A stretch of 64,000 bases of DNA from Tautonia plasticadhaerens (lineage in GTDB: Bacteria; Planctomycetota; Planctomycetia; Isosphaerales; Isosphaeraceae): positions 8,308,001-8,372,000 of the forward strand of contig NZ_CP036426.1 of the NCBI RefSeq assembly GCF_007752535.1, read 5' to 3'. Both the position numbers and the translations under genes were made by a program. This document shows positions 1 to 64,000 of the stretch, piece by piece. Positions within the stretch are counted from its first letter, which is position 1. Each line of letters starts with the position of its first letter. The notes below the pieces were generated by a model, which was not told the origin of the DNA, made no database searches, and saw only the letters and a program-made list of their open reading frames with translations.

Positions 1-1828
1 TGGAGGAGCGGGTGGTGGTCGCGCCCTCGCCGCCGATCAGGACGGTGGGCTCGGCCTCCCGGGCCGGGACCTGGAGGAAGTCGCTGGTCAGCTCGGCGTT
101 GGTGCTGATCTGCCCGGCCCGGTTGGCCTTGGCGATGATCTCATAGCGCGCCTCCTCGCCCGGGGCGAGGGTCTCGATCGGCTGGAAGGTGACCGCCTGG
201 CCGTCGTTCTGGGCCTGGGTCTTGCCGTCGGCGCTGACGTACTCGAGCGAGTCCGGCAGGGTGACGGTCAGCTGGACGTTGTTGTCCGCGCCCGAACCCT
301 GGTTGATGACGGTGAGCACGTAGTCGACGTTCTCGCCCACGGTGACCTGGTCGTAGCGGTCGACCAGCTCCAGCAGCAGGGCCGGGAGCGTGACGAGTTC
401 GACGTCGAGGTTGGCCGAGGCGGAGGCGTACTTGCGGACCTCCTCGTCGGCGCACATCTCGGCGTCGGCACACCGCGAGGTGACCTCGGCGACGTGGCGG
501 AAGCGGTAGGACTCCGAGCCCTCGCTCTGCTGTCCCTGCTGCGCCTGCTCGCCCTGGGGCTGCCGGGCCTCGGCACCCTGGGGGACGCGGTTGAGGTTGA
601 CGGTGAAGCTGACGGCGGTCTCCTGGCCCGGCTCCAGCGTACCGATGGCCCAGGTCAGGGTGCGGTCGTCGGCCTGCTTGGGGTCGACGGAGTTGAGGCT
701 GGTCCGGCTGGTGCGGATCAGCCGGGTCCGCTCGTCGACGTCGACCTCCAGCACGGTGTCGAGCGCCGGGCCGTCGCCGTCGTTGCGGACGGTGACCCGG
801 TAGGTGGCCGGCTGGTTGAGGTACTGGGCGTCGGGGCCCTCCAGCTCGGTCGAGAGCCGGGCGGCGACGACCTGGGTGGTCGGGCTGTTGGACTGGGCCC
901 GCAGCTCGCCGCTCTGGGCGACGGCCCGGCTGGTGAACCGGCCGGTGCGGAGGGCGCACAGCTCGACGTCGAATTCCTCGGTCTCGCCGGCGGGCAGGTT
1001 GCCGATCTCGCGGCGGATGGCCGCCTCGCCGCCCTCGACCTGGAGGCCGTCGGGCAGGTCATCGGAGACGACGACGTTCTGCACGTCGGCGGTGCCGGTG
1101 TTCGTCACCGTGTAGCGGAACCGCAGCGGCTGGCAGATGTCGGCCCGCTCGGGCACGGCCTTGGTGACCTGGATCTCCGGCTTGGTGATCCGGGTGACCA
1201 GGCAGACCGTCGGGGTGTAGGCGACGCGGAAGCAGACGCCCGCGTTCCCCTCCTGCTCGGCCACGGCCCGGATGCGGACCGTCTTGCCCTGGCCCGGGGT
1301 CAGCTCGCCGATCTGGATCCCCTCGCCCTGGCCCTGCTGGCCCTGGCCCTGCTGGCCCTGCTGGCCCTGATGTCCCTCGTGCCCCTGACCCTGCTGGGCC
1401 TGCTGGGCCTGCTGGCCCTGAGGACGCTCCTCGACGGGCACGTTGGCGTTGTCGCCGCCCTGCCGCTGGGCCTGCTGGCCCTGGTTCTGGGCTTGCTGGC
1501 CCTGGCCCTGGTTCTGGGCTTGCTGGCCCTGCTGGCCGACCTGGGAGCCCTCGACCGAGACGTACTCGGACCCGTCGTGACGAATGCGGATATCTTCGAG
1601 CGTGACGTTCTCGGTGATGTTCCGGACCGTCAGATTGTACTCGAATTGCTGTCCGACGCGGACCTCGGGCGGCGCCTCGGCGCGGATCATCAGCAGGCTG
1701 GACGACTCCTCGCCGGTCGGGAAGTAAAGGTCGACGTTCGACGACTGGGCCGTCGAGGGGGAGGCGGCGACCAGGGACGCGGCCACGGCCGCAAGGCAGG
1801 AAAAGGCGTGTCGTTTCAGGATGTGCAT
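1..1828 (-). CDS. Secreted DUF11-type repeat protein, C-terminus cut by the window edge
   Basis: The frame is open from ATG 1828 to the left edge, giving at least 609 residues with no stop. An AAGGAG site 8 nt upstream decides the start. Residues 1 to about 28 form a signal peptide (MHILKRHAF, then a hydrophobic stretch ending STAQ). The rest is a series of immunoglobulin-like modules with phrases such as VTNTGTADVQNVVVSDDLP and VTVRNDGDGPALDTVLEVD, typical of DUF11/conserved-repeat surface proteins. A linker made almost only of Gln and Gly (about 1320-1545) separates the first two modules, and a second Gln-rich stretch lies near 500-570. The likely role is structural or adhesive outside the cytoplasmic membrane; this is inferred from family knowledge. 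No enzymatic motif is visible. Confidence 0.85.
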   Translation of the reverse strand, partial: MHILKRHAFSCLAAVAASLVAASPSTAQSSNVDLYFPTGEESSSLLMIRAEAPPEVRVGQQFEYNLTVRNITENVTLEDIRIRHDGSEYVSVEGSQVGQQGQQAQNQGQGQQAQNQGQQAQRQGGDNANVPVEERPQGQQAQQAQQGQGHEGHQGQQGQQGQGQQGQGEGIQIGELTPGQGKTVRIRAVAEQEGNAGVCFRVAYTPTVCLVTRITKPEIQVTKAVPERADICQPLRFRYTVTNTGTADVQNVVVSDDLPDGLQVEGGEAAIRREIGNLPAGETEEFDVELCALRTGRFTSRAVAQSGELRAQSNSPTTQVVAARLSTELEGPDAQYLNQPATYRVTVRNDGDGPALDTVLEVDVDERTRLIRTSRTSLNSVDPKQADDRTLTWAIGTLEPGQETAVSFTVNLNRVPQGAEARQPQGEQAQQGQQSEGSESYRFRHVAEVTSRCADAEMCADEEVRKYASASANLDVELVTLPALLLELVDRYDQVTVGENVDYVLTVINQGSGADNNVQLTVTLPDSLEYVSADGKTQAQNDGQAVTFQPIETLAPGEEARYEIIAKANRAGQISTNAELTSDFLQVPAREAEPTVLIGGEGATTTRSS

Positions 1829-2074
1829 CAATTCAGCTCCTTCGGGTTGTTCGGACTCGAGAGACGCGTCCGGCGTTCGCCTCGGTGGGTCTCCCCGCCG
1901 GAACGGGTCCGGCCCGGGGCGTGCCCCCCCCTCTCGGCCGGAAGCCGACGGCGGGGGGGCGGGATCGCCCGGCCGGGGGGGCCGATGGGGCCGGCCGGCC
2001 GGGCATGATTCGTGGGGGGGGGTGGCCGGGTCGCTCGATGATGCGGGGCGACCCGGACCCGGACCCGGTCCGGC

Positions 2075-2317
2075 TCAGGAGCCGGCCCCGGGTTCCTCGG
2101 GGGCCTCGGACACCGGGATCTCGGCGTCACCCCCGGCCTCGGCGGGGCCGGGGCCGGGCGCCGGGATCTCGGTCTGGCCCGGCTCGGCCGTCGGCATGCC
2201 GGCGCCCCCGAGGTCGCCATCCTGCTCGCCCTCGCCGCCGCAACCGGCGACGGCACCGAACAGGATCAGGATCAGGCCCAGGCTCGGCCCGGCCATGGCT
2301 CGGAACAATCGTGACAT
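2075..2317 (-). CDS. Small predicted lipoprotein, 80 aa
   Basis: A short protein with an N-terminal hydrophobic segment (LGLILILFGAVAG) ending in a Cys that fits a lipobox (AVAGC, residues 22-26). The mature part is short, acidic and rich in Gly, Pro and Glu, with no recognisable domain. An AAGGAG site about 11 nt before ATG 2317 supports the start. It probably sits anchored at a membrane surface; the function is unknown. It lies downstream of, and on the same strand as, the surface-protein-like genes around it. A strong 13-bp stem (2340-2387) stands just upstream of its ribosome binding site. Confidence 0.7.
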   Translation of the reverse strand: MSRLFRAMAGPSLGLILILFGAVAGCGGEGEQDGDLGGAGMPTAEPGQTEIPAPGPGPAEAGGDAEIPVSEAPEEPGAGS

Positions 2318-2339
2318 CGTCTCGTGATGCTCCTTCTCA

Positions 2340-2387
2340 GGCCGTTTCCCGGACCAGGGCCCGGCCGCATCGGCCCGGGAAACGGCC
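2340..2387. repeat. 13-bp inverted repeat just upstream of the small lipoprotein gene
   Basis: GGCCGTTTCCCGG at 2340-2352 is exactly complementary to 2375-2387, with a 22-nt loop. It lies in the 301-bp gap (2318-2618) between two minus-strand genes and ends 22 bp before the lipoprotein start. It could terminate the upstream transcript or form a 5' leader hairpin; there is no T tract to decide. The rest of the gap holds smaller palindromes, such as one centred on TTCATGAA near 2420, and no gene. Confidence 0.55.
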
Positions 2388-2618
2388 GGGCGTCCGGTCG
2401 GCTGTCCGCAGCCGATGGTTCATGAACCGGTGCGAACTTGATGCCGATTCGGCGAATCGGATCGATTCTCTTCGACTTCTCCCCCGGATCGGGCCGCCGG
2501 GGGCGACCTCGCGGGGCCTCGCCGATCGGGGCCGCGAGGCCCCTGGTCTCCTGCCGACCAGGATGGCCAAGCCGGGCACACGGCCGGGCCCCGGCCCGCG
2601 TCACGATTCAACTCGTGT

Positions 2619-4949
2619 TCAATCGAGCTGGGGCTCGCCCGGTTCGTCGCCCACGGGGATTCTCGGCTCGCCGGGCGGCTCGTCGCCCGAGCCCGGCTGC
2701 TCGCCGGGGCGAGGCTGGTTGCTCCGGTCGCCTCCCCCAGGGGAGGGGCCCTGTTCCCCCCCGGCGGCGGGCGGCTCGGCGGCGCCGGTCGGCGCGGGCT
2801 CGTCCTCGACCTGGACCTCACCCCCCGTCGCCGGCTCGCCACCGACGGGGGGGACGGTCTGCGTGACGGCGTCGAACGCCGGGTCGTCGCCGGCGGGGCG
2901 GTCGCCCCGCCCGACGCCCTCCGGCCGCTCGGCGACGGGGATCCGCGCCGCACCGGCCGGGGCCGGCCCGGCTCCCTCGGGCGGGGGGGCAGGCACCGAC
3001 GGCCCGGGCCCGACGCCCCCTCCCGCCCCGTCAGGCCCGGCCTGGGGGGAGAGGGGGGCGACCTCGACGCGACGGACTCGGCCGTCGTCGCCGGACAGCT
3101 CCGTGGCCCCCAGCACGCCGCCGACGATGGCCGCGGCCCCCGAGACGGCCGCCGTGCCGAAGGCCCACCAGGCGGCGTCGGCGGCGACCTTGCGGATCTC
3201 CTCGGCTTGCTCCAGCGCCTCCCGGCGGACGCGCTTCAGCTCGCGTCGGGCCTTCGACTTCAGCTTGTCGGCCTGGGACAACGCCTCGTCCCGGACCGAT
3301 TCGAGCCGAGAGAGCAGGGCCTCGGCGTCGTCCTCGTCCAGGTCGGACCGACTGGAGGCGATGACGGCCCGCAGGGCGTCCCGGTCCATCGCCTGCCAGC
3401 GTGCCTTGAGCGCCTCGGCCCCGGCCTGGGGGTCGTGGAACAGCAGGGCGACGTCGTCCTTGATGCCGTCGTAGTCCAGCTCGGGCTGGCCGAGCGAATC
3501 GAAGTAGGAGCGCAGTTTCCGCTCGGCCCGGCGACGGACGGCCTCGGCCCCGCCCTCGGCCCGGGAGAGTCGGGTGTCCAGCTCGTCCCGGCCGGTGTCG
3601 GCCAGCCCGGTGATGGAGGAGACGACGCCCTGGACCGCGTCGAGGATCCGGTCGGCCTGCTCCGGGCTGACGTCGGATCGGGCCTCCAGCAGCGATCGGA
3701 CGGTCTCCCGGTCCATCATGGCGACCCGGGACCGCAGCGCGGCGGCGCCGGCCCGGGGCTCGGTGAACAGGCGGGTCAGGTCGCGCTTGATCCCCTCGGG
3801 ATCCAACTCGGGCAGGTCGGTGCGGCCGAGGTATTGCTCCAGCCGACGCCGGCCGGCCTCGGCGGAGCGCCTGGACTTGCCCGAGAGGCGCTGTGCGGCG
3901 TCGATGGCCGACTCGGCGGGGCCCTTGTCCGGGTCGGACGCCTCGGCCCGGGCCACGTCGAAGGCCTCGGAGAGGCCCCGGCGGACCGACTCCACGGCCT
4001 CGGGCCCGAGGGCTCCCCGGCTCCGGAGGTCGGCCACGACCCCCTCGACGTCGATGACCGGCCCGTCGCCGCCGGCGGAGACGGCGTGCAGTTCCAGGTC
4101 GTCCAGCAGGCCGGCGACCTGGCGTCGGACGGCGCCCGGGTCCAGGGGGCGGGGCTTCAGCTCCCGGAGGTAGTCGCGCAGGTCCCGCTTCAGGCGCTGG
4201 GCGTCGCCGTCCCGCTGGAGGACGTCGGCCACGGCCTTGGTCATCCCCTCGGCCATGTCGCTCGCCTGCTGCTTGGCCGAGGGCTCGAAGAGCGACGTGG
4301 TCGCCGAGGCCACCGACTTGAACCCGGCCATCGCCGTGCGGATCAGCGAGCCGACGGCCGAGGTGATCGCCATGCCCTCCATCGTGGTGAGCAGCGTGTA
4401 GAAGAGGCCCCAGGTGGTCAGGCCGATCAGGGCGCCGAGCAGGGCGTTGACGGGACCCTGCACGTCGTCGTCCAGCGCCGCCTGGCGCCGGATCAGCCCC
4501 AGCTCCCCGGCCAGCCAGCAGGCGGCGAACAGGGAGATCGCCGTGGTGATCGCCGCCCAGAGGCCGAAGGCCCCGGTGATCTCCCTGGCCTCCTCGCCGA
4601 CCTCCTCGGCCGACGGCAGCACCGAGGCGTTCCCCCGCCGTTTGCGGCCGCCGGACTTGCCGCCGTCCTCCTCGTCGAGCGGGCCGAGCATCGAGATGCC
4701 GGCGGCCACCGACAGGCTGGTCAGCAGCAGCTGGAAGGCCACCGCCAGGATCAGCCCCACGAGGATCGCCACGACGATGTAGGAGGCGTCCGGCAGGTAG
4801 GGGACCACCGGGAACGCCGAGCCTCCCGATGCCGAGGCGGCCGCTCCGCCCTCGGGGGGGACGACTTCATCCCTCCCCGGCGAGCAGCCCGGAAGGGCCA
4901 TCATCGCCGAGGCGGCCAGCAGGGTGAATGACAGGACGATCGTGCGCAT
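2619..4949 (-). CDS. Large membrane protein with lipobox, three membrane segments and a duplicated helical module
   Basis: 776 residues from ATG 4949, chosen because it is followed at once by a signal peptide with a Cys (ASAMMALPGCS) and preceded by GAGGAG. Hydrophobic segments near residues 50-85, 125-150 and 165-200 are probable membrane spans. The middle holds two copies of a helical unit with matching phrases: LDPEGIKRDLTRLFTEP, then LDYDGIKDDVALLFHDP, each followed by a D-R-x(3)-LL/VI segment and a run of Arg/Lys-rich helix. A further hydrophobic Ala/Gly segment (AFGTAAVSGAAAIVGGVLGA) precedes a disordered Pro/Gly/Glu tail of about 170 residues. I recall similar repeated modules in cyanobacterial membrane proteins, but no function is known to me. 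Confidence 0.85.
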   Translation of the reverse strand: MRTIVLSFTLLAASAMMALPGCSPGRDEVVPPEGGAAASASGGSAFPVVPYLPDASYIVVAILVGLILAVAFQLLLTSLSVAAGISMLGPLDEEDGGKSGGRKRRGNASVLPSAEEVGEEAREITGAFGLWAAITTAISLFAACWLAGELGLIRRQAALDDDVQGPVNALLGALIGLTTWGLFYTLLTTMEGMAITSAVGSLIRTAMAGFKSVASATTSLFEPSAKQQASDMAEGMTKAVADVLQRDGDAQRLKRDLRDYLRELKPRPLDPGAVRRQVAGLLDDLELHAVSAGGDGPVIDVEGVVADLRSRGALGPEAVESVRRGLSEAFDVARAEASDPDKGPAESAIDAAQRLSGKSRRSAEAGRRRLEQYLGRTDLPELDPEGIKRDLTRLFTEPRAGAAALRSRVAMMDRETVRSLLEARSDVSPEQADRILDAVQGVVSSITGLADTGRDELDTRLSRAEGGAEAVRRRAERKLRSYFDSLGQPELDYDGIKDDVALLFHDPQAGAEALKARWQAMDRDALRAVIASSRSDLDEDDAEALLSRLESVRDEALSQADKLKSKARRELKRVRREALEQAEEIRKVAADAAWWAFGTAAVSGAAAIVGGVLGATELSGDDGRVRRVEVAPLSPQAGPDGAGGGVGPGPSVPAPPPEGAGPAPAGAARIPVAERPEGVGRGDRPAGDDPAFDAVTQTVPPVGGEPATGGEVQVEDEPAPTGAAEPPAAGGEQGPSPGGGDRSNQPRPGEQPGSGDEPPGEPRIPVGDEPGEPQLD

Positions 4950-5149
4950 GGTGGGGCGGCTCCTCGGGGCGACTCGGCGCCGGATGGGTTCGAATCGGGG
5001 CGTGACGGATCGACGAGGGAACCGGCCCGCCCGCCCGGTCGGTCGGTCGGGCCTCGGGCCGGTCGCCTCGATCGCGGCGGCCCCCGATCCGTCGTCAAAC
5101 ACGCAGATCGACACGAGCGAATGACATGCCGACGAGCCCGGGTCGGGCG

Positions 5150-5179
5150 TTGGCAATCGCCGGCGCGCGGGGCTAGAAT
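5150..5179 (+). promoter_or_regulatory. Predicted promoter of thiD
   Basis: TTGGCA (5150-5155), an 18-nt spacer and TAGAAT (5174-5179) match the vegetative -35/-10 pattern. The -10 box lies 60 nt upstream of the thiD start codon. No TPP riboswitch core was seen in the short leader. Confidence 0.55.
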
Positions 5180-5239
5180 CCGGCGGGAGGGGCCGATCAG
5201 GCCCCCCTCGGATCGGCCGAGAGTCGGAAGGGACCGGAG

Positions 5240-6097
5240 ATGCCCGAGCAGACCGTCTGCCTGTCGATCGCCGGCAGCGACCCCAGCGGGGGGGCCGGCA
5301 TCCAGGCCGACTTGAAGACGTTCGCGGCCCTGGGGGTGTACGGCGCCGCCGCGATCACGGCGATGACGGCCCAGAACACGACCGGGGTGCAGGGAGTCCG
5401 GCTCGTCGACCCGGCCTTCGTGGCCCAGCAGGTCGAATCGGTCTTCGACGACCTGCCGGTGTCGGGCGTGAAGACGGGGATGCTCGGCACCTCGGCGATC
5501 ATCGCGGCGGTGGCCGAGGCGATCGAGGCGCAGCTCGGCCGGACGCCGGGGCTCCGCGTGGTGGTCGACCCGGTGATGGTCGCCCGCAGCGGCGATCCCC
5601 TGCTCGACCCCAAGGCCGTGCTCGTGCTCCGCGACCGCCTCCTGCCGCTGGCCCACGTCGTGACGCCCAACCGGCACGAGGCGAGCCTGCTGACCGGCCT
5701 CGGGCCGATCGAGTCGGCCGACGACCTTCGGAGGACGGCCCTGGCGCTGTTCGAGCTGGTCGGCCGCCGGCCGGTGCTGGTGAAGGGGGGCCAGGCGATC
5801 GACGGGGCGCTGGACCTGCTGGTCGACGGCCACGGCTCCGAGTACCCAATGGCGATCGCCGGGGCCCCGATCGTCACCCGGTCGACCCACGGCTCCGGCT
5901 GCACGCTCTCGGCGGCCATCGCCGCCCTGCTGGGCAAGGGGCACTCGCTGCGGGAGGCCTGCTCGGGCGCGAAGCAATACGTCTACGGGGCGATCGAGCA
6001 CGCCCCCGGGCTCGGCCGGGGGCACGGCCCGCTCGACCACCTCTGGCTGCGCCGGATCGACGAGCGGACGAGGGTCCGGGGCGGCGGCCTCGGCTGA
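5240..6097 (+). CDS. thiD: Hydroxymethylpyrimidine/phosphomethylpyrimidine kinase
   Basis: This enzyme phosphorylates HMP and then HMP-P to HMP-PP for thiamine biosynthesis in the cytoplasm. The 285-residue length fits the family. The N-terminus CLSIAGSDPSGGAGIQADLK is the diagnostic substrate-binding start of ThiD, AITAMTAQNT follows, and the C-terminal anion-hole motif of ribokinase-fold kinases appears as THGSGCTLSAAIAA (around residue 217). ATG 5240 has a GGAAGGG/GGAG region before it. It stands alone, without other thi genes nearby, and has its own promoter-like sequence. Confidence in the family is high. Confidence 0.95.
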   Translation: MPEQTVCLSIAGSDPSGGAGIQADLKTFAALGVYGAAAITAMTAQNTTGVQGVRLVDPAFVAQQVESVFDDLPVSGVKTGMLGTSAIIAAVAEAIEAQLGRTPGLRVVVDPVMVARSGDPLLDPKAVLVLRDRLLPLAHVVTPNRHEASLLTGLGPIESADDLRRTALALFELVGRRPVLVKGGQAIDGALDLLVDGHGSEYPMAIAGAPIVTRSTHGSGCTLSAAIAALLGKGHSLREACSGAKQYVYGAIEHAPGLGRGHGPLDHLWLRRIDERTRVRGGGLG

Positions 6098-6118
6098 TCG
6101 GCGGGGGCGTCTCCCCAC

Positions 6119-6147
6119 TGGTCGGCCCGGTCGCTCGTCGCTAAACT
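6119..6147 (+). promoter_or_regulatory. Possible promoter of the Pro/Glu-rich protein gene
   Basis: TGGTCG (6119-6124), a 17-nt spacer and TAAACT (6142-6147), 65 nt before the GTG at 6212. The -10 is good; the -35 is weak. Confidence 0.4.
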
Positions 6148-6211
6148 CGGCGCGTCGCCGCTTGCAATCGCGGAGCAATCGGAACGTATGTCCAGACGGA
6201 AGGAGACAGAC

Positions 6212-7150
6212 GTGCGTCGTTCCCTGACGGTCCTGTTGTCGCTGGGCCTGGTGCTCGGCCTCGGCGCGATCCGCTCGCTGGTCGCGCAGGATGAGGAGCC
6301 GGCCCCGGCCGTGTCGGCACCGGAGGCCCCCCAGGAGGGCCAGGACGAGACCAAGGCCGAGGCCCCGGCCTCGGAGGCCCCCGCCCCCGCATCCTCGTCG
6401 AGCACCGACGAGCTGCCGCCGGAGGTCCAGCAGAAGCGGGAGGCGGCGCTGAAGGCCGTCGCCGAGCTGATCGTGGCCGCCGAGGAGGCCGGGCTGGTGC
6501 AGACCAACGTCGAGCCGCCGCCGATCCTCGACGTGCTGGTCCTGGGCAAGTCGACCGACAAGACCGACCTGGAAGCCGCCTCGGGCAACGCCGAGACGCA
6601 GGTCGGGCTGGTCAACCCCGAGGCCTTCGCCGCCTATTTCACCGGCTACGCCGAGCCCCCCGAGGGCCTGACCGCCCAGGCCAACGTCCGGATCCGACAG
6701 CCGAGCGAGGGGCTCAAGGAGTTCTTCGACAAGCGGGCCGACGCCCTCCGCCCCTACCTGGAGGCCGCCCGCTCCGCCTCCTCGGCCTCCCCCGAGGCCG
6801 CCCCCGCCGACGAGCCGAAGGCCGAGGAGCCCGCCCCGGCCCCCGCCGACGAGCCCGCCCCGGCCCCCGCCGACGAGCCCGCGGAGGAGACGAAGAAGGA
6901 CGAGGCCCCCGCCGACGAGCCCAAGGCCGAGGAGCCGAAGGACGAGCCCGCCCCCGCCGAGGAGCCCGAGGTCCCCGTCTCCCCTGAGCCCGCCCCCGCC
7001 GAGCCGAAGGAGGAGCCCAAGGACGAACCGAACGCGGAGGAGCCCAAGGCCGAGGAACCCAAGGCTGAAGAGCCGAAGGAGGAGCCCAAGGCCGAGGAGC
7101 CGAACGAGGAGCCTTCGACCGAGGAACCCGAGGCCGACGAGCCGAACTGA
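6212..7150 (+). CDS. Exported protein with a long Pro/Ala/Glu repeat tail
   Basis: 312 residues from GTG 6212, preferred over the in-frame ATG at 6188 because GGAAGGAG sits 6 nt before it and the signal peptide then starts cleanly (MRRSLTVLLSLGLVLGLG). Residues about 60-190 form a folded-looking region with a central part (VLGKSTDKTDLEAA...NPEAFAAYFTGY). From about residue 195 to the end it is a disordered run of short units such as EEPKAEEPK and PAPADEPA. The tail is highly acidic and proline-rich, suggesting an extended spacer in the cell envelope. No family was recognised. A shorter tail of the same style occurs in the gene at 60927-61631. Confidence 0.8.
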   Translation: MRRSLTVLLSLGLVLGLGAIRSLVAQDEEPAPAVSAPEAPQEGQDETKAEAPASEAPAPASSSSTDELPPEVQQKREAALKAVAELIVAAEEAGLVQTNVEPPPILDVLVLGKSTDKTDLEAASGNAETQVGLVNPEAFAAYFTGYAEPPEGLTAQANVRIRQPSEGLKEFFDKRADALRPYLEAARSASSASPEAAPADEPKAEEPAPAPADEPAPAPADEPAEETKKDEAPADEPKAEEPKDEPAPAEEPEVPVSPEPAPAEPKEEPKDEPNAEEPKAEEPKAEEPKEEPKAEEPNEEPSTEEPEADEPN

Positions 7151-7241
7151 TCGCGAGGGGCGGGCGGGAGCCAGGGCCGGACGCCCGCCCCCTGCCATCG
7201 GCCGAGTCGCCCCCCGAACCGTCTGGCTTGGAGGGCGGAGG

Positions 7242-7679
7242 ATGGCGTACTGGTTCGCGGGCTTCTTCGCGAAGCCGGCCGTCGACGCCCCGGGGGAACT
7301 GCCCGAGGATGCCGCCTGGCGGGTCGTCGAGTCGCCGTTCTCGGGGGTCGGGCTCCGGATGCCCGACCTCCTCGACGCCCGTCCCGAGGTCGTCCGGGTC
7401 CTGGAACTGGCCCGGGGCCTCGGGATTGACCGGGCCGAGGACTGGATCTTCCTCGTCTACACCTGCTTCGGCGGGCGGGTCGACTCCGTGTTCGGCCTCG
7501 GCCGTCGGGGCTCCAGGGACTTCGGCCCGATCGAGGAGGACGACGAACTCGGCAAGAATCCGGCCGAGGAGCGCCCGACTTCGAGGGCCTCTCTGGACCT
7601 GATGGCCGCGTTCGGGGTCGCCGAGGAGGACGCCCGGGACTTCGCCCCGTTCCGCCGCGGGTACTGGGGCGAAGTTTGA
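7242..7679 (+). CDS. Hypothetical protein, 145 aa
   Basis: A soluble-looking protein starting at ATG 7242 with GGAGGGCGGAGG directly before it. It begins MAYWFAGFFAKP and contains VYTCFGGRVDSVFGLG near the middle and FRRGYWGEV at the end. There is no signal peptide, membrane segment or known motif. GC3 is high and regular, so it is probably a real gene. I do not recognise the family. Confidence 0.65.
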   Translation: MAYWFAGFFAKPAVDAPGELPEDAAWRVVESPFSGVGLRMPDLLDARPEVVRVLELARGLGIDRAEDWIFLVYTCFGGRVDSVFGLGRRGSRDFGPIEEDDELGKNPAEERPTSRASLDLMAAFGVAEEDARDFAPFRRGYWGEV

Positions 7680-7754
7680 CGGTCGATCCCCTCGTTCCCG
7701 AGGCCTCGAAGACGTCGACCCTCCCCAATTCGCCCCGTCGATCGCACCGTCGCC

Positions 7755-7783
7755 TTGGCAGGCCCGCGGCGGGCTGTTAAGCT
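7755..7783 (+). promoter_or_regulatory. Predicted promoter of the diadenylate cyclase gene
   Basis: TTGGCA (7755-7760), a 17-nt spacer and TAAGCT (7778-7783). The same TTGGCA -35 as in front of thiD. The chosen start codon is 157 nt downstream, so the transcript would have a long leader unless the upstream GTG at 7817 is used. Confidence 0.5.
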
Positions 7784-7939
7784 GCCGGGCTCTCGGGGGC
7801 TCGGGAGCGGGCGGGCGTGATCCGGTCGGTTCGACGCGGCCGATCGGAGGCCCGGCGCGCCGGGCCGAGTTCGAAGGTCCGCCCGCACGTCCCTCTCCCT
7901 GCCCGACCAGCCAAGGCCCGGCCCGGGGGTCCGATCGCC

Positions 7940-8887
7940 GTGACGCCGCCCAGCACCCTGAACAAGGCGACGACCAGCCTGCTGGAGATGGCCTGCTCGG
8001 CCGTCGACCAGCTCTCGGCCGCCGGCCTGCTGCTGCTGCCGGACGGCAACCTCGACTGGGAGTCCGTCCGGGAGGTCGCCGGCCAGACCCGGGTGCTCGT
8101 CGCCGTGTCGGAGCGGCAGATGGAGGCCGTCTCCGGCGCCGGGCTGGTACCCGTCGAGGTGGAGGCGACCGACGCGGGGATCGTCGAGCGGATCACCCTG
8201 GCCCTGATCGAGTCGGTCGCCAACGACCTGCTCCGCTCCGGGGCCCGGATCGTCGTCGTCTACGCCGCGTTCGACTCCGAGCTGGACTCCATCAGCACGA
8301 TCCGCCTGGGGGAGCGGCTGGAGCGGCTCAGCTCCCGGGACCTGAGGGCGCTGGAGACGAGCGTCCCGTTCGAGACGCTCAAGGCGATCGTGGACATCGC
8401 CGTCGCCGTGGGGCGGGAGGGGCGCGAGGGGAAGCCCGTCGGCACCCTGATCGTCGTCGGCGACACCCGAGAGGTCCTCTCCCGGTCCCGCACCCTGGGC
8501 TTCGACCCGGTGAAGGGTTACAAGCGCAAGGAGCGGAACATCCGGGACGCCCGGGTCCGGGAGGCGATCAAGGAGATCGCCCAGCTCGACGGCGCCATCG
8601 TCGTCTCCCGGGACGGCACGGTCGAGGCCGCCTGCCAGATGATCGACGCCCCCACCGCCGGGCTCTCCCTGCCCAAGGGGATGGGCACCCGGCACTGGAC
8701 CGCCGCGGCGATCACCAAGGTCACCACCGCCGTGGCCGTGGCCGTCAGCGAGTCGACCGGCACCGTCCGCCTGTTCCAGAACGGCGAGCTGGTGCTCCGG
8801 ATCGCCCCCATCGGCCGCGCCCGGGCCCTGAAGTGGACCGAGCCCGAGACCGAGCCCCCTCCCCCCCGGGCCGAGAAGGGGGGCTGA
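7940..8887 (+). CDS. Diadenylate cyclase (DisA_N/DAC domain), c-di-AMP synthesis
   Basis: The C-terminal half carries the DAC signature: LDGAIVVSRDGTVEAACQMI (DGA motif) followed by GTRHWTAAAITK, the position of the RHR motif. Family members join two ATP molecules into c-di-AMP. The end (STGTVRLFQNGELVLRI) also fits DAC proteins. The N-terminal part (about 130 residues) is a Rossmann-like region with LLLLPDGNLDWESVREVAG and no membrane segment, so the protein looks cytosolic, like archaeal DacZ rather than CdaA. GTG 7940 gives 315 residues; an in-frame GTG at 7817 would add 41 Arg/Pro-rich residues with poor codon bias, so I prefer 7940. The second Arg of RHR is Trp here. Confidence 0.85.
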   Translation: MTPPSTLNKATTSLLEMACSAVDQLSAAGLLLLPDGNLDWESVREVAGQTRVLVAVSERQMEAVSGAGLVPVEVEATDAGIVERITLALIESVANDLLRSGARIVVVYAAFDSELDSISTIRLGERLERLSSRDLRALETSVPFETLKAIVDIAVAVGREGREGKPVGTLIVVGDTREVLSRSRTLGFDPVKGYKRKERNIRDARVREAIKEIAQLDGAIVVSRDGTVEAACQMIDAPTAGLSLPKGMGTRHWTAAAITKVTTAVAVAVSESTGTVRLFQNGELVLRIAPIGRARALKWTEPETEPPPPRAEKGG

Positions 8888-8997
8888 TCGGGCCGGGCCC
8901 TCCCGATCGATCGATGGATCGGGAGGGCTGAGGTCGCCGGTCGGCACGACGAGGGCCGTCGTCGAGGCCGTCCGGCATCCGATCCGATCCGCCCCGC

Positions 8998-10524
8998 TCA
9001 GCGGCCGACCGGGGCGGCCCGGTCGATCGCCTCGCGGAGGGCGGCCTGGAGGGCGGGATAGTCGACGGGCTTGACCAGCCGGGCGGCGAACCCGGCGTCG
9101 TCGCAGGCCTCGTGGTCGAAGCCGCCGGGGTCGTAGCCGGAGAGGGCGATGACGGGGGCGTCGTTGTGGCCCCGGAACCGCCGGGCGAGGTCGGCACCGC
9201 TGCCGTCGGGCAGGTCGAGGTCGGTGATGACGCAGCCGATCCGGCCGAGCGGCGCGGCCATCGCCCCGGAGACCGTGTGGGCGACGATCACCTCGTAGCC
9301 GTCGAGCCCGAGCAGCTCGGAGAGCAGCTGGGCGGTGGTCTCGTCGTCGTCGACGACCAGCACCAGCCGCCGGGGATCGCCGACGGGACGGGGCTCGGGG
9401 TCGGGGGTGCGGTCGGGGGCGTCGAGGCCCGGTCCCGCCTCGGTTTCGGCCTCGGCCTCGGATCCCGGCTCGGCGGCGGCGGCGTCCAGGGTATGGAGGC
9501 GGAGGGAGAAGGTAGCGCCCCGGCCCCGGCCGGGGCTGGAGACGTCGAGGCGCCCGCCGTGGGCGTCGACGATCAGCCGGCAGATTGCCAGCCCGAGGCC
9601 GAGCCCCTCGAACCGGCCGGCGGTGGTCTCGGCCTGGGCGAAGGGGGCGAAGATGGCGTCCCGGTCGCCGTGGTCGAGGCCGACGCCCCGGTCGGTCACC
9701 TCGATCACCATCGTCCCGCACGGCTCGTCCCGGGATCGGACCTCGATCGTCCCCCCCTCGGGGGAGAACTTCGAGGCGTTCCGGACGAGGTTCCAGACGA
9801 CCTGCTGCAGCCGCCCCCCGTCCCCCCGGACGCGGTGGGCCGTCGCCTCCAGCTCGACCGAGACGGCCTGACGCCTCGCCTCCCAGTCGGCCCGGCAGGC
9901 CTCCAACGCCTGGCGGACCGCCTCGTGGGCGTCGACCTCCTGGAAGCGGAACGACCCGCGACCCCGGCCGAGGCGGACGGCGTCGAGCAGGTCGTCGATG
10001 AGCCTCGCCTCCAGCTCGGCCGCGCGGCGGATCCGCTCGAAGGGGGGGCGCAGCGACGGGGGGGTCGCCGGGTCGTCCAGCCGGGCGGAGGCCTCGATCA
10101 GGATGGGGTTGAGCGGCACCCTCAGCTCGTGGCCGACCATCGCCAGGAAGGTCTCCTGCGCCGTCTTCGCCTCCTCGGCGCGGACCCGGGCCCGGTGCAG
10201 GCGGCCCATCAGCCAGCAGACGAGCAGCCCCTCGGCCATGAAGATGGCCAGCAGCAACGCCTCCCTCGGGTCCTCGATCCTCAGGGTCCGGGTCGGCTCG
10301 TGGTGGACGTAGGCGCAGGCCGCCGCGTTCAACGCCACCGAGAGCACGCCGGGGCCGACCCCGGCGCACCAGGCAGTCAGGATCACCGGGAAGAGGAAGA
10401 GCATGTAGGGCGGGACGGTGCCGAGCGTGTCGTCGATGACGAGCAGCTTGAGCGGCAGCGTCAGCGCCACGGACACCGCGGCGAAGGCGTAGCGGACCAC
10501 GATGCGGCGGGTCGTCCGATCCAT
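8998..10524 (-). CDS. Hybrid sensor histidine kinase/response regulator
   Basis: 508 residues. An N-terminal membrane module (residues about 10-110, several hydrophobic spans, with PPYMLFLFPVILTAW) resembles DUF4118/KdpD-type sensors. The dimerisation and phosphoacceptor helix has MVGHELRVPLNPI (His132). The ATPase domain shows NLVRNASKF (N box), VTDRGVG (G1) and GLGLGLAI (G2). After an acidic linker comes a receiver domain (VLVVDDDETTAQLL, probable phosphoacceptor Asp435 in ITDLDLPDG, conserved Lys in LVKP). It would autophosphorylate and relay phosphate internally. No partner regulator is adjacent, so the output is unknown. Confidence 0.92.
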   Translation of the reverse strand: MDRTTRRIVVRYAFAAVSVALTLPLKLLVIDDTLGTVPPYMLFLFPVILTAWCAGVGPGVLSVALNAAACAYVHHEPTRTLRIEDPREALLLAIFMAEGLLVCWLMGRLHRARVRAEEAKTAQETFLAMVGHELRVPLNPILIEASARLDDPATPPSLRPPFERIRRAAELEARLIDDLLDAVRLGRGRGSFRFQEVDAHEAVRQALEACRADWEARRQAVSVELEATAHRVRGDGGRLQQVVWNLVRNASKFSPEGGTIEVRSRDEPCGTMVIEVTDRGVGLDHGDRDAIFAPFAQAETTAGRFEGLGLGLAICRLIVDAHGGRLDVSSPGRGRGATFSLRLHTLDAAAAEPGSEAEAETEAGPGLDAPDRTPDPEPRPVGDPRRLVLVVDDDETTAQLLSELLGLDGYEVIVAHTVSGAMAAPLGRIGCVITDLDLPDGSGADLARRFRGHNDAPVIALSGYDPGGFDHEACDDAGFAARLVKPVDYPALQAALREAIDRAAPVGR

Positions 10525-10659
10525 CGGCGAAGCTCCATCCCTGGTGTCGCCCCGTCGGGCGTCCCTCCTCGCCCGGGGGCGATCGGACGGACGCGAGCCG
10601 CGAGGCCGGGATGAACCGAACCGGCGTCGCCGGCTGGCCCGGCGGTCGCGAACGTGTCA

Positions 10660-10689
10660 ATCCTACGGCACGGCCGATCCCCGTGGCAA
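10660..10689 (-). promoter_or_regulatory. Predicted promoter of the hybrid histidine kinase
   Basis: On the minus strand TTGCCA (10684-10689), an 18-nt spacer and TAGGAT (10660-10665). It lies in the 328-bp divergent gap 10525-10852, which otherwise holds only the opposing promoter at 10729-10757. Confidence 0.5.
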
Positions 10690-10728
10690 GGCATCTTCCC
10701 CCCTATCGTCGCCCGGATCGGGGACGAG

Positions 10729-10757
10729 TGGTGGCGCCCCCGATGCCGGGCTACACT
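10729..10757 (+). promoter_or_regulatory. Possible promoter of the coiled-coil membrane protein gene
   Basis: TGGTGG (10729-10734), a 17-nt spacer and TACACT (10752-10757), 96 nt before the start codon. The 12-mer TACACTGGACCC recurs at 18857, upstream of another gene. Confidence 0.4.
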
Positions 10758-10852
10758 GGACCCCGATCGACCGGCCCGTGCCCCGCCGCCGGCCGCTCTC
10801 GGTCCCGGCCCTCTGCGATCGCCCCCCGCCCGACGGCCCCCGGAGCCTCGCC

Positions 10853-13708
10853 ATGACTATCGCCCCCCCGGGGCCGGGCCGAGCCCCGGCGGCGGGACTG
10901 CCCGGGTCGATCCGATCGGTACTGGCGAGGGTCGGCCGGAGGCTCGACGCGGCGGCGGCGATGCGGGGCCTGGGCCTGACGCTCGGCGTCTCGGCGGCGA
11001 TCGCGGCGGCGGCGATGGCGGTCGACCTGCTCCGGCCGATACCGACCCCGGTGCGATGGGCCGGCTGGCTGGCCTGGGTCGGGGTGTCGTCGACGCTCCT
11101 GATCCGGGGGGTGCTGGGGCCGCTGCTCCGTCGGCACCGGCCCGACGCGCTGGCGGCCGTCGCCGGGAGGGGCCTCCCCGATCGGGGGGCGACGCTGACG
11201 GCGGCCGTCTCCCTGGCCGGCGCGGGGGGGCGGGCCCACGGGTCGCCCGAGCTGATCGCCGCGCTGGTCGACCGGGCGGTCGAGGAGGCCGGCTCGATCG
11301 AGCCGGGCCGGGCCGTCCCGCTGGCCCGGGCCGCCCGTCGGCTGGCGATCGGCCTGGCGGCCGCCGGGGTCGTGGCCCTGCCGGCGATCGTCGCGCCCGA
11401 CCCGTTCGCCGCGCTCTCGGGTCGATTCCTCGCCCCCTGGTCCGACCCCGGCTCGGCCGGCCTGCTGGCGATCGCGGTCGAGCCGGGGGACGCCGTCGTC
11501 GCCCGGGGGGGGCCGCTCGCCGTCTCGGCCTCGGTCCGGGCCCGGTCCCGGCTCGCCGGCCCGCCGCCCGAGACGGCCCTGCTGCAATGGACCGGCCCCG
11601 ACGGCGCGTCCCACGCCCTGGAACTCGGCCCCGGCAAAGGGGAGCCCCGGCGGGACGATGCCCGGGGCTTCGCCCTCACCCTGCCCTCGATCGAGGGGCC
11701 GATCACGTACCGGGTGGTTGCCGGGTCGGCCAGGAGCCGCCCCTACCGGGTCCGGGTGGTCGATCCCCCCCTCGTCTCCTCCCACCGATGGACGATCGCC
11801 CCGCCCCCGTACACAGGCCGGGACGCGGAGGAAGTCGTCGGCCCGGCCGGGGCGACCGCCTGGCAGGACAGCCGGGTCACGATCGTCGCCTCGACGGACC
11901 GCCCCGCCCGTCGCGTCGTCCTCTCCTGGCCGGCCGAGCCCGCCTCGGGGGATCGACACGAGGGCAAATCCATCGACTTCGAGCCCTCCGCCGATGGTCG
12001 GGCCTGGACGGTTGAGGTCTCGGCGACGGCGTCCGGCCCCTACGAGCTGGTCGCGGAGGACGAGCACGGGCTGGTCGGGCGCCCCGGCCGATCGGGGAGG
12101 CTGGAGGTGGTCGTCGACGCCCCCCCTGCCGTCGCCCTGGCCGACGGCGAGGAGGCGGCCGGCCCCGGGGACCGGCTGGCGCTCCCCGTCGCCTCCCGGG
12201 ACGACGTGGCGGTCTGCTCGGCCGAGCTGCACGTCGCCGTCCTCCGGGCCGACGCCGGGCCCGGCTCCCTTCCCGAGCCCCTCGGCGAGCCGATCCCCCT
12301 GGTCCTCGACGGGCTGGGGACCCCGGCGGCCCGGGGGGTGGCCGGGCTGGACCTCGCCCCCCTGGGCCTGGGGGACGGCGACGCCCTCTCGGTCCGGGTC
12401 CGGGTGCTGGACAACCGCCCGCCCCCCCGGGGGCCGAACGAGGGCTGGTCGGCGCCGATTCCGGTGGCGATCGTGGCCGACGTGCAGCAATTCGACGCCG
12501 ATCGGCTCGAAGCCCGGCTCGGGCCGATCCGGGAGGAGCTGCAATCGCTCGCCCGGCAGGCCGCCGAGAACCAGCGCAACCTCCCCCCCCTCCGGGCCGA
12601 CGCCGAGGCCGCACGCCGGGACGACGACGCCTGGTCCGAGCGGAGCGCCGACGACCTCGACTGCCTGGCCGAGGCCGCCCGGGGGCTGGTCGACCGCCTG
12701 CAACTGCTCTCCCGGGCCCTGGAGGCGGACCCCACGCTCGGCCCGCTCGCCGACCCCGTCCGGCAGGCCGCTGAGGCCGAGGCCGACGACGCCCGGCAGG
12801 CGCTCGACGACGCCCGACGCGACGAGGAGGATCCCGACGCCCGCCTCGACGACCTCCGACGCGCCGAGGCGGAACTGGCCGGCGCCTCGCGTCGGCTCGA
12901 CGACCTGAATCGGCGGCTCAATAGCCTCGCCCGGGCCGCCGCCGCCCGACCCGAGCTGGCCGACCTCGCCGGCCGGGAAGGGGAGCTGGCCGACCAGGCC
13001 CGGGCACTCGCCGACGGAGCCGAGGCCGAGGACCAAGCCGAGGACCAGGACGACGACGTTCCTCCGCCCCCGGCCGAACCCCCGGGCGAGGCCAAGCCGA
13101 CGCCGCCGATCGACCCGGAGGCCCTTCGGCGGCTCCGGGAATCCCAGGACCAGCTCTCCCGGGCCCTGGACGAGCTCTTGAGGCGGGCCCCCGCACTCCG
13201 GGACGACGACGCCGCCGCCGAGGCCCGGGCCGACGCCGAGGCCGCCCGCCGGGACCTCGACCGGGCCGCCGCCGGGCCCGACCCCGGCGACCCCTCACGG
13301 TCTCCCTCCGAAGCCGCCCGGGAGGCCGCCGAGGCCATGCGTCGGGCCGCCGAGCAGCTCCGACGGGCCTCCGGGTCCGCCGACCCCTCCTCCCGGGCCG
13401 AGCGGCTCGCCCGGCTCCTGGCCGACCAGGCCGGCGAGCCCTCCTCCCCCTCCGACGGCGACCCCTCCGCCTCCCCCCCTCGATCGATCCCCGCCGGCCC
13501 CTCCGACCCGGCCGCCGCGTTCGGCCTCCGCTCCGAACGCTCCTGGGGAGACCTGCCCGGGCACCTCCGCACCGAGCTGCTCCAGTCCTCCCCCGACCGC
13601 TACCGCCCCGACTACGCCGCCCTCATCCGCCTCTACTTCCGGGAGATCGCCCGAGGCGCCTCCGACCCGGGCCCGGCCCCGGATCCGGGGCCGGGCGGGG
13701 CCCCCTGA
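10853..13708 (+). CDS. Large membrane-anchored coiled-coil protein (DUF4175-like)
   Basis: 951 residues from ATG 10853. This start is chosen because upstream in-frame codons lack the coding pattern and a promoter lies between. The N-terminus has two close membrane segments (GLTLGVSAAIAAAAMAVDLL and the WLAWVGVSSTLLI region) and a third near residue 160 (LAIGLAAAGVVALPAIV). Next come Ig-like extracytoplasmic stretches (for example ITYRVVAGSARSRPYRVRVVDP), then a long Ala/Arg/Asp-rich coiled coil (residues about 550-850). The order fits DUF4175-type planctomycete proteins. The 3' end overlaps the convergent kinase gene by 76 bp. The role is probably envelope-related, by inference. Confidence 0.8.
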   Translation: MTIAPPGPGRAPAAGLPGSIRSVLARVGRRLDAAAAMRGLGLTLGVSAAIAAAAMAVDLLRPIPTPVRWAGWLAWVGVSSTLLIRGVLGPLLRRHRPDALAAVAGRGLPDRGATLTAAVSLAGAGGRAHGSPELIAALVDRAVEEAGSIEPGRAVPLARAARRLAIGLAAAGVVALPAIVAPDPFAALSGRFLAPWSDPGSAGLLAIAVEPGDAVVARGGPLAVSASVRARSRLAGPPPETALLQWTGPDGASHALELGPGKGEPRRDDARGFALTLPSIEGPITYRVVAGSARSRPYRVRVVDPPLVSSHRWTIAPPPYTGRDAEEVVGPAGATAWQDSRVTIVASTDRPARRVVLSWPAEPASGDRHEGKSIDFEPSADGRAWTVEVSATASGPYELVAEDEHGLVGRPGRSGRLEVVVDAPPAVALADGEEAAGPGDRLALPVASRDDVAVCSAELHVAVLRADAGPGSLPEPLGEPIPLVLDGLGTPAARGVAGLDLAPLGLGDGDALSVRVRVLDNRPPPRGPNEGWSAPIPVAIVADVQQFDADRLEARLGPIREELQSLARQAAENQRNLPPLRADAEAARRDDDAWSERSADDLDCLAEAARGLVDRLQLLSRALEADPTLGPLADPVRQAAEAEADDARQALDDARRDEEDPDARLDDLRRAEAELAGASRRLDDLNRRLNSLARAAAARPELADLAGREGELADQARALADGAEAEDQAEDQDDDVPPPPAEPPGEAKPTPPIDPEALRRLRESQDQLSRALDELLRRAPALRDDDAAAEARADAEAARRDLDRAAAGPDPGDPSRSPSEAAREAAEAMRRAAEQLRRASGSADPSSRAERLARLLADQAGEPSSPSDGDPSASPPRSIPAGPSDPAAAFGLRSERSWGDLPGHLRTELLQSSPDRYRPDYAALIRLYFREIARGASDPGPAPDPGPGGAP

Positions 13709-16700
13709 GGCCCGGCCGGGGCCGTCGGGGCCGACGACGCAACATCCGATACCATCCCCCCCGGGGGCTGGTCGGGCGACCCCGACTCGGTGGGCTCCGG
13801 GGGCCCGGCCGAGGGGTCGAGGGGAAAGGCGTCCCGGAGCTTGACCGTGCCGTCGTCGCTGACCGAGACGAGGCGGAGGCCATCGGGGCTGAAGGCGATC
13901 CGGCGGATCCAGCCGTCGTGGTCCTTCAGGGCCAGCAGCTCCAGGCCGCTGGACGGGTCCCAGAGGCGGATCGTCCGGCCGGACCCGGCCGAGGCGAGCC
14001 GTCGGCCGTCGGGGCTGAAGCAGACGGACTGCACCGCGCTGGTGTGACCGGTCAACACCCGGAGGGGCCGGCCCGTCTCCGCCTCCCAGAGCCGCACGGT
14101 CGTGTCGGCGCCGGCCGAGGCGATCGTCCGCCCGTCGGGGGACCAGGAGACGCCGAGGACCGAGCCGAGGTGGCCGTCGAGGGTGCGCCGCACGTCGCCG
14201 GTCGAGGCGTCGAGGATCGCGACCGTCTGGTTGTTGGAGGCCGAGGCGATCGACCGGCCGTCGGGGCTGAAGTCCAGGTCGAGGACGCCGAGGTCCTGGC
14301 CCTCGTAGGTGAACCGGGCCGCCCCGGCCTCCAGGTCCCAGAGCGTCAGCCGGCCGTCGTTGGAGGCCGAGGCGACGGACCGGCCATCGGGGCTGAAGGC
14401 GAGGTCCTTGATCGTGTCGTCGTGGGTGCCGAGCACCCGGAGCAAGGCGCCGGTCCCGGCGTCCCGGAGCGTGACCCGGTGATCGGGGTCCCCGACGGCC
14501 AGGGTCAGGCCGTCGGGGCTGAAGGCGAGGCTGTAGATGCTCCACCCCAGGCGGGGGTCGCCGGGGCCGACCGTCGCGAATTCCAGCCGCCGGTCGGCGT
14601 CCGGCAGGCCCCAGACGAGGACGGTGGCGTCCTCGAAGCCGGCGGCGACCCGGAGGCCGTCCCGGGAGAAGTCGAGGGCGAAGGGGCGGTCGAAGAAGGA
14701 CGCAGGGCCGGGTTCGATCAGAGTCCGGGGCTGGGAGGAGCGCTCCGGGTCCCAGAGCCGCACGGTCGTGTCGGCGCCGGCCGAGGCGATCGTCCGCCCG
14801 TCGGGGGAGTAGGCCAGGGCGTAGATGGAGTCGGTATGCCCCTTGAGCGACCGCAGGGGGCGGCCGGACTCGGCGTCCCAGAGGGTCACCTCGTGGTGGA
14901 TGCCGGCCGAGGCCAGGGTCGAGCCGTCGGGGGCGTAGGCCAGGGCGGCCACGTCGGGGCAATCGGGCCGCAGGCGGTCCAGCTCGCGCCGCCCGACCGG
15001 GTCCCAGAGCCGCACCGTCCCGTCGGCGCCGGCCGAGGCCAGGGTCAGGCCGTCGGGGGAATAGACGAGGTCCCGGATCGCGCCGACGTGGGCCGGGAGC
15101 AGGATCGCCTCGCCCTCGCCTTCGCCCTCGCCCTCGCTGCTCCCCTCGGCCGGCGCCCGGGCGTCGCGGAACGCGATCAGGCCGTCGAAGCCGGCGGAGG
15201 CCAGGGTCAGGCCGTCGGGGCTGAACTCCACGTCGGCGACCGGCCCCGCGTGGGCGTTGGGTAGGTGGCGGAGCAATCGGCCGTCGCGGGCGTCCCAGAT
15301 GAGGATCGAGTGCGCGGCGGTCGCGGCGGCCAGCATCAGGCCGTCGGGGCTGAAGGCCAAGTCGAGCACCGCGACGGGGGGGCCCGGGGGCTCGGCTGGC
15401 TGCTCGACCGAGAACCGCCGACGGCCCGAGTCGACCTCGAAGGCGGCGACGCCCAGATCCGGGCCCTGGGCGGCCAGGGTCAGGCCGTCGGGGCTGAAGG
15501 CCAGGGCCGAGACGCCCAGGCTCAGGGGGCCGGAGAACCGGGGGTCGTCCGACCCGGGCAGCTCCCCCCGGACGGCCCCCGTCGCCGGGTCCCTGAGCAC
15601 CACCCGGCCGCCCCACTGGATCGAGGCGAGGGTCAGGCCGTCGGGGCTGAAGGCGACCCGGCTGACCTCCCGGGAGTGGTCGCGGAAGGTCGCCCGCTCC
15701 TGCCGGGAGAGCCGATGGAGGTAGTGCCACTCCCAGCCGAGCAGGTCCAGGCCCTCCGCCTGGCGCCGGGCCTGTTCGAGCAGCCCCTCGAGCCGGCCGA
15801 CGTCGTTGGCGTCCCAGGCGGCCAGGGCGGTGGCGATCCGGGCGGCGTAGAGGTTGCGCCTCAGCTCGTCCCGGGTCCGGGCGAGCCGGAGGCTGGCCCG
15901 GTCGGCGTCCCGCCGGGCCACCGCCTCGTTGGCGGCGGCCCGCAGCGCCGCCCGCTGGCCGAGGTCGGCGGCCCGGGCCGCGTCCCTCGCCTCCCGGGCC
16001 CTGCGGTCGAGCCGGACGGCCAGGGTGGTCGACACCAGGGCGATCGCCACCAGCAGCCCCAGCACGGCGCCCCCCAGCACCGCCTGCTCCGGGTTCCTCC
16101 GGCACCAGCGGGCCAGCCGCTCGATCGGCCCGATCGGCCTCGCCTCGATCGGCCGGTCGTCCAGGAACCGGCCGAGATCCTCGGCCATCGCCGAGGCGGT
16201 CTGGTACCGCGCCGCCGGGTCCTTCTCGGTCGCCTTGAGGACGATCGTCTCCAGGTCCCGGGGGATCCCCGGGTCGATCGACCTGGGCCGGGGCGGGTCC
16301 TGGGACCGGATCCGGTCGATCAGCTCCAGCCGGTCGACGGCCGGGAAGGCCGGGCGGAGGGTGACCAGCTCGTAGAGGGTCAGCCCCAGCGCGTAGACGT
16401 CGGCCCGGGCGTCCCCCTCGCCCCGGAAGCGTTCGGGGGCCATGTAGCGGGTGGTGCCCAGCAGGTCGCCGGTGCCGGTGAGGGTGAGGTCCTCCTCGGC
16501 GAGGGCCAGGCCGAAGTCGGTGATCCAGGCGATGCCCTCGCCGTCGAGCAGCAGGTTGCTCGGCTTGATGTCGCGGTGGATCACCCCCCGGCCGTGGGCG
16601 TAGGCCAGCCCCTGGGCCACCTGCCGGCCGATCCGGGCGACCGTGCGGAACCACTCCGGGCGCCGGCCCGGGTCGATGTCCGGGATCTCCCCCGCCCCCG

Positions 16701-16848
16701 CCCCCGCCCCCGCCCCGGGCCCCGGGGCGGGGGCGTCCTCCGAGGAGCCGCCCCCGGACGGGTCCCCCTCCCGCTCGCCCGGGTCGTCGAGGATCAGGGT
16801 CTCGTCGTCCCAGGACGAATCGGCCTCGGACCACGCGGGCATCGGCAC
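13633..16848 (-). CDS. WD40-repeat Ser/Thr protein kinase, C-terminal part (catalytic C-lobe, membrane segment, WD40 propeller)
   Basis: This frame holds the catalytic half of a kinase (HRDIKPSN, DFGLALAEE, RYMAPERF, DVYALGLTLYEL), a membrane segment (AVLGGAVLGLLVAIALVS), a coiled linker and about 14 WD40 units of the form FSPDGLTLASAG...VRLWD. It lacks the kinase N-lobe, which is encoded one frame over at 16794-17570. The two frames join if one base is added in the 10-nt C tract of the coding strand (plus-strand 16912-16921) or in the neighbouring 8-nt run. The frame is open well upstream of the GTG at 16848, so that start is arbitrary. The intact product would be a transmembrane kinase of about 1,300 residues with its propeller outside. 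The 3' end overlaps the convergent gene by 76 bp. Confidence 0.85.
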   Translation of the reverse strand: MPMPAWSEADSSWDDETLILDDPGEREGDPSGGGSSEDAPAPGPGAGAGAGAGEIPDIDPGRRPEWFRTVARIGRQVAQGLAYAHGRGVIHRDIKPSNLLLDGEGIAWITDFGLALAEEDLTLTGTGDLLGTTRYMAPERFRGEGDARADVYALGLTLYELVTLRPAFPAVDRLELIDRIRSQDPPRPRSIDPGIPRDLETIVLKATEKDPAARYQTASAMAEDLGRFLDDRPIEARPIGPIERLARWCRRNPEQAVLGGAVLGLLVAIALVSTTLAVRLDRRAREARDAARAADLGQRAALRAAANEAVARRDADRASLRLARTRDELRRNLYAARIATALAAWDANDVGRLEGLLEQARRQAEGLDLLGWEWHYLHRLSRQERATFRDHSREVSRVAFSPDGLTLASIQWGGRVVLRDPATGAVRGELPGSDDPRFSGPLSLGVSALAFSPDGLTLAAQGPDLGVAAFEVDSGRRRFSVEQPAEPPGPPVAVLDLAFSPDGLMLAAATAAHSILIWDARDGRLLRHLPNAHAGPVADVEFSPDGLTLASAGFDGLIAFRDARAPAEGSSEGEGEGEGEAILLPAHVGAIRDLVYSPDGLTLASAGADGTVRLWDPVGRRELDRLRPDCPDVAALAYAPDGSTLASAGIHHEVTLWDAESGRPLRSLKGHTDSIYALAYSPDGRTIASAGADTTVRLWDPERSSQPRTLIEPGPASFFDRPFALDFSRDGLRVAAGFEDATVLVWGLPDADRRLEFATVGPGDPRLGWSIYSLAFSPDGLTLAVGDPDHRVTLRDAGTGALLRVLGTHDDTIKDLAFSPDGRSVASASNDGRLTLWDLEAGAARFTYEGQDLGVLDLDFSPDGRSIASASNNQTVAILDASTGDVRRTLDGHLGSVLGVSWSPDGRTIASAGADTTVRLWEAETGRPLRVLTGHTSAVQSVCFSPDGRRLASAGSGRTIRLWDPSSGLELLALKDHDGWIRRIAFSPDGLRLVSVSDDGTVKLRDAFPLDPSAGPPEPTESGSPDQPPGGMVSDVASSAPTAPAGPQGAPPGPGSGAGPGSEAPRAISRK

Positions 16849-17570
16849 CAGCGACGGCGAGGCGGCGTCCGGCTCCGGCCCGATCGGCCGATCGGGCTCC
16901 CCCCCCGACCCGGGGGGGGGGTCGACGCGACTCCGGGGCCGTCCCCCCGAGGGGGGACGGCCCCGGGGCCCCCCGGGGTCGTGACGCCGAGCCTCCCGGA
17001 GCGGTCCCGGCGCGACCGCAGGCCCTCGATCACCCTGTCCAGGCCCCGGCCGGGGATGAACTGCATGGCGTAGTAGGCCACCTCGCCGTCCCGGCCGACC
17101 TCGAACACCGGCACGATGTTCGAGTGGTGCAGCCGGGCCGCCGAGCGCGCCTCGCGTCGGAACCGCTTGAGCACCTTCGAGTCGAGGGCGACGTGCCGGG
17201 GCAGGATCTTCAGGGCCACCCGACGGCCGAGCGACAGCTGCTCCGCCTCATAGACCACCCCCATCCCCCCCCGCCCGATCTCCCGGAGCAGCCGGTAGTC
17301 CCCCAGGTGCCGGGGCCCGGGAGGCTCTGGGTGCGGCCTCCCCTCGGGGGGCACCGGGCCCTCGGCGTCGGCGTCGGCCTCGGCCTCGGATCCGGACCGG
17401 GCCCGGCTCAGGTCGTCGATCGCCCGGAGCAGGTTCGGCAACCCCCCGGCGAGGCCGGGGTACTCGGAGGAGAGTTCCTCGGCGTCGGGCCGCTCCCCAC
17501 GCCGGAGCCGGCCGAGGATCGCGTCGACCAGCGCCTCGATGGGGTCGCGATCCTGGGTCTCGTCGGCCAT
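16794..17570 (-). CDS. WD40-repeat Ser/Thr protein kinase, N-terminal part (N-lobe), frameshifted from the rest
   Basis: Starts at ATG 17570 (MADETQDRDPIEALVDAIL). After an acidic leader comes the kinase N-lobe: YRLLREIGRGGMGVVYEAE (Gly loop), VALKILP with the catalytic Lys, and FIPGRGLDRVIEGLRSRR. The frame then runs into Pro/Gly/Arg-rich sequence and stops at 16794 without the HRD or DFG motifs, which continue in the frame of 13633-16848. Planctomycete kinases of this type have a low-complexity insert between lobes, and the frame break lies inside that insert. Either the gene is out of frame in this genome copy or one base is missing from the assembly. It is divergent from the sigma factor at 17840. 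Confidence 0.8.
   Translation of the reverse strand: MADETQDRDPIEALVDAILGRLRRGERPDAEELSSEYPGLAGGLPNLLRAIDDLSRARSGSEAEADADAEGPVPPEGRPHPEPPGPRHLGDYRLLREIGRGGMGVVYEAEQLSLGRRVALKILPRHVALDSKVLKRFRREARSAARLHHSNIVPVFEVGRDGEVAYYAMQFIPGRGLDRVIEGLRSRRDRSGRLGVTTPGGPGAVPPRGDGPGVASTPPPGRGGSPIGRSGRSRTPPRRRWCRCPRGPRPIRPGTTRP
16912..16921. repeat. G10 homopolymer at the kinase frame break
   Basis: Ten consecutive G on the plus strand (C10 in the kinase coding strand), with an 8-nt C run at 16899-16906 close by. Adding one base at either run joins the N-lobe frame to the catalytic frame. Confidence 0.8.
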
Positions 17571-17646
17571 GCGGATCCGGCGCCTCGGGGCCTGGGCTCG
17601 GGCGTCCCGCCCCCTCCCATCCCGGAGGGCGAGACGCCACCATGCC

Positions 17647-17675
17647 AGGATAAGGCGCGGGGCCGATCCCCGCCA
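17647..17675 (-). promoter_or_regulatory. Possible promoter of the split Ser/Thr kinase gene
   Basis: Minus strand TGGCGG (17670-17675), a 17-nt spacer and TATCCT (17647-17652), 77 nt before ATG 17570. Confidence 0.4.
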
Positions 17676-17839
17676 GGGGCCGAGCCGCCCCCTACCGGCC
17701 CCTGGCCGGGGCGCCCGGGGCCGGCGGCGTCCGGCCCGATCGTCCGACCATCGCCCCGGCCGCACCGGGCCGTTGAACCGGGACGGCCCGACGGCGACTC
17801 CCCTGCTGTGGGCCATGCTCTGCGGAAGGGGGAGGACCC

Positions 17840-18418
17840 GTGAGCCGATCGACCGGAGAGGTGCTCGACGACTGGCTCGTCCTGGCCGCCCAGGGGGGCG
17901 AGGCCGACGCCTTCGAGGCCCTGGCCGAGCGCTGGCACCGGCGGCTGGTGGCCCACGCCTACCGCCGCCTCTCCCACGCCGAGGGGGCCGCCGAGGCCGC
18001 CCAGGAGGCCTGGCTGGCGATCGTCCGGGGGATCCCCTCGCTGGACGACCCGGCCCGGTTCCCCTCCTGGGCCTACCGGATCGTCGACCGCAAGGCCGTC
18101 GACTGGCTCCGGAGGCGCCGCCGGCAGCGGGCGATGGACGACCGGATCGGGCGGGACCCCCGCCTCCGCTCCCAGGCGATCGACCCCGGGCCCGACGGCC
18201 TCCCGGCCGAGCCCGAGGGGCTCGACCCCGTCGACCGCCTCCGCCTGGCGCTCCGACAACTGCCTGGGGAGCAGCAAGCGCTGCTCGCCCTCTACTACAC
18301 CGAGGGCCGACCCGTCCGGCAGATCGCCGAGACGCTCGGCATCCCGGAGGGGACGGTCAAGTCCCGCCTCTTCCACGCGAGGCAGCACCTGAAATCCCGA
18401 CTGGAGGACCGGCCATGA
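17840..18418 (+). CDS. ECF-type RNA polymerase sigma factor
   Basis: 192 residues from GTG 17840, with AAGGGGGAGG just upstream. Region 2 is at residues about 20-90 (FEALAERWHRRLVAHAYRRL, then ARFPSWAYRIVDRKAVDWLR), a Pro/Gly linker follows, and region 4 is at about 130-190 (LRQLPGEQQALLALYY ... IAETLGIPEGTVKSRLFHAR, helix-turn-helix). It redirects RNA polymerase to a specific promoter set. The next gene overlaps its stop by the ATGA arrangement and encodes a small membrane protein, probably its regulator. The kinase at 13633-17570 diverges from it, which suggests, but does not prove, a joint signalling locus. Confidence 0.93.
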   Translation: MSRSTGEVLDDWLVLAAQGGEADAFEALAERWHRRLVAHAYRRLSHAEGAAEAAQEAWLAIVRGIPSLDDPARFPSWAYRIVDRKAVDWLRRRRRQRAMDDRIGRDPRLRSQAIDPGPDGLPAEPEGLDPVDRLRLALRQLPGEQQALLALYYTEGRPVRQIAETLGIPEGTVKSRLFHARQHLKSRLEDRP

Positions 18419-18825
18419 CCACCGACGGCAAGGAACTCGACGCCCTGATCCGGGAGGCCCTCTCCCGGGAGGAGGCGGCCCTGTTCGACCGCCTCGGCCC
18501 CCCCTCGCTGCCCGACCTGCTCACCGAGACCTTCCGGGGCCGATTCCGCTGGATCAACCTCTTCGGCGGCCTGCTGAGCTTCGTCTTCTTCGGCCTGGCC
18601 GTCTCCTGCGCCGTCATGATCTTCCGGACCGACGACGTGCCGAGGCTCTTCCGCTGGGGACTCGGCTTCTCCTTCTCCATCTCGGCCGTCTTGGGCCTGA
18701 AGCTCTGGTTCTGGATGGAGATGCAGCGGCACGCCACCAGCCGCGAGGTCAAGCGGGTCGAGCTGGCCGTGGCCCACCTGGCGGCCGAGCTGCGGGCGGG
18801 CCGCGCCCCCGGGCCGGACTCCTGA
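18415..18825 (+). CDS. Small two-span membrane protein paired with the sigma factor (DUF6768-like), possible anti-sigma factor
   Basis: 136 residues. ATG 18415 overlaps the sigma factor stop (ATGA), so the two are translationally coupled. The N-terminus is a soluble helical part (LDALIREALSREEAALFDRL), followed by two membrane segments (WINLFGGLLSFVFFGLAVSC and the FSFSISAVLGLKLWFWMEM region) and a C-terminal amphipathic helix (VKRVELAVAHLAAELR). I believe this matches the DUF6768 type found beside planctomycete ECF sigma factors. It could hold the sigma factor at the membrane, but it has no zinc-binding anti-sigma motif, so that role is inference from position only. Confidence 0.8.
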   Translation: MTTDGKELDALIREALSREEAALFDRLGPPSLPDLLTETFRGRFRWINLFGGLLSFVFFGLAVSCAVMIFRTDDVPRLFRWGLGFSFSISAVLGLKLWFWMEMQRHATSREVKRVELAVAHLAAELRAGRAPGPDS

Positions 18826-18856
18826 GGAGGCCGGCGACCGGAGGCGGCGGACGCGA

Positions 18857-18862
18857 TACACT
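18857..18862 (+). promoter_or_regulatory. Possible -10 element upstream of the terpenoid-cyclase-fold gene
   Basis: TACACT followed by GGACCC, the same 12-mer as at 10752. No clear -35 stands upstream. It is the only signal I see in the 311-bp gap 18826-19136. Confidence 0.3.
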
Positions 18863-19136
18863 GGACCCGCCGGGACGCCGGATGGACCCGGCGGGCCGGA
18901 CGCCGGTCCGGCCCCCGGCCGAGTCGTCGGGGGGTGTCCTCCCGCGACCGGGAGGCCCCGACCTCCGATGACGCCCGCCACGGCCCCGGGACGCTCGCCG
19001 GCTCGGGGACCGGGGTGTCGGCGGGTCCGTCCCCCGGCGCGTCCCCCCTCCCGGGCCCGATTCGCCGCCCCCGGGTCCCGGAGACGACCACGGAGCCAGG
19101 CGGCGTGAGCCCCCCCTTCCCCCTCGCACCCTCGCC

Positions 19137-20216
19137 ATGAATCGAGCCCGCCCGCTCCCCGTCGCGTCCTGCATGCTGGCCGCCCTGCTGCTCCCGGCCC
19201 CCTGCCGGGCGATCGCCCAGGACCTGCCCGAGGCGCCCCGGGCCCCCTTCTCCGGCGCCGAGACCGACGCCGCCGCCCGACGCGCCCTCGACTTCCTGGC
19301 CGGGGCCCAGCATGCCGACGGTTCCTGGGAATCCGGCGGCTTCGGCAAGGCGACCTCCGTCACCTCGCTGGCGGTGATGGGCTTCCTCGCCTGCGGCCAC
19401 GTCCCCGGGGAGCCCGGCCCGTACCGTGAGGCGATCGCCCGGGGCGTCGACTACGTGCTCGACAACCAGCGGACCGACGGCATGCTCGTCTCCAACACCA
19501 GCCACGGGCCGATGTACTGCCACGGCATCAGCACCCTGATGCTGGCCGAGGTCGTGGGCATGACGCCGGACCCGGGCCTGGCCGACCGCTGCCGGGTCGC
19601 GCTGGCGAGGGCCGTCGAGCTGATCGTCCGGGCCCAGCGGATGCCCAAGTCCGACGACCACGCCGGCGGCTGGCGGTATCAGCCCGGCAGCTACGACAGC
19701 GACCTGAGCGTCTCGGGCTGGCAGGTCGTCGCGCTGCGGGCCGCCCGGGACGCGGGCTGCTCGGTCCCCTCCGAGGCGATCGACGCGGCGATCGACTACG
19801 TCCGGCGCTGCGCCGAGCCCCGGTCCGGCGGCTTCAGCTACCAGGCCGGCCGGGGGGGGCCGAACAACCCGAGGACCGGCACCGGCATCCTCTCCCTGGA
19901 ACTCTGCGGCGAGCACAACTCGCCCGAGGCCCTCGCCGGCGCCGAGTACCTGATGACGCACCCCCCGAGCTGGGGCTCCGACTACTTCTTCTACGAGGCC
20001 TACTACTGCCCGCAGGCCCTCTTCCAGCTCGGCGACGCCTACTTCCTGCCCTACTACTCGCGGATCGTCCCCATCCTGCTCGACCGGCAGGAGGCCGACG
20101 GATCGTGGTACTCCCCCACCGGCAACGACCGCACCGGGGGCCGCAACTACTGCACGGCGATGGGGGTGCTGGCCCTGGCCGTCGAGTACCGCTACCTGCC
20201 GATCTACCAGCGTTGA
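19137..20216 (+). CDS. Secreted prenyltransferase/squalene-oxidase repeat protein
   Basis: 359 residues with a signal peptide (residues 1 to about 27). The mature protein is an alpha/alpha toroid of repeated units, each with a bulky Q-x-x-DGSW-type motif: AQHADGSWESGG, NQRTDGMLVSN and RQEADGSWYSP, and GGFSYQAGRGGPN. These repeats are those of squalene-hopene cyclase and prenyltransferase beta chains. The catalytic DxDD motif of the cyclases is absent, so it is unlikely to be a hopene cyclase. Planctomycetes carry many such exported proteins of unknown job. ATG 19137 starts the signal peptide directly. Confidence 0.85.
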   Translation: MNRARPLPVASCMLAALLLPAPCRAIAQDLPEAPRAPFSGAETDAAARRALDFLAGAQHADGSWESGGFGKATSVTSLAVMGFLACGHVPGEPGPYREAIARGVDYVLDNQRTDGMLVSNTSHGPMYCHGISTLMLAEVVGMTPDPGLADRCRVALARAVELIVRAQRMPKSDDHAGGWRYQPGSYDSDLSVSGWQVVALRAARDAGCSVPSEAIDAAIDYVRRCAEPRSGGFSYQAGRGGPNNPRTGTGILSLELCGEHNSPEALAGAEYLMTHPPSWGSDYFFYEAYYCPQALFQLGDAYFLPYYSRIVPILLDRQEADGSWYSPTGNDRTGGRNYCTAMGVLALAVEYRYLPIYQR

Positions 20217-20275
20217 GCCGCCCGCCGCCGGGCGAGCCCGGCGGCGGCGGGGGACGGTCCGGGCCGGGTCGGCCC

Positions 20276-22120
20276 TCAGCGGATGACCCGGCAGCCCGAC
20301 GGCCCGGCCCGGAGGCGATCGGCTGCCTCGTCCGAGAGGGCCGTCTCGCTGGCCCGGAGCCACTTCAGGTGGGGCAGTTGCAGCAGGTCGTCGACGCAGG
20401 CGTCGGTGATCCGGGTCCGATCCACGCTGAGTTCCTCGAGCAGGGCGAGGCCCCGGAGCCGGCGGATCCCGGCGTCGCCGATCTCGGTGTCGGAGAGGTT
20501 GAGGAACCGAAGGCGGGGGGACGAGGCCAGGGCGTCGAGCCCCTCGTCGGTCACGAGGGTCCCCGCCAGGTCCAGGTGCTTCAGACCGTCCGGGGGGCCG
20601 AGGCGGGAGAGGCCCCGGTCGGTCAGCGCGTTGTAGCAGACGATCAGCAGCTTCAGACGGGGCAGCCGGGACAGCTCGGCGAGCTGGTCGTCGGTCAGCC
20701 CGGTCTTGCCCAGGTGCAGGGAACTGACCCCCCCGAGCCTGGCGATCTCCTCGATCCGGGCGTCGGCGATCGGGCCCGCCCCGTAGAGCGAGAGGGATCG
20801 CAGCGTGACCGGACCCATCGGCAGCGTCTCGGCCGAGTGGATCGTCGGCGGGAAGACGTCGTTGAAGTCGACCGAGCCGCTCTCCGAGAGGATCCATCCG
20901 GCCATCCGGAGGTCGGGGGCGTCGCGGGTGGCCGGGGGCGGTGACCCGCCCCTCGACGTGAGCGGCTGGGGCCCGAACAGCCGGAGGGCGAGCACCAGGA
21001 CGGCCGCCGCCAGCAGCAGGGTCGCCGCCGAGACGACCAGGCTCAGCCGGGTCCAGTGCCGGGGCCCGTCCCAGTCCCGGCACTGGCGAAGCTCCCGGGC
21101 CAGCTCCCAGGCCGAGGCGTGCCGGTCGGCCGGGTTCTTGGAGAGGGCCTTGCGGCAGACGGCCTCCAGTCGGGGGGAGATCGCCGGGGCGAGGCGGCTC
21201 GGCGAGGGCGGCTCCGCATGGATCACCTGCTCGCGGTACTCGGCCGACAATCGGCCCGGGAAGGGGCGCTCGCCGGTGATCATCTCGTAGAGGATCACCC
21301 CGAAGGAGAAGACGTCGGTGCGGCGGTCCACCAGCCGGGACTTGCCGCTGGCCTGCTCGGGGCTCATGTACTGGGGGGAACCCTCGACGCAGGCCAGGTC
21401 GCTGCGGTCGGTCGCCCGCAGGGCCAGGCCGAAGTCGGCCACGTAGGCCGTGTTCTTCGAATCGATCAGGATGTTCGAGGGCTTCAGGTCCCGGTGGATC
21501 AGCCCGCGCTCATGGGCGTGGGCCAGGGCGTCGGCCACTTCCCGGGCGATCGTCATCGCCTCCCCGATCGGCAGCTTCCGCAGGGCCATCCGCCGGGCGA
21601 GGCTGCCGCCGTCGATGTATTTGGAGACGATGAAGATCGTCCGGTCGTCGATCCGGCCGCAGTCGTAGACCGGGACGATGTTCGGGTGGTCGAGCTGGGC
21701 GACCTTGCGGCCCTCCTCCAGGAGGTGGTCGGTCCCCCGGTCCCGGGTCCGCCGGGCGACCTTGATCGCCACCTGGCGATGCAGCTCCCGGTCGTAGGCC
21801 AGCATGACGATGCCGAACCCCCCCCGGCCGATCTCCCGCTCCAGGCAGTAGCGGCCGGCGATGACGCGGTCGATCCAGACGGGGATCGACGGGTCGGGGG
21901 CCGAATCGGGCTGCAGCCGGATCGTCGGGTCGTCCTCGGGGGCCTCCCAGTCGGCCGTCGGCGACGGCAGGATGGGGGTCGGGGCCAGCTCGGTGGCCGG
22001 CTCGGTGGCATGCCCCTCGTCCTTCGGCCGGCGACGGACGCCGGCCGGGGTGGGACGGCCGGCGTCCCTCGGGTCGGGGCGGGCGTCCTTCGGCGGCCTG
22101 TTGGTGGTGTCGATCGACAT
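20276..22120 (-). CDS. Transmembrane Ser/Thr protein kinase with C-terminal leucine-rich repeats
   Basis: 614 residues from ATG 22120, which has GAAGGGAG 10 nt upstream. Residues about 1-80 are disordered. The kinase domain (about 85-345) is complete: EIGRGGFGIVMLAYD, VAIKVARR, HRDLKPSNILID, VADFGLALRA, SPQYMSPEQASG, DVFSFGVILYEMITGERPFP. A membrane helix follows (LSLVVSAATLLLAAAVLVLA, about residue 360). The outside part holds about seven LRR units with phrases such as LKHLDLAGTLVTDEGLDAL and LRFLNLSDTEIGDAGIRRL. The layout suggests an external sensor and an internal kinase. Substrates are unknown. Confidence 0.92.
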   Translation of the reverse strand: MSIDTTNRPPKDARPDPRDAGRPTPAGVRRRPKDEGHATEPATELAPTPILPSPTADWEAPEDDPTIRLQPDSAPDPSIPVWIDRVIAGRYCLEREIGRGGFGIVMLAYDRELHRQVAIKVARRTRDRGTDHLLEEGRKVAQLDHPNIVPVYDCGRIDDRTIFIVSKYIDGGSLARRMALRKLPIGEAMTIAREVADALAHAHERGLIHRDLKPSNILIDSKNTAYVADFGLALRATDRSDLACVEGSPQYMSPEQASGKSRLVDRRTDVFSFGVILYEMITGERPFPGRLSAEYREQVIHAEPPSPSRLAPAISPRLEAVCRKALSKNPADRHASAWELARELRQCRDWDGPRHWTRLSLVVSAATLLLAAAVLVLALRLFGPQPLTSRGGSPPPATRDAPDLRMAGWILSESGSVDFNDVFPPTIHSAETLPMGPVTLRSLSLYGAGPIADARIEEIARLGGVSSLHLGKTGLTDDQLAELSRLPRLKLLIVCYNALTDRGLSRLGPPDGLKHLDLAGTLVTDEGLDALASSPRLRFLNLSDTEIGDAGIRRLRGLALLEELSVDRTRITDACVDDLLQLPHLKWLRASETALSDEAADRLRAGPSGCRVIR

Positions 22121-22191
22121 CGGACGGGCACTCCCTTCGACAAGAGGAGCCGCGCTCGCGCCGGGCCGTCTCGGCCGACCCGGCCCGAGCC

Positions 22192-23637
22192 TCACGCGCC
22201 GGTTCCGTTGAGTCCACCGCGATCCAGCCCACCGCGATCACGCCCCCCGACGGCCCCGGCCATCTCGGCCGGGGGCGGGGGATCGACCCGGTGGTCGCAC
22301 TCCAGATCCCAGTCCATCAGCAGCGTCCCGCCCCGGCGGGCCACGTCGAGCCACAGGTTGCAGTCGTAGCCGACGGCGTCCCCGGCCGACCGGGCCGGGC
22401 CGGCCAGGAAGACCTCGCGGCGGACCAGGGCGCACCCCAGCCCGGCACCCCCGATCGCCTCCAGCCCGGAGCCGCCCCTCAGGTGGATCAGCTCCCCCGT
22501 ATCCAGGTCCCGGTACCGCCAGGCCACCCGGTGGTCCGGCACGACTCGGGACCGGTAGCTCGCCGACACGCCGTCGACGTCCGGGCCCATCCGGTCGAGC
22601 AGCCGGTCGAGCGCCTCGGGGGGCGGGATCACGTCGTCCTCCAAACACCAGACCAGGTCCGTCCGGACCAGCTGGCCGATCCGGTTCCAGATCGCCCCGA
22701 CCCGGTCGTTCAGCTCCCGGCCGTGGCGCCGGCCCCCCTGCTGGCCGAGGACCGGCCTCGCGTCGGCCAGCTCCCGGGCCGACAGGCCCGGCACCGCCGG
22801 CCTCGGGTCCCGGACGTAGGAGACCCCGGCATACCCCTCCTGCCCCATCAGCCAGTGCCTCAGCCGGCGGCCGACGGCGACCGACCCGGAATTGTCGTAG
22901 AACAGGACGTGCAACTGCGACGCCGGGAACGTCTGCCGTGAGACGGCGTCGAGCAGCGCGTCGATCAGGGGCTCGCGCCCCGACCAGGGGATCGCCAGCG
23001 TCACCAGGTCGGTCGGGTCGATCGTCCATCGCCAGTCGTCCCGCCGGGGGGACCGCTGGTTGGCCCGGCAGACGCCCGAGTCGTGCCGGAAATAGTAGTA
23101 GTCGACCGGCGCGGGGACCATCCGCCAGCCGTGGTCCCGCAGCCGACGCCAGAGCGCCCAGTCGTCGTGCGGGACCAGGCCGTCCCGGTCGGGCTCGAAG
23201 ACCGGCCAGCCGCCAACCTGCCGCAGCGCGTCGGACCGGATCAGCGCCGGCACCCCGGAGATGTTCGTCCTCCCCAGCAGGGCGGGCTCGAACGGGTGGT
23301 CCCACCGGCCCTGGGACTCGCCGCAGAACCGCAGGCGGGGGTAGGAGGCGGCCGCCCGGCAATCGGTCTCGATCGTGGCGAGCAGGGCCTCCAGGTAGTC
23401 CGGGGGCACCATGTCGTCGTCGTCGAGGAAGCAGAGGTAGGGGAGGTCCCCCAGCACCCTCAGCCCGACGTTCCTCGCCGGGTTGCCGCTCAGGCCGCAG
23501 CCGACCGCAGCCCGGAGGTACTCGACCCCGGGATAGCGCCGGGCGACCCGCTCGGCCGAGGGGTCGTCGCCGTCGCCGTCGTCGACCACGAGGATCCGAT
23601 CGGGCCGGTGGGTCTGCATCATCAGCGAGCCGAGCAT
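22192..23637 (-). CDS. Tandem-domain family 2-like glycosyltransferase, frameshifted near its N-terminus
   Basis: The open part carries a GT-A domain (ILVVDDGDGDDPSAERVA, YLCFLDDDDMVPPDYL, HDDWALWRRL), then a second GT-like domain (LVTLAIPWSGREPLIDALLD, FYDNSGS, WCLEDDVIPPPEALDRLL). The first strand of domain one (GAVIPTRNRAEWLPHM) is encoded in frame upstream of ATG 23637, so that ATG is not the true start. The frame is open up to a stop at 23818-23820. The likely start is ATG 23894, one frame over; adding one base to the G10 tract (plus C10, 23799-23808) joins both into about 568 residues. It would transfer sugars from nucleotide donors to an unknown acceptor. Confidence 0.85.
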   Translation of the reverse strand: MLGSLMMQTHRPDRILVVDDGDGDDPSAERVARRYPGVEYLRAAVGCGLSGNPARNVGLRVLGDLPYLCFLDDDDMVPPDYLEALLATIETDCRAAASYPRLRFCGESQGRWDHPFEPALLGRTNISGVPALIRSDALRQVGGWPVFEPDRDGLVPHDDWALWRRLRDHGWRMVPAPVDYYYFRHDSGVCRANQRSPRRDDWRWTIDPTDLVTLAIPWSGREPLIDALLDAVSRQTFPASQLHVLFYDNSGSVAVGRRLRHWLMGQEGYAGVSYVRDPRPAVPGLSARELADARPVLGQQGGRRHGRELNDRVGAIWNRIGQLVRTDLVWCLEDDVIPPPEALDRLLDRMGPDVDGVSASYRSRVVPDHRVAWRYRDLDTGELIHLRGGSGLEAIGGAGLGCALVRREVFLAGPARSAGDAVGYDCNLWLDVARRGGTLLMDWDLECDHRVDPPPPAEMAGAVGGRDRGGLDRGGLNGTGA

Positions 23638-23894
23638 GTGCGGCAGCCATTCGGCCCGGTTCCGGGTCGGGATGACCGCGCCGACCCGGCGCGGGAGCGT
23701 CCCCCTGGCGTACCACGTCCCCGGCCCCGACGGCCCGCCCTCGGCGGCACCGCCGCCGAGCGGTTCCGAGGTGCCGTAGAGCGATCGGGACGCCTTCGCC
23801 CCCCCCCCGAGCCGGACTCAGCCGACGACTTCGAGTCGCCGTATCGGCCGGGGGAAACGGAGCGATCGCCATAAGAAGCGGGGGAGCTGGACAT
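23622..23894 (-). CDS. N-terminal fragment of the frameshifted glycosyltransferase
   Basis: ATG 23894 begins MSSSPASYGDRSVSPGRYGD, followed by a Ser/Gly-rich stretch that reads into the G10 tract. Past the tract this frame turns Arg/Pro-rich with atypical codons, whereas the +1-base frame continues as AKASRSLYGTSEPLGGG and leads straight into the GT-A domain. This fragment is therefore probably the true N-terminus only as far as the tract. No clear ribosome binding site precedes it. Confidence 0.55.
   Translation of the reverse strand: MSSSPASYGDRSVSPGRYGDSKSSAESGSGGGRRRPDRSTAPRNRSAAVPPRAGRRGRGRGTPGGRSRAGSARSSRPGTGPNGCRTCSAR
23799..23808. repeat. C10 homopolymer at the glycosyltransferase frame break
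   Basis: Ten consecutive C on the plus strand (G10 in the coding strand). One more base would fuse the N-terminal frame with the glycosyltransferase frame. Same length and same missing-base phase as the tract at 16912-16921. Confidence 0.8.
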
Positions 23895-24185
23895 TGTCAC
23901 ATCACCAGTTCGAGGGCAAGCCAGGCCCGTCGGCCGGCGCCTTCCTATCTAGAAACCGACTAAACGGAGCGGGTTCTAATTCTACTGACAACCCGCCGTC
24001 TCTCTTCAAATGAAAATGCGGCCGATTGGAAAGAAATTCTGCACCCCATGTCGGCACCTCCCCCCGGCCCGGCGCCTGGCGTCCACGGTCATTCGGCCGA
24101 TCCGACCGGGGATCGAGCGCAACCCTCCCCCCTCCGGGGCAGGATCGCCGTCGTCCCCTCGGGCCGGGCCCGAGCCGGGACCGCC

Positions 24186-24800
24186 TCAGATCCTCCAGGA
24201 TTCGCCGCCGTCCCGGCGGGCGACCTCGACCCTCGGCCTCGGCCCGCCCGCGACGAGCCCGAAGTCCAGCGGCAGGGACTCGGCCCGGAGCGGACCGCCC
24301 TCCCCCGGGCGGCTCGTGCCGACGAGCTTCAGCACCCCGTCGGCCAGGCGGTACAGCTCCAGCCCCCAGGGGTCCCGGTCGACCAGCAGCAGCTCCCGGG
24401 TGCTCACCCTCGCATAGAAGTCCAGCTTCTCCCGGGAGCGGTCCCCCTTGCTGGCGACCTCCACGGCCAGGTCCGGCCCGCCCAGCCAGTGCGTGCCGCA
24501 GTCTCGGGAAGTGGTCCCCTTCAGGTAGACGGCGATGTCCGGGCAGCGGTAGTTGTGATCCCAGTCGTCCTCGCGGTCGCTCACGTTCACGCCCGCGAAG
24601 ACCTCGCCGAGCTCTCCCCAGTTCAGGACGATCTGCAGGACCGCCGAGATCCCCGAGGCCAGCCCCTGATGCTCGTTGTTCGCCAGCGGCGACATGACGT
24701 AGACCCCGTCCCAGACCTCGTCAAATCGGTCCGCGCCGCTGCGCTCCCGCTCCTCCCGGAGCCGGTCCTCGACCTGCGAATCCAGGACGAGCATCGCCAT
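24186..24800 (-). CDS. Uma2-family (DUF820) PD-(D/E)XK nuclease-fold protein
   Basis: 204 residues from ATG 24800 with AGGAG 9 nt upstream. It has the Uma2 layout: an N-terminal region with YVMSPLANNEHQGLASGI, a first acidic motif in YRCPDIAVYL, the core GGPDLAVEVASKGDRSREKL (D and ExxSK catalytic-type residues) and a terminal beta region (YARVSTRELLLVDRD). These proteins are abundant in cyanobacteria and planctomycetes; their real substrates are not established. It stands alone, with enolase upstream on the same strand and a large inverted repeat between them. Confidence 0.9.
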   Translation of the reverse strand: MAMLVLDSQVEDRLREERERSGADRFDEVWDGVYVMSPLANNEHQGLASGISAVLQIVLNWGELGEVFAGVNVSDREDDWDHNYRCPDIAVYLKGTTSRDCGTHWLGGPDLAVEVASKGDRSREKLDFYARVSTRELLLVDRDPWGLELYRLADGVLKLVGTSRPGEGGPLRAESLPLDFGLVAGGPRPRVEVARRDGGESWRI

Positions 24801-24959
24801 GATCGGGGCTCCTGGTGACGGGGCGGGATCGGCATCGGCATCGGGACGGACGGCCGACGGGGGCGTCGGCCCAGCATCGGCCGACGCCCCCGTCGTATTG
24901 TATCGTCGTCCTCGCCGATCGGGTCGGCTCAGGCGGAATTGCCTGGATCAATGACCCCT

Positions 24960-25040
24960 GGGTGGCAGGGGTCTCGTCCGCGAGCCCCCGGTCGCCGAGG
25001 CCACCGGACCGGAGGCTCGCGGACGAGACCCCTGCCACCC
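24960..25040. repeat. Perfect 27-bp inverted repeat with 27-nt loop downstream of enolase
   Basis: Left arm 24960-24986 (starts GGGTGGCAGGGGTCTCG) is exactly complementary to the right arm 25014-25040. It starts 28 bp past the enolase stop codon. It could act as a bidirectional or factor-assisted terminator, but there is no T tract, and the perfect long arms also fit a small mobile palindrome (MITE/REP-like). Confidence 0.7.
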
Positions 25041-25068
25041 AAAGGCAAGCCTCCCAAGCCTTGCAGTC

Positions 25069-27587
<2,519 letters not shown>

Positions 27588-28196
27588 TCAATCCCCCCGC
27601 CCCGCCACGAGCCGGGCCAGCCTCGACTCCACCCCCAGCCTCAGGAACTCCAGCTCCAGCAGGTTCTGGGGGGTGACGCCGATCCCCTCGGCCTCGGCCA
27701 GCTCCCGGTAGGCCTGCTCGACGCTGCGGAGCTTGCCGACCTCCCCGGCCAGGGCCTCCCGGCGGTCGTCGTCCGAGCCGGCCAGCTCGAGCGAGGCGTC
27801 GAGCCGCTTCGAGGACCATTCGACGTAGTCGATGATCGCCGCGTGGAAGGTGCCGCGCTGGGCGGTCGGCGAGGGGGGCTCGACGAACTTGACCAGGGCG
27901 AACTCCATCAGCTGATCGGCGATCTCCGACCGGCGACGGGCCAGATCCTCCGCCCCCGGCAGCCCGTCGACCACCTGCTGCACGTCCACCTCGACGCCGC
28001 CCCGCATCAGCTCCGCGATCCGCTGCGCCGCCTTCGACCTCGGCGTCCCCTCCCCCAGCGGACCGACCCCCGGGCTCACGTCCTGCGGCCCCGGCGACGC
28101 CCCGACCCGACCCGGGCCGACCGGGGCGCCCCCGAAGATCGCCCACGCCAACGCGGCCGAGGCCGCCCCGACACCGAATCCGATTCGAATGCTCAT
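27588..28196 (-). CDS. Exported hypothetical helical protein, 202 aa
   Basis: Start ATG 28196 has GGGAGGGGTGGAG before it and opens a signal-like segment (MSIRIGFGVGAASAALAWAIFG). The mature part is helical with an EVDVQQVVDGLPGAEDLARR stretch, WSSKRLDASLELAG near the middle and a coiled C-terminus (LLELEFLRLGVESRLARL). No known domain was recognised. A single hydrophobic segment suggests a periplasmic or membrane-anchored protein. The upstream 499-bp gap (28197-28695) holds the divergent promoter of the next gene. Confidence 0.75.
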   Translation of the reverse strand: MSIRIGFGVGAASAALAWAIFGGAPVGPGRVGASPGPQDVSPGVGPLGEGTPRSKAAQRIAELMRGGVEVDVQQVVDGLPGAEDLARRRSEIADQLMEFALVKFVEPPSPTAQRGTFHAAIIDYVEWSSKRLDASLELAGSDDDRREALAGEVGKLRSVEQAYRELAEAEGIGVTPQNLLELEFLRLGVESRLARLVAGRGD

Positions 28197-28566
28197 CTCC
28201 ACCCCTCCCGTTGCGTCGCGTCGCGTCCCGTCTCGAATCGCCCCGACCCGACCCGGGCCGGGGCCGGCCCCGGCCGGCTCACTCGCCCCCGCGGATCCGA
28301 CACCGTCCCACCTTATACCGGATCGCCCCGATCCGGAACCATCGCGGGCCGGTCGGGCTTCGACGGGGAACGCCCCGACGCCCGGCTCGATCCGGCCGGG
28401 GCGGCGGCCGGGGCGGCGGCCGGATCGCCCGGCTGGCACCCTTCCGAGCCGGCCGACGCACGACCGATCCGCTCGATCCCCCGGCCCTCGGTCCCCCGGC
28501 CCCGGGGGCGATCCGGGCGACCGGGGCCCGACCGCCGGGCCACACTCCCCCGGCCCGGGTCGCTCG

Positions 28567-28595
28567 TTGAGCCTCCCCGCCGTTGCCCGTAGACT
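28567..28595 (+). promoter_or_regulatory. Predicted promoter of the enolase-superfamily gene
   Basis: TTGAGC (28567-28572), a 17-nt spacer and TAGACT (28590-28595), 101 nt before ATG 28696. It is the best signal in the 499-bp gap; the rest of that gap shows no gene. Confidence 0.5.
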
Positions 28596-28695
28596 ACCCG
28601 TGTTTCACATGTGTTGGAGGGGATGCCCGGGCCCGAGCCGGCCCGGCATCCCGCACCTCGACCCCCTGGCCAAGCCGAGCCGACCGAGGACGCCC

Positions 28696-30090
28696 ATGCC
28701 CCGACCCGCCCCGCCCCGCCCCGGCCTCGTCGACCGCCGCCGCTTCCTCGAGGCCTCGGGCCTCGCCCTGGCCGCCTCCCTCGCCGGCTCCGGCCCGAGG
28801 GCCTGGGCGGCCTCCCGGGCCCGGGGGGCCGACTTCCGCGTCGAGAAGGTCGACCGGACCGCCGTCCGCCTCCCCTTCCGGGAGACCCCCGGCCGGGCCA
28901 TGGCCCGGGAGATCCCGCACTGGGACCTCTTCGAGGTCGTCGAGGTCACGCTCGGCTCCGGCCACGTCGGCTTCGGCGAGACGATGCTCTACTACACCTG
29001 GGGCGTCACCGGGGACGACGACGTGGCCCGGGCCCTGGGCAAAAACGCCGCCTCGCTGATGTGGGACGACTCGCTCGGCTCCGGCCTCCAGCAGGCCCTC
29101 TTCGACGCCGTCTCCCGAGGCCTGGACGTCCCCCTGCACCGGCTGCTCGGCGAGCAGGCCCACGACACCACCCCGCTCTCCTGGTGGAACATCGACATCC
29201 CCCCCGCCGACTGGGTGAGCGAGTGCCAGGAGGCCCACGCCCGGGGCTACCGCGCCATGAAGACCAAGGGCCGCCCCTGGTTCGACATCTGGGCCTGCGC
29301 CGACGCCGTCCGGGACGCCATCCCGGAGGACTTCAAGATCGGCGTCGACTTCAACGACACCCTGCTCACCGCCGAGCGGGGCCTGCCGATCCTCAAGGAG
29401 CTGGAGCAGACCCCGCAAATCGGCATCTTCGAGACCCCCATCCCCCAGCGAGACGTCGAGGGGAACGTCCGGATCCGCAACGAGGTCGAGACGCCGATCG
29501 CCCTGCACTACGGCACCCCCAGGCCCGCCGTGGTCATCAAGCGGGACGCCTGCGACGGCTTCGTCGTCGGCGGAGGCGCCAGCCGATTGATGGACACCGG
29601 CGCCGTCGCCGCGACGGCCGACCTGCCCTTCTGGCTCCAGCTGGTCGGCTCCGACATCACCGCCGCCTGGTCCCTGCACTGCGGGGCCGTGCTCAGCCAC
29701 GCCACCTGGCCGGCGGTGAACTGCCACCAGCTCTACGACGCCCCGCTGCTGAAGGCGCCGATCGTCGTGACCGAAGGTTATGCCCCCATCCCGACCGGCC
29801 CCGGCCTGGGCTTCGAGCTGGACCGGGATGCCCTGGAGAAATACCGGGTCGAGACGCCGACCGAGCGGCCCGACCCGCCTCGGCTGATCGAGACCTCCTG
29901 GCCCGACGGCCGCCGGATGTACACGGCCAACACCGGCCGGGTCAACTTCATGCTCACCGCCGCCAACGACGGCCGGACCCCCTACTTCGAGCGCGGCGTC
30001 GACTCCCGACTCCTCCCCGACGACGGCTCCGACGCCTGGCGGGCACGGTACGACCGCGCCCGCCGCGACGGCCCCTTCATCGAGCGCTGA
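28696..30090 (+). CDS. Exported mandelate racemase/muconate-lactonizing enzyme family protein (enolase C-terminal-like)
   Basis: 464 residues from ATG 28696. The N-terminus has a twin-arginine signal (DRRRFLEASGLALAASLAG), so it is probably exported folded by Tat. An MR/MLE N-terminal cap (residues about 45-160) is followed by the TIM barrel. Visible active-site-type positions are the KxK motif in YRAMKTKGRPW, the metal-ligand Asp in IGVDFNDTL, Glu in IFETPIPQ and the strand VVIKRDACDGF. The substrate is probably an acid sugar, by family knowledge only. Downstream, a 77-residue membrane protein and a Tat-type TIM-barrel isomerase follow on the same strand, which hints at shared carbohydrate use. 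Confidence 0.88.
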   Translation: MPRPAPPRPGLVDRRRFLEASGLALAASLAGSGPRAWAASRARGADFRVEKVDRTAVRLPFRETPGRAMAREIPHWDLFEVVEVTLGSGHVGFGETMLYYTWGVTGDDDVARALGKNAASLMWDDSLGSGLQQALFDAVSRGLDVPLHRLLGEQAHDTTPLSWWNIDIPPADWVSECQEAHARGYRAMKTKGRPWFDIWACADAVRDAIPEDFKIGVDFNDTLLTAERGLPILKELEQTPQIGIFETPIPQRDVEGNVRIRNEVETPIALHYGTPRPAVVIKRDACDGFVVGGGASRLMDTGAVAATADLPFWLQLVGSDITAAWSLHCGAVLSHATWPAVNCHQLYDAPLLKAPIVVTEGYAPIPTGPGLGFELDRDALEKYRVETPTERPDPPRLIETSWPDGRRMYTANTGRVNFMLTAANDGRTPYFERGVDSRLLPDDGSDAWRARYDRARRDGPFIER

Positions 30091-30194
30091 GCCGGGCCGA
30101 TCGCCCCCCTCCCGGTCCCCGACCTAGGCTCCTCCCGGGCGACTCCCGGCGGCGAAGGGGCCGGGGGCCGGCCCCGGTCGGACAGGAGGGGGCG

Positions 30195-30428
30195 ATGTTC
30201 TCGACGGACGACCTCGGCACCATGTTCTCCCCGGCCAAACTGATCGGCCAGCTCCTCTTCGGCACGATCGGCCTGGTCGCCTTCCGCTACGGCAAGAGCC
30301 AGATGACCTGGAGGCCCGTCTTCTGGGGCCTCGGGCTGATGGCCTTCCCCTACGCCGTCGCCACCACGACGCAGCTCTACCTCGTCGGCGCCGCGCTGAC
30401 GGCCGGCCTCTGGTTCTTCCGGGAGTGA
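30195..30428 (+). CDS. Small membrane protein, 77 aa
   Basis: ATG 30195 has AGGAGG 8 nt upstream. The protein has a short polar start (MFSTDDLGTMFSPAK) and about three hydrophobic segments (LIGQLLFGTIGLVAF, VFWGLGLMAFPYAVATTT and LYLVGAALTAGLWFF). Clean GC3 and the strong ribosome site argue for a real gene. I do not recognise a function. It sits between two exported carbohydrate-type enzymes. Confidence 0.75.
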   Translation: MFSTDDLGTMFSPAKLIGQLLFGTIGLVAFRYGKSQMTWRPVFWGLGLMAFPYAVATTTQLYLVGAALTAGLWFFRE

Positions 30429-30555
30429 TCCGGCCCGGCCGGTGGTGCGGTCGGCCCCGGGATCGGGGGGAGGAGCCCCCTGCCAACCTGGGCGGGATCT
30501 CGGCATCATGGGGCCGGTCCACCCGAGCCCCCCGACGACCCCGGAGGATCGCACC

Positions 30556-31527
30556 ATGAACCCGAACGGCACCACCCGCAGGGGATTCCTCAACCACGCC
30601 GGCCTGGCCGGGGCGCTCGGCCTCGCCGGCCCCCTCGCCCCCCGATCCGCCCTCGCCGACGACCCCGCCCCGGCCCCCGCGCAGTCCGGCCGACGCCACC
30701 CCATCGGCGTCTCCACCTATTCCTTCTGGCAGTTCCGGGGGGAGCGCCTCGGCATCCCCGAGTGCATCGACCGGGCCGCGGCGATGGGCTTCGACGGCGT
30801 CGAGCTCCTGCTGGTCCAGATGCGGGACACCTCGAACCCCGCCCTGCAGGACATCAAGCGCCGGGCCCACTCCCTCGGCCTGGCCCTGATGGGCTTCTCG
30901 ACCCACCAGGGGTTCGTCACCCCCGATGCCGACCGCCGCCGCTCCGAGGTGGAGAAGACCCTCGGGCAGATCGAGCTGGCCTACCGCCTGGGCATCCCCA
31001 CCATGCGGATCAACACCGGCCGGTGGGGTACCAGCGGCAACTTCGACGAGCTGATGGCCAACAAGGGGATCGAGCCCCCCCTGCCCGGCCACACCGAGGA
31101 CGAGGCCTTCGACTGGGTCATCGGCTCGATTGAACAACTCCTGCCGAAGGCCGCCGAGTGCGGCGTCGTCCTCGGCCTGGAGAACCACTGGGGCCTCGGC
31201 CGCACCGCCGAGGGCGTGCTCCGGATCGTCGAGGCGATCGACTCCCCCTGGCTGCAGATGACCCTGGACACCGGCAACTTCCTCGAAGACTCCTACCCCC
31301 AGATGGAGGCGATGGCCTCCAGCGACGTCCCCATTACCCTCGTCCAGGCCAAGACCTACTTCGGCGGCGGCCGCTGGTACGAGCTGGACCTCGACTACTC
31401 CCGGATCGCCGCCATCCTCCGGGACTCCGGCTACCGGGGCTGGATCTCCCTCGAATTCGAGGGCAACGACGACGCCGAGCAGGCCGTCCCCCGCAGCCTC
31501 GAACTGCTCCGAGAACACTTCTCCTGA
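30556..31527 (+). CDS. Exported sugar phosphate isomerase/epimerase-like TIM-barrel protein
   Basis: 323 residues from ATG 30556 with GGAGG upstream. A Tat-like signal (TRRGFLNHAGLAGALGLAG) leads into an AP-endonuclease-2-type xylose-isomerase barrel: IGVSTYSFWQFRGERLGIPE, FDGVELLLVQM, GLENHWGLGR (metal Glu), MTLDTGNFLEDSYP (metal Asp) and WISLEFEGNDDAEQAVPRS (last metal Glu). These features match planctomycete sugar isomerase/epimerase-family proteins. It probably acts on a free or oxidised sugar outside the cytoplasm; the exact substrate is unknown. Confidence 0.9.
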   Translation: MNPNGTTRRGFLNHAGLAGALGLAGPLAPRSALADDPAPAPAQSGRRHPIGVSTYSFWQFRGERLGIPECIDRAAAMGFDGVELLLVQMRDTSNPALQDIKRRAHSLGLALMGFSTHQGFVTPDADRRRSEVEKTLGQIELAYRLGIPTMRINTGRWGTSGNFDELMANKGIEPPLPGHTEDEAFDWVIGSIEQLLPKAAECGVVLGLENHWGLGRTAEGVLRIVEAIDSPWLQMTLDTGNFLEDSYPQMEAMASSDVPITLVQAKTYFGGGRWYELDLDYSRIAAILRDSGYRGWISLEFEGNDDAEQAVPRSLELLREHFS

Positions 31528-31536
31528 TGGCATGGC

Positions 31537-31614
31537 GGCGGGTGGCCGGGGCTGCCCCGGTGTGAAGGGGCCTGCGATTCCGGGGCCCGCTCCGCGTTGC
31601 CCCGGCCACCCGCC
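31537..31614. repeat. REP-like palindrome A
   Basis: A 16-bp arm GGCGGGTGGCCGGGGC (31537-31552) pairs perfectly with 31599-31614. Its segment 31582-31609 is the exact reverse complement of 31939-31966 in palindrome B. It starts 9 bp past the isomerase stop. Confidence 0.75.
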
Positions 31615-31629
31615 GAGATGAGGTGCGAG

Positions 31630-31857
31630 ATGCCCGAACCCAAATTATCGATCCGTGAGGCGTACCTCGCGATGTATGCCTATCTCGAAGGGCTGTACGC
31701 CGAGACCAAGGCCGATTATCTGGGGGGATTGCTCGGCGGGATGAGTTTGCTGGAAGACGAACTCTCTGCTGACCCGGCTGCCTGGCAGCGGTGGATCGAA
31801 GCCGTCGAGAAGGTCCGACGGGGCAACGTAAGAGCCGAGTTGGGGCTGTCCGATTGA
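31630..31857 (+). CDS. Small hypothetical protein flanked by two palindromes, 75 aa
   Basis: ATG 31630 begins MPEPKLSIREAYLAMYAYLE; a possible earlier ATG is at 31618. The protein is soluble and helical with YAETKADYLGGLLGGMSLLE in the middle and a basic C-terminal helix (IEAVEKVRRGNVRAEL). Codon use is less GC3-biased than that of its neighbours. The look (short, helical, accessory) is that of orphan toxin/antitoxin-associated or immunity-like small proteins, but there is no decisive motif. Palindromes A and B enclose it. Confidence 0.65.
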   Translation: MPEPKLSIREAYLAMYAYLEGLYAETKADYLGGLLGGMSLLEDELSADPAAWQRWIEAVEKVRRGNVRAELGLSD

Positions 31858-32740
31858 CTCCAGACCGCCGTCAGTGCCGGCGGAGGCCATGTCGATTTCG
31901 TCTGCCCGATGAGAACCAGCCCCAAGGCCGCCCCTCGTGTGGCCGGGGCAACGCGGAGCGGGCCCCGGTAAGCAGGGCCCCGCGACCCGGGGCATGCTCC
32001 GCGTCGCCCCGGCCTCACGATCGATGATGACATCGCCGGGCCGAATGTGACTGCCGCCGGCCCGGATCACGATAATTATGGGTAGGACCCCGCTCCTCCG
32101 GGGCGTCCCTCGACCCTCCTCGCTCCTTGAAAATTCGGGCGGCAGGCAGGGCCATCGTCCGGGGACCTCGCCGGGCCGGATGGCGGCCGAGGCGACCGTG
32201 GACATGGAAAACCCTCGGCGCGAAACGAAGCCAAACTCGGGTGCGCATTCTACGGACCGAACCCATTTGAAATCCGAAATCACCGATCACGAATTGAGAT
32301 ACGACAATTGACTTGAGCGCACCGAGCCCCGTCCGACCGGCGTTCCGCCCGGCCGTCGGCCCCGGAATCGGCCGGGTGGGCGAGGGCAAGCGGAGGCGGC
32401 AAGGGACGAGGCAGGCTCGGCGAGGGATCGGGCAGGGCAGTCCGGACAGAATCGACGGAACGAACCCATTCAATCCGCGAAGATCGTTTCCGGGACACGA
32501 GTTGTGGATTTCATGCCTGGCGCACCGGGCCAACCCCGACTCAATTCATCCCGGAGTCGTCCGGAATGGCGGGAGACTTGGAGAGGCGGGGGGATCAGGC
32601 TAGGTGTCGTAGACTGAGGGGAAGCGGGCCTAGCGCGGAAGGGTTGCCTGGGGGGACTTCGTCGGGGAAAGTGGTAGGGAGCCCTCAGGGTTGCGACGAG
32701 ACGAGACGAGCCGGGACCGGGCCGGGGAGGACTCGCCGAG
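31858..32740. other. 883-bp gene-free region
   Basis: It contains palindrome B and, at 32225-32320, a clearly AT-richer patch. Two similar short stretches (ACGGACCGAACCCATTT near 32251 and ACGGAACGAACCCATTCA near 32456) repeat there. No frame on either strand looks coding. The sulfatase promoter should lie near its end. Confidence 0.5.
31935..32020. repeat. REP-like palindrome B
   Basis: Arms TCGTG-T-GGCCGGGGC and its near-complement (ending 32020) continue inward with ACGCGGAGC pairing with GCTCCGCGT, so the whole 86 bp can fold as one long hairpin with two mismatches. It shares a 28-bp inverted match with palindrome A. Confidence 0.75.
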
Positions 32741-34201
32741 ATGATCCGATCGATCGCCGTGGTGCTGGGCGTGCTGGGGGCATCAACGGCCCGGGCCGGG
32801 GACTTGCCGGAGCGGCCGAACGTCATCCTCTGCATGGCGGACGACCAGGGGTTCGGGGACGTCGGCTACTACGGCAACCCGACCCCGAAGACGCCGAACC
32901 TCGACGCGATGGCCGCGTCGGGGCTGAGGCTCGACCGATTCCACGCGGCGGCCCCGGTCTGCTCCCCCACCCGGGGGAGCGTCCTGACGGGCCGGCATCC
33001 CAACCGCTTCGGCTGCTTCTCCTGGGGCTATGAGCTGAGGCCCGAGGAGGTGACGGTGGCCGAGGCCCTCCGATCGGCCGGGTACGCCACCGGGCACTTC
33101 GGCAAGTGGCACCTGGGGTCGGTCCGGGAAGGCGGGGCGAACAACCCGGGGGCCTCGGGGTTCGAGACCTGGCTCTCGACGCCGAACTTCTACGACAACG
33201 ACCCGATCCTCAGCCGGGAGGGGACGGCGGTCCCGGTCGAGGGGGAGGGCTCGATGGTGGCCGTCGACGCGGCGATCGAGTTCATCGACGGGGCGGTCGA
33301 GGAGGATCGGCCCTTCCTGGCGGTCATCTGGTTCGGCTCGCCCCACAACCCCCACCAGGCGACCGAGGAGACGAGGGAGCCCTACGGCGACCTCTCCCCC
33401 CGGCTCCGGCACTACTACGGCGAGGTGACGGGCATCGACCGGGCGATGGGGAGGCTCCGGGAGGCCCTCCGGGATCGGGGGATCGCCGAGGACACGGTCG
33501 TCTGGTATACCAGCGACAACGGCCCCCAGGGGGGCTCCGGCGGGCTCGGCTCGGCCGGGGGGCTGAAGGGGAGGAAGGGGACCGTCTACGAGGGGGGCCT
33601 CCGGGTCCCGACCCTCATCGAATGGCCGGCGGCGATCCCCGAGCCCCGGGCCAGCGCCGTGACCGGCGGCACCGTCGACATCCTGCCGACGGTCCTGGAG
33701 CTGGCCGGCGTCGAGTACCCGGAGCCGGGCCGTCCCCTCGACGGCATCAGCCTGGTCCCGTTGATCGAGGGGACGATGACCGAACGGCCGAAGCCGATGG
33801 GGTTCTGGGACTACCCCGCCCCGGGGCGCCGGACCCCCAGCGCCGAGATCATGGCGGCCCTGCTCGGGGCCCAGCGGTCGGGGAAGGCCCCGCCCCGGGA
33901 ACTCCCCCCCGAGCCGACGGGGCCGGCTTCGAGACTGATCGAGGCCTTCGAGGCCGGCGAGGAGCTGCCCGGCCACTCGGCCTGGATCGACGGCCGGTAC
34001 AAGCTCCACCGCATCCCCGGGAAGGGCGGCGAGGTCTCCTTCGAGCTGTACGACCTGGAGGCCGACCCCGGCGAGGTGGTCGACCTGGCCGACTCGCAGC
34101 CGGATCGGGTCGCCGAGCTGGCCGAGGCGCTGGTCGACTGGCAGGGCTCGGTCGCCCGGAGCCTCCGGGGGGACGACGACCGGGAGGCCCCCGACCGATG
34201 A
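32741..34201 (+). CDS. Secreted arylsulfatase-family sulfatase
   Basis: 486 residues with a signal peptide (MIRSIAVVLGVLGASTARA). The sulfatase core is present: RPNVILCMADDQGFGDVG (metal Asp pair), the formylglycine motif CSPTRG with Cys74, the GHFGKWHLG lysine/histidine site, and the C-terminal FELYDLEADPGEVVDLA segment. It would hydrolyse a sulfate ester, probably from an algal polysaccharide; the substrate is inference. ATG 32741 has GGGGAGGA 9 nt before it. The motif needs an FGE enzyme to mature; an FGE-fold protein is cut at the right edge but looks like a different subfamily. Confidence 0.95.
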   Translation: MIRSIAVVLGVLGASTARAGDLPERPNVILCMADDQGFGDVGYYGNPTPKTPNLDAMAASGLRLDRFHAAAPVCSPTRGSVLTGRHPNRFGCFSWGYELRPEEVTVAEALRSAGYATGHFGKWHLGSVREGGANNPGASGFETWLSTPNFYDNDPILSREGTAVPVEGEGSMVAVDAAIEFIDGAVEEDRPFLAVIWFGSPHNPHQATEETREPYGDLSPRLRHYYGEVTGIDRAMGRLREALRDRGIAEDTVVWYTSDNGPQGGSGGLGSAGGLKGRKGTVYEGGLRVPTLIEWPAAIPEPRASAVTGGTVDILPTVLELAGVEYPEPGRPLDGISLVPLIEGTMTERPKPMGFWDYPAPGRRTPSAEIMAALLGAQRSGKAPPRELPPEPTGPASRLIEAFEAGEELPGHSAWIDGRYKLHRIPGKGGEVSFELYDLEADPGEVVDLADSQPDRVAELAEALVDWQGSVARSLRGDDDREAPDR

Positions 34202-34331
34202 CCGCGATCCCATCGGGCGGAACCTGGCGTTTCCGCGAGAAATCCCCCATGGTTCCCCGGGATCGCGGGCCCATCCGGCCGACGGCCCGCGAGTTGCTTC
34301 GACCCGGGGCCAGGACCCGGCAGGAGCGCCG

Positions 34332-35414
34332 ATGATCGGCCCCGATCGCCGGCCCCTTCTCGGGAGACACCGCCGAATCCCCACCTCGACCCCGGCCCTG
34401 ACCTCGACCTCGACCCCGGCCGGACCGGCCCCCGACCCGGGGCGGCCGGGGGCCACCGACCGCATCGAGAGCTTCCCCGACATGCTCGACACGTCCGACA
34501 GGTCCCACCGAACCCTGGTCCCGACGGGCTGGACGAGGGTCGTCCTGCTCTGCCTGGCGCCGGTCGCCCTGGCGATGGCGGCCCGTTGGATGGTCTCGGC
34601 GCCGCTGGACGCCGCCGGGGCCCCGTCGCCGTCGAGGTCGGCCTCCGGCGCGGAGGTCGGGGCATCCCCGAGGCCCCTGCGGGGGGCGTCGGTCTCCTGG
34701 CCCGAGGGCCGGCTCGAGGGCCGGGCGGCCAAGCGGGCCCTGCACCGGGCCCTGCTCGGGCTGGTGGGCCGGCTGGAGGCGATCCCCGGCTACGAGGCGG
34801 TCGTCCGCCGTCGGGAGCGAATCGGCGGCCGATGGCTGCCCGAGCAGACCCTCCGGCTGAAGGTCCGGCACGCCCCGGCGTCGGTCTACCTGAGGGACAT
34901 CGGCGTCGAGGAGGGCTGCGAGATCATCCACGTCGAGGGCCAGCGGGGAGGGCGCCTCGTCTCCCACCCCGGCGGCGGGCTGATCGGCCTGCTCGTCCCC
35001 CCGGTGGAGCTGAGCCCGACCTCCCCGCTGGCGATGACCCAGAGCCGGTTCCCGATCACCGAGGCCGGCGTCCTCCCCCTCGCCCGCCTCCTGCTGGCCG
35101 AGGCCCGGCGCGACCTCGACGCCCCGGGGGCGTCGGTGGTGCTCGACCGGGTCGAGGGGGACGATGGCCGGCCCCGGCTCCGGTCCGTCCGACGCCTCGA
35201 CGCCCGGGACGACGGCCGCCCCTTCGCCCGGATCGAGGTGCAGTACGACCCCGAGACCCTCATCCCCCTCTCCTTCCGCTTCCACGACTGGCCCGAGTCC
35301 CCCGGCGAGGAGCCTCCCCTGGCCGGCCGATACGCCATCGAGTCGTTCGACCCCGGCGCCGTCCCCGGCGACCTCGACTTCGACCCCACCAACCCCGAGT
35401 ACGGCTTCCTCTGA
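34332..35414 (+). CDS. DUF1571 domain protein, membrane-anchored
   Basis: 360 residues from ATG 34332, which has CAGGAG upstream; an alternative ATG lies at 34482. A hydrophobic segment (VVLLCLAPVALAMAARWMV) anchors it. The C-terminal domain of about 230 residues fits DUF1571: AIPGYEAVVRRRERIGGRW, LKVRHAPASVYLRDIG and ARIEVQYDPETLIPLSFRFH. The fold resembles LolA-type lipid carriers, so a role in envelope lipid or lipoprotein handling is possible, but this is inference. Confidence 0.85.
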   Translation: MIGPDRRPLLGRHRRIPTSTPALTSTSTPAGPAPDPGRPGATDRIESFPDMLDTSDRSHRTLVPTGWTRVVLLCLAPVALAMAARWMVSAPLDAAGAPSPSRSASGAEVGASPRPLRGASVSWPEGRLEGRAAKRALHRALLGLVGRLEAIPGYEAVVRRRERIGGRWLPEQTLRLKVRHAPASVYLRDIGVEEGCEIIHVEGQRGGRLVSHPGGGLIGLLVPPVELSPTSPLAMTQSRFPITEAGVLPLARLLLAEARRDLDAPGASVVLDRVEGDDGRPRLRSVRRLDARDDGRPFARIEVQYDPETLIPLSFRFHDWPESPGEEPPLAGRYAIESFDPGAVPGDLDFDPTNPEYGFL

Positions 35415-35558
35415 CCTCGACCCGACCCGAAGACCCGACGCTTGACCCGGGCGACGCCGCCCGGGAAGATCGAGGACCCTCTCCCCCGCCACGGACGGCG
35501 CCGACCCGAGCGATCGATCCACGCCCATCCCGGACCACGCACCAGCGAGTCGACGACG

Positions 35559-37985
35559 ATGCGCAGCCCGACCCCGACCCGCCGGCCGCTCGCCCCGGCG
35601 GCCGCGCTCCCCCTGCTCGGACTCCTGCTGATCTGCCCGGGCGCCGCCGTCGGGCAGATCAAGAACGAGAAGTACGCCCAGGAGGACAAGTTCCGCCAGC
35701 TCGAGGAGATCCTCCCCACCCCCAACGAGGCCCGGACCGCCTCCGGGGCCCCCGGCCGGGGCTACTGGCAGCAGCGGGCCGACCACGTCATCGACGTGGA
35801 GCTGGACGACGAGGGGCGGCGGATCGTCGGCCGGGAGACGATCACCTACACCAACGCCTCCCCCGACCCGCTGGGCTACCTCTGGCTGCAGCTCGACCCG
35901 AACCACTTCCGTCCCGACTCCGACGCGGTGACCACCGCGACCGCCCCCCCCCTCGGCGACCGCGTCTCCTTCGGCGCCCTGGAACGCCTGCTCGCCCGCC
36001 GGAGCTTCGACGGCGGCGTGACCATCCGCTCGGTCGAGGCCTCCTCCGGCGAGCCGATCGACTACACGATCAACAAGACGATGATGCGGGTCGACCTGCC
36101 CAACCCGCTGCGGACCGGCGAGCAGTTCGTCTTCAACGTCGCCTGGGACTACGCCATCAACGACTCCGACCTCGTCGGCGGCCGGACCGGCTTCGAGTTC
36201 TTCGAGGAGGACGGCAACTGCATCTACGAGATCGCCCAGTGGTTCCCCCGGATGGCCTCCTACACCGACGTCAACGGCTGGCAGCACAAGCAGTTCCTCG
36301 GCGCCGGCGAGTTCACCCTGGAGTTCGGCGACTACCTCGTCCGGATCACCGTCCCGGACGACCACGTCGTCTCCGCCACCGGGGTGCTGGTGAACCCCGA
36401 GGACGTGCTCAAGCCCGAATGGGTGGATCGCCTGGAGGAGGCGAAGACCGCCGAGGACCCCGTCTTCATCGTCACCCCCGAGGAGGCGAAGCAGAACGAG
36501 AAGTCCAGGCCCTCCGGCAAGAAGACCTGGATCTTCCGGGCCGAAAACGTCCGGGACTTCGCCTTCGCCTCCTCCCGCAAGTTCATCTGGGACGCCCAGG
36601 GGCACGACGTGGGCGACAACCGAGTCATGGCCATGTCCTTCTACCCGAACGAGGGCGAGCCGCTCTGGAGCAAGTACTCGACCGCGGCGATCATCCACAC
36701 CCTGGACGTCTACTCGCGCTACACGTTCGAGTACCCGTACCCGGTGGCCCAGTCGATCAACGGGCCGGTCGGCGGGATGGAATACCCGATGATCTGCTTC
36801 AACGGCCCGAGGCCGGAGGAGGACGGCACCTACTCCGAGCGGACGAAGTACGGCCTGATCTCGGTGATCATCCACGAGGTCGGCCACAACTACTTCCCGA
36901 TGATCGTCAACAGCGACGAGCGCCAGTGGACCTGGATGGACGAGGGGATCAACACCTTCCTCCAGGTCCTCGCCGAGGCGGAGTGGGAGGAGGACTACCC
37001 CTCCCGCCGGGGGGAGCCCCAGGACATCGTCTCCTACATGAGGAGCACCCAGCAGGTGCCGATCATGACCAACAGCGAGACGATCCTCCAGTTCGGCGCC
37101 AACGCCTACGCCAAGCCGGCCACCGCGCTGAACATCCTCCGCGAGAGCATCCTCGGCCGGGAGCTGTTCGACTACGCCTTCAAGGAGTACGCCCGGCGCT
37201 GGAAGTTCAAGCGGCCGATGCCCGCCGACCTCTTCCGGACCCTGGAGGACGCCTCCGGCACCGACCTCGACTGGTTCTGGAGGGGCTGGTTCTACACGAC
37301 GGATCATGTTGACGTCGCGATCGATGACGTGAAGCTCTTCACGATCGACGCCGCCGACCCCGAGGTCAAGAAGGCCCTCGATCGCGAGGAGCGGGACGAG
37401 GAGCCGACCACCCTCTCCCGGGCCCGCAACAAGGACCTGCCCAAGTTCGTCGACCGGAAGCCCGAGCTGAAGGACTTCTACAACGAGTACGACGAGCTCG
37501 ACGTGACCGAGTCCGACCGGGAGGCCTTCGAGCGGTTCCTCAAGAACCTCTCCGACGAGGAGAAGGAGCTGCTCGCCACCAGGGCCTACTTCTACGTCGT
37601 CGACCTCGTCAACGTCGGCGGCCTGGTGATGCCGGTCATCCTCGAACTCGGATTCGAGGACGGCACCACCGAGGAGGTCCGCATCCCGGCCGAGATCTGG
37701 CGGCAGGACGCCGAGAAGGTCTCCAAGCTGCTGCTCACCGAGAAGGAGGTCGCCTCGATCACCCTCGACCCGCACCTGGAGACCGCCGACATCGACCTGG
37801 AGAACAACCACTGGCCCCCCCGGGCCGTCCCCACCCGCTTCGAGCTCTACAAGTCCGAGGGCCGCGGCGGCGGCAACCCCATGCGGGCCGCCCGGGAGGT
37901 CGAGGAGGAGAAGGAGGACGGGGACGACAAGACGGACAAGGACGCCGAAGAGCCGGAGGGCGGCGAGGATCCCGGCCGGGATTGA
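35559..37985 (+). CDS. Secreted M1-family metallopeptidase
   Basis: 808 residues from ATG 35559, chosen because a signal peptide begins there (LPLLGLLLICPGAAVGQ). The gluzincin motif HEVGH is at residues 439-443 with the third zinc ligand Glu462 in WMDEG. GGMEYP, about 30 residues before, replaces the GAMEN exopeptidase motif. A long C-terminal region ends in a very acidic Glu/Asp/Lys tail. It probably trims peptides outside the cytoplasm. A strong stem-loop follows the stop codon. Confidence 0.93.
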   Translation: MRSPTPTRRPLAPAAALPLLGLLLICPGAAVGQIKNEKYAQEDKFRQLEEILPTPNEARTASGAPGRGYWQQRADHVIDVELDDEGRRIVGRETITYTNASPDPLGYLWLQLDPNHFRPDSDAVTTATAPPLGDRVSFGALERLLARRSFDGGVTIRSVEASSGEPIDYTINKTMMRVDLPNPLRTGEQFVFNVAWDYAINDSDLVGGRTGFEFFEEDGNCIYEIAQWFPRMASYTDVNGWQHKQFLGAGEFTLEFGDYLVRITVPDDHVVSATGVLVNPEDVLKPEWVDRLEEAKTAEDPVFIVTPEEAKQNEKSRPSGKKTWIFRAENVRDFAFASSRKFIWDAQGHDVGDNRVMAMSFYPNEGEPLWSKYSTAAIIHTLDVYSRYTFEYPYPVAQSINGPVGGMEYPMICFNGPRPEEDGTYSERTKYGLISVIIHEVGHNYFPMIVNSDERQWTWMDEGINTFLQVLAEAEWEEDYPSRRGEPQDIVSYMRSTQQVPIMTNSETILQFGANAYAKPATALNILRESILGRELFDYAFKEYARRWKFKRPMPADLFRTLEDASGTDLDWFWRGWFYTTDHVDVAIDDVKLFTIDAADPEVKKALDREERDEEPTTLSRARNKDLPKFVDRKPELKDFYNEYDELDVTESDREAFERFLKNLSDEEKELLATRAYFYVVDLVNVGGLVMPVILELGFEDGTTEEVRIPAEIWRQDAEKVSKLLLTEKEVASITLDPHLETADIDLENNHWPPRAVPTRFELYKSEGRGGGNPMRAAREVEEEKEDGDDKTDKDAEEPEGGEDPGRD

Positions 37986-37992
37986 TCCGGGA

Positions 37993-38021
37993 GGCGGCGC
38001 GGGCGCCTCGCCCGCGCCGCC
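37993..38021 (+). terminator. Strong GC stem-loop after the M1 peptidase gene
   Basis: A 13-bp perfect stem (GGCGGCGCGGGCG and complement) with a 3-nt loop starts 8 bp after the stop codon. There is no T tract, so it is either a Rho-type or non-canonical terminator, or a mRNA-stabilising hairpin. Confidence 0.5.
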
Positions 38022-38023
38022 GA

Positions 38024-38049
38024 CCGTCCGTCCGTCCGTCCGTCCGTCC
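38024..38049. repeat. CCGT tetranucleotide repeat, about 6.5 units
   Basis: Six tandem CCGT units and a partial one fill 26 bp, ending 31 bp before the ion channel start codon. Such repeats change length by slippage. Confidence 0.8.
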
Positions 38050-38080
38050 ATCGGCGTCGGGTGACCGGGGGGAACGCGAC

Positions 38081-39115
38081 ATGGGTCCGTTGGCGATGGT
38101 CGTCCTGTCCCTGATGCTCCCGGCCCCGGCCCCCGGAGCGGACGCCGATGCCTCGGGGCCGCCGTCGGCGGGCGGGGCGCCCGTCGCGGTGGAGGTCGGC
38201 TTCTACGCCCTGGACTTCGCCCGGGTCACGGCCCGGGAGGAGTCGTTCGACCTGACCGGCTACCTGGAGCTGAGCTGGCACGACCCCCGGCTCGCCCTGC
38301 CCGAGGGGGACCGACCGGCTTCGGGCCCGGGGGCGTGGCGCCGGGTCGACCCGTCCCGGATCTGGACCCCTCGCGTCTTCTTCGAGAACGCCCTGGAGCC
38401 CCCCCGCGAGCATGGCGCCCCGGTGGTCGAGGCCGACGCCGACGGCCGGGTGACGAGCTGGTCGGTGGTCAGCGGCAAGTTCTCCTCGCCGATGGACCTC
38501 CGCCCCTTCCCCTTCGACCGCCAGCGGCTCCGGGTCCGCGTCGGCAGCTTCGAGGACGAGTCTGTCGTCCGGTTCGCCGTCAAGCCGGAGCTGGTGATCG
38601 TCGAGCCCGACGCCTTCGTCACCGACTGGGCGATCGGCGAGCCGTCGGCCCGGATCGACTCGCATCAATACGTGCCGGGCCAGCCGTCCTACCCGAGGTT
38701 CGAGTACGCGGTGGCGGTCGGGCGGCGGTCGACCTTCTACGTCTGGCGGATCATGGTGCCGCTGACCCTGCTGGTCGCCGTCTCCTGGTCGGCCTTCTGG
38801 TTCGAGCCGACGGGGCTCCAGCCCCAGATCAGCACCTGCACCGCCGCCCTGATCTCGCTGGTGGCCTTCAACTTCGCCATCGACTTCGCCCTGCCGAAGG
38901 TCGCCTACCTGACGCTCATCGACCGTCACGCCCTGATCGGCTTCGCCTTCGTCGCCTCGGCCGCCGCCGCCGTCACGATGATCCACGTCGCCGTGACCAA
39001 CGGCCGCCTGCCGCTGGCCCGGTCCATCCAGCGGGTCGCCCGGTGGGCCTTCCCGCCGGCCTACCTAATGTCCACCGCGCTGAACCTCGCCTCGGCCCCC
39101 GTCCTCTCGGGCTGA
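38081..39115 (+). CDS. Prokaryotic pentameric ligand-gated ion channel (Cys-loop-receptor homologue)
   Basis: 344 residues from ATG 38081 with GGGGGGAA upstream and a short signal peptide (MGPLAMVVLSLMLPAPAPG). The extracellular beta domain has the pro-loop PMDLRPFPFDRQRLRVRVGS without the cysteines, as in GLIC and ELIC, and an assembly motif of the type YLELSWHDPRL. Four membrane helices follow: M1 (YVWRIMVPLTLLVAVSWSAFW), M2 (CTAALISLVAFNFAIDF), M3 (LIGFAFVASAAAAVTM) and M4 (C-terminal). It should form a pentameric channel in a membrane; the ligand is unknown. The CCGT repeat lies just upstream. Confidence 0.92.
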   Translation: MGPLAMVVLSLMLPAPAPGADADASGPPSAGGAPVAVEVGFYALDFARVTAREESFDLTGYLELSWHDPRLALPEGDRPASGPGAWRRVDPSRIWTPRVFFENALEPPREHGAPVVEADADGRVTSWSVVSGKFSSPMDLRPFPFDRQRLRVRVGSFEDESVVRFAVKPELVIVEPDAFVTDWAIGEPSARIDSHQYVPGQPSYPRFEYAVAVGRRSTFYVWRIMVPLTLLVAVSWSAFWFEPTGLQPQISTCTAALISLVAFNFAIDFALPKVAYLTLIDRHALIGFAFVASAAAAVTMIHVAVTNGRLPLARSIQRVARWAFPPAYLMSTALNLASAPVLSG

Positions 39116-39176
39116 GCCGGGCCGAGCGGCCCCGCCCCCTTCCCGCCCCGACCCAGGAGCCCCGAGGAGTCCCCCC

Positions 39177-40016
39177 ATGCGTCCTCGAATCTCGGCGATC
39201 GCGGCCGTCTCCTGCGTGGCCGCCGCGGGCCTGTTCTCGATCTCGGGGATGACGAGGCAGGGCGACGCCCTCGACCGGGCCGAGGCCCTCGCCGCCCTGC
39301 TCCGGTCCCGGGCGATCGACCTGACCCACACCTTCGACGAGCGGACGATCTACTGGCCGAAGGACGAGCACTTCCACCACGATCGGACCCGATGGGGCGA
39401 GCAGGATGGGGGAGGTTGGTACGCCTCGGCCACCTACGGCGGCAGCGAGCACGGCGGCACCCATCTCGACAGCCCGATCCACTTCGCCGAGGGCCGGGCC
39501 ACCACCGACCAGATCCCGGTCCGGTCCCTCATCGGCCCGGCCGTCGTCGTCGACGTGGCAGGGGCCTGCGACGAGGACCGGGACTACGAACTCCGGGTCG
39601 AGGACCTGACCTCCTGGGAGGCCGACCACGGCCCTATCCCCGACGGGGCGATCGTCCTGGTCCGCACCGGCTTCGGCGCGTTCTGGCCCGACAAGAAGCG
39701 TTACCTCGGCACCGACACCCCCGGCGACGTCGACAACCTGCACTTCCCCGGCATCGGCCCCGAGGCGGCCCGCTGGCTCGTCGCCGAGCGGGCCATCTCC
39801 GGCATCGGCCTGGATACGGCGAGCCTCGACCACGGCCCCTCGACCGACTTCGACGCCCACCGGATCCTCAACGGCGCCGGCCTGTTCGGCCTGGAGAACG
39901 TCGCCAACCTCGACCAGCTCCCCGAGGCCGGGGCGGTCGTGATCGCCCTCCCCATGAAGATCGGCGGTGGCAGCGGCGGCCCGACCCGGATCGTCGCCAT
40001 CCTGCCCGAACGTTGA
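39177..40016 (+). CDS. Cyclase-family/kynurenine formamidase-like hydrolase, exported
   Basis: 279 residues with an N-terminal hydrophobic segment (IAAVSCVAAAGLFSISG). The metal-binding motif of the cyclase family is present as SEHGGTHLDSPIHFAEG (around residue 91), with ARAIDLTHTFDERTIYWP before it and LDTASLDHGP, GAGLFGLENVANLDQLP after it. Members hydrolyse amides or cyclic esters (N-formylkynurenine, isatin, polyketide rings). The substrate here is unknown. GAGGAG lies upstream of ATG 39177. Confidence 0.9.
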   Translation: MRPRISAIAAVSCVAAAGLFSISGMTRQGDALDRAEALAALLRSRAIDLTHTFDERTIYWPKDEHFHHDRTRWGEQDGGGWYASATYGGSEHGGTHLDSPIHFAEGRATTDQIPVRSLIGPAVVVDVAGACDEDRDYELRVEDLTSWEADHGPIPDGAIVLVRTGFGAFWPDKKRYLGTDTPGDVDNLHFPGIGPEAARWLVAERAISGIGLDTASLDHGPSTDFDAHRILNGAGLFGLENVANLDQLPEAGAVVIALPMKIGGGSGGPTRIVAILPER

Positions 40017-40043
40017 GGCGCCTCGCCCATCGGCCGACGGGCC

Positions 40044-40751
40044 TCAGCCGCCCAGGTCCTCCGGCTCGGCGGCGACCGCCTCGGCGGGGGCCATCTCCGC
40101 CTCGACCTCGGCCCGAGAGCGCCGCCCCAGGACCAGCAGGGTGGCGATCCAGAGCGCGGCGGGGATCAAGGTCAGCACGAGCAGCAGCGTCGACGACTCC
40201 CCGGCCCAGTCGCCGGCGAAGGCCATCAGCAGGCCGACCGGCACCGAGCCGAGCACCAGCGAGAGCACGAACCGCCCCAGGTGCATCCCGGCCAGGCCGG
40301 CCAGCAGGGTGAGCACCTCGGGCAGGATCGGCAGGGCCCTCGACGCGATGATCCCGGCGGCCCCCCAGTTGTCGAAGAAGCGGCGGAACTCGACCAGCTC
40401 CTCCTCGCTGGCGATCATCCGGGCCCCCCTGTCGCCGAAGGCCCGGGCCAGGCCGTAGGCGGTCAGGCCCGCCAGCACCGAGCCGGTCGAGGCGATCAGG
40501 CCGCCGAGCACCGTGCCGTAGAGCGTCCCCAGCGTGGCCATCACCGGGGGCGTCGGAACCGGCAGCACCAGGTCGCCGACGATCAGGGCGATGCCGATCA
40601 TCCACGCGAACGGCTTGACCGACAGCAGCCAACGCTGGTAGCCCTCCGAGGCGAAGTAGGCGTCCATCTCGTCGTGCCAGATGAAGTACGGCGTCAGCAG
40701 GACGACCACGATGGCGACGACCAGGAGGATCAGCTTGCGTCGGAAATTCAT
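40044..40751 (-). CDS. DedA/VTT-family membrane protein
   Basis: 235 residues from ATG 40751. An N-terminal helix (LILLVVAIVVVLLTPYFIW) is followed by the VTT domain with VGDLVLPVPTPPVMATLGTL, FGDRGARMI, the amphipathic segment FFDNWGAAGIIASRALPILP and GLAGMHLGRFVLSLVLGS. DedA proteins move lipids such as undecaprenyl phosphate or phosphatidylethanolamine across membranes. The conserved basic residues of DedA transporters are only partly obvious (Arg in ASRALPI). An Ala/Glu-rich tail ends the protein. Confidence 0.9.
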   Translation of the reverse strand: MNFRRKLILLVVAIVVVLLTPYFIWHDEMDAYFASEGYQRWLLSVKPFAWMIGIALIVGDLVLPVPTPPVMATLGTLYGTVLGGLIASTGSVLAGLTAYGLARAFGDRGARMIASEEELVEFRRFFDNWGAAGIIASRALPILPEVLTLLAGLAGMHLGRFVLSLVLGSVPVGLLMAFAGDWAGESSTLLLVLTLIPAALWIATLLVLGRRSRAEVEAEMAPAEAVAAEPEDLGG

Positions 40752-40855
40752 GCGGAGCGGGCTCCGGTCGGTGGCGCATGGCAAACGGTGGCGCGTCGAG
40801 GCGAATCGGCGGGGCGATCGGTCGCGGGGCCGGGTCCGGATCCGGGATCCCGTCC

Positions 40856-41140
40856 CCCACTCCCCGCGAGCGGAGAGTGGGCCCGGGTGAAGGGGCGTCG
40901 TCGTGATCGCCAGGCCAGGAGGATAGTCCGAGCCCCCTCACCCGGGCTTCGCCCACCCTCTCCCCCGAGGACGGGGGCGAGGGGCGCAGTCCGTCCCCCT
41001 CACCCTGAGGGCGGGGAGCGGGCCGGGGTGAGGGGTCGTCGATGCTTCGCAGCGCCTTGCGAGTCGTCCGATTCCCCCTCGCCCGGCCTCCGGCCATCCC
41101 CTCCCCCGAAGATGGGGCGGAGGGGCGGAGGGGCGGGAGG
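40856..41140. repeat. Cluster of REP-like GC palindromes and direct repeats
   Basis: The 440-bp gap 40752-41191 holds copies of a motif of about 43 bp that starts CCCCCTCACCCGGGCTTCG (40934) and recurs in diverged form at 41074. Inverted versions (GGGTGA-type arms) lie at 40881 and 41026. The same motif in inverse orientation occurs at 49040-49060. No gene is visible. Confidence 0.65.
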
Positions 41141-41191
41141 GCCTCAGGATCAAGCGTACCATGTCGCGGCGAATTGCGCCGGGGGTCCGGG

Positions 41192-41914
41192 TCAGGGAGA
41201 CTCGGCGGCCTGGGTCTCGGCGGCGACCTCCTCGGGGGAGAGGGGGCGGATGACGATCTCCTTGATCGCGCCGGAGGTCTCCCAGGTGGCGAAGCCGAGC
41301 GGCTGGTTGAAGCTCGTCTCCAGCCGGGTGCCGAGGTGGTGGCCCCGGGGGTCGAAGGTGACGATCTGCTCGTCGTCGACCCAGCAGCGGATCGAGGCGT
41401 CGGTGACCCGGACCTTGAAGGCGTACCAGGTGCCGTTCTCGTACTCCCGGAAGGTGCCGGTGAGGTTCTCCGAGGCGTCGGCGCCGTCGATGCTGGAGAG
41501 GCCGGTGACGGTCCCCCCCCAGCCCCCGTTGACCAGGGTGAGGTAGGTCTCCCCCACAGGGAAGGTGGCGGCGGCGAAGAAGTCCCGGCCGGAGACGCGT
41601 TTGGCCCGGTAGGACAGCTCGTAGTCGGTCCTGGGCAGGTCGGTGCGGGTGGAGGTGATGCCGGTCATGCCCCCGGAGGCGGGGCTCAGGCCGAGGACGA
41701 TCGCGCCGTCCTCGACGGCCACCTCGCCGGGCTTGTAGAAGTCGGTCGGCTCCCAGCCGTCGAGGGCCTTGCCGTCGAACAGGACGAGGGGGGCGGGCGG
41801 CGGTGCGGTCGCGTCGTCGTCGCCGCCCCGGGCCGGGTCGGTCGGCACCGCCGTCGTCAGCAGCAGCAGCAGCAGGGCCGGGGCGATCGGGGAGCGGGGT
41901 CGGTTCCAGGTCAT
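41192..41914 (-). CDS. Secreted DUF1080 (3-keto-disaccharide hydrolase-type) protein
   Basis: 240 residues from ATG 41914 with a signal peptide (IAPALLLLLLTTAVPT). The domain begins APLVLFDGKALDGWEPTDF, the standard DUF1080 opening, and contains DYELSYRAKRVSGRDFFAAA, ENGTWYAFKVRVTDASIRCW and the terminal IKEIVIRPL strand. The concanavalin-like fold binds or cleaves sugars; recent naming as 3-keto-disaccharide hydrolase comes from family knowledge. A good minus-strand promoter lies upstream. Confidence 0.92.
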   Translation of the reverse strand: MTWNRPRSPIAPALLLLLLTTAVPTDPARGGDDDATAPPPAPLVLFDGKALDGWEPTDFYKPGEVAVEDGAIVLGLSPASGGMTGITSTRTDLPRTDYELSYRAKRVSGRDFFAAATFPVGETYLTLVNGGWGGTVTGLSSIDGADASENLTGTFREYENGTWYAFKVRVTDASIRCWVDDEQIVTFDPRGHHLGTRLETSFNQPLGFATWETSGAIKEIVIRPLSPEEVAAETQAAESP

Positions 41915-41975
41915 CGGGCGGTCCCCCGGGGTCGGGTCGGGTGTCGGGCGGTGGCGGGCGATGGCGGCGACGCCT

Positions 41976-42005
41976 AGGATAGGATTGCGGCCGAGGGCGC
42001 CGCAA
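41976..42005 (-). promoter_or_regulatory. Predicted promoter of the DUF1080 gene
   Basis: Minus strand TTGCGG (42000-42005), an 18-nt spacer and TATCCT (41976-41981), 62 nt before ATG 41914. Confidence 0.45.
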
Positions 42006-42039
42006 TGCAACGCCCGGCACCCCGACCCGGTGGCTCCCC

Positions 42040-42693
42040 ATGCCCGCCCCCGCCGACGCCCCGGCCCCCCGGCTCGACTGGAAGGGGAGGCACGCCTTCG
42101 GCCTGCCCCCGGGCAGCGTCCGGGCGCTGCTGGCGCTGCTGATCGCGGCCACCCTCTGCGGCACGCTCGCCCTGCGTCCCGATCGGGAGGTGCCGGCCTA
42201 CCTGCGCGACCTGATGTTCATCATCCTCGGCCATTACTTCGCCGTCCGGGGCCGGGCCCGGGGGTCGCCCGACGAGGGGGAGGCCGGGGCGCCGCCCCCC
42301 CTGTACCTGCCGAAGGGGACGGTCCGGCTGCTGCTGGTGCTCGGGTTCGTCGCCGTGGCGGCACTGCTGGCCCGGCGGGGCAGGCTCGCGCCGATCGACG
42401 AGAACCCGGGGTCGGTCACCCTGCTGCTGGTCGGCGGGTTCCTGCTCGGGGCGCTGATGAAGTGGGCGCTGGGGCGGTTCTCGACCGGGGGCCGGCCCCG
42501 GTGGTTCCGGATCCTGGAGGACGTCAAGGCGGTCGTCGCCCTGGCCTCGGCGGCGGTGCTGGTCGTCCTCTGCTGGGACCAGGCCTCGCCGTTCCTGCCC
42601 GATGCGATGACCGGGACGATCCCCCGGCTGGGAGAACACGGGCCGGAGCACCTGGCCTCGGCGCTGGTCGGGTTCTACTTCGGATCCCGGTGA
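42040..42693 (+). CDS. Multi-span membrane protein of unknown function, 217 aa
   Basis: ATG 42040 begins a short proline-rich tail followed by four or five hydrophobic segments: VRALLALLIAATLCGTLAL, LMFIILGHYFAV, LLLVLGFVAVAALLA, LLVGGFLLGALM and the AVVALASAAVLVVLCW region. WKGRHAFGLPPGSVRALLAL and LPKGTVRLLLVLGF look like two copies of a half-unit, so an internal duplication is possible. No family was recognised. It ends 35 bp before the FHA-cyclase gene on the same strand, so the two are probably co-transcribed. Confidence 0.8.
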   Translation: MPAPADAPAPRLDWKGRHAFGLPPGSVRALLALLIAATLCGTLALRPDREVPAYLRDLMFIILGHYFAVRGRARGSPDEGEAGAPPPLYLPKGTVRLLLVLGFVAVAALLARRGRLAPIDENPGSVTLLLVGGFLLGALMKWALGRFSTGGRPRWFRILEDVKAVVALASAAVLVVLCWDQASPFLPDAMTGTIPRLGEHGPEHLASALVGFYFGSR

Positions 42694-42728
42694 GCCGGCC
42701 GGGCCGGGCCGATCGAGGGACGGCGACG

Positions 42729-44624
42729 ATGGGAACCCCCTCCGTGTGGATCCGGATCTCCGAGCCGCAGGGGGTCGTCTTCGACCGCCGCTTCGAGGGC
42801 CCGGTCCTGCTGGGACGGCAGGGAGACGGCACCGGCGCCGAGCCGATGTTCGGGGTCGGCCGGGACGACGAGGAGGGGATCGACCGGCTGGTCATCGCGC
42901 CCCTCGAGGAGCGGGACGTCTCCCGGCGTCACCTGCTGATCGAGCCGATCGGTGGGGGGCGTGTCCGCCTGTCGAACCGGAGCGACCGCGTCCGGGTGTC
43001 GACCTCCGACGGCCGCCCCCCGATCGGCCCGGGGCAGGCCGACGAGCTGGAGTTGCCCGTCACCCTGGGCGTCGGGCGCCGGGCGGTCCGGCTGCTGGCC
43101 TCCCCTGAGGACGCCCCCCCGGTGGGCCCCGACGCGCACCGGTCGCTCGGCCTGGCGGCCCTGCCCCCCGGCTGCTCGTCCGGGGCGATCGGCGACCAGC
43201 TCCGTCGGCTCCGGGGCCGGGAGCGGGCCGGGCCGGGCTCGGGCCCCGGCGAGGTCGGCCCCGAGGCCGTCGCGCACTGGTTCCAGGCCACGATTGCCGT
43301 CCTGCAGGACGCCGCCTGCGCCCCCGACTTCTACCGCAAGGCCGCCGAGGCGATGGTCGCCTTCGTCGGCCTCTCCAACGGCTGGGTCCTGACCTGGGAC
43401 GACGAGCGGGGCGAGTGGGTGGAGCGCGTCCACCACGCCGCCCCCGACTCGACCGGGGAGAGCCGCCCGAGCGCCTCGCTCCTGGCCCGGGTCCGGGAGT
43501 CGAGGACCACCTCCTGGATCGCCCCCGACTGCGGGGTCGGGGCCGAGGCCAGCCTCGCCCGGATGCGGGTCTCGGCGGCCGTGGCGGCGCCGATCCAGGG
43601 GAGGGACGGCGTCGTCATCGGCGTCCTCTACGGCGACCGGGGCCCCGATCCCTCCGGCACCGGCCGGTTCTCGCAGCTGGAGGCGCTGCTCGTCGAGCTG
43701 CTGGCCGGGGGCGTGGCCGCCGGGCTGGCCCGGCAGGAGTCGGAGGCCGAGGCCTCCCGGCGCCGGGTGCAGTTCGAGCTGTTCTTCTCCAGCGACCTGG
43801 CCCGGGCCCTGGAGCTGGACCCCGCCCTGCTGGATCCCCGGATCCGCGAGGCCACCGTGATGTTCGGCGACATCCGGGGCTTCTCCCGGCTGTCCGAGTC
43901 GATGGGCCCGGAGTGCGTCTGCGCCCTGGTCAACGACGTGATGGACGCCGTCACGGACCGGGTCCGGGAGCACTCCGGGGTGGTCGTCGACTACATCGGC
44001 GACGGCTTCATCGCGCTCTGGAACGCCCCCGCCGAGCAGCCCGACCACGCCGCGATGGCCTGCCGGGCCGCCCTGGCCATCCAGCGGGCCCTGCCCGCCA
44101 TCGGCGCCCGGTGGGCCGACCAGCTGACCCGCCCCCTCCGGGTGGGCATCGGCATCAACACCGGCCCGGTCACGGTCGGGAACACCGGCAGCACCCGACG
44201 CTTCAAGTACGGGCCGCTCGGCCACACGGTGAACCTCGCCAGCCGGGCCGAGGGGGCGACCAAGTCCTTCGGCGTGCCGGTGCTCATCACCGGGGCCGTC
44301 CGCGACCGCATCGGCGCCGAGTTCGGCCTCCGCAAGCTGGCCCGCGCCCGGGTGGTCGGCATCGACCGGCCCGTCGAGCTGGTCGAGCTGCACGAGCCCG
44401 ACGACCCGGAGTGGTCCCTCCTCCGGGACCGCTACGAGGAGGCCCTCTCCCACTTCGAGGCCGCCCGGTTCGCCGCCTCCTGCCGGATCCTGCAGGCGAT
44501 GATGGAGCGCGACGACGGCCAGTTCGACGTCCCCGGCCTGAACCTGCTGGCCCTGGCCGTGCAGCACCTCAAGTCCCCCCCGGCCGAGCCGTTCGACCCG
44601 ACGATCGAGCTGACCTCGAAGTGA
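42729..44624 (+). CDS. FHA-GAF-class III adenylate/guanylate cyclase
   Basis: 631 residues from ATG 42729. The N-terminal FHA domain (about 1-130) has RDVSRRHLLIEPIGGGRVRL, the phosphothreonine-binding core. A GAF domain follows (about 190-350; ACAPDFYRKAAEAMVAFVGL ... VGVLYGDRG-type end). The class III cyclase domain (about 365-560) has VMFGDIRGFSRLSE and YIGDGFIALWNAP (the two metal Asp residues), GINTGPVTVGNTGS and GHTVNLASRAEG. A helical C-terminus follows. It would make cAMP or cGMP under control of a phosphorylated partner; the nearby Ser/Thr kinases are possible sources. Confidence 0.94.
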   Translation: MGTPSVWIRISEPQGVVFDRRFEGPVLLGRQGDGTGAEPMFGVGRDDEEGIDRLVIAPLEERDVSRRHLLIEPIGGGRVRLSNRSDRVRVSTSDGRPPIGPGQADELELPVTLGVGRRAVRLLASPEDAPPVGPDAHRSLGLAALPPGCSSGAIGDQLRRLRGRERAGPGSGPGEVGPEAVAHWFQATIAVLQDAACAPDFYRKAAEAMVAFVGLSNGWVLTWDDERGEWVERVHHAAPDSTGESRPSASLLARVRESRTTSWIAPDCGVGAEASLARMRVSAAVAAPIQGRDGVVIGVLYGDRGPDPSGTGRFSQLEALLVELLAGGVAAGLARQESEAEASRRRVQFELFFSSDLARALELDPALLDPRIREATVMFGDIRGFSRLSESMGPECVCALVNDVMDAVTDRVREHSGVVVDYIGDGFIALWNAPAEQPDHAAMACRAALAIQRALPAIGARWADQLTRPLRVGIGINTGPVTVGNTGSTRRFKYGPLGHTVNLASRAEGATKSFGVPVLITGAVRDRIGAEFGLRKLARARVVGIDRPVELVELHEPDDPEWSLLRDRYEEALSHFEAARFAASCRILQAMMERDDGQFDVPGLNLLALAVQHLKSPPAEPFDPTIELTSK

Positions 44625-44880
44625 CGGCCCCCTCGCCCCCGAGCGGCCGACGCCGGCCTGCTCCCCTCCCCCCGCGACCTCGAGGGGAGAGGGGGACGCG
44701 GGGACCATCCCCGGCCCGAGCCACGTCCCCCCGCCCGGCCCGGCCGACCCGGGATCGAACGCGCCCCGGCTTCGGGCTTCCTCCCCGCCCCCCGTGTTTG
44801 ATAAGCTTCCAACATGGTTCGTCCCCCGACCGGCCGGGGGCGGCCTCGGCCCGGACCGACCCTCGGGGAGGGGATCGACC

Positions 44881-46209
44881 ATGATGACGCTCGGCGGCCC
44901 GTCGCACCGCTACTGCGACGGACGGACTCGGCGGTCGTTCCTCAAGATCGGCGGCCTGGCGATGGGGGGCCTCGGCCTGCCGCACCTGCTCCGGGCGGAG
45001 CAGGCGGCGGGGGTGGGTCGGTCGCACAAGGCGGTCATCATGGTCTACCTGTCCGGCGGGCTCTCCCACCAGGACACGTTCGACCTGAAGCCCGAGGCCC
45101 CGGAGGAGATCCGGGGCGAGTTCGCCCCGATCGACACGAGCGTGCCCGGCGTCCGGTTCGGCGAGCTGCTGCCGAAGCTCGCCGGGTGCGCCGACAAGCT
45201 CGCGGTGATCCGGTCGATCGTCGGCCTGAGGGACGAGCACACGAGCTGGCAGAACCTGACCGGCTACCCGATGGGCCAGGCCCAGCGCGAGGGGAAGCCG
45301 CACTTCGGCTCGGTCGTCACCCGGTTGCGGGGGGACGTGAACGGGGTCGTGCCGCCCTTCTGCGACCTGTTCCCGACGATGCAGCACCGGCCGTATAACA
45401 GCGGGGGGCCCGGACTCCTCGGCCTCTCCTACGCCGGGGCCCGGCTCGGCGACGGCGACCAAGAGCTGATGACCCAGACGAAGGTCGAGCCCGCCCGGTT
45501 CGACCGCCGCAAGGCCCTGCTCGACCGCTTCGACGACTGGCGGGACCGGGTCGACAGCCAGCCCGTCGACGGCATGGACGCCTTCTACCGCCGCGCCTTC
45601 GACGTGCTCACCTCCGACACGGTGGCGAAGGCCCTCGACCCCACCCGGGAAGATCCCCGAGTCCGGGACCGCTATGGCGTCGGCTCCTCGACGCACCTGG
45701 GGGACGGCGCCCCGATGTGGAACGATCAATTGCTGATCGCCCGGAGGCTGGTCGAGGCCGGGGCCCGGGTGGTCACCGTCGCCTACGGATTCTGGGACAC
45801 CCACGGCAACAACTTCGACCACCTCCGCACGCACCTCCCCCTGTTCGACCAGGGCATCTCGGCGCTGGTCGAGGACCTCCACGCCCGGGGCCTGGAGAAG
45901 GACGTGACCGTGGTCGTCTGGGGCGAGTTCGGCCGCACCCCGAAGATCAACAAGGACGCCGGCCGCGACCACTGGGCGAAGGTCAACAGCGCCCTGCTCG
46001 CCGGCGGCGGCCTGGACGTCGGCCAGGTGATCGGCTCGACCGACAAGGTCGCCGGGTCGGCCGTCTCGACCCCGATCCACTACCAGGACGTGCTGGCGAC
46101 CGTCTACGACCGCCTCGGGATCGACCCCCACGGCTTCGTCGACGACCTGGCCGGCCGGCCGATCCCGATCCTGCCCAGCACCGCCCGGCCGATCCGGCAG
46201 CTGATCTGA
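44881..46209 (+). CDS. DUF1501 family protein (Tat-exported)
   Basis: 442 residues from ATG 44881 (a second ATG follows directly), with GGGGAGGGG upstream. The signal region is of Tat type (TRRSFLKIGGLAMGGLGLP). The body is DUF1501: VIMVYLSGGLSHQDTFDLKP, SWQNLTGYPMG, DTHGNNFDHLRTHLPLFDQG, VVVWGEFGRTPKINKDAGRD and HYQDVLATVYDRLGIDP. The fold is alkaline-phosphatase-like. Planctomycetes have many copies, often beside cytochrome-type DUF1549 proteins; here a dihaem peroxidase follows instead. The function is not established. Confidence 0.93.
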   Translation: MMTLGGPSHRYCDGRTRRSFLKIGGLAMGGLGLPHLLRAEQAAGVGRSHKAVIMVYLSGGLSHQDTFDLKPEAPEEIRGEFAPIDTSVPGVRFGELLPKLAGCADKLAVIRSIVGLRDEHTSWQNLTGYPMGQAQREGKPHFGSVVTRLRGDVNGVVPPFCDLFPTMQHRPYNSGGPGLLGLSYAGARLGDGDQELMTQTKVEPARFDRRKALLDRFDDWRDRVDSQPVDGMDAFYRRAFDVLTSDTVAKALDPTREDPRVRDRYGVGSSTHLGDGAPMWNDQLLIARRLVEAGARVVTVAYGFWDTHGNNFDHLRTHLPLFDQGISALVEDLHARGLEKDVTVVVWGEFGRTPKINKDAGRDHWAKVNSALLAGGGLDVGQVIGSTDKVAGSAVSTPIHYQDVLATVYDRLGIDPHGFVDDLAGRPIPILPSTARPIRQLI

Positions 46210-46286
46210 CCCGGGCCGAACCGGAGGCCCCCGGACGCGGCCCGATTGTCCGGGTCCGGGGCCTACACCGGGGCTCGACGCCCTGC

Positions 46287-46292
46287 TAGAAT
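46287..46292 (+). promoter_or_regulatory. Possible -10 element upstream of the dihaem peroxidase gene
   Basis: TAGAAT in the 336-bp gap 46210-46545, with a weak -35 (TACACC) 17 nt before it. It lies 254 nt from the start codon, implying a long leader. A small palindrome (CGATCGTCTCGCGATCG) follows. Nothing else is seen in the gap. Confidence 0.3.
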
Positions 46293-46545
46293 GACGGAAG
46301 ACGATCGTCTCGCGATCGTCGACAACCACACGGGCTGCGACGCCCGACGCGGGGGCCGGTCGCCGACTCGACCGCAACCGCACCGAGACCGATCCTCTCC
46401 TCCCCCCTCGGAACCCGGCGAGCCGGACGAGGGACGTCCCCCGGCACGCTCGCCCCCCCTGTCCGCCGTCCCCCTCAGGGTCGCAGGCCGACCCGCCCCC
46501 ACCACCCCGGGGCCGGCAGGACGATGAGATGACAGGAGCGCCGCG

Positions 46546-47805
46546 ATGACCCACCATATGACCTCCGTCCTGCTGCCCGCGACGGCGCTGTCGCTGGCGA
46601 TGATCCTGGCACCGGCCGCGACCGGCCGGGCCGACGACGGCGCCTCGGCGGCCGTCACGCTGGGGGACCCGTCCTTGACCGCCGGGATCCCCGGCGAGGG
46701 GCCGCTCTCGACCGACGAGATCGAGGCCTGGCTGGCCGACGAGGAGAACCACGAGGTGCTCGACGTCCTGCTGCCGCTGGGCCTCTCGGCCGGGCAGGGT
46801 CAGATCGTCGGCACCTTCGAGAACCCGATGACCCGGGCCAAGATCGAGCTGGGCCGCCAGCTCTACTTCGACCCGAGGCTCTCGGCCGACCGGACGATCA
46901 GCTGCGCCACCTGCCACGCCCCGGAGTTCGGCTTCGCCTCCGACACGAGGGTCGGCGTCGGCATCCGCGACCAGGAGGGGGCCCGGAACTCGCCGACGGC
47001 CTCCAACCGGATCCTCTCCGGACCCCAGTTCTGGGACGGCCGGGCCGCCTCGCTGGAGGAGCAGGCCGTCGGGCCGATCGCCAACCCGATCGAGATGGGC
47101 AACACCCACGACGTCGCCGCCGACACCATCCGCAAGATCCCCGTCTACGCGTTGCAGTTCGGGCGGATCTACCCCGAGGACGGGGTGACGATCGACACCA
47201 TCGGCGAGGCCCTCGCCACCTTCGAGCGGGCCATCGTCACCGGCCCCTCGCCCTACGACTACGCCGAGGAGCTGGCCAAGTTCGACCGGCTCGACCCGGC
47301 CGAGCTGGAGGACCTCAAGGAGTTCGAGCCGGGGCTCTATGAGCAGTACCAGACGCTCCAGGCCGGGGCCGAGGTTAACCCGATGAGCGAGGAGGCCAAG
47401 CTCGGCCGCGAGCTGTTCTTCAGCCAGCGGGTGAACTGCTCCGCCTGCCACGTCGGGCCGAACCTGGCGGACGAGCTGTTCCACAACCTCGGCGTCGGCA
47501 TGGACGGCGAGGAGCCCGACGTCGGCCGGTTCGCCGTGACCGGCGACCCCGAGGACTGGGGGGCCTTCAAGACGCCGACGATCCGCAACGTCTCCCAGAC
47601 CGCCCCCTACATGCACGACGGCAGCCTCGGGACGCTGGAGGAGGTCGTCGAGCACTACGCCAGGGGGGGCATCCCGAACGAGAACCTCAGCGACAAGATC
47701 GCGAAGATCGACCTGACGCCCGAGGAGAAGCGGGCCCTGGTCGCCTTCATGGAGGCCTGCACCGGCCCGCTGCCGGAGGTCGAATCGGGCCGCCTGCCCG
47801 AGTGA
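46546..47805 (+). CDS. Dihaem cytochrome c peroxidase/MauG-family protein
   Basis: 419 residues with a signal peptide. Two haem c motifs are seen: CATCH at residues 120-124 and CSACH at 298-302. Between them are ARNSPTASNRILSGPQFWDGRA and AVGPIANPIEMGN, which fit bacterial peroxidases; the C-terminus FKTPTIRNVSQTAPYMHDG supplies the distal Met ligand region. It would reduce H2O2 in the periplasm with electrons from a cytochrome, or oxidise a partner as MauG does. A 336-bp leader with one -10-like box precedes it. The DUF1501 gene is upstream. Confidence 0.94.
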   Translation: MTHHMTSVLLPATALSLAMILAPAATGRADDGASAAVTLGDPSLTAGIPGEGPLSTDEIEAWLADEENHEVLDVLLPLGLSAGQGQIVGTFENPMTRAKIELGRQLYFDPRLSADRTISCATCHAPEFGFASDTRVGVGIRDQEGARNSPTASNRILSGPQFWDGRAASLEEQAVGPIANPIEMGNTHDVAADTIRKIPVYALQFGRIYPEDGVTIDTIGEALATFERAIVTGPSPYDYAEELAKFDRLDPAELEDLKEFEPGLYEQYQTLQAGAEVNPMSEEAKLGRELFFSQRVNCSACHVGPNLADELFHNLGVGMDGEEPDVGRFAVTGDPEDWGAFKTPTIRNVSQTAPYMHDGSLGTLEEVVEHYARGGIPNENLSDKIAKIDLTPEEKRALVAFMEACTGPLPEVESGRLPE

Positions 47806-47943
47806 TCCCACGCCCCAGGCCCGAGACGGCTCCCCATCCGGCCCCCCCGTGCCTTATGCTGCTCGGGGGGGCCGTCGTACTTCCCCCCCGGTCGGCCGCA
47901 CCCCCGGCCAGGGATAGCGTCCCTGGAAGGAGCGGTGATTGCA

Positions 47944-47972
47944 TTGATCGAATCGCCCGGATCGCCTAAGAT
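47944..47972 (+). promoter_or_regulatory. Predicted promoter of the DUF1559 gene
   Basis: TTGATC (47944-47949), a 17-nt spacer and TAAGAT (47967-47972), 58 nt before ATG 48030. Confidence 0.55.
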
Positions 47973-48029
47973 TCTCGAGTCAAGTCCCCGGCCGGATCGG
48001 ACGTCCCCCTCTTTGCGAGAGTCCTTCTC

Positions 48030-48938
48030 ATGCGAACGCCCGTGCTGCCCCCGTCCCGACCGCGTCGCGCGTTCACCTTGATCGAGTTGCTGGTCGTCAT
48101 CGCCATCATCGGCGTACTCGTCGCCTTGATCATGCCGGCGGTCCAGTCGGCCCGGGAGGCCGCCAACCGGACACAGTGCAAGAATAACCTGAAGCAGCTC
48201 GGTTTAGCGGCCCAGGAGTACCACGACTCCTTCTCCAGCTTCCCCTCCGGCTGGTACTGCGACGAGGCGAACGACCCCAACTGCGTCCTCCAGGCGGCCA
48301 GCCCCTACATGTGGAACGGCATGACCGGCCTGTTCATGAAGCTGGAGGCCGGCAACCTCTACGACGAGATCAACTTCGACCACTCCCCCTACGCCCTGGA
48401 CAACCGCACGGCGATCCGGCGTACCCTGTCCACCTACGTCTGCCCCTCGCACCGCCCGGCCGAGCAGATCGACCTGACCCAGATCGACTCCGCCGGCAAT
48501 TCCACCACCCTGAAGATCGGCCCCTCCGACTACCGGGGCAACATGGCCTCCGGACAGATCTTCGACTGCACCGACGTCAACGACCCGGACTGCTTCCACT
48601 ACGACAACGGCATCACCTTCCGCAACTCCCGGATCAACATCTCCGGGATCACCGACGGCACCTCGAACACCCTGCTCATCGGCGAGAGCCTCATCGGCAC
48701 CTGGCCCGACGCCACCAACTGCTGCGTCCGGACCACCGCCCAGCGCCGGTTCAACAAGCCCAACACCATCCAGGGCCGTCGCATCCCCTACTGGGAGAGC
48801 ATGCACCCCGGCCTCGTCAACTACGCCAAGGCCGACGGCAGCGTCAGCTCCATCAAGGAAGGGATCAAGATGGACGTCCTCATCGCCCTGATGACCCGGG
48901 GCGGCGGCGAGACCATCTCGGCCGACGACTACGAGTGA
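48030..48938 (+). CDS. DUF1559 prepilin-like protein
   Basis: 302 residues. A type IV prepilin N-terminus ([20 protein letters not shown]) is followed by the DUF1559 start ([20 protein letters not shown], then [11 protein letters not shown]). The C-terminal H-x-DG type motif is present as [15 protein letters not shown]. Cysteines are frequent (about ten), unlike most family members, which suggests disulfide cross-links outside the cell. These proteins are expanded in planctomycetes and are thought to be pseudopilins or surface fibres; the true role is unknown. Confidence 0.95.
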
Positions 48939-49008
48939 CCCGGACCGATCCGGAACCGTGCCGGAGGCGGTCGGGCCTCGCGTCCCGGCCCCCCGGTCCC
49001 CCGGCCCC

Positions 49009-49060
49009 TCACCCCGACCCGCGCCCCCATCCCCGGGGGGGCGAAGCCCGGGTGAGGGGC
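49009..49060. repeat. REP-like inverted copy of the 40.9-kb motif
   Basis: CCCCTCACCCCGACCC and GGCGAAGCCCGGGTGAGGGG form arms of an imperfect palindrome. The second arm is the inverse of the 40934-40955 motif. Confidence 0.55.
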
Positions 49061-49128
49061 CCGGACGACGCGCAAGGCCCGGGGTCCCGGTCGATGGCGA
49101 CCGACCCGCTCCCTGGCCGATCGGATCG

Positions 49129-49157
49129 TTGATCCCCCCGGCATCGGGCCCTATCCT
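49129..49157 (+). promoter_or_regulatory. Predicted promoter of the SGNH hydrolase gene
   Basis: TTGATC (49129-49134), a 17-nt spacer and TATCCT (49152-49157), 62 nt before ATG 49219. Confidence 0.55.
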
Positions 49158-49218
49158 GGGCGAGGAGACGGCGAGGCCCCCCCGACGCCCCGCCCCACCA
49201 CCCCCGGGAGCCCCCTCC

Positions 49219-49929
49219 ATGCCCCTCCGCCTCTCCCTCGCCCTCGCCCTGGTCGTCCTCCTCGGCCCGGTCTCCTCGGCCCAGCAGCCGGAGGCGAACC
49301 GGCCTGAGGACCCCGCCTACGCCCAGGTCGAGGATGAGCCCGGCCTGCCCCGGGTGCTCCTGCTGGGGGACTCCATCTCGATCGACTACACCCTGGACGT
49401 CCGGGAGGCCCTCGACGGCACCGCCAACGTCCATCGCCCGGCCGAGAACTGCGGCCCGACGACCCGGGGCCTGGAGCGGCTCGACGACTGGCTCGGCGAT
49501 GGGCCCTGGGACGTCATCCACGCCAACTTCGGCCTGCACGACCTGAAGTTCATCGACGAGCAGGGCGAGAACACCTCCCCCGACCTCGGCCATCCCCAGG
49601 TCCCACTCGACCGGTACGAGGAGAACCTCGACCGCATCCTCTCCCGCCTGAAGGACACCGGGGCCACGGTCATCCTCGCCACCACCACCCCCGTCCCCCC
49701 CGGCGAGCCCCAGCGCACGGAGGGGGACGAGCAGTGCTACAACGAGGTCGCCCGCCGGGTCGCCGAGCGTCATGGCGTGGCGGTCAACGACCTGCACGCC
49801 TTCATCGCCCCGAAGTTCGAGGCCCTCGCCATCCGCCCCGGCAACGTCCACTTCACCGACGAGGGCTCCGACCTGCTGGGCAACCGCGTGGCCGAGGTGA
49901 TCGAGGAGGCGCTGGGGGATCGCCCCTGA
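49219..49929 (+). CDS. Secreted SGNH/GDSL-type hydrolase
   Basis: 236 residues from ATG 49219 with a signal peptide (LRLSLALALVVLLGPVSSAQ). Block I is RVLLLGDSISIDYTLDV (nucleophile Ser), block III-like is VIHANFGLHDLKF, and the C-terminal block V is NVHFTDEGSDLLGNRV with the catalytic His. GDSL enzymes act as esterases, acetylhydrolases or lipases; here a carbohydrate ester is likely from context, but this is inference. Confidence 0.9.
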   Translation: MPLRLSLALALVVLLGPVSSAQQPEANRPEDPAYAQVEDEPGLPRVLLLGDSISIDYTLDVREALDGTANVHRPAENCGPTTRGLERLDDWLGDGPWDVIHANFGLHDLKFIDEQGENTSPDLGHPQVPLDRYEENLDRILSRLKDTGATVILATTTPVPPGEPQRTEGDEQCYNEVARRVAERHGVAVNDLHAFIAPKFEALAIRPGNVHFTDEGSDLLGNRVAEVIEEALGDRP

Positions 49930-50069
49930 GCCTCGCCCCACCCGTTTCGATTCGATTCGATGTGCCCCTCGGGCGGCCCGGTCCCGGCCGCCCGACGCTC
50001 CCAGATCCCTGGGGAGACGCCGACCGACCGGCACTCCCCGACGCCCCACCCATCCCCGAGGGACCCGCC

Positions 50070-50795
50070 ATGATGACGACCATGACCGCGACGACGAGGC
50101 GTGCCTCGGTGATCGTGCCGATGCTCGGGGCCGCCCTCCTGGCCCGGACGCTCTCGGCCCAGGAACCCCGCCCCGGCCCCCGAGGAGGACCCCGGCCCGT
50201 GGACACCCCGACGCCGACCGCCACCACCCTGCCCCGGGACGACGGCGAGGCCCGCATCCTGGAGGCGATCGAGCAGGCCCGACAGGGCGAGCGCTACGCC
50301 AACGTCTCCGAGGCCGACGGCCGGCTGCTCCGCCAGCTCGCCGAGGCCATCAACGCGCAACGGGTCGTGGAGCTGGGCACCTCCACCGGGGAGTCCGGCC
50401 TCTACTTCGCGATGGCCCTCCGCAAGACCGGCGGCACCCTGCACACCTTCGACATCGACCCCGACCGCCTCGCCGTCGCCCGGGAGAATTTCCGCAAGGC
50501 CGGCGTCGAGGACCTCATCGTCATCCACGAGGGGGACGCCCACGTCGAGGCCCCGAAGCTCGACGACCGGCCGATCGACCTGCTGTTCATCGACGCCGAG
50601 AAGGAGGGCTATGACGCCTACCTCCGGGAGCTGCTCCCCCTGGTCCGCCCCGGCGGCCTGATCCTCGCCCACAACATGAGGAGGCCGAACCCCAACCCCC
50701 AGTACCTCGACGCCATCACCGGCGACCCGGCCCTCGATACGACCTTCCTGCTGATGGAAGGCGCCGGGATGGGGATGACGCTCAAGAAGCGGTGA
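50070..50795 (+). CDS. O-methyltransferase (class I SAM) with a signal peptide
   Basis: 241 residues from ATG 50070 (a second ATG is adjacent). The N-terminus looks exported (ASVIVPMLGAALLARTLSAQ), which is odd for an SAM enzyme. The domain fits O-methyltransferase family 3: RVVELGTSTGESGLYFAMAL (SAM site), FDIDPDRLAVARENFRKAG, DLLFIDAEKEGYDAYLREL and LVRPGGLILAHNMRRPN. The last 16 codons and the stop are duplicated 742 bp downstream (51491-51538). Confidence 0.88.
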   Translation: MMTTMTATTRRASVIVPMLGAALLARTLSAQEPRPGPRGGPRPVDTPTPTATTLPRDDGEARILEAIEQARQGERYANVSEADGRLLRQLAEAINAQRVVELGTSTGESGLYFAMALRKTGGTLHTFDIDPDRLAVARENFRKAGVEDLIVIHEGDAHVEAPKLDDRPIDLLFIDAEKEGYDAYLRELLPLVRPGGLILAHNMRRPNPNPQYLDAITGDPALDTTFLLMEGAGMGMTLKKR

Positions 50796-50796
50796 G
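50749..50796 (+). repeat. Copy 1 of the 48-bp direct repeat (methyltransferase 3' end)
   Basis: Starts TGCTGATGGA and ends GCGGTGAG, including the stop codon of the methyltransferase. It matches 51491-51538 at 47 of 48 positions (A at 50759, C at 51501). Confidence 0.9.
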
Positions 50797-50944
50797 ACGA
50801 CCGGGGGGCGAGATGACCGCAGCTCGTCGGGGCACCCCGGGAGCGTCGTCCTCGCCGGCCCCGACGGGGCGGGGATGGGGCGAACCCGCTTCCTCCCCCG
50901 GCCAGCCCTCCGGTATCCTGGAGGCAAGATGCAGGGGCGGGAGG

Positions 50945-51226
50945 ATGGACTTCGAATGGGACGAGGCCAAGGCCGGCTCGAACGAGCGGAAACATGGCGT
51001 CTCCTTCACCGAGGCCATGACCGCATTCGCCGACCCGCTCTCGGTCACGGCGTTCGATCCCGACCATGCCGTCGATGAGGACCGATTCCTGACGATGGGG
51101 ATGTCGCTCGACGGACGTCTCCTGCTCGTCTCGCATGCCGATCGCGGCAATCTGATCCGCATCATCAGTGCCCGGGAAGCGACCCGGCGCGAGCGGAGGG
51201 ATTACGAGGATGGCACCTTCCCCTGA
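50945..51226 (+). CDS. BrnT-family toxin
   Basis: 93 residues from ATG 50945 with GGGAGG directly upstream and a TATCCT box 26 nt before the start. It carries the BrnT opening (MDFEWDEAKAGSNERKHGV), the central FADPLSVTAFDPDHAVDED and the conserved C-terminus RIISAREATRRERRDYE. BrnT toxins are RelE-fold ribonucleases that stop translation until bound by the partner. The antitoxin start overlaps its 3' end by 17 bp. The pair lies between the two copies of the 48-bp direct repeat, and GC3 is lower than in the neighbours, which suggests recent arrival. Confidence 0.93.
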   Translation: MDFEWDEAKAGSNERKHGVSFTEAMTAFADPLSVTAFDPDHAVDEDRFLTMGMSLDGRLLLVSHADRGNLIRIISAREATRRERRDYEDGTFP

Positions 51227-51446
51227 CAACCCCGAACCCGCTGACGACCTCCGGCCGGAGTACGACTTCCGGTCGCTTCGCGGGGTGGCCCGGGGCAAAT
51301 ACGCATCACGCTACCGGGAGCGTCTCCGCGTGGTCCGCCTCGCAGAGGACATCTCGGACGCGTTCGAGGACGAAGAAGCGGTCAACCAGGCGCTCCGAGA
51401 CTATCTGGGCCGGGGGCACGGCGGTCAGTTGGCCAATCCGTCCTGA
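51210..51446 (+). CDS. Antitoxin partner of BrnT
   Basis: 78 residues from ATG 51210, overlapping the toxin 3' end. The N-terminus is disordered (SPDNPEPADDLRPEYDF). RSLRGVARGKYASRYRERLR and VVRLAEDISDAFEDEEAVNQ follow, a layout known from planctomycete and cyanobacterial antitoxins beside BrnT or HigB-like toxins. It should neutralise the toxin and repress the pair, but no DNA-binding motif can be named with certainty. It differs from classic BrnA, which ends in a ribbon-helix-helix. Confidence 0.85.
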   Translation: MAPSPDNPEPADDLRPEYDFRSLRGVARGKYASRYRERLRVVRLAEDISDAFEDEEAVNQALRDYLGRGHGGQLANPS

Positions 51447-51490
51447 CCGGGCATTGAAATCGGCCGACCGGAACCTGGCTCCGACGAGCA

Positions 51491-51538
51491 TGCTGATGGA
51501 CGGCGCCGGGATGGGGATGACGCTCAAGAAGCGGTGAG
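51491..51538 (+). repeat. Copy 2 of the 48-bp direct repeat
   Basis: Repeats the last 16 methyltransferase codons and stop, right after the antitoxin gene. An ATG within it (51490-51492) would give only a 15-residue peptide, so it is a scar rather than a gene. Confidence 0.9.
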
Positions 51539-51550
51539 GGACCCACGGCC

Positions 51551-51916
51551 GTGAGCAACGCGAACTGGGCCTGCTTCGACTGCCGGGAGGTGGTGCGTCG
51601 CCCTTCGCAACTCGCCGAGGCGGTCCCCTGCCCCCGATGCCGCCTCCCCTGCCGATGCCTCGGCACCCGGCTCCGCATCCCCTCGAAGGTCGATGGGCGT
51701 GCCTGGCACGCCCTCCGGGCCGGGTACCAGGAGCAACGGCTTGCCTCCGTCTCGCGGGTCGAACGGCTCCGGGTCCGTCGGTTCCACCGGCTCGAGCGTC
51801 GGATCGAAGAACTCGAGGCGCGCCCCACGATCGAGGGCCGCGACGCGACGCTCCGGCGATTGAGAGAGGAACTCGCCTCGCTCCGGGCCGATCGAGGAGG
51901 CGTGGTCCCCCGGTGA
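51551..51916 (+). CDS. Small Cys-cluster (putative zinc ribbon) protein, 121 aa
   Basis: Starts at GTG 51551, 13 bp after repeat copy 2. The N-terminus has a cysteine cluster (CFDC at 8-11, CPRC at 27-30, CRC at 34-36), which fits a zinc ribbon. A basic, coiled-coil C-terminus follows (RRFHRLERRIEELEARPTIE, then LRRLREELASLRADR). The layout suggests a nucleic-acid or protein-binding adaptor. The ribosome site is weak. It lies directly before the deaminase-like gene. Confidence 0.7.
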   Translation: MSNANWACFDCREVVRRPSQLAEAVPCPRCRLPCRCLGTRLRIPSKVDGRAWHALRAGYQEQRLASVSRVERLRVRRFHRLERRIEELEARPTIEGRDATLRRLREELASLRADRGGVVPR

Positions 51917-52016
51917 CGGGGAGGAGTCGGGTCGGGGCCGGGAATCTCGACGTCTTGATTGCCCGGGCCGCCGATCGGCGTCCCGACCGTCGACCCCGGG
52001 CGGGAGGAGGCCGGTC

Positions 52017-52493
52017 ATGGCCAATCACAAGCTGACGATCCTCCGGCATCCCGCCTACAAGAAGATCCAGACCTACCTGGACCACAAGGAGGTCGACTCA
52101 CCGACCCGTCGGATCGCCTACGCCGACGGCGTGGTCGCCATCTCGGGCCGGGCCGGGGTCCGGCTGGCGGCCGAGCAGTACGGGCTGGATCTGGGTTCGG
52201 AGGGGATCGTCGAGCGGTTCCTCGGGATCATGAGGGCGTATGGCGTTTCCAAGCAGGAGGTCTGGGATCTGGACGCCTGCGCCGAGGCCCACCTCTGGAT
52301 GACCCTGACCGGGCTCCACTCCCGGTACGTCGAGGAGCGTCAGGCCCCCCGGCACCGCCACCGACACCCCCGGCACCTGGACGCCTGGGCCTTCGAGATC
52401 GACGGCAAGAACCGCCCCAAGGAGGACTCCCCCTGCCGGAACTGCCGGCAGTGGGTCCGCAAGGAATTCCAGACCGTCAACGGCACCGACTGA
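52017..52493 (+). CDS. Putative deaminase-fold protein (CAE...PCxxC), 158 aa
   Basis: From ATG 52017. The sequence contains DACAEAH (Cys88-Ala-Glu90) and, about 50 residues later, SPCRNCRQW (Pro139-Cys140-x-x-Cys143). This is the [H/C]AE...PCxxC zinc pattern of the cytidine-deaminase fold, as in YwqJ-like and toxin-type deaminases. The N-terminal half (KLTILRHPAYKKIQTYLDH, VVAISGRAGVRLAAEQYGLD) is unfamiliar. No signal peptide or toxin-delivery domain is present. The deaminase call rests on these two motifs alone; a structural zinc site is the main alternative. Confidence 0.6.
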   Translation: MANHKLTILRHPAYKKIQTYLDHKEVDSPTRRIAYADGVVAISGRAGVRLAAEQYGLDLGSEGIVERFLGIMRAYGVSKQEVWDLDACAEAHLWMTLTGLHSRYVEERQAPRHRHRHPRHLDAWAFEIDGKNRPKEDSPCRNCRQWVRKEFQTVNGTD

Positions 52494-52687
52494 GCCCCGC
52501 CGGGCCGCCTGCCGTCGTCACACGTCTCGAATGATCTCGGGGCCCGATGCGTCTGGATCGGCAGGTCTTCCCCGGCGAAGGCCCCCACGCCCGGCCCCGG
52601 GGCGGGGCTCCGATCGGCGTCCCCGACCTCGAGTCGGGCCGGATGCTCGCCGGGATCATCCGGGCACCAGGAGAGGCGAGGCCCCCG

Positions 52688-53467
52688 ATGCAAGGTCCGG
52701 CCCCGGCCCGCCCCCGATGGCGGAGGCTGGTCCCCCGACTGAGCGTGAGGATGCTCCTGGTCCTCGTCCTCGTGATCGGCGGGGGGCTCGGATGGGTCGT
52801 CCATTCGGCCCGGGTCCAGCGCGAGGCGGTGGAGGCGATCCGGAGGGCCGGGGGGAGCGTCCAATACGATTGGCAGGTGGAGGCCGAGCGCGCTGCCCTC
52901 AAGAACGGGATGGGGGGGATGGGGGGCGGCTTCCTCGTCCTGCCGGACGCGGAGCCGCCCTGGCCCCGGTGGCTGGTGGACCGCCTGGGGGTCGACTTCT
53001 TCGGCTCCGTCGTCGAGGTGGACGTCATCGGAGGCGGCTCCGATGCGTTGCTAGCCCACATCGGCCGGCTCGACCGGCTCGACCACCTGAGGTTCCTCGA
53101 CTCGGACGTGAGCCCGGCCGGCCTGTCCCGGCTCCGGACGCTCTCCCGACTGAAATGGCTCGATCTCGGCGAGACCAACGTCACCGACGCCGGCCTGGCC
53201 CACCTCCGAGGGCTGACCGCCCTGGAAGGGCTCGGGCTCGACCAGACGCGTATCGGCGACGCCGGGCTCGCCCACCTGGCGGAGATGTCGAACCTTCGAC
53301 ACCTGGATCTCTCCACGACCGACGTGGGCGATCCGGGGTTGGTCCGCCTGCAAGGGCTGACCAACCTCGAAACCCTCTACCTCGGGGACACCCGGGTGAC
53401 GATCGAGGAGACCGAGTCGCTGGCCCGGTCCCATCCCTGCCTGGACATCAGGCGGTTCAACGATTAG
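52688..53467 (+). CDS. Membrane-anchored leucine-rich-repeat protein
   Basis: 259 residues from ATG 52688 (an earlier in-frame ATG at 52547 lacks a signal). A basic start and a membrane helix (MLLVLVLVIGGGLGWVVHSA) are followed by a linker (REAVEAIRRAGGSVQYDW) shared by many planctomycete LRR proteins. Six LRR units come next, for example LKWLDLGETNVTDAGLAHL and LRHLDLSTTDVGDPGLVRL. The last repeat ends in IEETESLARSHPCLDI. It probably binds proteins at the membrane surface. The fold is the same type as in the LRR kinase at 20276-22120. Confidence 0.85.
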   Translation: MQGPAPARPRWRRLVPRLSVRMLLVLVLVIGGGLGWVVHSARVQREAVEAIRRAGGSVQYDWQVEAERAALKNGMGGMGGGFLVLPDAEPPWPRWLVDRLGVDFFGSVVEVDVIGGGSDALLAHIGRLDRLDHLRFLDSDVSPAGLSRLRTLSRLKWLDLGETNVTDAGLAHLRGLTALEGLGLDQTRIGDAGLAHLAEMSNLRHLDLSTTDVGDPGLVRLQGLTNLETLYLGDTRVTIEETESLARSHPCLDIRRFND

Positions 53468-53521
53468 GCCTCCGCCGCAGGCCCCGGAGCGGGCTCGGAT
53501 CGAGGGCCGGACGGGCCCGGC

Positions 53522-54427
53522 TCAGGCCCCCGGCTTCGGCTCGTCCTGGTTCGCCTCCAACTCTTCTCGGCTGGGGGTCTGGCTGGGGACGCCGCCCTCG
53601 GGGATCTCGCCCTGCGACGCCCAGACGATGGCGTTGAGCACGACCGTGCGGAAGGAGTCGTCTCCCCAGTTCCAGTGGACGTGGGCGCCGGTGAAGCCGA
53701 AGCCCCGGCCGCCCTCGGGGCGGTCGAAGGCCCAGGCGACGTGCTGGGGCTCGCCGGCGGCGACGGCCCGGCGGACCTCGGGGTTGCCGCTGCGGTCGCC
53801 GTCGGGGCGGGAGAGGGAGGACTCGGGGGGGACGGCGCTGAGGATCGGTGTCACGCCCTCCATCCCGGGGCGGAACCTCATGTGGTAATACCACTCGTCG
53901 TTCAGAGCGAAGGGCTCTACCCCCCGGGTGATCGGGTGCTCGGGCAGGTCGGAGAACTCGGCCGTCCAGTGCGGGTTGACCGACCATCCCAGCTCGAAGT
54001 AGCCGCCGAGCCAGTCGAGGAAGTCGTCTCCCGGCTGGCCGGCGGGGACCTCCACGGCGAAGTGCAGGCAGACCAGGCCGACGCCCTCCGCCATCATCGC
54101 GTCGACCTCCTCCCGGTTGGGGATGGCCGGGTGGCCCCCGGCGCCGTCGGAGAAGATGACGATCGCGTCGGCCCCGTCGAAGACGGACTCGTCCTCGGGC
54201 CAGCCCCCGGAGACGACCTCGGCCTCGAAGCCGGGCATCCCGGCCTCCAGGGCCTCGGCCAGCAGCAGGCAGCCGGCGCGGTGCTCGTGCTCGCCGTAGC
54301 CGTGGCTCCGGGGCCCGGCCACGAAGACGACCTTCTTCGAGTCGGCGTCGTCGGGCCCGCCCCGGGCCGCCCCGGGCAGGGCGGCTGCGATCAGGGCGGC
54401 GAGGATCGGGGAGAGGGGGATTCGCAT
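53522..54427 (-). CDS. ThuA-domain (trehalose-utilisation-like) secreted protein
   Basis: 301 residues from ATG 54427 with GAGGA upstream. A signal peptide (LSPILAALIAAALPGAARG) leads into the ThuA glutamine-amidotransferase-like fold: VVFVAGPRSHGYGEHEHRAG, AIVIFSDGAGGHPAIPN, VGLVCLHFAVEVPAG, PITRGVEPFALNDEWYYHM and RGFGFTGAHVHWNWGDDSFR. Such proteins are frequent in planctomycete sugar-degradation loci. The gene overlaps the 3' end of the upstream coiled-coil gene by 37 bp. Confidence 0.92.
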   Translation of the reverse strand: MRIPLSPILAALIAAALPGAARGGPDDADSKKVVFVAGPRSHGYGEHEHRAGCLLLAEALEAGMPGFEAEVVSGGWPEDESVFDGADAIVIFSDGAGGHPAIPNREEVDAMMAEGVGLVCLHFAVEVPAGQPGDDFLDWLGGYFELGWSVNPHWTAEFSDLPEHPITRGVEPFALNDEWYYHMRFRPGMEGVTPILSAVPPESSLSRPDGDRSGNPEVRRAVAAGEPQHVAWAFDRPEGGRGFGFTGAHVHWNWGDDSFRTVVLNAIVWASQGEIPEGGVPSQTPSREELEANQDEPKPGA

Positions 54428-55344
54428 CGATCGTCCTCGGGTCGGGGGTGATCGTCGGTCCCCCCGGTCGGACTCGGCGGGGGGGCGGAACCGGCCACGA
54501 TAGCGGGGCCGACGGGCAGTTGCCAGCCGATCGGGGGCGGCCGACGGGCCAGCAGCACCCACCCCAGGCCGACCAGGCCGAGCTGCGACGCCCCGAAGCA
54601 GGCGAAGAAGACGACGGCGAGCACCGCCCCCCGGTCGATCCAGGTCGTCGAGGCCGCCCGGATCCGGGCCAGGCGGCCCCCGGCCTGGTCGAGGCTGTCG
54701 AAGAACGTGTCGATCTGCCCCCGGACGTCCCCCAGGGCGAAGTCGACCTCGTCCAGCAGGTCGAGGAACTGGTCGAGCTGCCGGGGTGAGAGGGCCTGGC
54801 CGGACCGGATGCGGTCGAGGGTGAAGATCGCCTCGTCCAGCAGCTCGACGGCCTCGGCCAGGCTGGCGGCCACCGAGCCGAACGGGCGGTCGGCCCCCGG
54901 CTCGGCCCCCGGCGAGGGGCGACGGGTCAGCAGGGGGAAGGCGTCGAGCACCGCCAGGGCCCGGTTCAGGCTCCTCAGGCTCTCCTGCATGGCCACCACG
55001 AACGCCTCGGCCGACTCCAGCCGATGCTCGATCTCCGGGTCGATCGCCTCCAGCAGCGGCCGGGGATCCGCCCGACGGTCGTCCTCCCCGACCAGCTCCC
55101 CGACCGTCTCCCCCACGAACCGGACGCGGTCCCGGGCGGCGTCGATCAGGCCGAGCGTGGCGTCCCCCTGGCGCTGGACCGACTCCACGACTCGTTCCAG
55201 ATCCGCCACCGACTCCGGGACCTCCCGGCCCAGCCGGTCGGCCAGCTCCCAGGAGCCCAGGACGGCCGCCCCGCTGAAGACCGTACCCACCGTGCCGACG
55301 AGGACCGCGATCGCTCCGAGTGCTCGCGAGAGGAACCGATTCAC
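54391..55344 (-). CDS. Membrane protein with two spans and an internal helical domain
   Basis: 317 residues from GTG 55344, which has GGAGG 10 nt upstream. A first membrane segment (ALGAIAVLVGTVGTVFSGAAV) is followed by about 210 residues of amphipathic helices (VADLERVVESVQRQGDATL, LDQFLDLLDEVDFALGDVRG) and a second membrane segment (AVLAVVFFACFGASQLGLVG). Both ends should face the same side, with the helical part on the other. The fold suggests a methyl-accepting-like or stator-type spacer, but no such motif is present. It lies between PAC2 and ThuA. Confidence 0.8.
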   Translation of the reverse strand: MNRFLSRALGAIAVLVGTVGTVFSGAAVLGSWELADRLGREVPESVADLERVVESVQRQGDATLGLIDAARDRVRFVGETVGELVGEDDRRADPRPLLEAIDPEIEHRLESAEAFVVAMQESLRSLNRALAVLDAFPLLTRRPSPGAEPGADRPFGSVAASLAEAVELLDEAIFTLDRIRSGQALSPRQLDQFLDLLDEVDFALGDVRGQIDTFFDSLDQAGGRLARIRAASTTWIDRGAVLAVVFFACFGASQLGLVGLGWVLLARRPPPIGWQLPVGPAIVAGSAPPPSPTGGTDDHPRPEDDRCESPSPRSSPP

Positions 55345-55388
55345 GGGCGGGGGGCCTCCGGGGGGCGGGGGGCGGGCGTCGGGCCCGG

Positions 55389-56333
55389 TCAGTCGGACTT
55401 CTTGAACAGGTCGAGGAAGCGGTCCTCGTACTCGTGGTAGACGCCCAGGCGATCGAGCTCCCGCTTCAGCTCGTAGGCCTTGGCGCGGTCCCGGGCCGAC
55501 TCGTCGAAGAGCCGGTCGATCCGGCGCCGGTCGTCGGGGGAGGGGCCCTCCTCGTCGGCCTCCTCGGAGGATTCGGCCGGGAACGCCCCCTCCTCCTCCC
55601 CGGGCGCCTGCGGGGCCTCCATCGCGGTCTCGACCTGGGAGAGCAGCTGGCCGAGCTTCTCCTCCACGTCGGCGGCCTGCTCGGACAGCTCCGTCAGGTC
55701 GATCTGGATGGCGGCGATGGTGGCGAAGACCTCCAGCACCGAGAGCGCCGCCTTGGGGAAGGGCAGCTGGGCGAAGATGTGCGGCATCTCCCCCAGCAGG
55801 CAGGTGCCCGGCAGCCCGGCCTCGGCGGCCACGCCGAGCAGGACGCCGTTGAGCCCGCTGATGTGGCCGTCCTCCAGCGGGGTCAGCTCCAGCTGGGTCA
55901 GCTCGTCCAGCGAGGCCCGGTCGGTGGCGGCGCCGAAGACCCGGGAGTCGTGCGAGGGGTGCATCTGGGTCGCCATCGAGGCGAAGGTGAAGACGCGCTC
56001 CACGCCCAGGTCCTTGGCGAAGTCGACCAGGCGGGAGCAGAACGCGTGCTTGCCCCGGGGGGGCTGGGCCTCGCCGATGAAGACGACCAGGTCGTGCCGG
56101 CCCAGGGGGTCGACCCAGGCGAAGAACCGGCTCCGGGGCAGCCGTCCGGTGCGGATCAGGCCGTGCTTGACCTCCACGTGGTCGACGTCGAACAGCTCCT
56201 CGGCCTGGAGCTCGGCCACCAGGTGCATGCCCAGCTTGGCCATCAGGTAGTAGCCGGCGCTGATCGCCACGTGACCCATCCCGGGCCAGACGGCGACCAT
56301 CCACGGCTTGTTCAGCTTGATCTCGTCGGCCAT
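55389..56333 (-). CDS. PAC2 family protein (proteasome assembly chaperone-like)
   Basis: 314 residues from ATG 56333 with GGGAGG upstream. The PAC2 fold is recognisable: PWMVAVWPGMGHVAISAGYY, VDHVEVKHGLIRTG, VVFIGEAQPPRGKHAFCSRL, SHDSRVFGAATDR and LNGVLLGVAAEAGLPGTCLL. Actinobacterial and archaeal PAC2 relatives assist proteasome or related assembly; the role in planctomycetes is unclear. A charged linker (EEEGAFPAESSEEADEEG) precedes a C-terminal coil (AYELKRELDRLGVYHEYED). It is the first gene of a three-gene minus-strand run. Confidence 0.88.
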   Translation of the reverse strand: MADEIKLNKPWMVAVWPGMGHVAISAGYYLMAKLGMHLVAELQAEELFDVDHVEVKHGLIRTGRLPRSRFFAWVDPLGRHDLVVFIGEAQPPRGKHAFCSRLVDFAKDLGVERVFTFASMATQMHPSHDSRVFGAATDRASLDELTQLELTPLEDGHISGLNGVLLGVAAEAGLPGTCLLGEMPHIFAQLPFPKAALSVLEVFATIAAIQIDLTELSEQAADVEEKLGQLLSQVETAMEAPQAPGEEEGAFPAESSEEADEEGPSPDDRRRIDRLFDESARDRAKAYELKRELDRLGVYHEYEDRFLDLFKKSD

Positions 56334-56650
56334 CAGACTGCCTCCCGATCCGCCCTCGCCTTCGCGATCGCCCGGCGCCGGGGCCGCCTCGGGCGAGGGA
56401 GCCGGCCGGCGCGGCCCGAGCGGCGAGGCCGGCCCCCGCCCTCCCAGGATCCGGGGAATCCTCTGGGAATTCCATGCCCGACCGCCGGGGCCGGCATCCC
56501 GACCGCCCTCGGGGCGGGCGGGATCCGCCGCGGGAGCCCGGCGACGATCGCCTGATCAGGCACTAGAGTTCCCGCGGGGGCCCGGCTCGGGGTCCCGGAT
56601 GGCGATCAGGCCCCCCGACGACGGGGGCGGAGACGGAGGCGAGTGCGACG

Positions 56651-58270
56651 ATGTCGGAGTCCCGAGCGACGAAATCGGAGTCCCGAGCGACGGCCATCGG
56701 CCTGGCGGCCTTCTCGGTCGCGTACTTCGCCTACGCGGCGACCGTCGCGTCGATCCGGCCGTTCTGGTACGACGAGATCATCACGTATACCGTCGGCTTG
56801 CAGCCGGGGGCGGCCGCCGTGTGGGACCTGCTCGGCCGGGGGCCCGACGCCAGCGCCCCGCTGCATCCGATGATCATCCTCGGCCTCTACGGGCTGCTGC
56901 CCCGGACCGAGCTGGTGACGAGGCTGCCGGCGATCGCCGGGATCTGGGTGATGATGCTCTGCATGTTCGCCTACGTCGCCCGGGGCTGCGGCACGAGGGC
57001 GGCGTGGGTCGCGCTGCTGTTCCCGATGTCGACGCTGGCCCTCGTCTACGTCGCCGAGGGCCGGCCGTACGGGCTGCTGCTGGGCGTCTCGGCCCTGGCG
57101 CTGGTCTGCTGGCAGGCGATCGGCCGGGCCTCGACCCCCGCCGGGAGGGGGCTGGCCCGGCTGGGGCTGGCCGCGAGCCTGGCGGCGTCGGTCGCCTCGC
57201 ACTACTTCGCCGTGCTCGTGTTCATCCCGATCGGCCTCGGCGAGCTGGCCCGGGGCCGGGAGCGACGCCGGGTCGACCGGGGGACCTGGGCGGCGACGCT
57301 CCTCGGCCTGGCGCCGCTGCTCGCCTGCCTGCCCTTGATCCGGCACGCCCGGTCGTTCTCGACCGAGGACTTCTGGGCCGCGGGCGCCAGCCTGGCGGAC
57401 GTGCCCGAGTATTATCGGGAGCTGCTGGGCCCCTCCTTGCTGCCGGTGCTGATCGCCCTCGGCCTGTCCCCGATCGCCGCCCGCTGGGTGCGGCTCGGAC
57501 GATGGCCGGCCGGCCCGACGCCCGGGGAGGGGCCCCCGCCCGGCGAAATCGCGGCCGCGATGGGCTTCGCGGCCCTCCCCGTCTTCGGGATCGGCCTCGT
57601 CCAGCTCGGCACCGAGCACGCGGCCTTCACCGTGAGGTACGCGCTGCCGGCGGTGATCGGGGCGGGGATCCTCGCCTCGTATGTCGTCGCGGCGATCGGG
57701 AAGCCGGCCGGCCTGGATCGGCTCCTGGCCCTCCTCCTGGCCGCCTCGTTCGCCAGCCGGGCGACCGCCGACATGGCCGACGGGCCCAGGGGCCGGGGCC
57801 TGGAGTACGTCGCCGGTCGGGTGGCGGCCGCGGGGGAGCCGGTCGTCTACTGCGACTTCCATCGCTTCAGCCAGCTCACCTTCTATGGGGACGATCCCTT
57901 CCGTTCCCGGGTCGTCTCCCTGCTCGGCTACCACCCCGAGGCCGCGACCGGCGACCGGATCGAGCGGCTCTTCCGGCCGCTGTACCCGCCCGACCGGACG
58001 CCCTGGATGGAGGAGTACGAGGACTTCATCGCGGCCCGGCGCCGCTTCCTGGTCCACCCGGACCGATCGGACGCGCTGCTGGGCCGGCTGCTCGACGACG
58101 GGGCCGCCGTGGAGTGCATCCGAGTCGGCGAGAAGCCGTTCTACCGGGTCACGCTCCCGGGCCCGGGGGACCCGGGCCGGGCCGCCCCGGCCCCCTCCTC
58201 GCGGCCGGTGCGAGGCGTCCGGATCCGCCACCCGGGGCCGCCGGAGACGCGCGGCGGGCCCCGTCGCTGA
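56651..58270 (+). CDS. Polytopic glycosyltransferase-like membrane protein (GT39/ArnT type)
   Basis: 539 residues from ATG 56651. Around ten hydrophobic segments fill residues 20-400. The catalytic-type Asp-Glu lies in the first loop (RPFWYDEIITYTVG), as in GT39/ArnT proteins. Later loops have LVYVAEGRPYGLLLG and SHYFAVLVFIPIGLGE. The C-terminal 150 residues are soluble (VVYCDFHRFSQLTFYGDD). Such enzymes use lipid-linked sugars to glycosylate proteins or lipids; the acceptor is unknown. The first residues are a perfect repeat (SESRAT twice). The 317-bp upstream gap (56334-56650) holds no other gene. Confidence 0.88.
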   Translation: MSESRATKSESRATAIGLAAFSVAYFAYAATVASIRPFWYDEIITYTVGLQPGAAAVWDLLGRGPDASAPLHPMIILGLYGLLPRTELVTRLPAIAGIWVMMLCMFAYVARGCGTRAAWVALLFPMSTLALVYVAEGRPYGLLLGVSALALVCWQAIGRASTPAGRGLARLGLAASLAASVASHYFAVLVFIPIGLGELARGRERRRVDRGTWAATLLGLAPLLACLPLIRHARSFSTEDFWAAGASLADVPEYYRELLGPSLLPVLIALGLSPIAARWVRLGRWPAGPTPGEGPPPGEIAAAMGFAALPVFGIGLVQLGTEHAAFTVRYALPAVIGAGILASYVVAAIGKPAGLDRLLALLLAASFASRATADMADGPRGRGLEYVAGRVAAAGEPVVYCDFHRFSQLTFYGDDPFRSRVVSLLGYHPEAATGDRIERLFRPLYPPDRTPWMEEYEDFIAARRRFLVHPDRSDALLGRLLDDGAAVECIRVGEKPFYRVTLPGPGDPGRAAPAPSSRPVRGVRIRHPGPPETRGGPRR

Positions 58271-58538
58271 TCGCGGCCGATCTCACGCCGCGATTCGGGC
58301 CGAGGCCCCGCCCCGGTCGTCGAGACCTCCGGGCGAGCGGGGCGGGAGGCCCTTGCGGCGCCCGCCCGGTCCTGGTATCCGGGCGACGTCCGGGGCCGCC
58401 CCGCCCCCGTCGATCGGCCCGCCCCGGCCTCGCCCGCGGCCCGGTCCCCGACGGTCGGCCCGGGGGTGCCCCCGGCGGCCCGCCGGATGCAGGGGCGTCG
58501 ACCGCCCCTCGTCCCCCCGTCCCCCCGGAGCCCCCCGC

Positions 58539-59048
58539 ATGGCCATCTACGTCGACGCCGATGCCTGCCCGGTCAAGGAAGAGGTCTACCGGGTCGCCCG
58601 GCGCCACGGGGAGAAGGTCTTCGTGGTGGCCAATGCCCCGCTCCGGGTGCCGCCGGACGATTCGATCGAGCTGGTGGTGGTCCGGGGGGGCTTCGAGGTG
58701 GCCGACGACTGGATCGCCGAGCAGGTCGGCCCCGGGGACCTCGTCGTCACGGCCGACATCCCCCTGGCCGACCGCTCGTTGAAGGCCGGGGCCCGGGCCC
58801 TCGGCCCCAAGGGCTACCCCTTCCACGAGGACTCGATCGGCGAGGCCCTCGCCACCCGGGCCCTGCTCGACCAGCTCCGCCAGGCCGGCCAGTACGGCGG
58901 CGGGCCCTCCCCGTTCGCCAAGGCCGACCGCTCCCGGTTCCTCGGCAAGCTCGACCAGTTCGTGGTCGCCATCCAGAAGGATCGGGAGCGGGCCGCCCGG
59001 CGATCCTCGCCCGGCCCCGATCAGGGGAGCCCCGGGGGGCCCACGTAG
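58539..59048 (+). CDS. YaiI/YqxD (DUF188) family protein
   Basis: 169 residues from ATG 58539 with GGAG upstream. The family opening MAIYVDADACPVKEEVYRVA, the central VVRGGFEVADDWIAEQVGPG and VVTADIPLADRSLKAGARAL fit the PIN-like DUF188 family, likely a nuclease of unknown substrate. The ending (RSSPGPDQGSPGG) is unstructured. The 3' end overlaps the convergent secreted protein gene by 28 bp. Confidence 0.95.
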   Translation: MAIYVDADACPVKEEVYRVARRHGEKVFVVANAPLRVPPDDSIELVVVRGGFEVADDWIAEQVGPGDLVVTADIPLADRSLKAGARALGPKGYPFHEDSIGEALATRALLDQLRQAGQYGGGPSPFAKADRSRFLGKLDQFVVAIQKDRERAARRSSPGPDQGSPGGPT

Positions 59049-60004
59049 GACCGGGCGATCACCACGTCGTCGAACAGGACGACGTTGACCGGGTTCTCGG
59101 TCCAGCGGTCGGTGACGTAGCTCTCCAGGGTCAGGGCGTTGGCCGTCAGCCCGGGGTCGTCCCGCCAGTTGATCCCGCCCCAGTGGCCCCGGAGTTCGCC
59201 GTCGATCCAGTACGCCTGCTCCCCGTCGGCCATGCCCGGCGTGTTGTGCTTGAGCATGAACTCGACGCAGATCCAATCCCCCCTCGGGATGCCCGGCTGC
59301 TCGGCGGGGCGGAACGCGTTGCCCCAGAACTTGCCGTCGGGGCTGGCCTCCATCTCGTGCCAGTAGCTGTAGAAATTCCATTCGCCGGGCGGGGGGTTCT
59401 TGCCCCAGTCCCCCCAGGGCTCGATGGCGGTCGAGAACCGTTCGTGCCCCTTCGGCTTCACCCCCGCGCCCCCGAAGCCGGTCCAGCGGTCCCGGCCGGT
59501 GAGCCCCCGGTTGGCCCGGAGGGTGACGAAGTGGTGCACGTAGTCGCAGTCCGGGTCGAACTTCACCAGGAACCGGATGAAGAGGACCTCGCTCGACTCG
59601 AACCAGGTGGTCAGGCCTCCCCCGGTGTTCTCCCCCAGCCGGGCGGTCACCTTCAGGGACTTCGAGCCGACCCGGGGGTCCTCGGCCGACTCGTCGACGA
59701 TCGAGAGCACCTTGCCGTGGTCGTCCCGGGTCTCGTCCCAGGTCGAGCCGATCCGGGCGTCGGCCTCGAAGTCGTCGGCGAAGACCACGTCGGGGTGCCC
59801 GGCGACGCCCCGGTCGGCGACGAACCCGGCGGCCAGGCCGTCCCCCTCGGGGAGCCGGCCGGCCTCGGCGAGGTCCCGGGAGCCGTCGGGGTCGCCCCCC
59901 GAATCGGCCGAGGCCGGGGACGGACGGGGGATCGTCGTCGCCGAGAGGGCCAGCACGACGGCGACGGCGATCCGGCGGGCGAGGGGGCGTCGCGTTCGGG
60001 TCAT
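59021..60004 (-). CDS. Secreted concanavalin-like (polysaccharide-lyase-like) protein
   Basis: 327 residues from ATG 60004 with AGGAG upstream. A signal peptide (IAVAVVLALSATTIPRPSPA) leads into a beta-jelly-roll protein: PDVVFADDFEADARIGSTWD, SKSLKVTARLGENTGGGL, LFIRFLVKFDPDCDYVHHFV, EWNFYSYWHEMEASPDGKF and VNVVLFDDVVIARSYVGP. The layout resembles heparin-lyase-like or carbohydrate-binding lectin folds of planctomycete secreted proteins. No catalytic residues can be assigned by eye. Confidence 0.85.
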   Translation of the reverse strand: MTRTRRPLARRIAVAVVLALSATTIPRPSPASADSGGDPDGSRDLAEAGRLPEGDGLAAGFVADRGVAGHPDVVFADDFEADARIGSTWDETRDDHGKVLSIVDESAEDPRVGSKSLKVTARLGENTGGGLTTWFESSEVLFIRFLVKFDPDCDYVHHFVTLRANRGLTGRDRWTGFGGAGVKPKGHERFSTAIEPWGDWGKNPPPGEWNFYSYWHEMEASPDGKFWGNAFRPAEQPGIPRGDWICVEFMLKHNTPGMADGEQAYWIDGELRGHWGGINWRDDPGLTANALTLESYVTDRWTENPVNVVLFDDVVIARSYVGPPGLP

Positions 60005-60115
60005 GGCTCGGGCTCCTGGATCGGTCCGGACGGACGGACGGGGGTGCCTGAGGGCCCCATTCTACCGGGAATCCTGCCGGGGCTCGATGGCGCCCCGGGC
60101 CGCCGGATTTCGCGC

Positions 60116-60144
60116 TTGAGGCGGGATCGGCCCCGGTTTAGAGT
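60116..60144 (+). promoter_or_regulatory. Predicted promoter of the CHRD/PEP-CTERM gene
   Basis: TTGAGG (60116-60121), a 17-nt spacer and TAGAGT (60139-60144), 64 nt before ATG 60208. A small GATGC...GCATC hairpin stands in the leader. Confidence 0.5.
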
Positions 60145-60207
60145 CGGCCGGTTCGATGCATCTTCGCATCGGACACCCGTTTTCTTCCCCGTCTGGAACC
60201 ACTCCCA

Positions 60208-60816
60208 ATGAATCGCATCTTCATCGTAACGGCACTGGCGGTCGCCCTGCTCGGCCTCGCCGGGGGGGCGGCCGCGGACCCGATCGTCTTCGTGGCGACC
60301 CTGAGCGGCCCCAATGAGGAGCCGCCGAACGCCTCGCCGGGGACGGGCCGGGCGGTCGTGACGCTCGACCTCGACACCGACTTCCTCCGCATCGAGGCCT
60401 CGTTCGAGGGCCTGACCGCCGGGACGACCGTGGCCCACATCCATGCCCCGACGGCGGAGGCCTTCGCCGGCACCGTCGGCGTCGCCGTGCAGCCGGGGAC
60501 CCTCACCGGCTTCCCCTCCGGCGTGACCAGCGGCGTGTACGACAACACCCTCGACCTGGGCGATTCGGCCAACTACACCGCCGGCTTCCTGAACAACTTC
60601 GGCGGCGGGACGGCGGAGGGCGCCGCGGCGGCCCTGGCCGGGTACCTGGCGAGCGGCCAGGCCTACTTCAACATCCACACCTCGGACTTCCCGGCCGGGG
60701 AGATCCGCGGGTTCTTCTCCCCGGTCCCCGAGCCGTCGAGCCTGCTCCTGGGGGCCGTCGGCGCCTCGGGTCTCGTCGTCCTGCTGGCCCGCCGCCGCCG
60801 GGCCCGATCGGCCTGA
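60208..60816 (+). CDS. CHRD-domain protein with PEP-CTERM sorting signal
   Basis: 202 residues. A signal peptide (IFIVTALAVALLGLAGGAAA) is followed by the CHRD domain: IVFVATLSGPNEEPPNASPG, VAHIHAPTAEAFAGTVGV, YLASGQAYFNIHTSDFPAGE. The C-terminus is a sorting signal: VPEPSSLLLG, a hydrophobic helix and an RRRRARS tail. Exosortase would cleave near PEP and attach it to the surface. No exosortase gene is in the window. Confidence 0.93.
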   Translation: MNRIFIVTALAVALLGLAGGAAADPIVFVATLSGPNEEPPNASPGTGRAVVTLDLDTDFLRIEASFEGLTAGTTVAHIHAPTAEAFAGTVGVAVQPGTLTGFPSGVTSGVYDNTLDLGDSANYTAGFLNNFGGGTAEGAAAALAGYLASGQAYFNIHTSDFPAGEIRGFFSPVPEPSSLLLGAVGASGLVVLLARRRRARSA

Positions 60817-60926
60817 ATCCGGCCCTCGGCCCTCGGCCCTCGGGCCAGATTGCTCGGGGCCGAGGCCCCTCCCTCCCTCCCGCCGGCCGTCGCCGGCGGG
60901 AGGGGTCCGAGGCGATGCCCCCCGCC

Positions 60927-61631
60927 TCAGCGCCGGGACGGCGACCCGGCGTCGGGCTCCTCCTTGGGCTGGGGCTCCTCCTTGGGCTGGGGCTCCTCCT
61001 CGGGCTGGGGCTCCTCCTTGGGTTCTTCCTTGGGCTGGGGCTCCTCCTCGGGCTTGGCCTCGGGCTGCTCGGCGGCCTCGGCCTCCTCGGCCCGCTCCAG
61101 GACGAACATGTTCTGGGAGTCTCCCTCGGGCTCGAAGCCGCCGGGGAAGTTGTCGCCCTCACCCGTCTCGTAGATCAGCATGAGCCTGCCCTCCTCCATC
61201 CGGATCAGGCCCCTGGCGGTCGAGCCGACGGCCTCCTCCCGGGAGGACCGGACGGTCTTCATCGTGATCCGGCGGCCCCCGCCGGGGCGGCCCTGGGTGT
61301 TGGCCTGCTGGGCCTGGCCCCGGTTCTCGGCCTCGAACTCGATGACGTAAAGCTCCGAGTCCTCGGTGTCGTAGACGGTCATCTTGCCCGGCTCGATGAC
61401 CACCCGGCCGCCGAGCCGGTCCTCCGGGATCTCCTCCTGACCGTGCTTGCCCGAGGCGATTTTCCAGGTGCCGGCCAGCCGGCCTCGGCCCTGGCCCTTC
61501 TCCTGGACGGCCCCGGGCTCCCCGCCCTGGGCGCCCTCCTGCCCCTGGGAGGGGGAGAAGGCGAAGGCGGTGATCAGCGCCGCCGAGGCGAATGCGAGCG
61601 TCGTGCGCAACATGAGAGTGTCGTTCTCCAT
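60927..61631 (-). CDS. Exported TIGR03067-like protein with an acidic Pro/Glu repeat tail
   Basis: 234 residues from ATG 61631, or 228 from ATG 61613, where the signal peptide begins (MLRTTLAFASAALITAFAFS). The domain LAGTWKIASGKHGQEEIPED, then GKMTVYDTEDSELYVIEFEA resembles the TIGR03067 planctomycete family. After a region with QNMFVLERAEEAE, the tail is made of EEPQPKEEP-type units, close in style to the tail of 6212-7150. DNA of the tail is a short tandem repeat. The function is unknown. Confidence 0.8.
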   Translation of the reverse strand: MENDTLMLRTTLAFASAALITAFAFSPSQGQEGAQGGEPGAVQEKGQGRGRLAGTWKIASGKHGQEEIPEDRLGGRVVIEPGKMTVYDTEDSELYVIEFEAENRGQAQQANTQGRPGGGRRITMKTVRSSREEAVGSTARGLIRMEEGRLMLIYETGEGDNFPGGFEPEGDSQNMFVLERAEEAEAAEQPEAKPEEEPQPKEEPKEEPQPEEEPQPKEEPQPKEEPDAGSPSRR

Positions 61632-61958
61632 CGGGACCCTGATGGCCCGGACGATCGTCCGGTCGATCGGCCGATCGGATCGATCCCAATCGGGTGGACT
61701 CGATTCGATTCGATCGGGGGCGGGGATCGGTGAGGTGGCCGCCCATCCGGATCGCGGCACTCGGCGTGCCGAGGGCCCTCGATCGGCCGATCCGCGGCGG
61801 TTTTCCCCGGGATCCTCGCGCCGTCGGGGCGGATCGGCCCCGGCGGCACGCGGTGTGCCCCGTAATCGTCCCGGCGCCCCGGCCCGTGCCGGGGGTCCGC
61901 TTACCCGGGCGGATCGCAGCGCAGCGGGCGTCCCGCATCCCGAACCCGGAGGACCACC
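61632..61958. other. Gene-free divergent region with GATCG-type palindromes
   Basis: This 327-bp gap between divergent genes holds a perfect palindrome CGATCGGCCGATCG (near 61659) and many ATCG/CGAT words, for example the GATTCGATTCGATCGGG stretch. No clear -10/-35 pair was found and no frame looks coding. Confidence 0.45.
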
Positions 61959-62198
61959 GTGGCCCACGATCCGAGAGAACCCGACGACACCAGCGACGAC
62001 GCCTTCGGCTACGGCCAGCAGCCGCTCCGACGCGAGGACGCCACCACCGGGGACGAGGGGATCGAGCCCCCCGTCGGCCGGGGACACGACGAGGCGACCA
62101 TCGGCCGCCCCGGCGAGCCGGCCCCGGGGCGGGACGCCCCCCGTGAACAGGTCCACGGCTACCCCGACCAGGCCCGGGGCCCCGACGCCCAGGAATGA
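61959..62198 (+). CDS. Small hydrophilic hypothetical protein, 79 aa
   Basis: Starts at GTG 61959 with GGAGG 6 nt upstream. The protein is very hydrophilic and probably disordered (MAHDPREPDDTSDDAFGYG at the start, QVHGYPDQARGPDAQE at the end), without membrane or enzymatic features. I do not recognise the family. Confidence 0.65.
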   Translation: MAHDPREPDDTSDDAFGYGQQPLRREDATTGDEGIEPPVGRGHDEATIGRPGEPAPGRDAPREQVHGYPDQARGPDAQE

Positions 62199-62287
62199 GC
62201 CGACCGGGACTCGGCCCTTCCCCGCCGGCCCGGTCGCCTCCGACCGGGCCTCCCGGGCCGACGCCCCCGCTCCCCCGCCTCGCCCGA

Positions 62288-62830
62288 TCACCACCCGTAG
62301 AAGCCGCCGTACGGGGAGCCGTGGGCCGGGTACGGCCGCGTCAGATATCCCGGCCCGTACCCGAAGCCGCCGACCGGGCCATAGCCATATCCGCCGTGGC
62401 CATAGCCGCCGACCGGGCCGTAGCCATAGCCGCCGTGGCCATAGCCGCCGACCGGGCCGTAGCCATAGCCGTGTCCGTGATTGCCGAAGCCGTGGCCGTA
62501 GCCGTGGCCCCGCCGGCCGGCGAGGCCGCCGTACGGGTAGACCGGCCGATCGGCGATCACGCCGGGGGCGACGGGGGCCGGTCGGGGGGGGAGCCCCCGG
62601 GCGCGGTCGTAGTAGTAGCCGAGGGGCACGTAGGGCGTCCCCCAGATGTCTTGCATGGCGTTGAAGCGGTCCTCCCAGAAGTCCCTGCCCTGGCCGACCG
62701 CCGCCGAGGCGAGGGTCGAGGCGGAGACGGCCGGGGCCCCCTCGGCCGTCGTCGTCGACGACGGCCCGGCCGACGCCCAGGCGGCCAGCGCCGCCCCGAT
62801 CGCGAGTCGAGTCCTCAGGTGCCGATTCAT
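62288..62830 (-). CDS. Exported Gly/Tyr/His-rich repeat protein
   Basis: 180 residues from ATG 62830 with a signal peptide (TRLAIGAALAAWASAGPS). A conserved N-terminal half (RDFWEDRFNAMQDIWGTPYV, PLGYYYDRARGLPP) leads into about three copies of a 13-residue unit (GYGPVGGYGHGGY) encoded by a 39-bp tandem repeat (about 62360-62475). Similar Gly/Tyr-rich tails occur in planctomycete envelope or matrix proteins. The function is unknown; metal binding by the His-Gly runs is possible. Confidence 0.8.
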   Translation of the reverse strand: MNRHLRTRLAIGAALAAWASAGPSSTTTAEGAPAVSASTLASAAVGQGRDFWEDRFNAMQDIWGTPYVPLGYYYDRARGLPPRPAPVAPGVIADRPVYPYGGLAGRRGHGYGHGFGNHGHGYGYGPVGGYGHGGYGYGPVGGYGHGGYGYGPVGGFGYGPGYLTRPYPAHGSPYGGFYGW

Positions 62831-62998
62831 CGAAGTCGTCCCTCCTCCTGCTCCGGGGTCGGGCGCGACCCCGGGCCACGCGGACCGATCCGTCTCCGGT
62901 GATGTGCTGGTCCGAGGACATACATGCAAGCCGCGCGCCCCCGGCCTCGCCGGCCCCCCGCCGGGGCGGGCGACGATCCCATCCGCCTCCCCTTCGCC

Positions 62999-63004
62999 TA
63001 GACT
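62999..63004 (+). promoter_or_regulatory. Possible -10 element of the FGE-like gene
   Basis: TAGACT 55 nt before ATG 63059, without a convincing -35. It is the same -10 word as at 28590. Confidence 0.3.
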
Positions 63005-63058
63005 CCGAAGTAGCGGGCCGGGCCGTCCCCCGGCCCGACCGGGGATCGGGGGACGCCC

Positions 63059-64000
63059 ATGCGACCGGAACTCGAGGAGCGGGGCCTGCTGTTCGCCGTC
63101 GTCGCCCTCCAGCTCGGCCTCGCCGGCCGCCAGGCGATCGGGCAGGCGCTCGACGCCTGGCTCGTCGACCGGTCCCGGCCGCTGGACCGGCTCCTGATCG
63201 ACCGGGGAGTCCTCTCCTCCGAGGATGCCGGGTTGGTCCGGGCCGTCCTCCCCCTCGGCTCCTACCCCGAGGACGCCCTGCCCGACCGCCTCCGAGATCC
63301 CCTGGCCCGTCGGCTGCTCGACTGGTACGCCAACGACCCGGATCCCGGCCTCCACTCGGCGATCGGGTGGCTGCTACGCCGCCGATGGGGGCTCGGCGGG
63401 GCGGTCGACGCCCTCAACCTCCAGCTCGCCTCCCCCGGGCCGGCCGGGGGCCGGGGCTGGTACGTCACCCCGCACGGCCTGCTCACCTTCGTGGTCGTTC
63501 GGGGCCCGGTCGAGTTCCGGATGGGCTCCACCCTGCAAACCGACCCCGACCGCGCCGACGACGAGGCGGCCCACACCCGGCTCATCGACCGGTCCTTCGC
63601 CCTCGCCTCCCGGGAGGTGACCGCCGCCGAGTTCGCCGCGTTCCTCCGCAACCACCCCGAGCTGCCCGAGCACCGGGACCCCTCCACGCTCCGGGAGGCC
63701 CCCACCGGGGACTGCCCCGCCGCCGCCGTCTCCTGGTACGACGCCGCCCGGTTCTGCAATTGGGCCAGCCAATTGGAAGGGCTCCCCGAGGACCAGTGGT
63801 GCTACCCCGAGCCCGTCGGGCCCGGCATGACCCTGCCCGACGACCACCTCGACCGGCTCGGCTACCGCCTGCCCACCGAGGCCGAGTGGGAGTACGCCTG
63901 CCGGGCCGGCTCCGCCGCCTCCCGCCCCTTCGGCGGCTCCGACCCGAGGCTCGAACACTACGCCTGGTCGATCACCAACGCCGATCGGCAGCTCCACCCG
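63059..64000 (+). CDS. Formylglycine-generating-enzyme-fold (SUMF1/EgtB/PvdO) protein, cut by the right edge
   Basis: At least 314 residues from ATG 63059. An N-terminal helical module (ERGLLFAVVALQLGLAGRQA, LIDRGVLSSEDAGLVRAVL) is one seen at the start of many planctomycete Ser/Thr kinases. A short HEAT-like stretch follows (DWYANDPDPGLHSAIGWLLR), then the FGE-sulfatase fold: EFRMGSTLQTDPDRADDEAA, AVSWYDAARFCNWASQ and YRLPTEAEWEYACRAGS. The catalytic cysteines of true FGE lie beyond the edge, so the activity cannot be judged. Such fusions are common in planctomycetes. Confidence 0.88.
   Translation, partial: MRPELEERGLLFAVVALQLGLAGRQAIGQALDAWLVDRSRPLDRLLIDRGVLSSEDAGLVRAVLPLGSYPEDALPDRLRDPLARRLLDWYANDPDPGLHSAIGWLLRRRWGLGGAVDALNLQLASPGPAGGRGWYVTPHGLLTFVVVRGPVEFRMGSTLQTDPDRADDEAAHTRLIDRSFALASREVTAAEFAAFLRNHPELPEHRDPSTLREAPTGDCPAAAVSWYDAARFCNWASQLEGLPEDQWCYPEPVGPGMTLPDDHLDRLGYRLPTEAEWEYACRAGSAASRPFGGSDPRLEHYAWSITNADRQLHP

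Follow-up and report, generated by a model that had tools for sequence, protein, structure and literature searches.

Single-base frameshifts at two runs of ten G/C in the Tautonia plasticadhaerens assembly are probably one-base undercalls in the consensus

In the assembled genome of Tautonia plasticadhaerens, a Ser/Thr kinase gene and a glycosyltransferase gene are each broken by a single-base frameshift at a run of ten G/C, and both frameshifts are very probably artefacts of the assembled consensus that result from one-base undercalling of long G/C runs. By this account, true runs of 11 G/C would have been written as 10 in the consensus, from which, and not from the cells, the missing base would be absent. 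The real genes would be an ordinary intact Ser/Thr kinase with WD40 repeats and an ordinary family-2 glycosyltransferase, each of which would hold its run by chance within a proline- or glycine-rich, poorly conserved stretch of a window in which the G+C content is 73%.

The window, i.e., the whole 64,000-nucleotide stretch of DNA that was analysed (G000:C1:8308001-8372000), belongs to a genome of 9.395 Mb in six contigs, the first of which measures 8.67 Mb. It contains just two runs of ten G/C and none that are longer: G10 at 16912-16921 and C10 at 23799-23808, as written on the plus strand. Both genes lie on the minus strand, where the kinase tract reads C10 and that of the glycosyltransferase G10, and three-frame reading gives one open frame for each gene if its tract has 11 (or 8) bases. 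The features of the kinase gene are as follows.

16912-16921, minus strand: kinase tract, read as C10 in the coding direction and as G10 on the plus strand; one further base would bring both halves into the same frame
16794-17570, minus strand: assembled N-terminal part of the Ser/Thr kinase, which ends after 258 codons, the final ones out of frame; N-lobe of PF00069 (profile positions 1-90)
13633-16911, minus strand: rest of the kinase, read in the shifted frame, with the C-lobe of PF00069 (profile positions 100-259), a transmembrane-like stretch and WD40 repeats
16899-16921, no strand assigned: C8 facing G10 over 5 bases, a hairpin-forming inverted repeat that adjoins the kinase tract

The gene starts at the ATG at 17570, and Pfam recognises a PF00069 kinase and WD40 repeats, with the kinase domain split at the tract, which falls in a poorly conserved insert between the two lobes. 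Dense G/C palindromes that fold as hairpins (the C8-G10 repeat and a 15-pair arm) occupy positions 16899-17000 beside the kinase tract, and a 121-base stretch at the tract that includes the C8-G10 repeat has a fold z of -2.1; this hairpin may have posed an extra difficulty for calling the run. The features of the glycosyltransferase gene are these.

23799-23808, minus strand: glycosyltransferase tract, near the 5' end of the gene and one base short of frame; G10 in the coding direction, C10 on the plus strand
23622-23894, minus strand: 5' reading from the ATG at 23894 (MSSSPASYGD...), which as assembled meets a stop after 90 codons
22192-23796, minus strand: shifted-frame body of the glycosyltransferase (PF00535), with 73% identity to each of the intact proteins L131 and L132

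Here the tract lies in a variable, poorly conserved N-terminus. The body, which Pfam assigns to the family-2 glycosyltransferases (PF00535, glycosyltransferase 2), has its first in-frame ATG, GTG or TTG at 23637, within the catalytic domain, and is free of decay when set against both intact orthologues; a scan of genome contigs with this glycosyltransferase returned distant matches only. The preliminary description of this DNA had reported two equal G/C10 tracts in the same off phase, each one base short, in a kinase and a glycosyltransferase, and the frames, the Pfam matches and the open orthologues bear that out.

Among relatives of the same genus, the kinase is a single open frame in three genomes (G001-G003) and the glycosyltransferase in two (G002 and G003), in the same neighbourhood; intact kinase orthologues are found at L119-L121 and L130-L132. 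The tracts themselves are absent from these orthologues (the kinase in G001-G003, the glycosyltransferase in G002 and G003), so that neither tract is conserved in the relatives. At the syntenic place in G001 (L130:8535-8855), residues 306-412 of the glycosyltransferase are all that can be recognised, and the gene appears to have been lost or to have decayed there. Two relatives, both draft genomes, also carry frameshifts at long runs of their own, at C13 in a histidine kinase of G001 (L163:11531-11543) and at C10 in a repeat protein of G003 (L152:9983-9992), which suggests that some change in run length may be real. Long runs across which the frame could be called were few in the relatives. 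In the genome of G001, the longest G runs reach 20 bases (contigs C42, C54 and C61; L159, L160 and L165), far above those of the other same-genus genomes searched.

Neither the length nor the spacing of the two window tracts is out of the ordinary for this genome. Of 112 G/C runs of at least 10 bases genome-wide, 94 are exactly 10, so that two tracts of equal length are to be expected, and among the 83 runs listed, 11 lie no more than 6.9 kb from another, which makes the spacing of the window tracts ordinary as well. One mark of poly-G/C contingency loci is a mononucleotide G/C tract, some 8 bases long at least, within or ahead of the gene, and both sites have 10. Such loci are also expected to hold long tracts in excess over composition, and no such excess was found in 660 kb of unselected sequence, where 6 runs of exactly 10 were observed against 6.2-8.0 expected from order-2 and order-5 Markov models. 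In the window, runs of 8 are fewer than a dinucleotide shuffle would lead one to expect.

The frequency with which the reading frame shifts across a run was assessed in a sample of about 2 Mb of the genome, consisting of 67 regions around runs of at least 10 plus the 660 kb of unselected sequence; the sample is enriched for runs of at least 10, which leaves the fraction shifted unaffected. Frame was called from codon usage on each side of the run in tight windows, which were used in place of wider, offset windows that raised the background to ~8% through gene junctions. The proportion of runs with a shift across them was ~1.5% for lengths of 4-7 (mostly gene junctions), 2.9% for 8, 4.1% for 9, 13.5% for 10 and 33% for 11. 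By the automatic call, 9 of 48 coding runs of at least 10 were shifted, the other 39 callable tracts being in frame, as compared to 276 of 18,688 at lengths of 4-7 (Fisher p = 3.8e-8, with gene junctions in both groups). Three runs of 10 that had been taken as frameshifts (L041, L072 and L083) were dropped as gene junctions when read by eye, as were five runs of 8 and several calls made with the offset windows only; conversely, the window glycosyltransferase, a lipoprotein and a thymidylate kinase, all left open by the automatic call, were added by eye. After this reading, which was not blind, frameshifts attributable to the run numbered none at length 8, two of 49 at length 9 and nine at lengths of at least 10. 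In ten of the 11 broken genes one base is missing (two-sided p = 0.012; 8 of 9, p = 0.039, when the two window genes are left aside), a bias that is drawn from a small number of genes (11 in about 2 Mb); the sole exception is a DUF1214 gene. Both features to be expected of undercalling, a frequency that rises with run length and a bias toward one missing base, were thus found. The preliminary description had proposed that long G/C runs be counted across the genome and examined for an excess in coding, off-frame positions: the off-frame excess at long runs stands, whereas runs of at least 10 occur at chance frequency.

The broken genes are functionally unrelated to one another. Besides the kinase and the family-2 glycosyltransferase of the window, they comprise the following nine, the first seven of which have runs of 9-11.

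L075:7263-7273: NUDIX gene
L021:10001-10011: DUF1214 gene
L060:10683-10693: bpX3 gene
L080:10001-10010: repeat surface protein
L018:18326-18335: lipoprotein
L046:6336-6344: GT4 glycosyltransferase
L076:14344-14352: methyltransferase
L053:10001-10010 (G000:C1:2800238-2800247): thymidylate kinase gene tmk, C10 directly after ATG AGC ACT, off frame
L039:10001-10012 (G000:C1:1407427): ilvB, C12, an IlvB-type acetolactate synthase split into two matches that score 255.5 and 421.6 bits

No thymidylate kinase match other than tmk occurs in the genome; the gene is thus present in single copy, and its assembled sequence offers no in-frame ATG, GTG or TTG ahead of the P-loop. Its orthologue in G001 starts MSTTPPPIAGRPGRF, and with one more C the gene here would read MSTPPPPEAGRPGTF, which supports the start codon. 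Thymidylate kinase is presumed to be essential, and a cell that lacks it is not expected to live. Because the only copy is left with no in-frame start ahead of its P-loop, the assembled sequence is hard to accept as that of a living cell, and no cause of their own has to be sought for the like breaks in the two window genes. An indispensable gene is thus found among those broken, its essentiality being a matter of general knowledge. As for ilvB, each of G001-G003 has one intact copy above the family cut-off, at ~693-700 bits, and the present genome has a full-length acetolactate synthase paralogue that scores 442.9 bits, short of that cut-off, and could cover for it.

Undercalling accounts for the dependence on run length, the direction of the breaks, their spread over unrelated genes and the state of tmk, and the two window tracts share a length and a phase because the one-base-short bias is genome-wide. 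The preliminary description had preferred a base-calling bias as the simpler view, and the dependence on length, the ten of 11 genes that lack one base and the inclusion of tmk and ilvB lend it support. Long-read assemblies are known to contain indels at homopolymers, most of them false deletions (PMC12007338), and an earlier planctomycete genome from the same research field was assembled from PacBio reads with Illumina polishing (PMC5177795); we infer that a long-read chemistry lies behind the present assembly. The breaks seen here are like those long-read errors in that one-base losses split intact genes, deletions exceed insertions and the chance of error rises with run length, and unlike them in that G/C runs of 9 or more are affected, in a very G+C-rich genome whose chemistry of record is inferred (PMC12007338). 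In the GeneTack survey, singleton frameshifts are expected to be sequencing errors or indel mutations, and phase variation and programmed frameshifts cluster (PMC3711429). The present cases resemble those singletons in being frameshifted genes that lack frameshifted homologues; they differ in that several of them occur in one genome, with a G/C run of 9 or more as their common context.

Other readings have to be weighed against consensus undercalling. We consider it very unlikely that the tracts in the kinase and the glycosyltransferase act as genuine contingency loci even though other breaks in the assembly are errors, or that off-frame G/C runs are tolerated by way of transcriptional slippage. 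Also very unlikely, in our view, is that the sequenced strain has truly fixed the one-base deletions, so that both genes would be recent pseudogenes that arose through ordinary slippage. Long G/C runs do mutate quickly in vivo, and the glycosyltransferase seems dispensable within the genus, given the fragment in G001; yet ordinary slippage predicts both gains and losses, as opposed to the ten to one found, the rest of both genes is without decay, and tmk is left unexplained.

A shade less probable still is the idea that the two genes are phase-variable contingency loci, in which slipped-strand mispairing at G/C10 would switch the kinase and the glycosyltransferase, the sequenced culture having been caught in the off phase at both. 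Glycosyltransferases are typical targets of phase variation, and the frames past both tracts are undamaged. Were the tracts of 10 bases real, they would represent, to our knowledge, the first such switching in planctomycetes; a search of the papers available for phase variation in planctomycete glycosyltransferases returned no report and a single match, on Helicobacter. In Campylobacter, G/C tracts of such length are a classical substrate (PMC8355987), and the likeness to the poly-G/C loci of that genus extends to coding G/C tracts of 8-11 bases, a glycosyltransferase gene and a one-base loss that gives the off phase. In contrast to those loci, in the one assembly examined here the tracts are not over-represented, neither tract nor locus is conserved and housekeeping genes are hit (PMC8355987). 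The phase variation raised in the preliminary description is accordingly not borne out: the tracts occur at chance frequency, they sit in variable stretches and are missing from the orthologues of three same-genus genomes, most coding tracts of at least 10 are in frame and the broken ones are nearly all one base short, and the same break is found in tmk and ilvB, when surface or otherwise variable, non-essential targets would be expected. Least probable of all is that the 10-base tracts are real and that a slipping RNA polymerase or ribosome returns part of the product to frame, off-frame G/C runs being tolerated, that of tmk included: homopolymer slippage is a known form of recoding and would explain how a cell with an off-frame tmk can live, but the cases described are mostly at A or T runs (PMC3711429), short coding G/C runs are kept in frame here and the tracts are not conserved.

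With consensus undercalling as the preferred explanation, the biological import of the two window frameshifts is probably none, and their value lies in the caution that they offer about the assembly. In what is apparently the type-strain assembly of Tautonia plasticadhaerens, at least 11 genes in a sample of 2 Mb are broken by a single base at a long G/C run, including tmk and ilvB. Where pseudogenes, absent pathways or phase variation are claimed on the strength of such runs, support at the level of reads is needed.

What the first reader, a model, noticed from the sequence alone, without database searches (positions are those of the whole stretch)
23622..23894. Glycosyltransferase broken the same way at a second 10-nt tract
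The GT-A start strand (GAVIPTRNRAEWL) is in frame upstream of the only available ATG (23637), and the frame hits a stop at 23818-23820. The ATG 23894 frame joins it if the G10 tract (plus C10 23799-23808) has one more base. The joined sequence reads smoothly with good GC3 bias.
Basis: seen in the sequence. Interest (0 to 1): 0.65.

Follow-up and report, generated by a model that had tools for sequence, protein, structure and literature searches.

The report
Likely sequencing slip in glycosyltransferase gene
A sugar-transferring enzyme gene in a plastic-adhering planctomycete looks broken at a run of ten identical letters, but a gene for an enzyme that bacteria normally cannot live without has the same apparent break, so this is most likely a counting error in the published genome rather than a dead gene or a switch.

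Summary
C10 at 23799-23808 (G10 in the gene's sense) separates a leader frame (ATG 23894) from a family-2 glycosyltransferase frame (22192-23817, minus). That frame has no ATG, GTG, TTG or CTG in the 46 open codons before its first GT-A strand; ATG 23637 lies inside the fold. Two same-genus orthologues (75-76% identity) are unbroken, carry the strand, start upstream and lack the tract. The assembled tract is offset as if one base short.

The genome (9,395,224 bp, 6 replicons) matches Tautonia plasticadhaerens ElP. I examined all 112 of its G/C tracts of 10 or more bases: 64 lie in uninterrupted coding frames, and at least 10 separate two frames of one gene, 8 of them with this offset. One of the ten is the only detected thymidylate kinase: its ATG, aligned with a relative's, is cut off by a C10 in the same way. 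A living strain needs that enzyme, so at least that break is an assembly undercount or is rescued in expression. The glycosyltransferase most likely belongs to the same artefact class (about 0.62). A real recent slip, fixed or phase-variable, remains possible: a sister genome keeps only a stop-containing fragment. Run lengths show no excess of long tracts.

The parts
22192..23817 (-). Glycosyltransferase family 2 frame: 541 open codons plus stop, no usable start codon before the GT-A domain
   Evidence: (PF00535, E 9.7e-26)
23799..23808 (-). G10 tract (C10 on +) at which the leader frame and the GT frame are out of register
23809..23894 (-). Leader frame from ATG 23894 (MSSSPASYGDRSVSPGRYGDSKSSAESG...); GTG 23900 is a second possible start
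23818..23820 (-). TGA that closes the GT frame upstream of the tract
23635..23637 (-). First ATG in the GT frame; lies after GAVIPTRNRAEWLPH, inside the GT-A fold, so not a plausible start
16912..16921 (-). The window's only other 10-base G/C tract; splits a Ser/Thr kinase-WD40 gene with the same offset
   Evidence: orthologues in G040, G041 and G042 have single long open frames

Best explanation
The locus is an ordinary family-2 glycosyltransferase gene with a short variable leader containing YG repeats. It starts near ATG 23894 and is probably intact in the organism. The deposited assembly probably undercounts the long G tract by one base, which splits the gene on paper. Similar apparent breaks hit at least nine other genes at G/C tracts of 10-12 bases in this assembly, including the only detected dTMP kinase. 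Shown: the frame offset, unbroken orthologues, purifying constraint on the GT frame, and the same defect in dTMP kinase. Inferred: that the base count in the assembly, not the genome, is at fault here.
For: (1) Orthologues in 2 of 3 same-genus genomes are unbroken and start upstream. (2) The GT frame is constrained: dN/dS 0.176/0.856 against L010 and 0.174/0.885 against L009, compared with 0.047/0.311 between L009 and L010; GC3 0.95; no other disabling change in 541 codons. (3) dTMP kinase is a single match in the genome (TIGR00041; 150.8 bits). Its ATGAGCAC start aligns with that of G042, a C10 follows at once, and the kinase frame has no start-like codon in the 85 open codons before FLCLEGPDGAGKST. 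(4) The TIGR00118 acetolactate synthase, over cut-off in all 3 relatives, is split at a C12. (5) Of all 112 tracts of 10 or more bases, at least 10 split a gene and 8 of these 10 have the 'one short (or two long)' offset. The share broken rises with length: 6 broken to 55 intact at exactly 10; 4 broken to 9 intact at 11-13.
Against: No reads or second assembly of this strain could be examined, and I could not learn the sequencing platform (the genome paper of Wiegand et al. 2020 is not held). Most 10-base tracts are in frame (55 of 94), so this assembly is usually right at this length. Replication slippage also grows with length and could give the same pattern, dTMP kinase aside. In sister genome G042 the gene survives only as a fragment (108 query residues, stop inside), so it is dispensable in the genus and could really be lost here. 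The other nine breaks rest on codon statistics and reading by eye, apart from domain matches on pieces of some.
Confidence: 0.62

Rival explanations
1. Real, recent loss-of-function indel: replication slippage at the long G run put the gene out of frame in this strain (a young pseudogene).
For: The tract is absent from both unbroken orthologues, so it arose in this lineage in a variable Gly/Ser-rich linker. The gene is reduced to a stop-containing fragment at the same place (between enolase and the kinase-LRR gene) in G042. Most 10-base tracts are called in frame.
Against: 541 clean codons, GC3 0.95 and dN/dS about 0.2 leave no sign of decay. The same offset occurs in dTMP kinase, which cannot be a pseudogene in a living strain.
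Confidence: 0.17
2. Phase-variable (contingency) locus: the culture holds a mixture of tract lengths and the enzyme is switched on and off by replication slippage, as described for G-tracts of pilus genes in high-GC Bifidobacterium breve.
For: A G10 tract near the start of a putative surface-glycan gene is the classic layout (recalled). PMC9187656 (passages read) describes G9-G12 ON/OFF tracts and a reference whose deposited tract length is not the majority one.
Against: Run lengths fall off smoothly (346, 94, 13, 4, 1 for 9 to 13 bases; the first value derived) with no excess of long runs, and long runs are depleted in the window. The tract is not conserved in orthologues. The affected set includes housekeeping enzymes (dTMP kinase, acetolactate synthase).
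Confidence: 0.12
3. The gene as assembled is expressed through slippage of RNA polymerase or the ribosome on the G10 run.
For: It would reconcile real out-of-frame tracts with a living cell, including dTMP kinase.
Against: Neither the tract nor a frame transition is conserved in orthologues. Most long tracts sit in frame (64 of 112), which argues against free tolerance. PMC1088944 (search listing only) treats A and T runs.
Confidence: 0.07

Closest known systems
Base-count (indel) errors at homopolymers in assemblies, singleton frameshifted genes in the sense of Antonov et al. 2013 (PMC3711429, passages read)
   Same: Frame break at a homopolymer, absent from homologues, in a conserved gene. 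That paper expects singletons confirmed by BLASTp to be sequencing errors rather than genuine indels.
   Different: Here a housekeeping gene of the same genome acts as internal control. No reads were examined.
G-tract replication-slippage switch of Bifidobacterium breve pilus genes (PMC9187656, passages read)
   Same: G10-G11 tract within the first ORF, second ORF without an active start
   Different: There the tract recurs in pilus clusters across the genus and length mixtures were measured; here the tract is private to one species among those compared and no mixture was measured.
Glycosyltransferase family 2 (PF00535)
   Same: The N-terminal GT-A part (residues 48-175 of the frame) matches; weak resemblance to chondroitin synthase and other solved glycosyltransferases
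   Different: No curated NCBIfam model reaches its cut-off; the best is MftF at 50.6 bits against 280.

Membership tests
Homopolymer undercount in an assembly | Frame offset located at a long homopolymer, conserved coding on both sides | tested here: met
   leader homology to orthologues is weak (shuffle p 0.005 with L009, 0.136 with L010)
Homopolymer undercount in an assembly | Same defect in genes that cannot be lost | tested here: met
   Only detected dTMP kinase; essentiality is established knowledge, not tested here
Homopolymer undercount in an assembly | Raw reads disagree with the consensus at the tract | not testable with these tools
   No reads held
Phase-variable contingency locus | Excess of long tracts over the run-length trend of the genome | tested here: not met
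   346/94/13/4/1 for 9-13 bases; 6 vs 20.6 expected in the window
Phase-variable contingency locus | Tract conserved at the same place in relatives | tested here: not met
   Absent in L009 and L010
Phase-variable contingency locus | Mixed tract lengths within a culture | not testable with these tools
   needs reads
Pseudogene | Relaxed constraint or further disabling changes | tested here: not met
   dN/dS about 0.2, no stops in 541 codons; a very recent break would not show
Glycosyltransferase family 2 | GT-A N-terminal strand and Pfam PF00535 above its cut-off | tested here: met
   91.1 bits against 23.3

The most novel reading that the evidence does not exclude
The assembled tract lengths are real, and this planctomycete expresses out-of-frame genes, dTMP kinase among them, by slippage of RNA polymerase or ribosomes on long G/C runs, so that its genome carries tolerated frame breaks in functional genes.
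Probability: 0.06. Interest if true: 0.75.

Novelty: not a real feature. Interest (0 to 1): 0.16.

Why it matters
It warns against reading frame breaks at G/C tracts of 10 or more bases in this reference as gene loss or phase variation: at least 10 of 112 such tracts split genes, one of them dTMP kinase. If the tract lengths were instead confirmed by reads, the same list would become a ready test set for slippage-based decoding in Planctomycetota.

Tried and rejected
Rejected: start at ATG 23637 (inside the fold). ATG 23872 as the leader start (opposite offset; poorer GC3 and coding score; no resemblance to orthologue leaders beyond chance). A general failure of the assembly at every 10-base run (55 of 94 exact-10 tracts lie in uninterrupted frames). 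L127, flagged, is a false positive: an ATGA gene overlap that is in frame; L220 is likewise a gene overlap; L184 and L187, flagged, look like gene ends and were not counted as breaks.

Led nowhere: names of relatives from genome contigs (two distant hits only); sequencing platform from the literature; literature terms (0 papers each). Comparison with G042 (9 intact, 20 unresolved, 0 broken of the 29 tracts classified; 30 of its 43 had loci and 1 was dropped near a contig end) and G001 (2 intact, 7 unresolved of 9 tracts, of 23 in that genome) is too small to tell whether relatives differ. A first G042 run missed loci in the other orientation and was replaced.

Limits of the census: codon statistics were trained on the same genome. 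Six of the 10 breaks (GT, kinase, dTMP kinase, NUDIX, sulfotransferase-like, methyltransferase) came from reading the unresolved cases by eye, and only the cases with some coding signal were printed. Pfam supports both pieces of the sulfotransferase-like gene only weakly (E 0.074 and 0.029), and only the first piece of NUDIX and of the methyltransferase. A stricter uniform classifier resolved fewer tracts: 43 intact, 6 flagged, 45 unresolved of 94 at exactly 10, and 8 intact, 4 flagged, 6 unresolved of 18 at 11 or more.

Full report
What is there. On the minus strand a 541-codon frame (22192-23817) encodes a family-2 glycosyltransferase (PF00535 at 91.1 bits against a cut-off of 23.3; remote relatives of solved structure include chondroitin synthase). 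It is closed upstream by TGA 23820-23818 and contains no ATG, GTG, TTG or CTG in the 46 codons before the first GT-A strand AVIPTRNRAEW. ATG 23637, the first in frame, comes 14 residues into that conserved block. A leader frame from ATG 23894 runs into the G10 tract (C10 on +, 23799-23808) and is out of register with the GT frame by an amount equivalent to the tract being one base short or two long (coordinates).

Whose genome. The window lies at 8308001-8372000 of contig 1 of a 9,395,224-base genome in 6 contigs. The description of Tautonia plasticadhaerens ElP gives 9,395,224 bp, a chromosome of 8.67 Mb and five plasmids (PMC7716859, passages read), so I take it to be that strain.

Homologues. 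A search of 45 family genomes (G000 included) gave two near full-length orthologues in the same genus: G041 (L009, 75%) and G040 (L010, 76%); the third same-genus genome, G042, has a fragment (L013, 108 query residues, one TAG). In G042 this fragment lies between enolase and the LRR end of the neighbouring kinase gene, so the locus is decayed there (the neighbours were named by eye from the translation). L009 and L010 are unbroken, contain VVIPTRNRPxW, have several in-frame ATGs upstream, and lack the G tract. Their leaders contain YGD/YGE repeats. The window has SYGD and RYGD before the tract and LYGT after it, and the last aligns to the repeats in an unconstrained alignment. The shuffle support for the leader before the tract is modest: p 0.005 against L009 and 0.136 against L010 for the ATG 23894 frame; 0.21 to 0.74 for the other two frames. 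Over 494 codons dN and dS (NG86) are 0.176 and 0.856 with L010, 0.174 and 0.885 with L009, and 0.047 and 0.311 between L009 and L010; GC3 is 0.95. The gene was therefore under purifying constraint for most of its history, and nothing else disables it.

Is the tract special? The genome has 94 runs of exactly 10 G/C, 13 of 11, 4 of 12 and 1 of 13 (counted); 346 of 9 follows from the 594 overlapping nine-base matches. This is a smooth decline. In the window nine-base matches are below the dinucleotide expectation (6 against 20.6). There is no class of enriched long tracts of the kind expected of contingency loci.

Census of frame continuity. I fetched the surroundings of all 112 tracts of 10 or more bases and decoded coding frames with a codon model trained on the same genome. 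64 of 112 lie in an uninterrupted frame, 4 were flagged as broken, and 44 were noncoding, at an edge or at a strand switch. Reading those of the 44 that had coding signal added six breaks: this glycosyltransferase, the window's kinase, a thymidylate kinase, a NUDIX protein, a sulfotransferase-like gene and a methyltransferase. That makes at least 10 of 112, with 8 of the 10 offset as if one base short (or two long). For comparison, same-strand frame changes at 5-base runs are 72 of 7056 runs with both sides coding on one strand, a background that includes gene overlaps. One case flagged (L127) turned out to be an ordinary ATGA overlap.

The internal control. The genome has one dTMP kinase match (TIGR00041; PF02223 138.5 bits). 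In G042 the gene begins ATGAGCACGACGCCC...; here ATGAGCACT is followed at once by C10, after which the kinase frame is in another register. That frame has no start-like codon in the 85 open codons before FLCLEGPDGAGKST. dTMP kinase is required for DNA synthesis (established knowledge), so a living strain must make it. Either the assembly undercounts this tract or the cell rescues it. The TIGR00118 acetolactate synthase, over the family cut-off in the three relatives, is likewise split at a C12; other full-length homologues exist in the genome, so this case is supportive only.

Weighing. An undercount explains dTMP kinase, the direction of the offset and the rise with length (at 10: 6 broken and 55 intact; at 11-13: 4 broken and 9 intact) without new biology. 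A real slip in the glycosyltransferase cannot be excluded, because the gene is dispensable in the genus (G042) and 10-base runs are slippage-prone. A switch, as in Bifidobacterium breve pilus clusters (PMC9187656, passages read), lacks support from run-length excess or conservation. That paper also reports a reference whose deposited G11 was not the majority length in culture. PMC3711429 (passages read) expects unclustered, homologue-confirmed frame breaks to be mostly sequencing errors. I could not see the reads or the platform.

Verdict. Observation confirmed. Most likely an assembly base-count error in an ordinary glycosyltransferase gene (0.62), with genuine indel, phase variation and slippage as rivals. 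Low interest, with one useful by-product: a list of tract-split genes in this reference, dTMP kinase among them.

Noticed in passing
window 16912-16921 (minus), genes 13633-16848 and 16794-17816: Ser/Thr kinase-WD40 gene split at C10 with the same offset; orthologues near the GT gene in G040, G041 and G042 have single open frames of 1283-1395 codons.
   Followed up: partly
G000:C1 2800238-2800247 (L147 9239-9248; L246): The only detected dTMP kinase gene is cut off from its ATG by a C10 tract in the assembly.
   Followed up: yes
G000:C1 1406876-1408593 (L221 around 9428): Acetolactate synthase large subunit (TIGR00118) split at a C12; unbroken in three same-genus genomes.
   Followed up: partly
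L189 16903 (C11), L192 9956 (G10), L219 9421 (G10, plasmid contig C2), L176 10683 (G11), L194 9351 (C10), own chromosome 171617 (G11): Further apparent frame breaks at long G/C tracts: NUDIX, sulfotransferase-like, methyltransferase and three others.
   Followed up: partly
L013 (G042:C122 141531-141854): Stop-containing fragment of the same glycosyltransferase between enolase and the LRR part of the neighbouring kinase gene: decay of the locus in a same-genus genome.
   Followed up: partly
window 22192-23000 (minus), residues about 270-510 of the GT: The second half of the protein (IPWSGREPLIDALLDAVSRQTFP...WCLEDDVIPP) looks by eye like a second GT-A-like module, though Pfam matches only the first half.
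   Followed up: no
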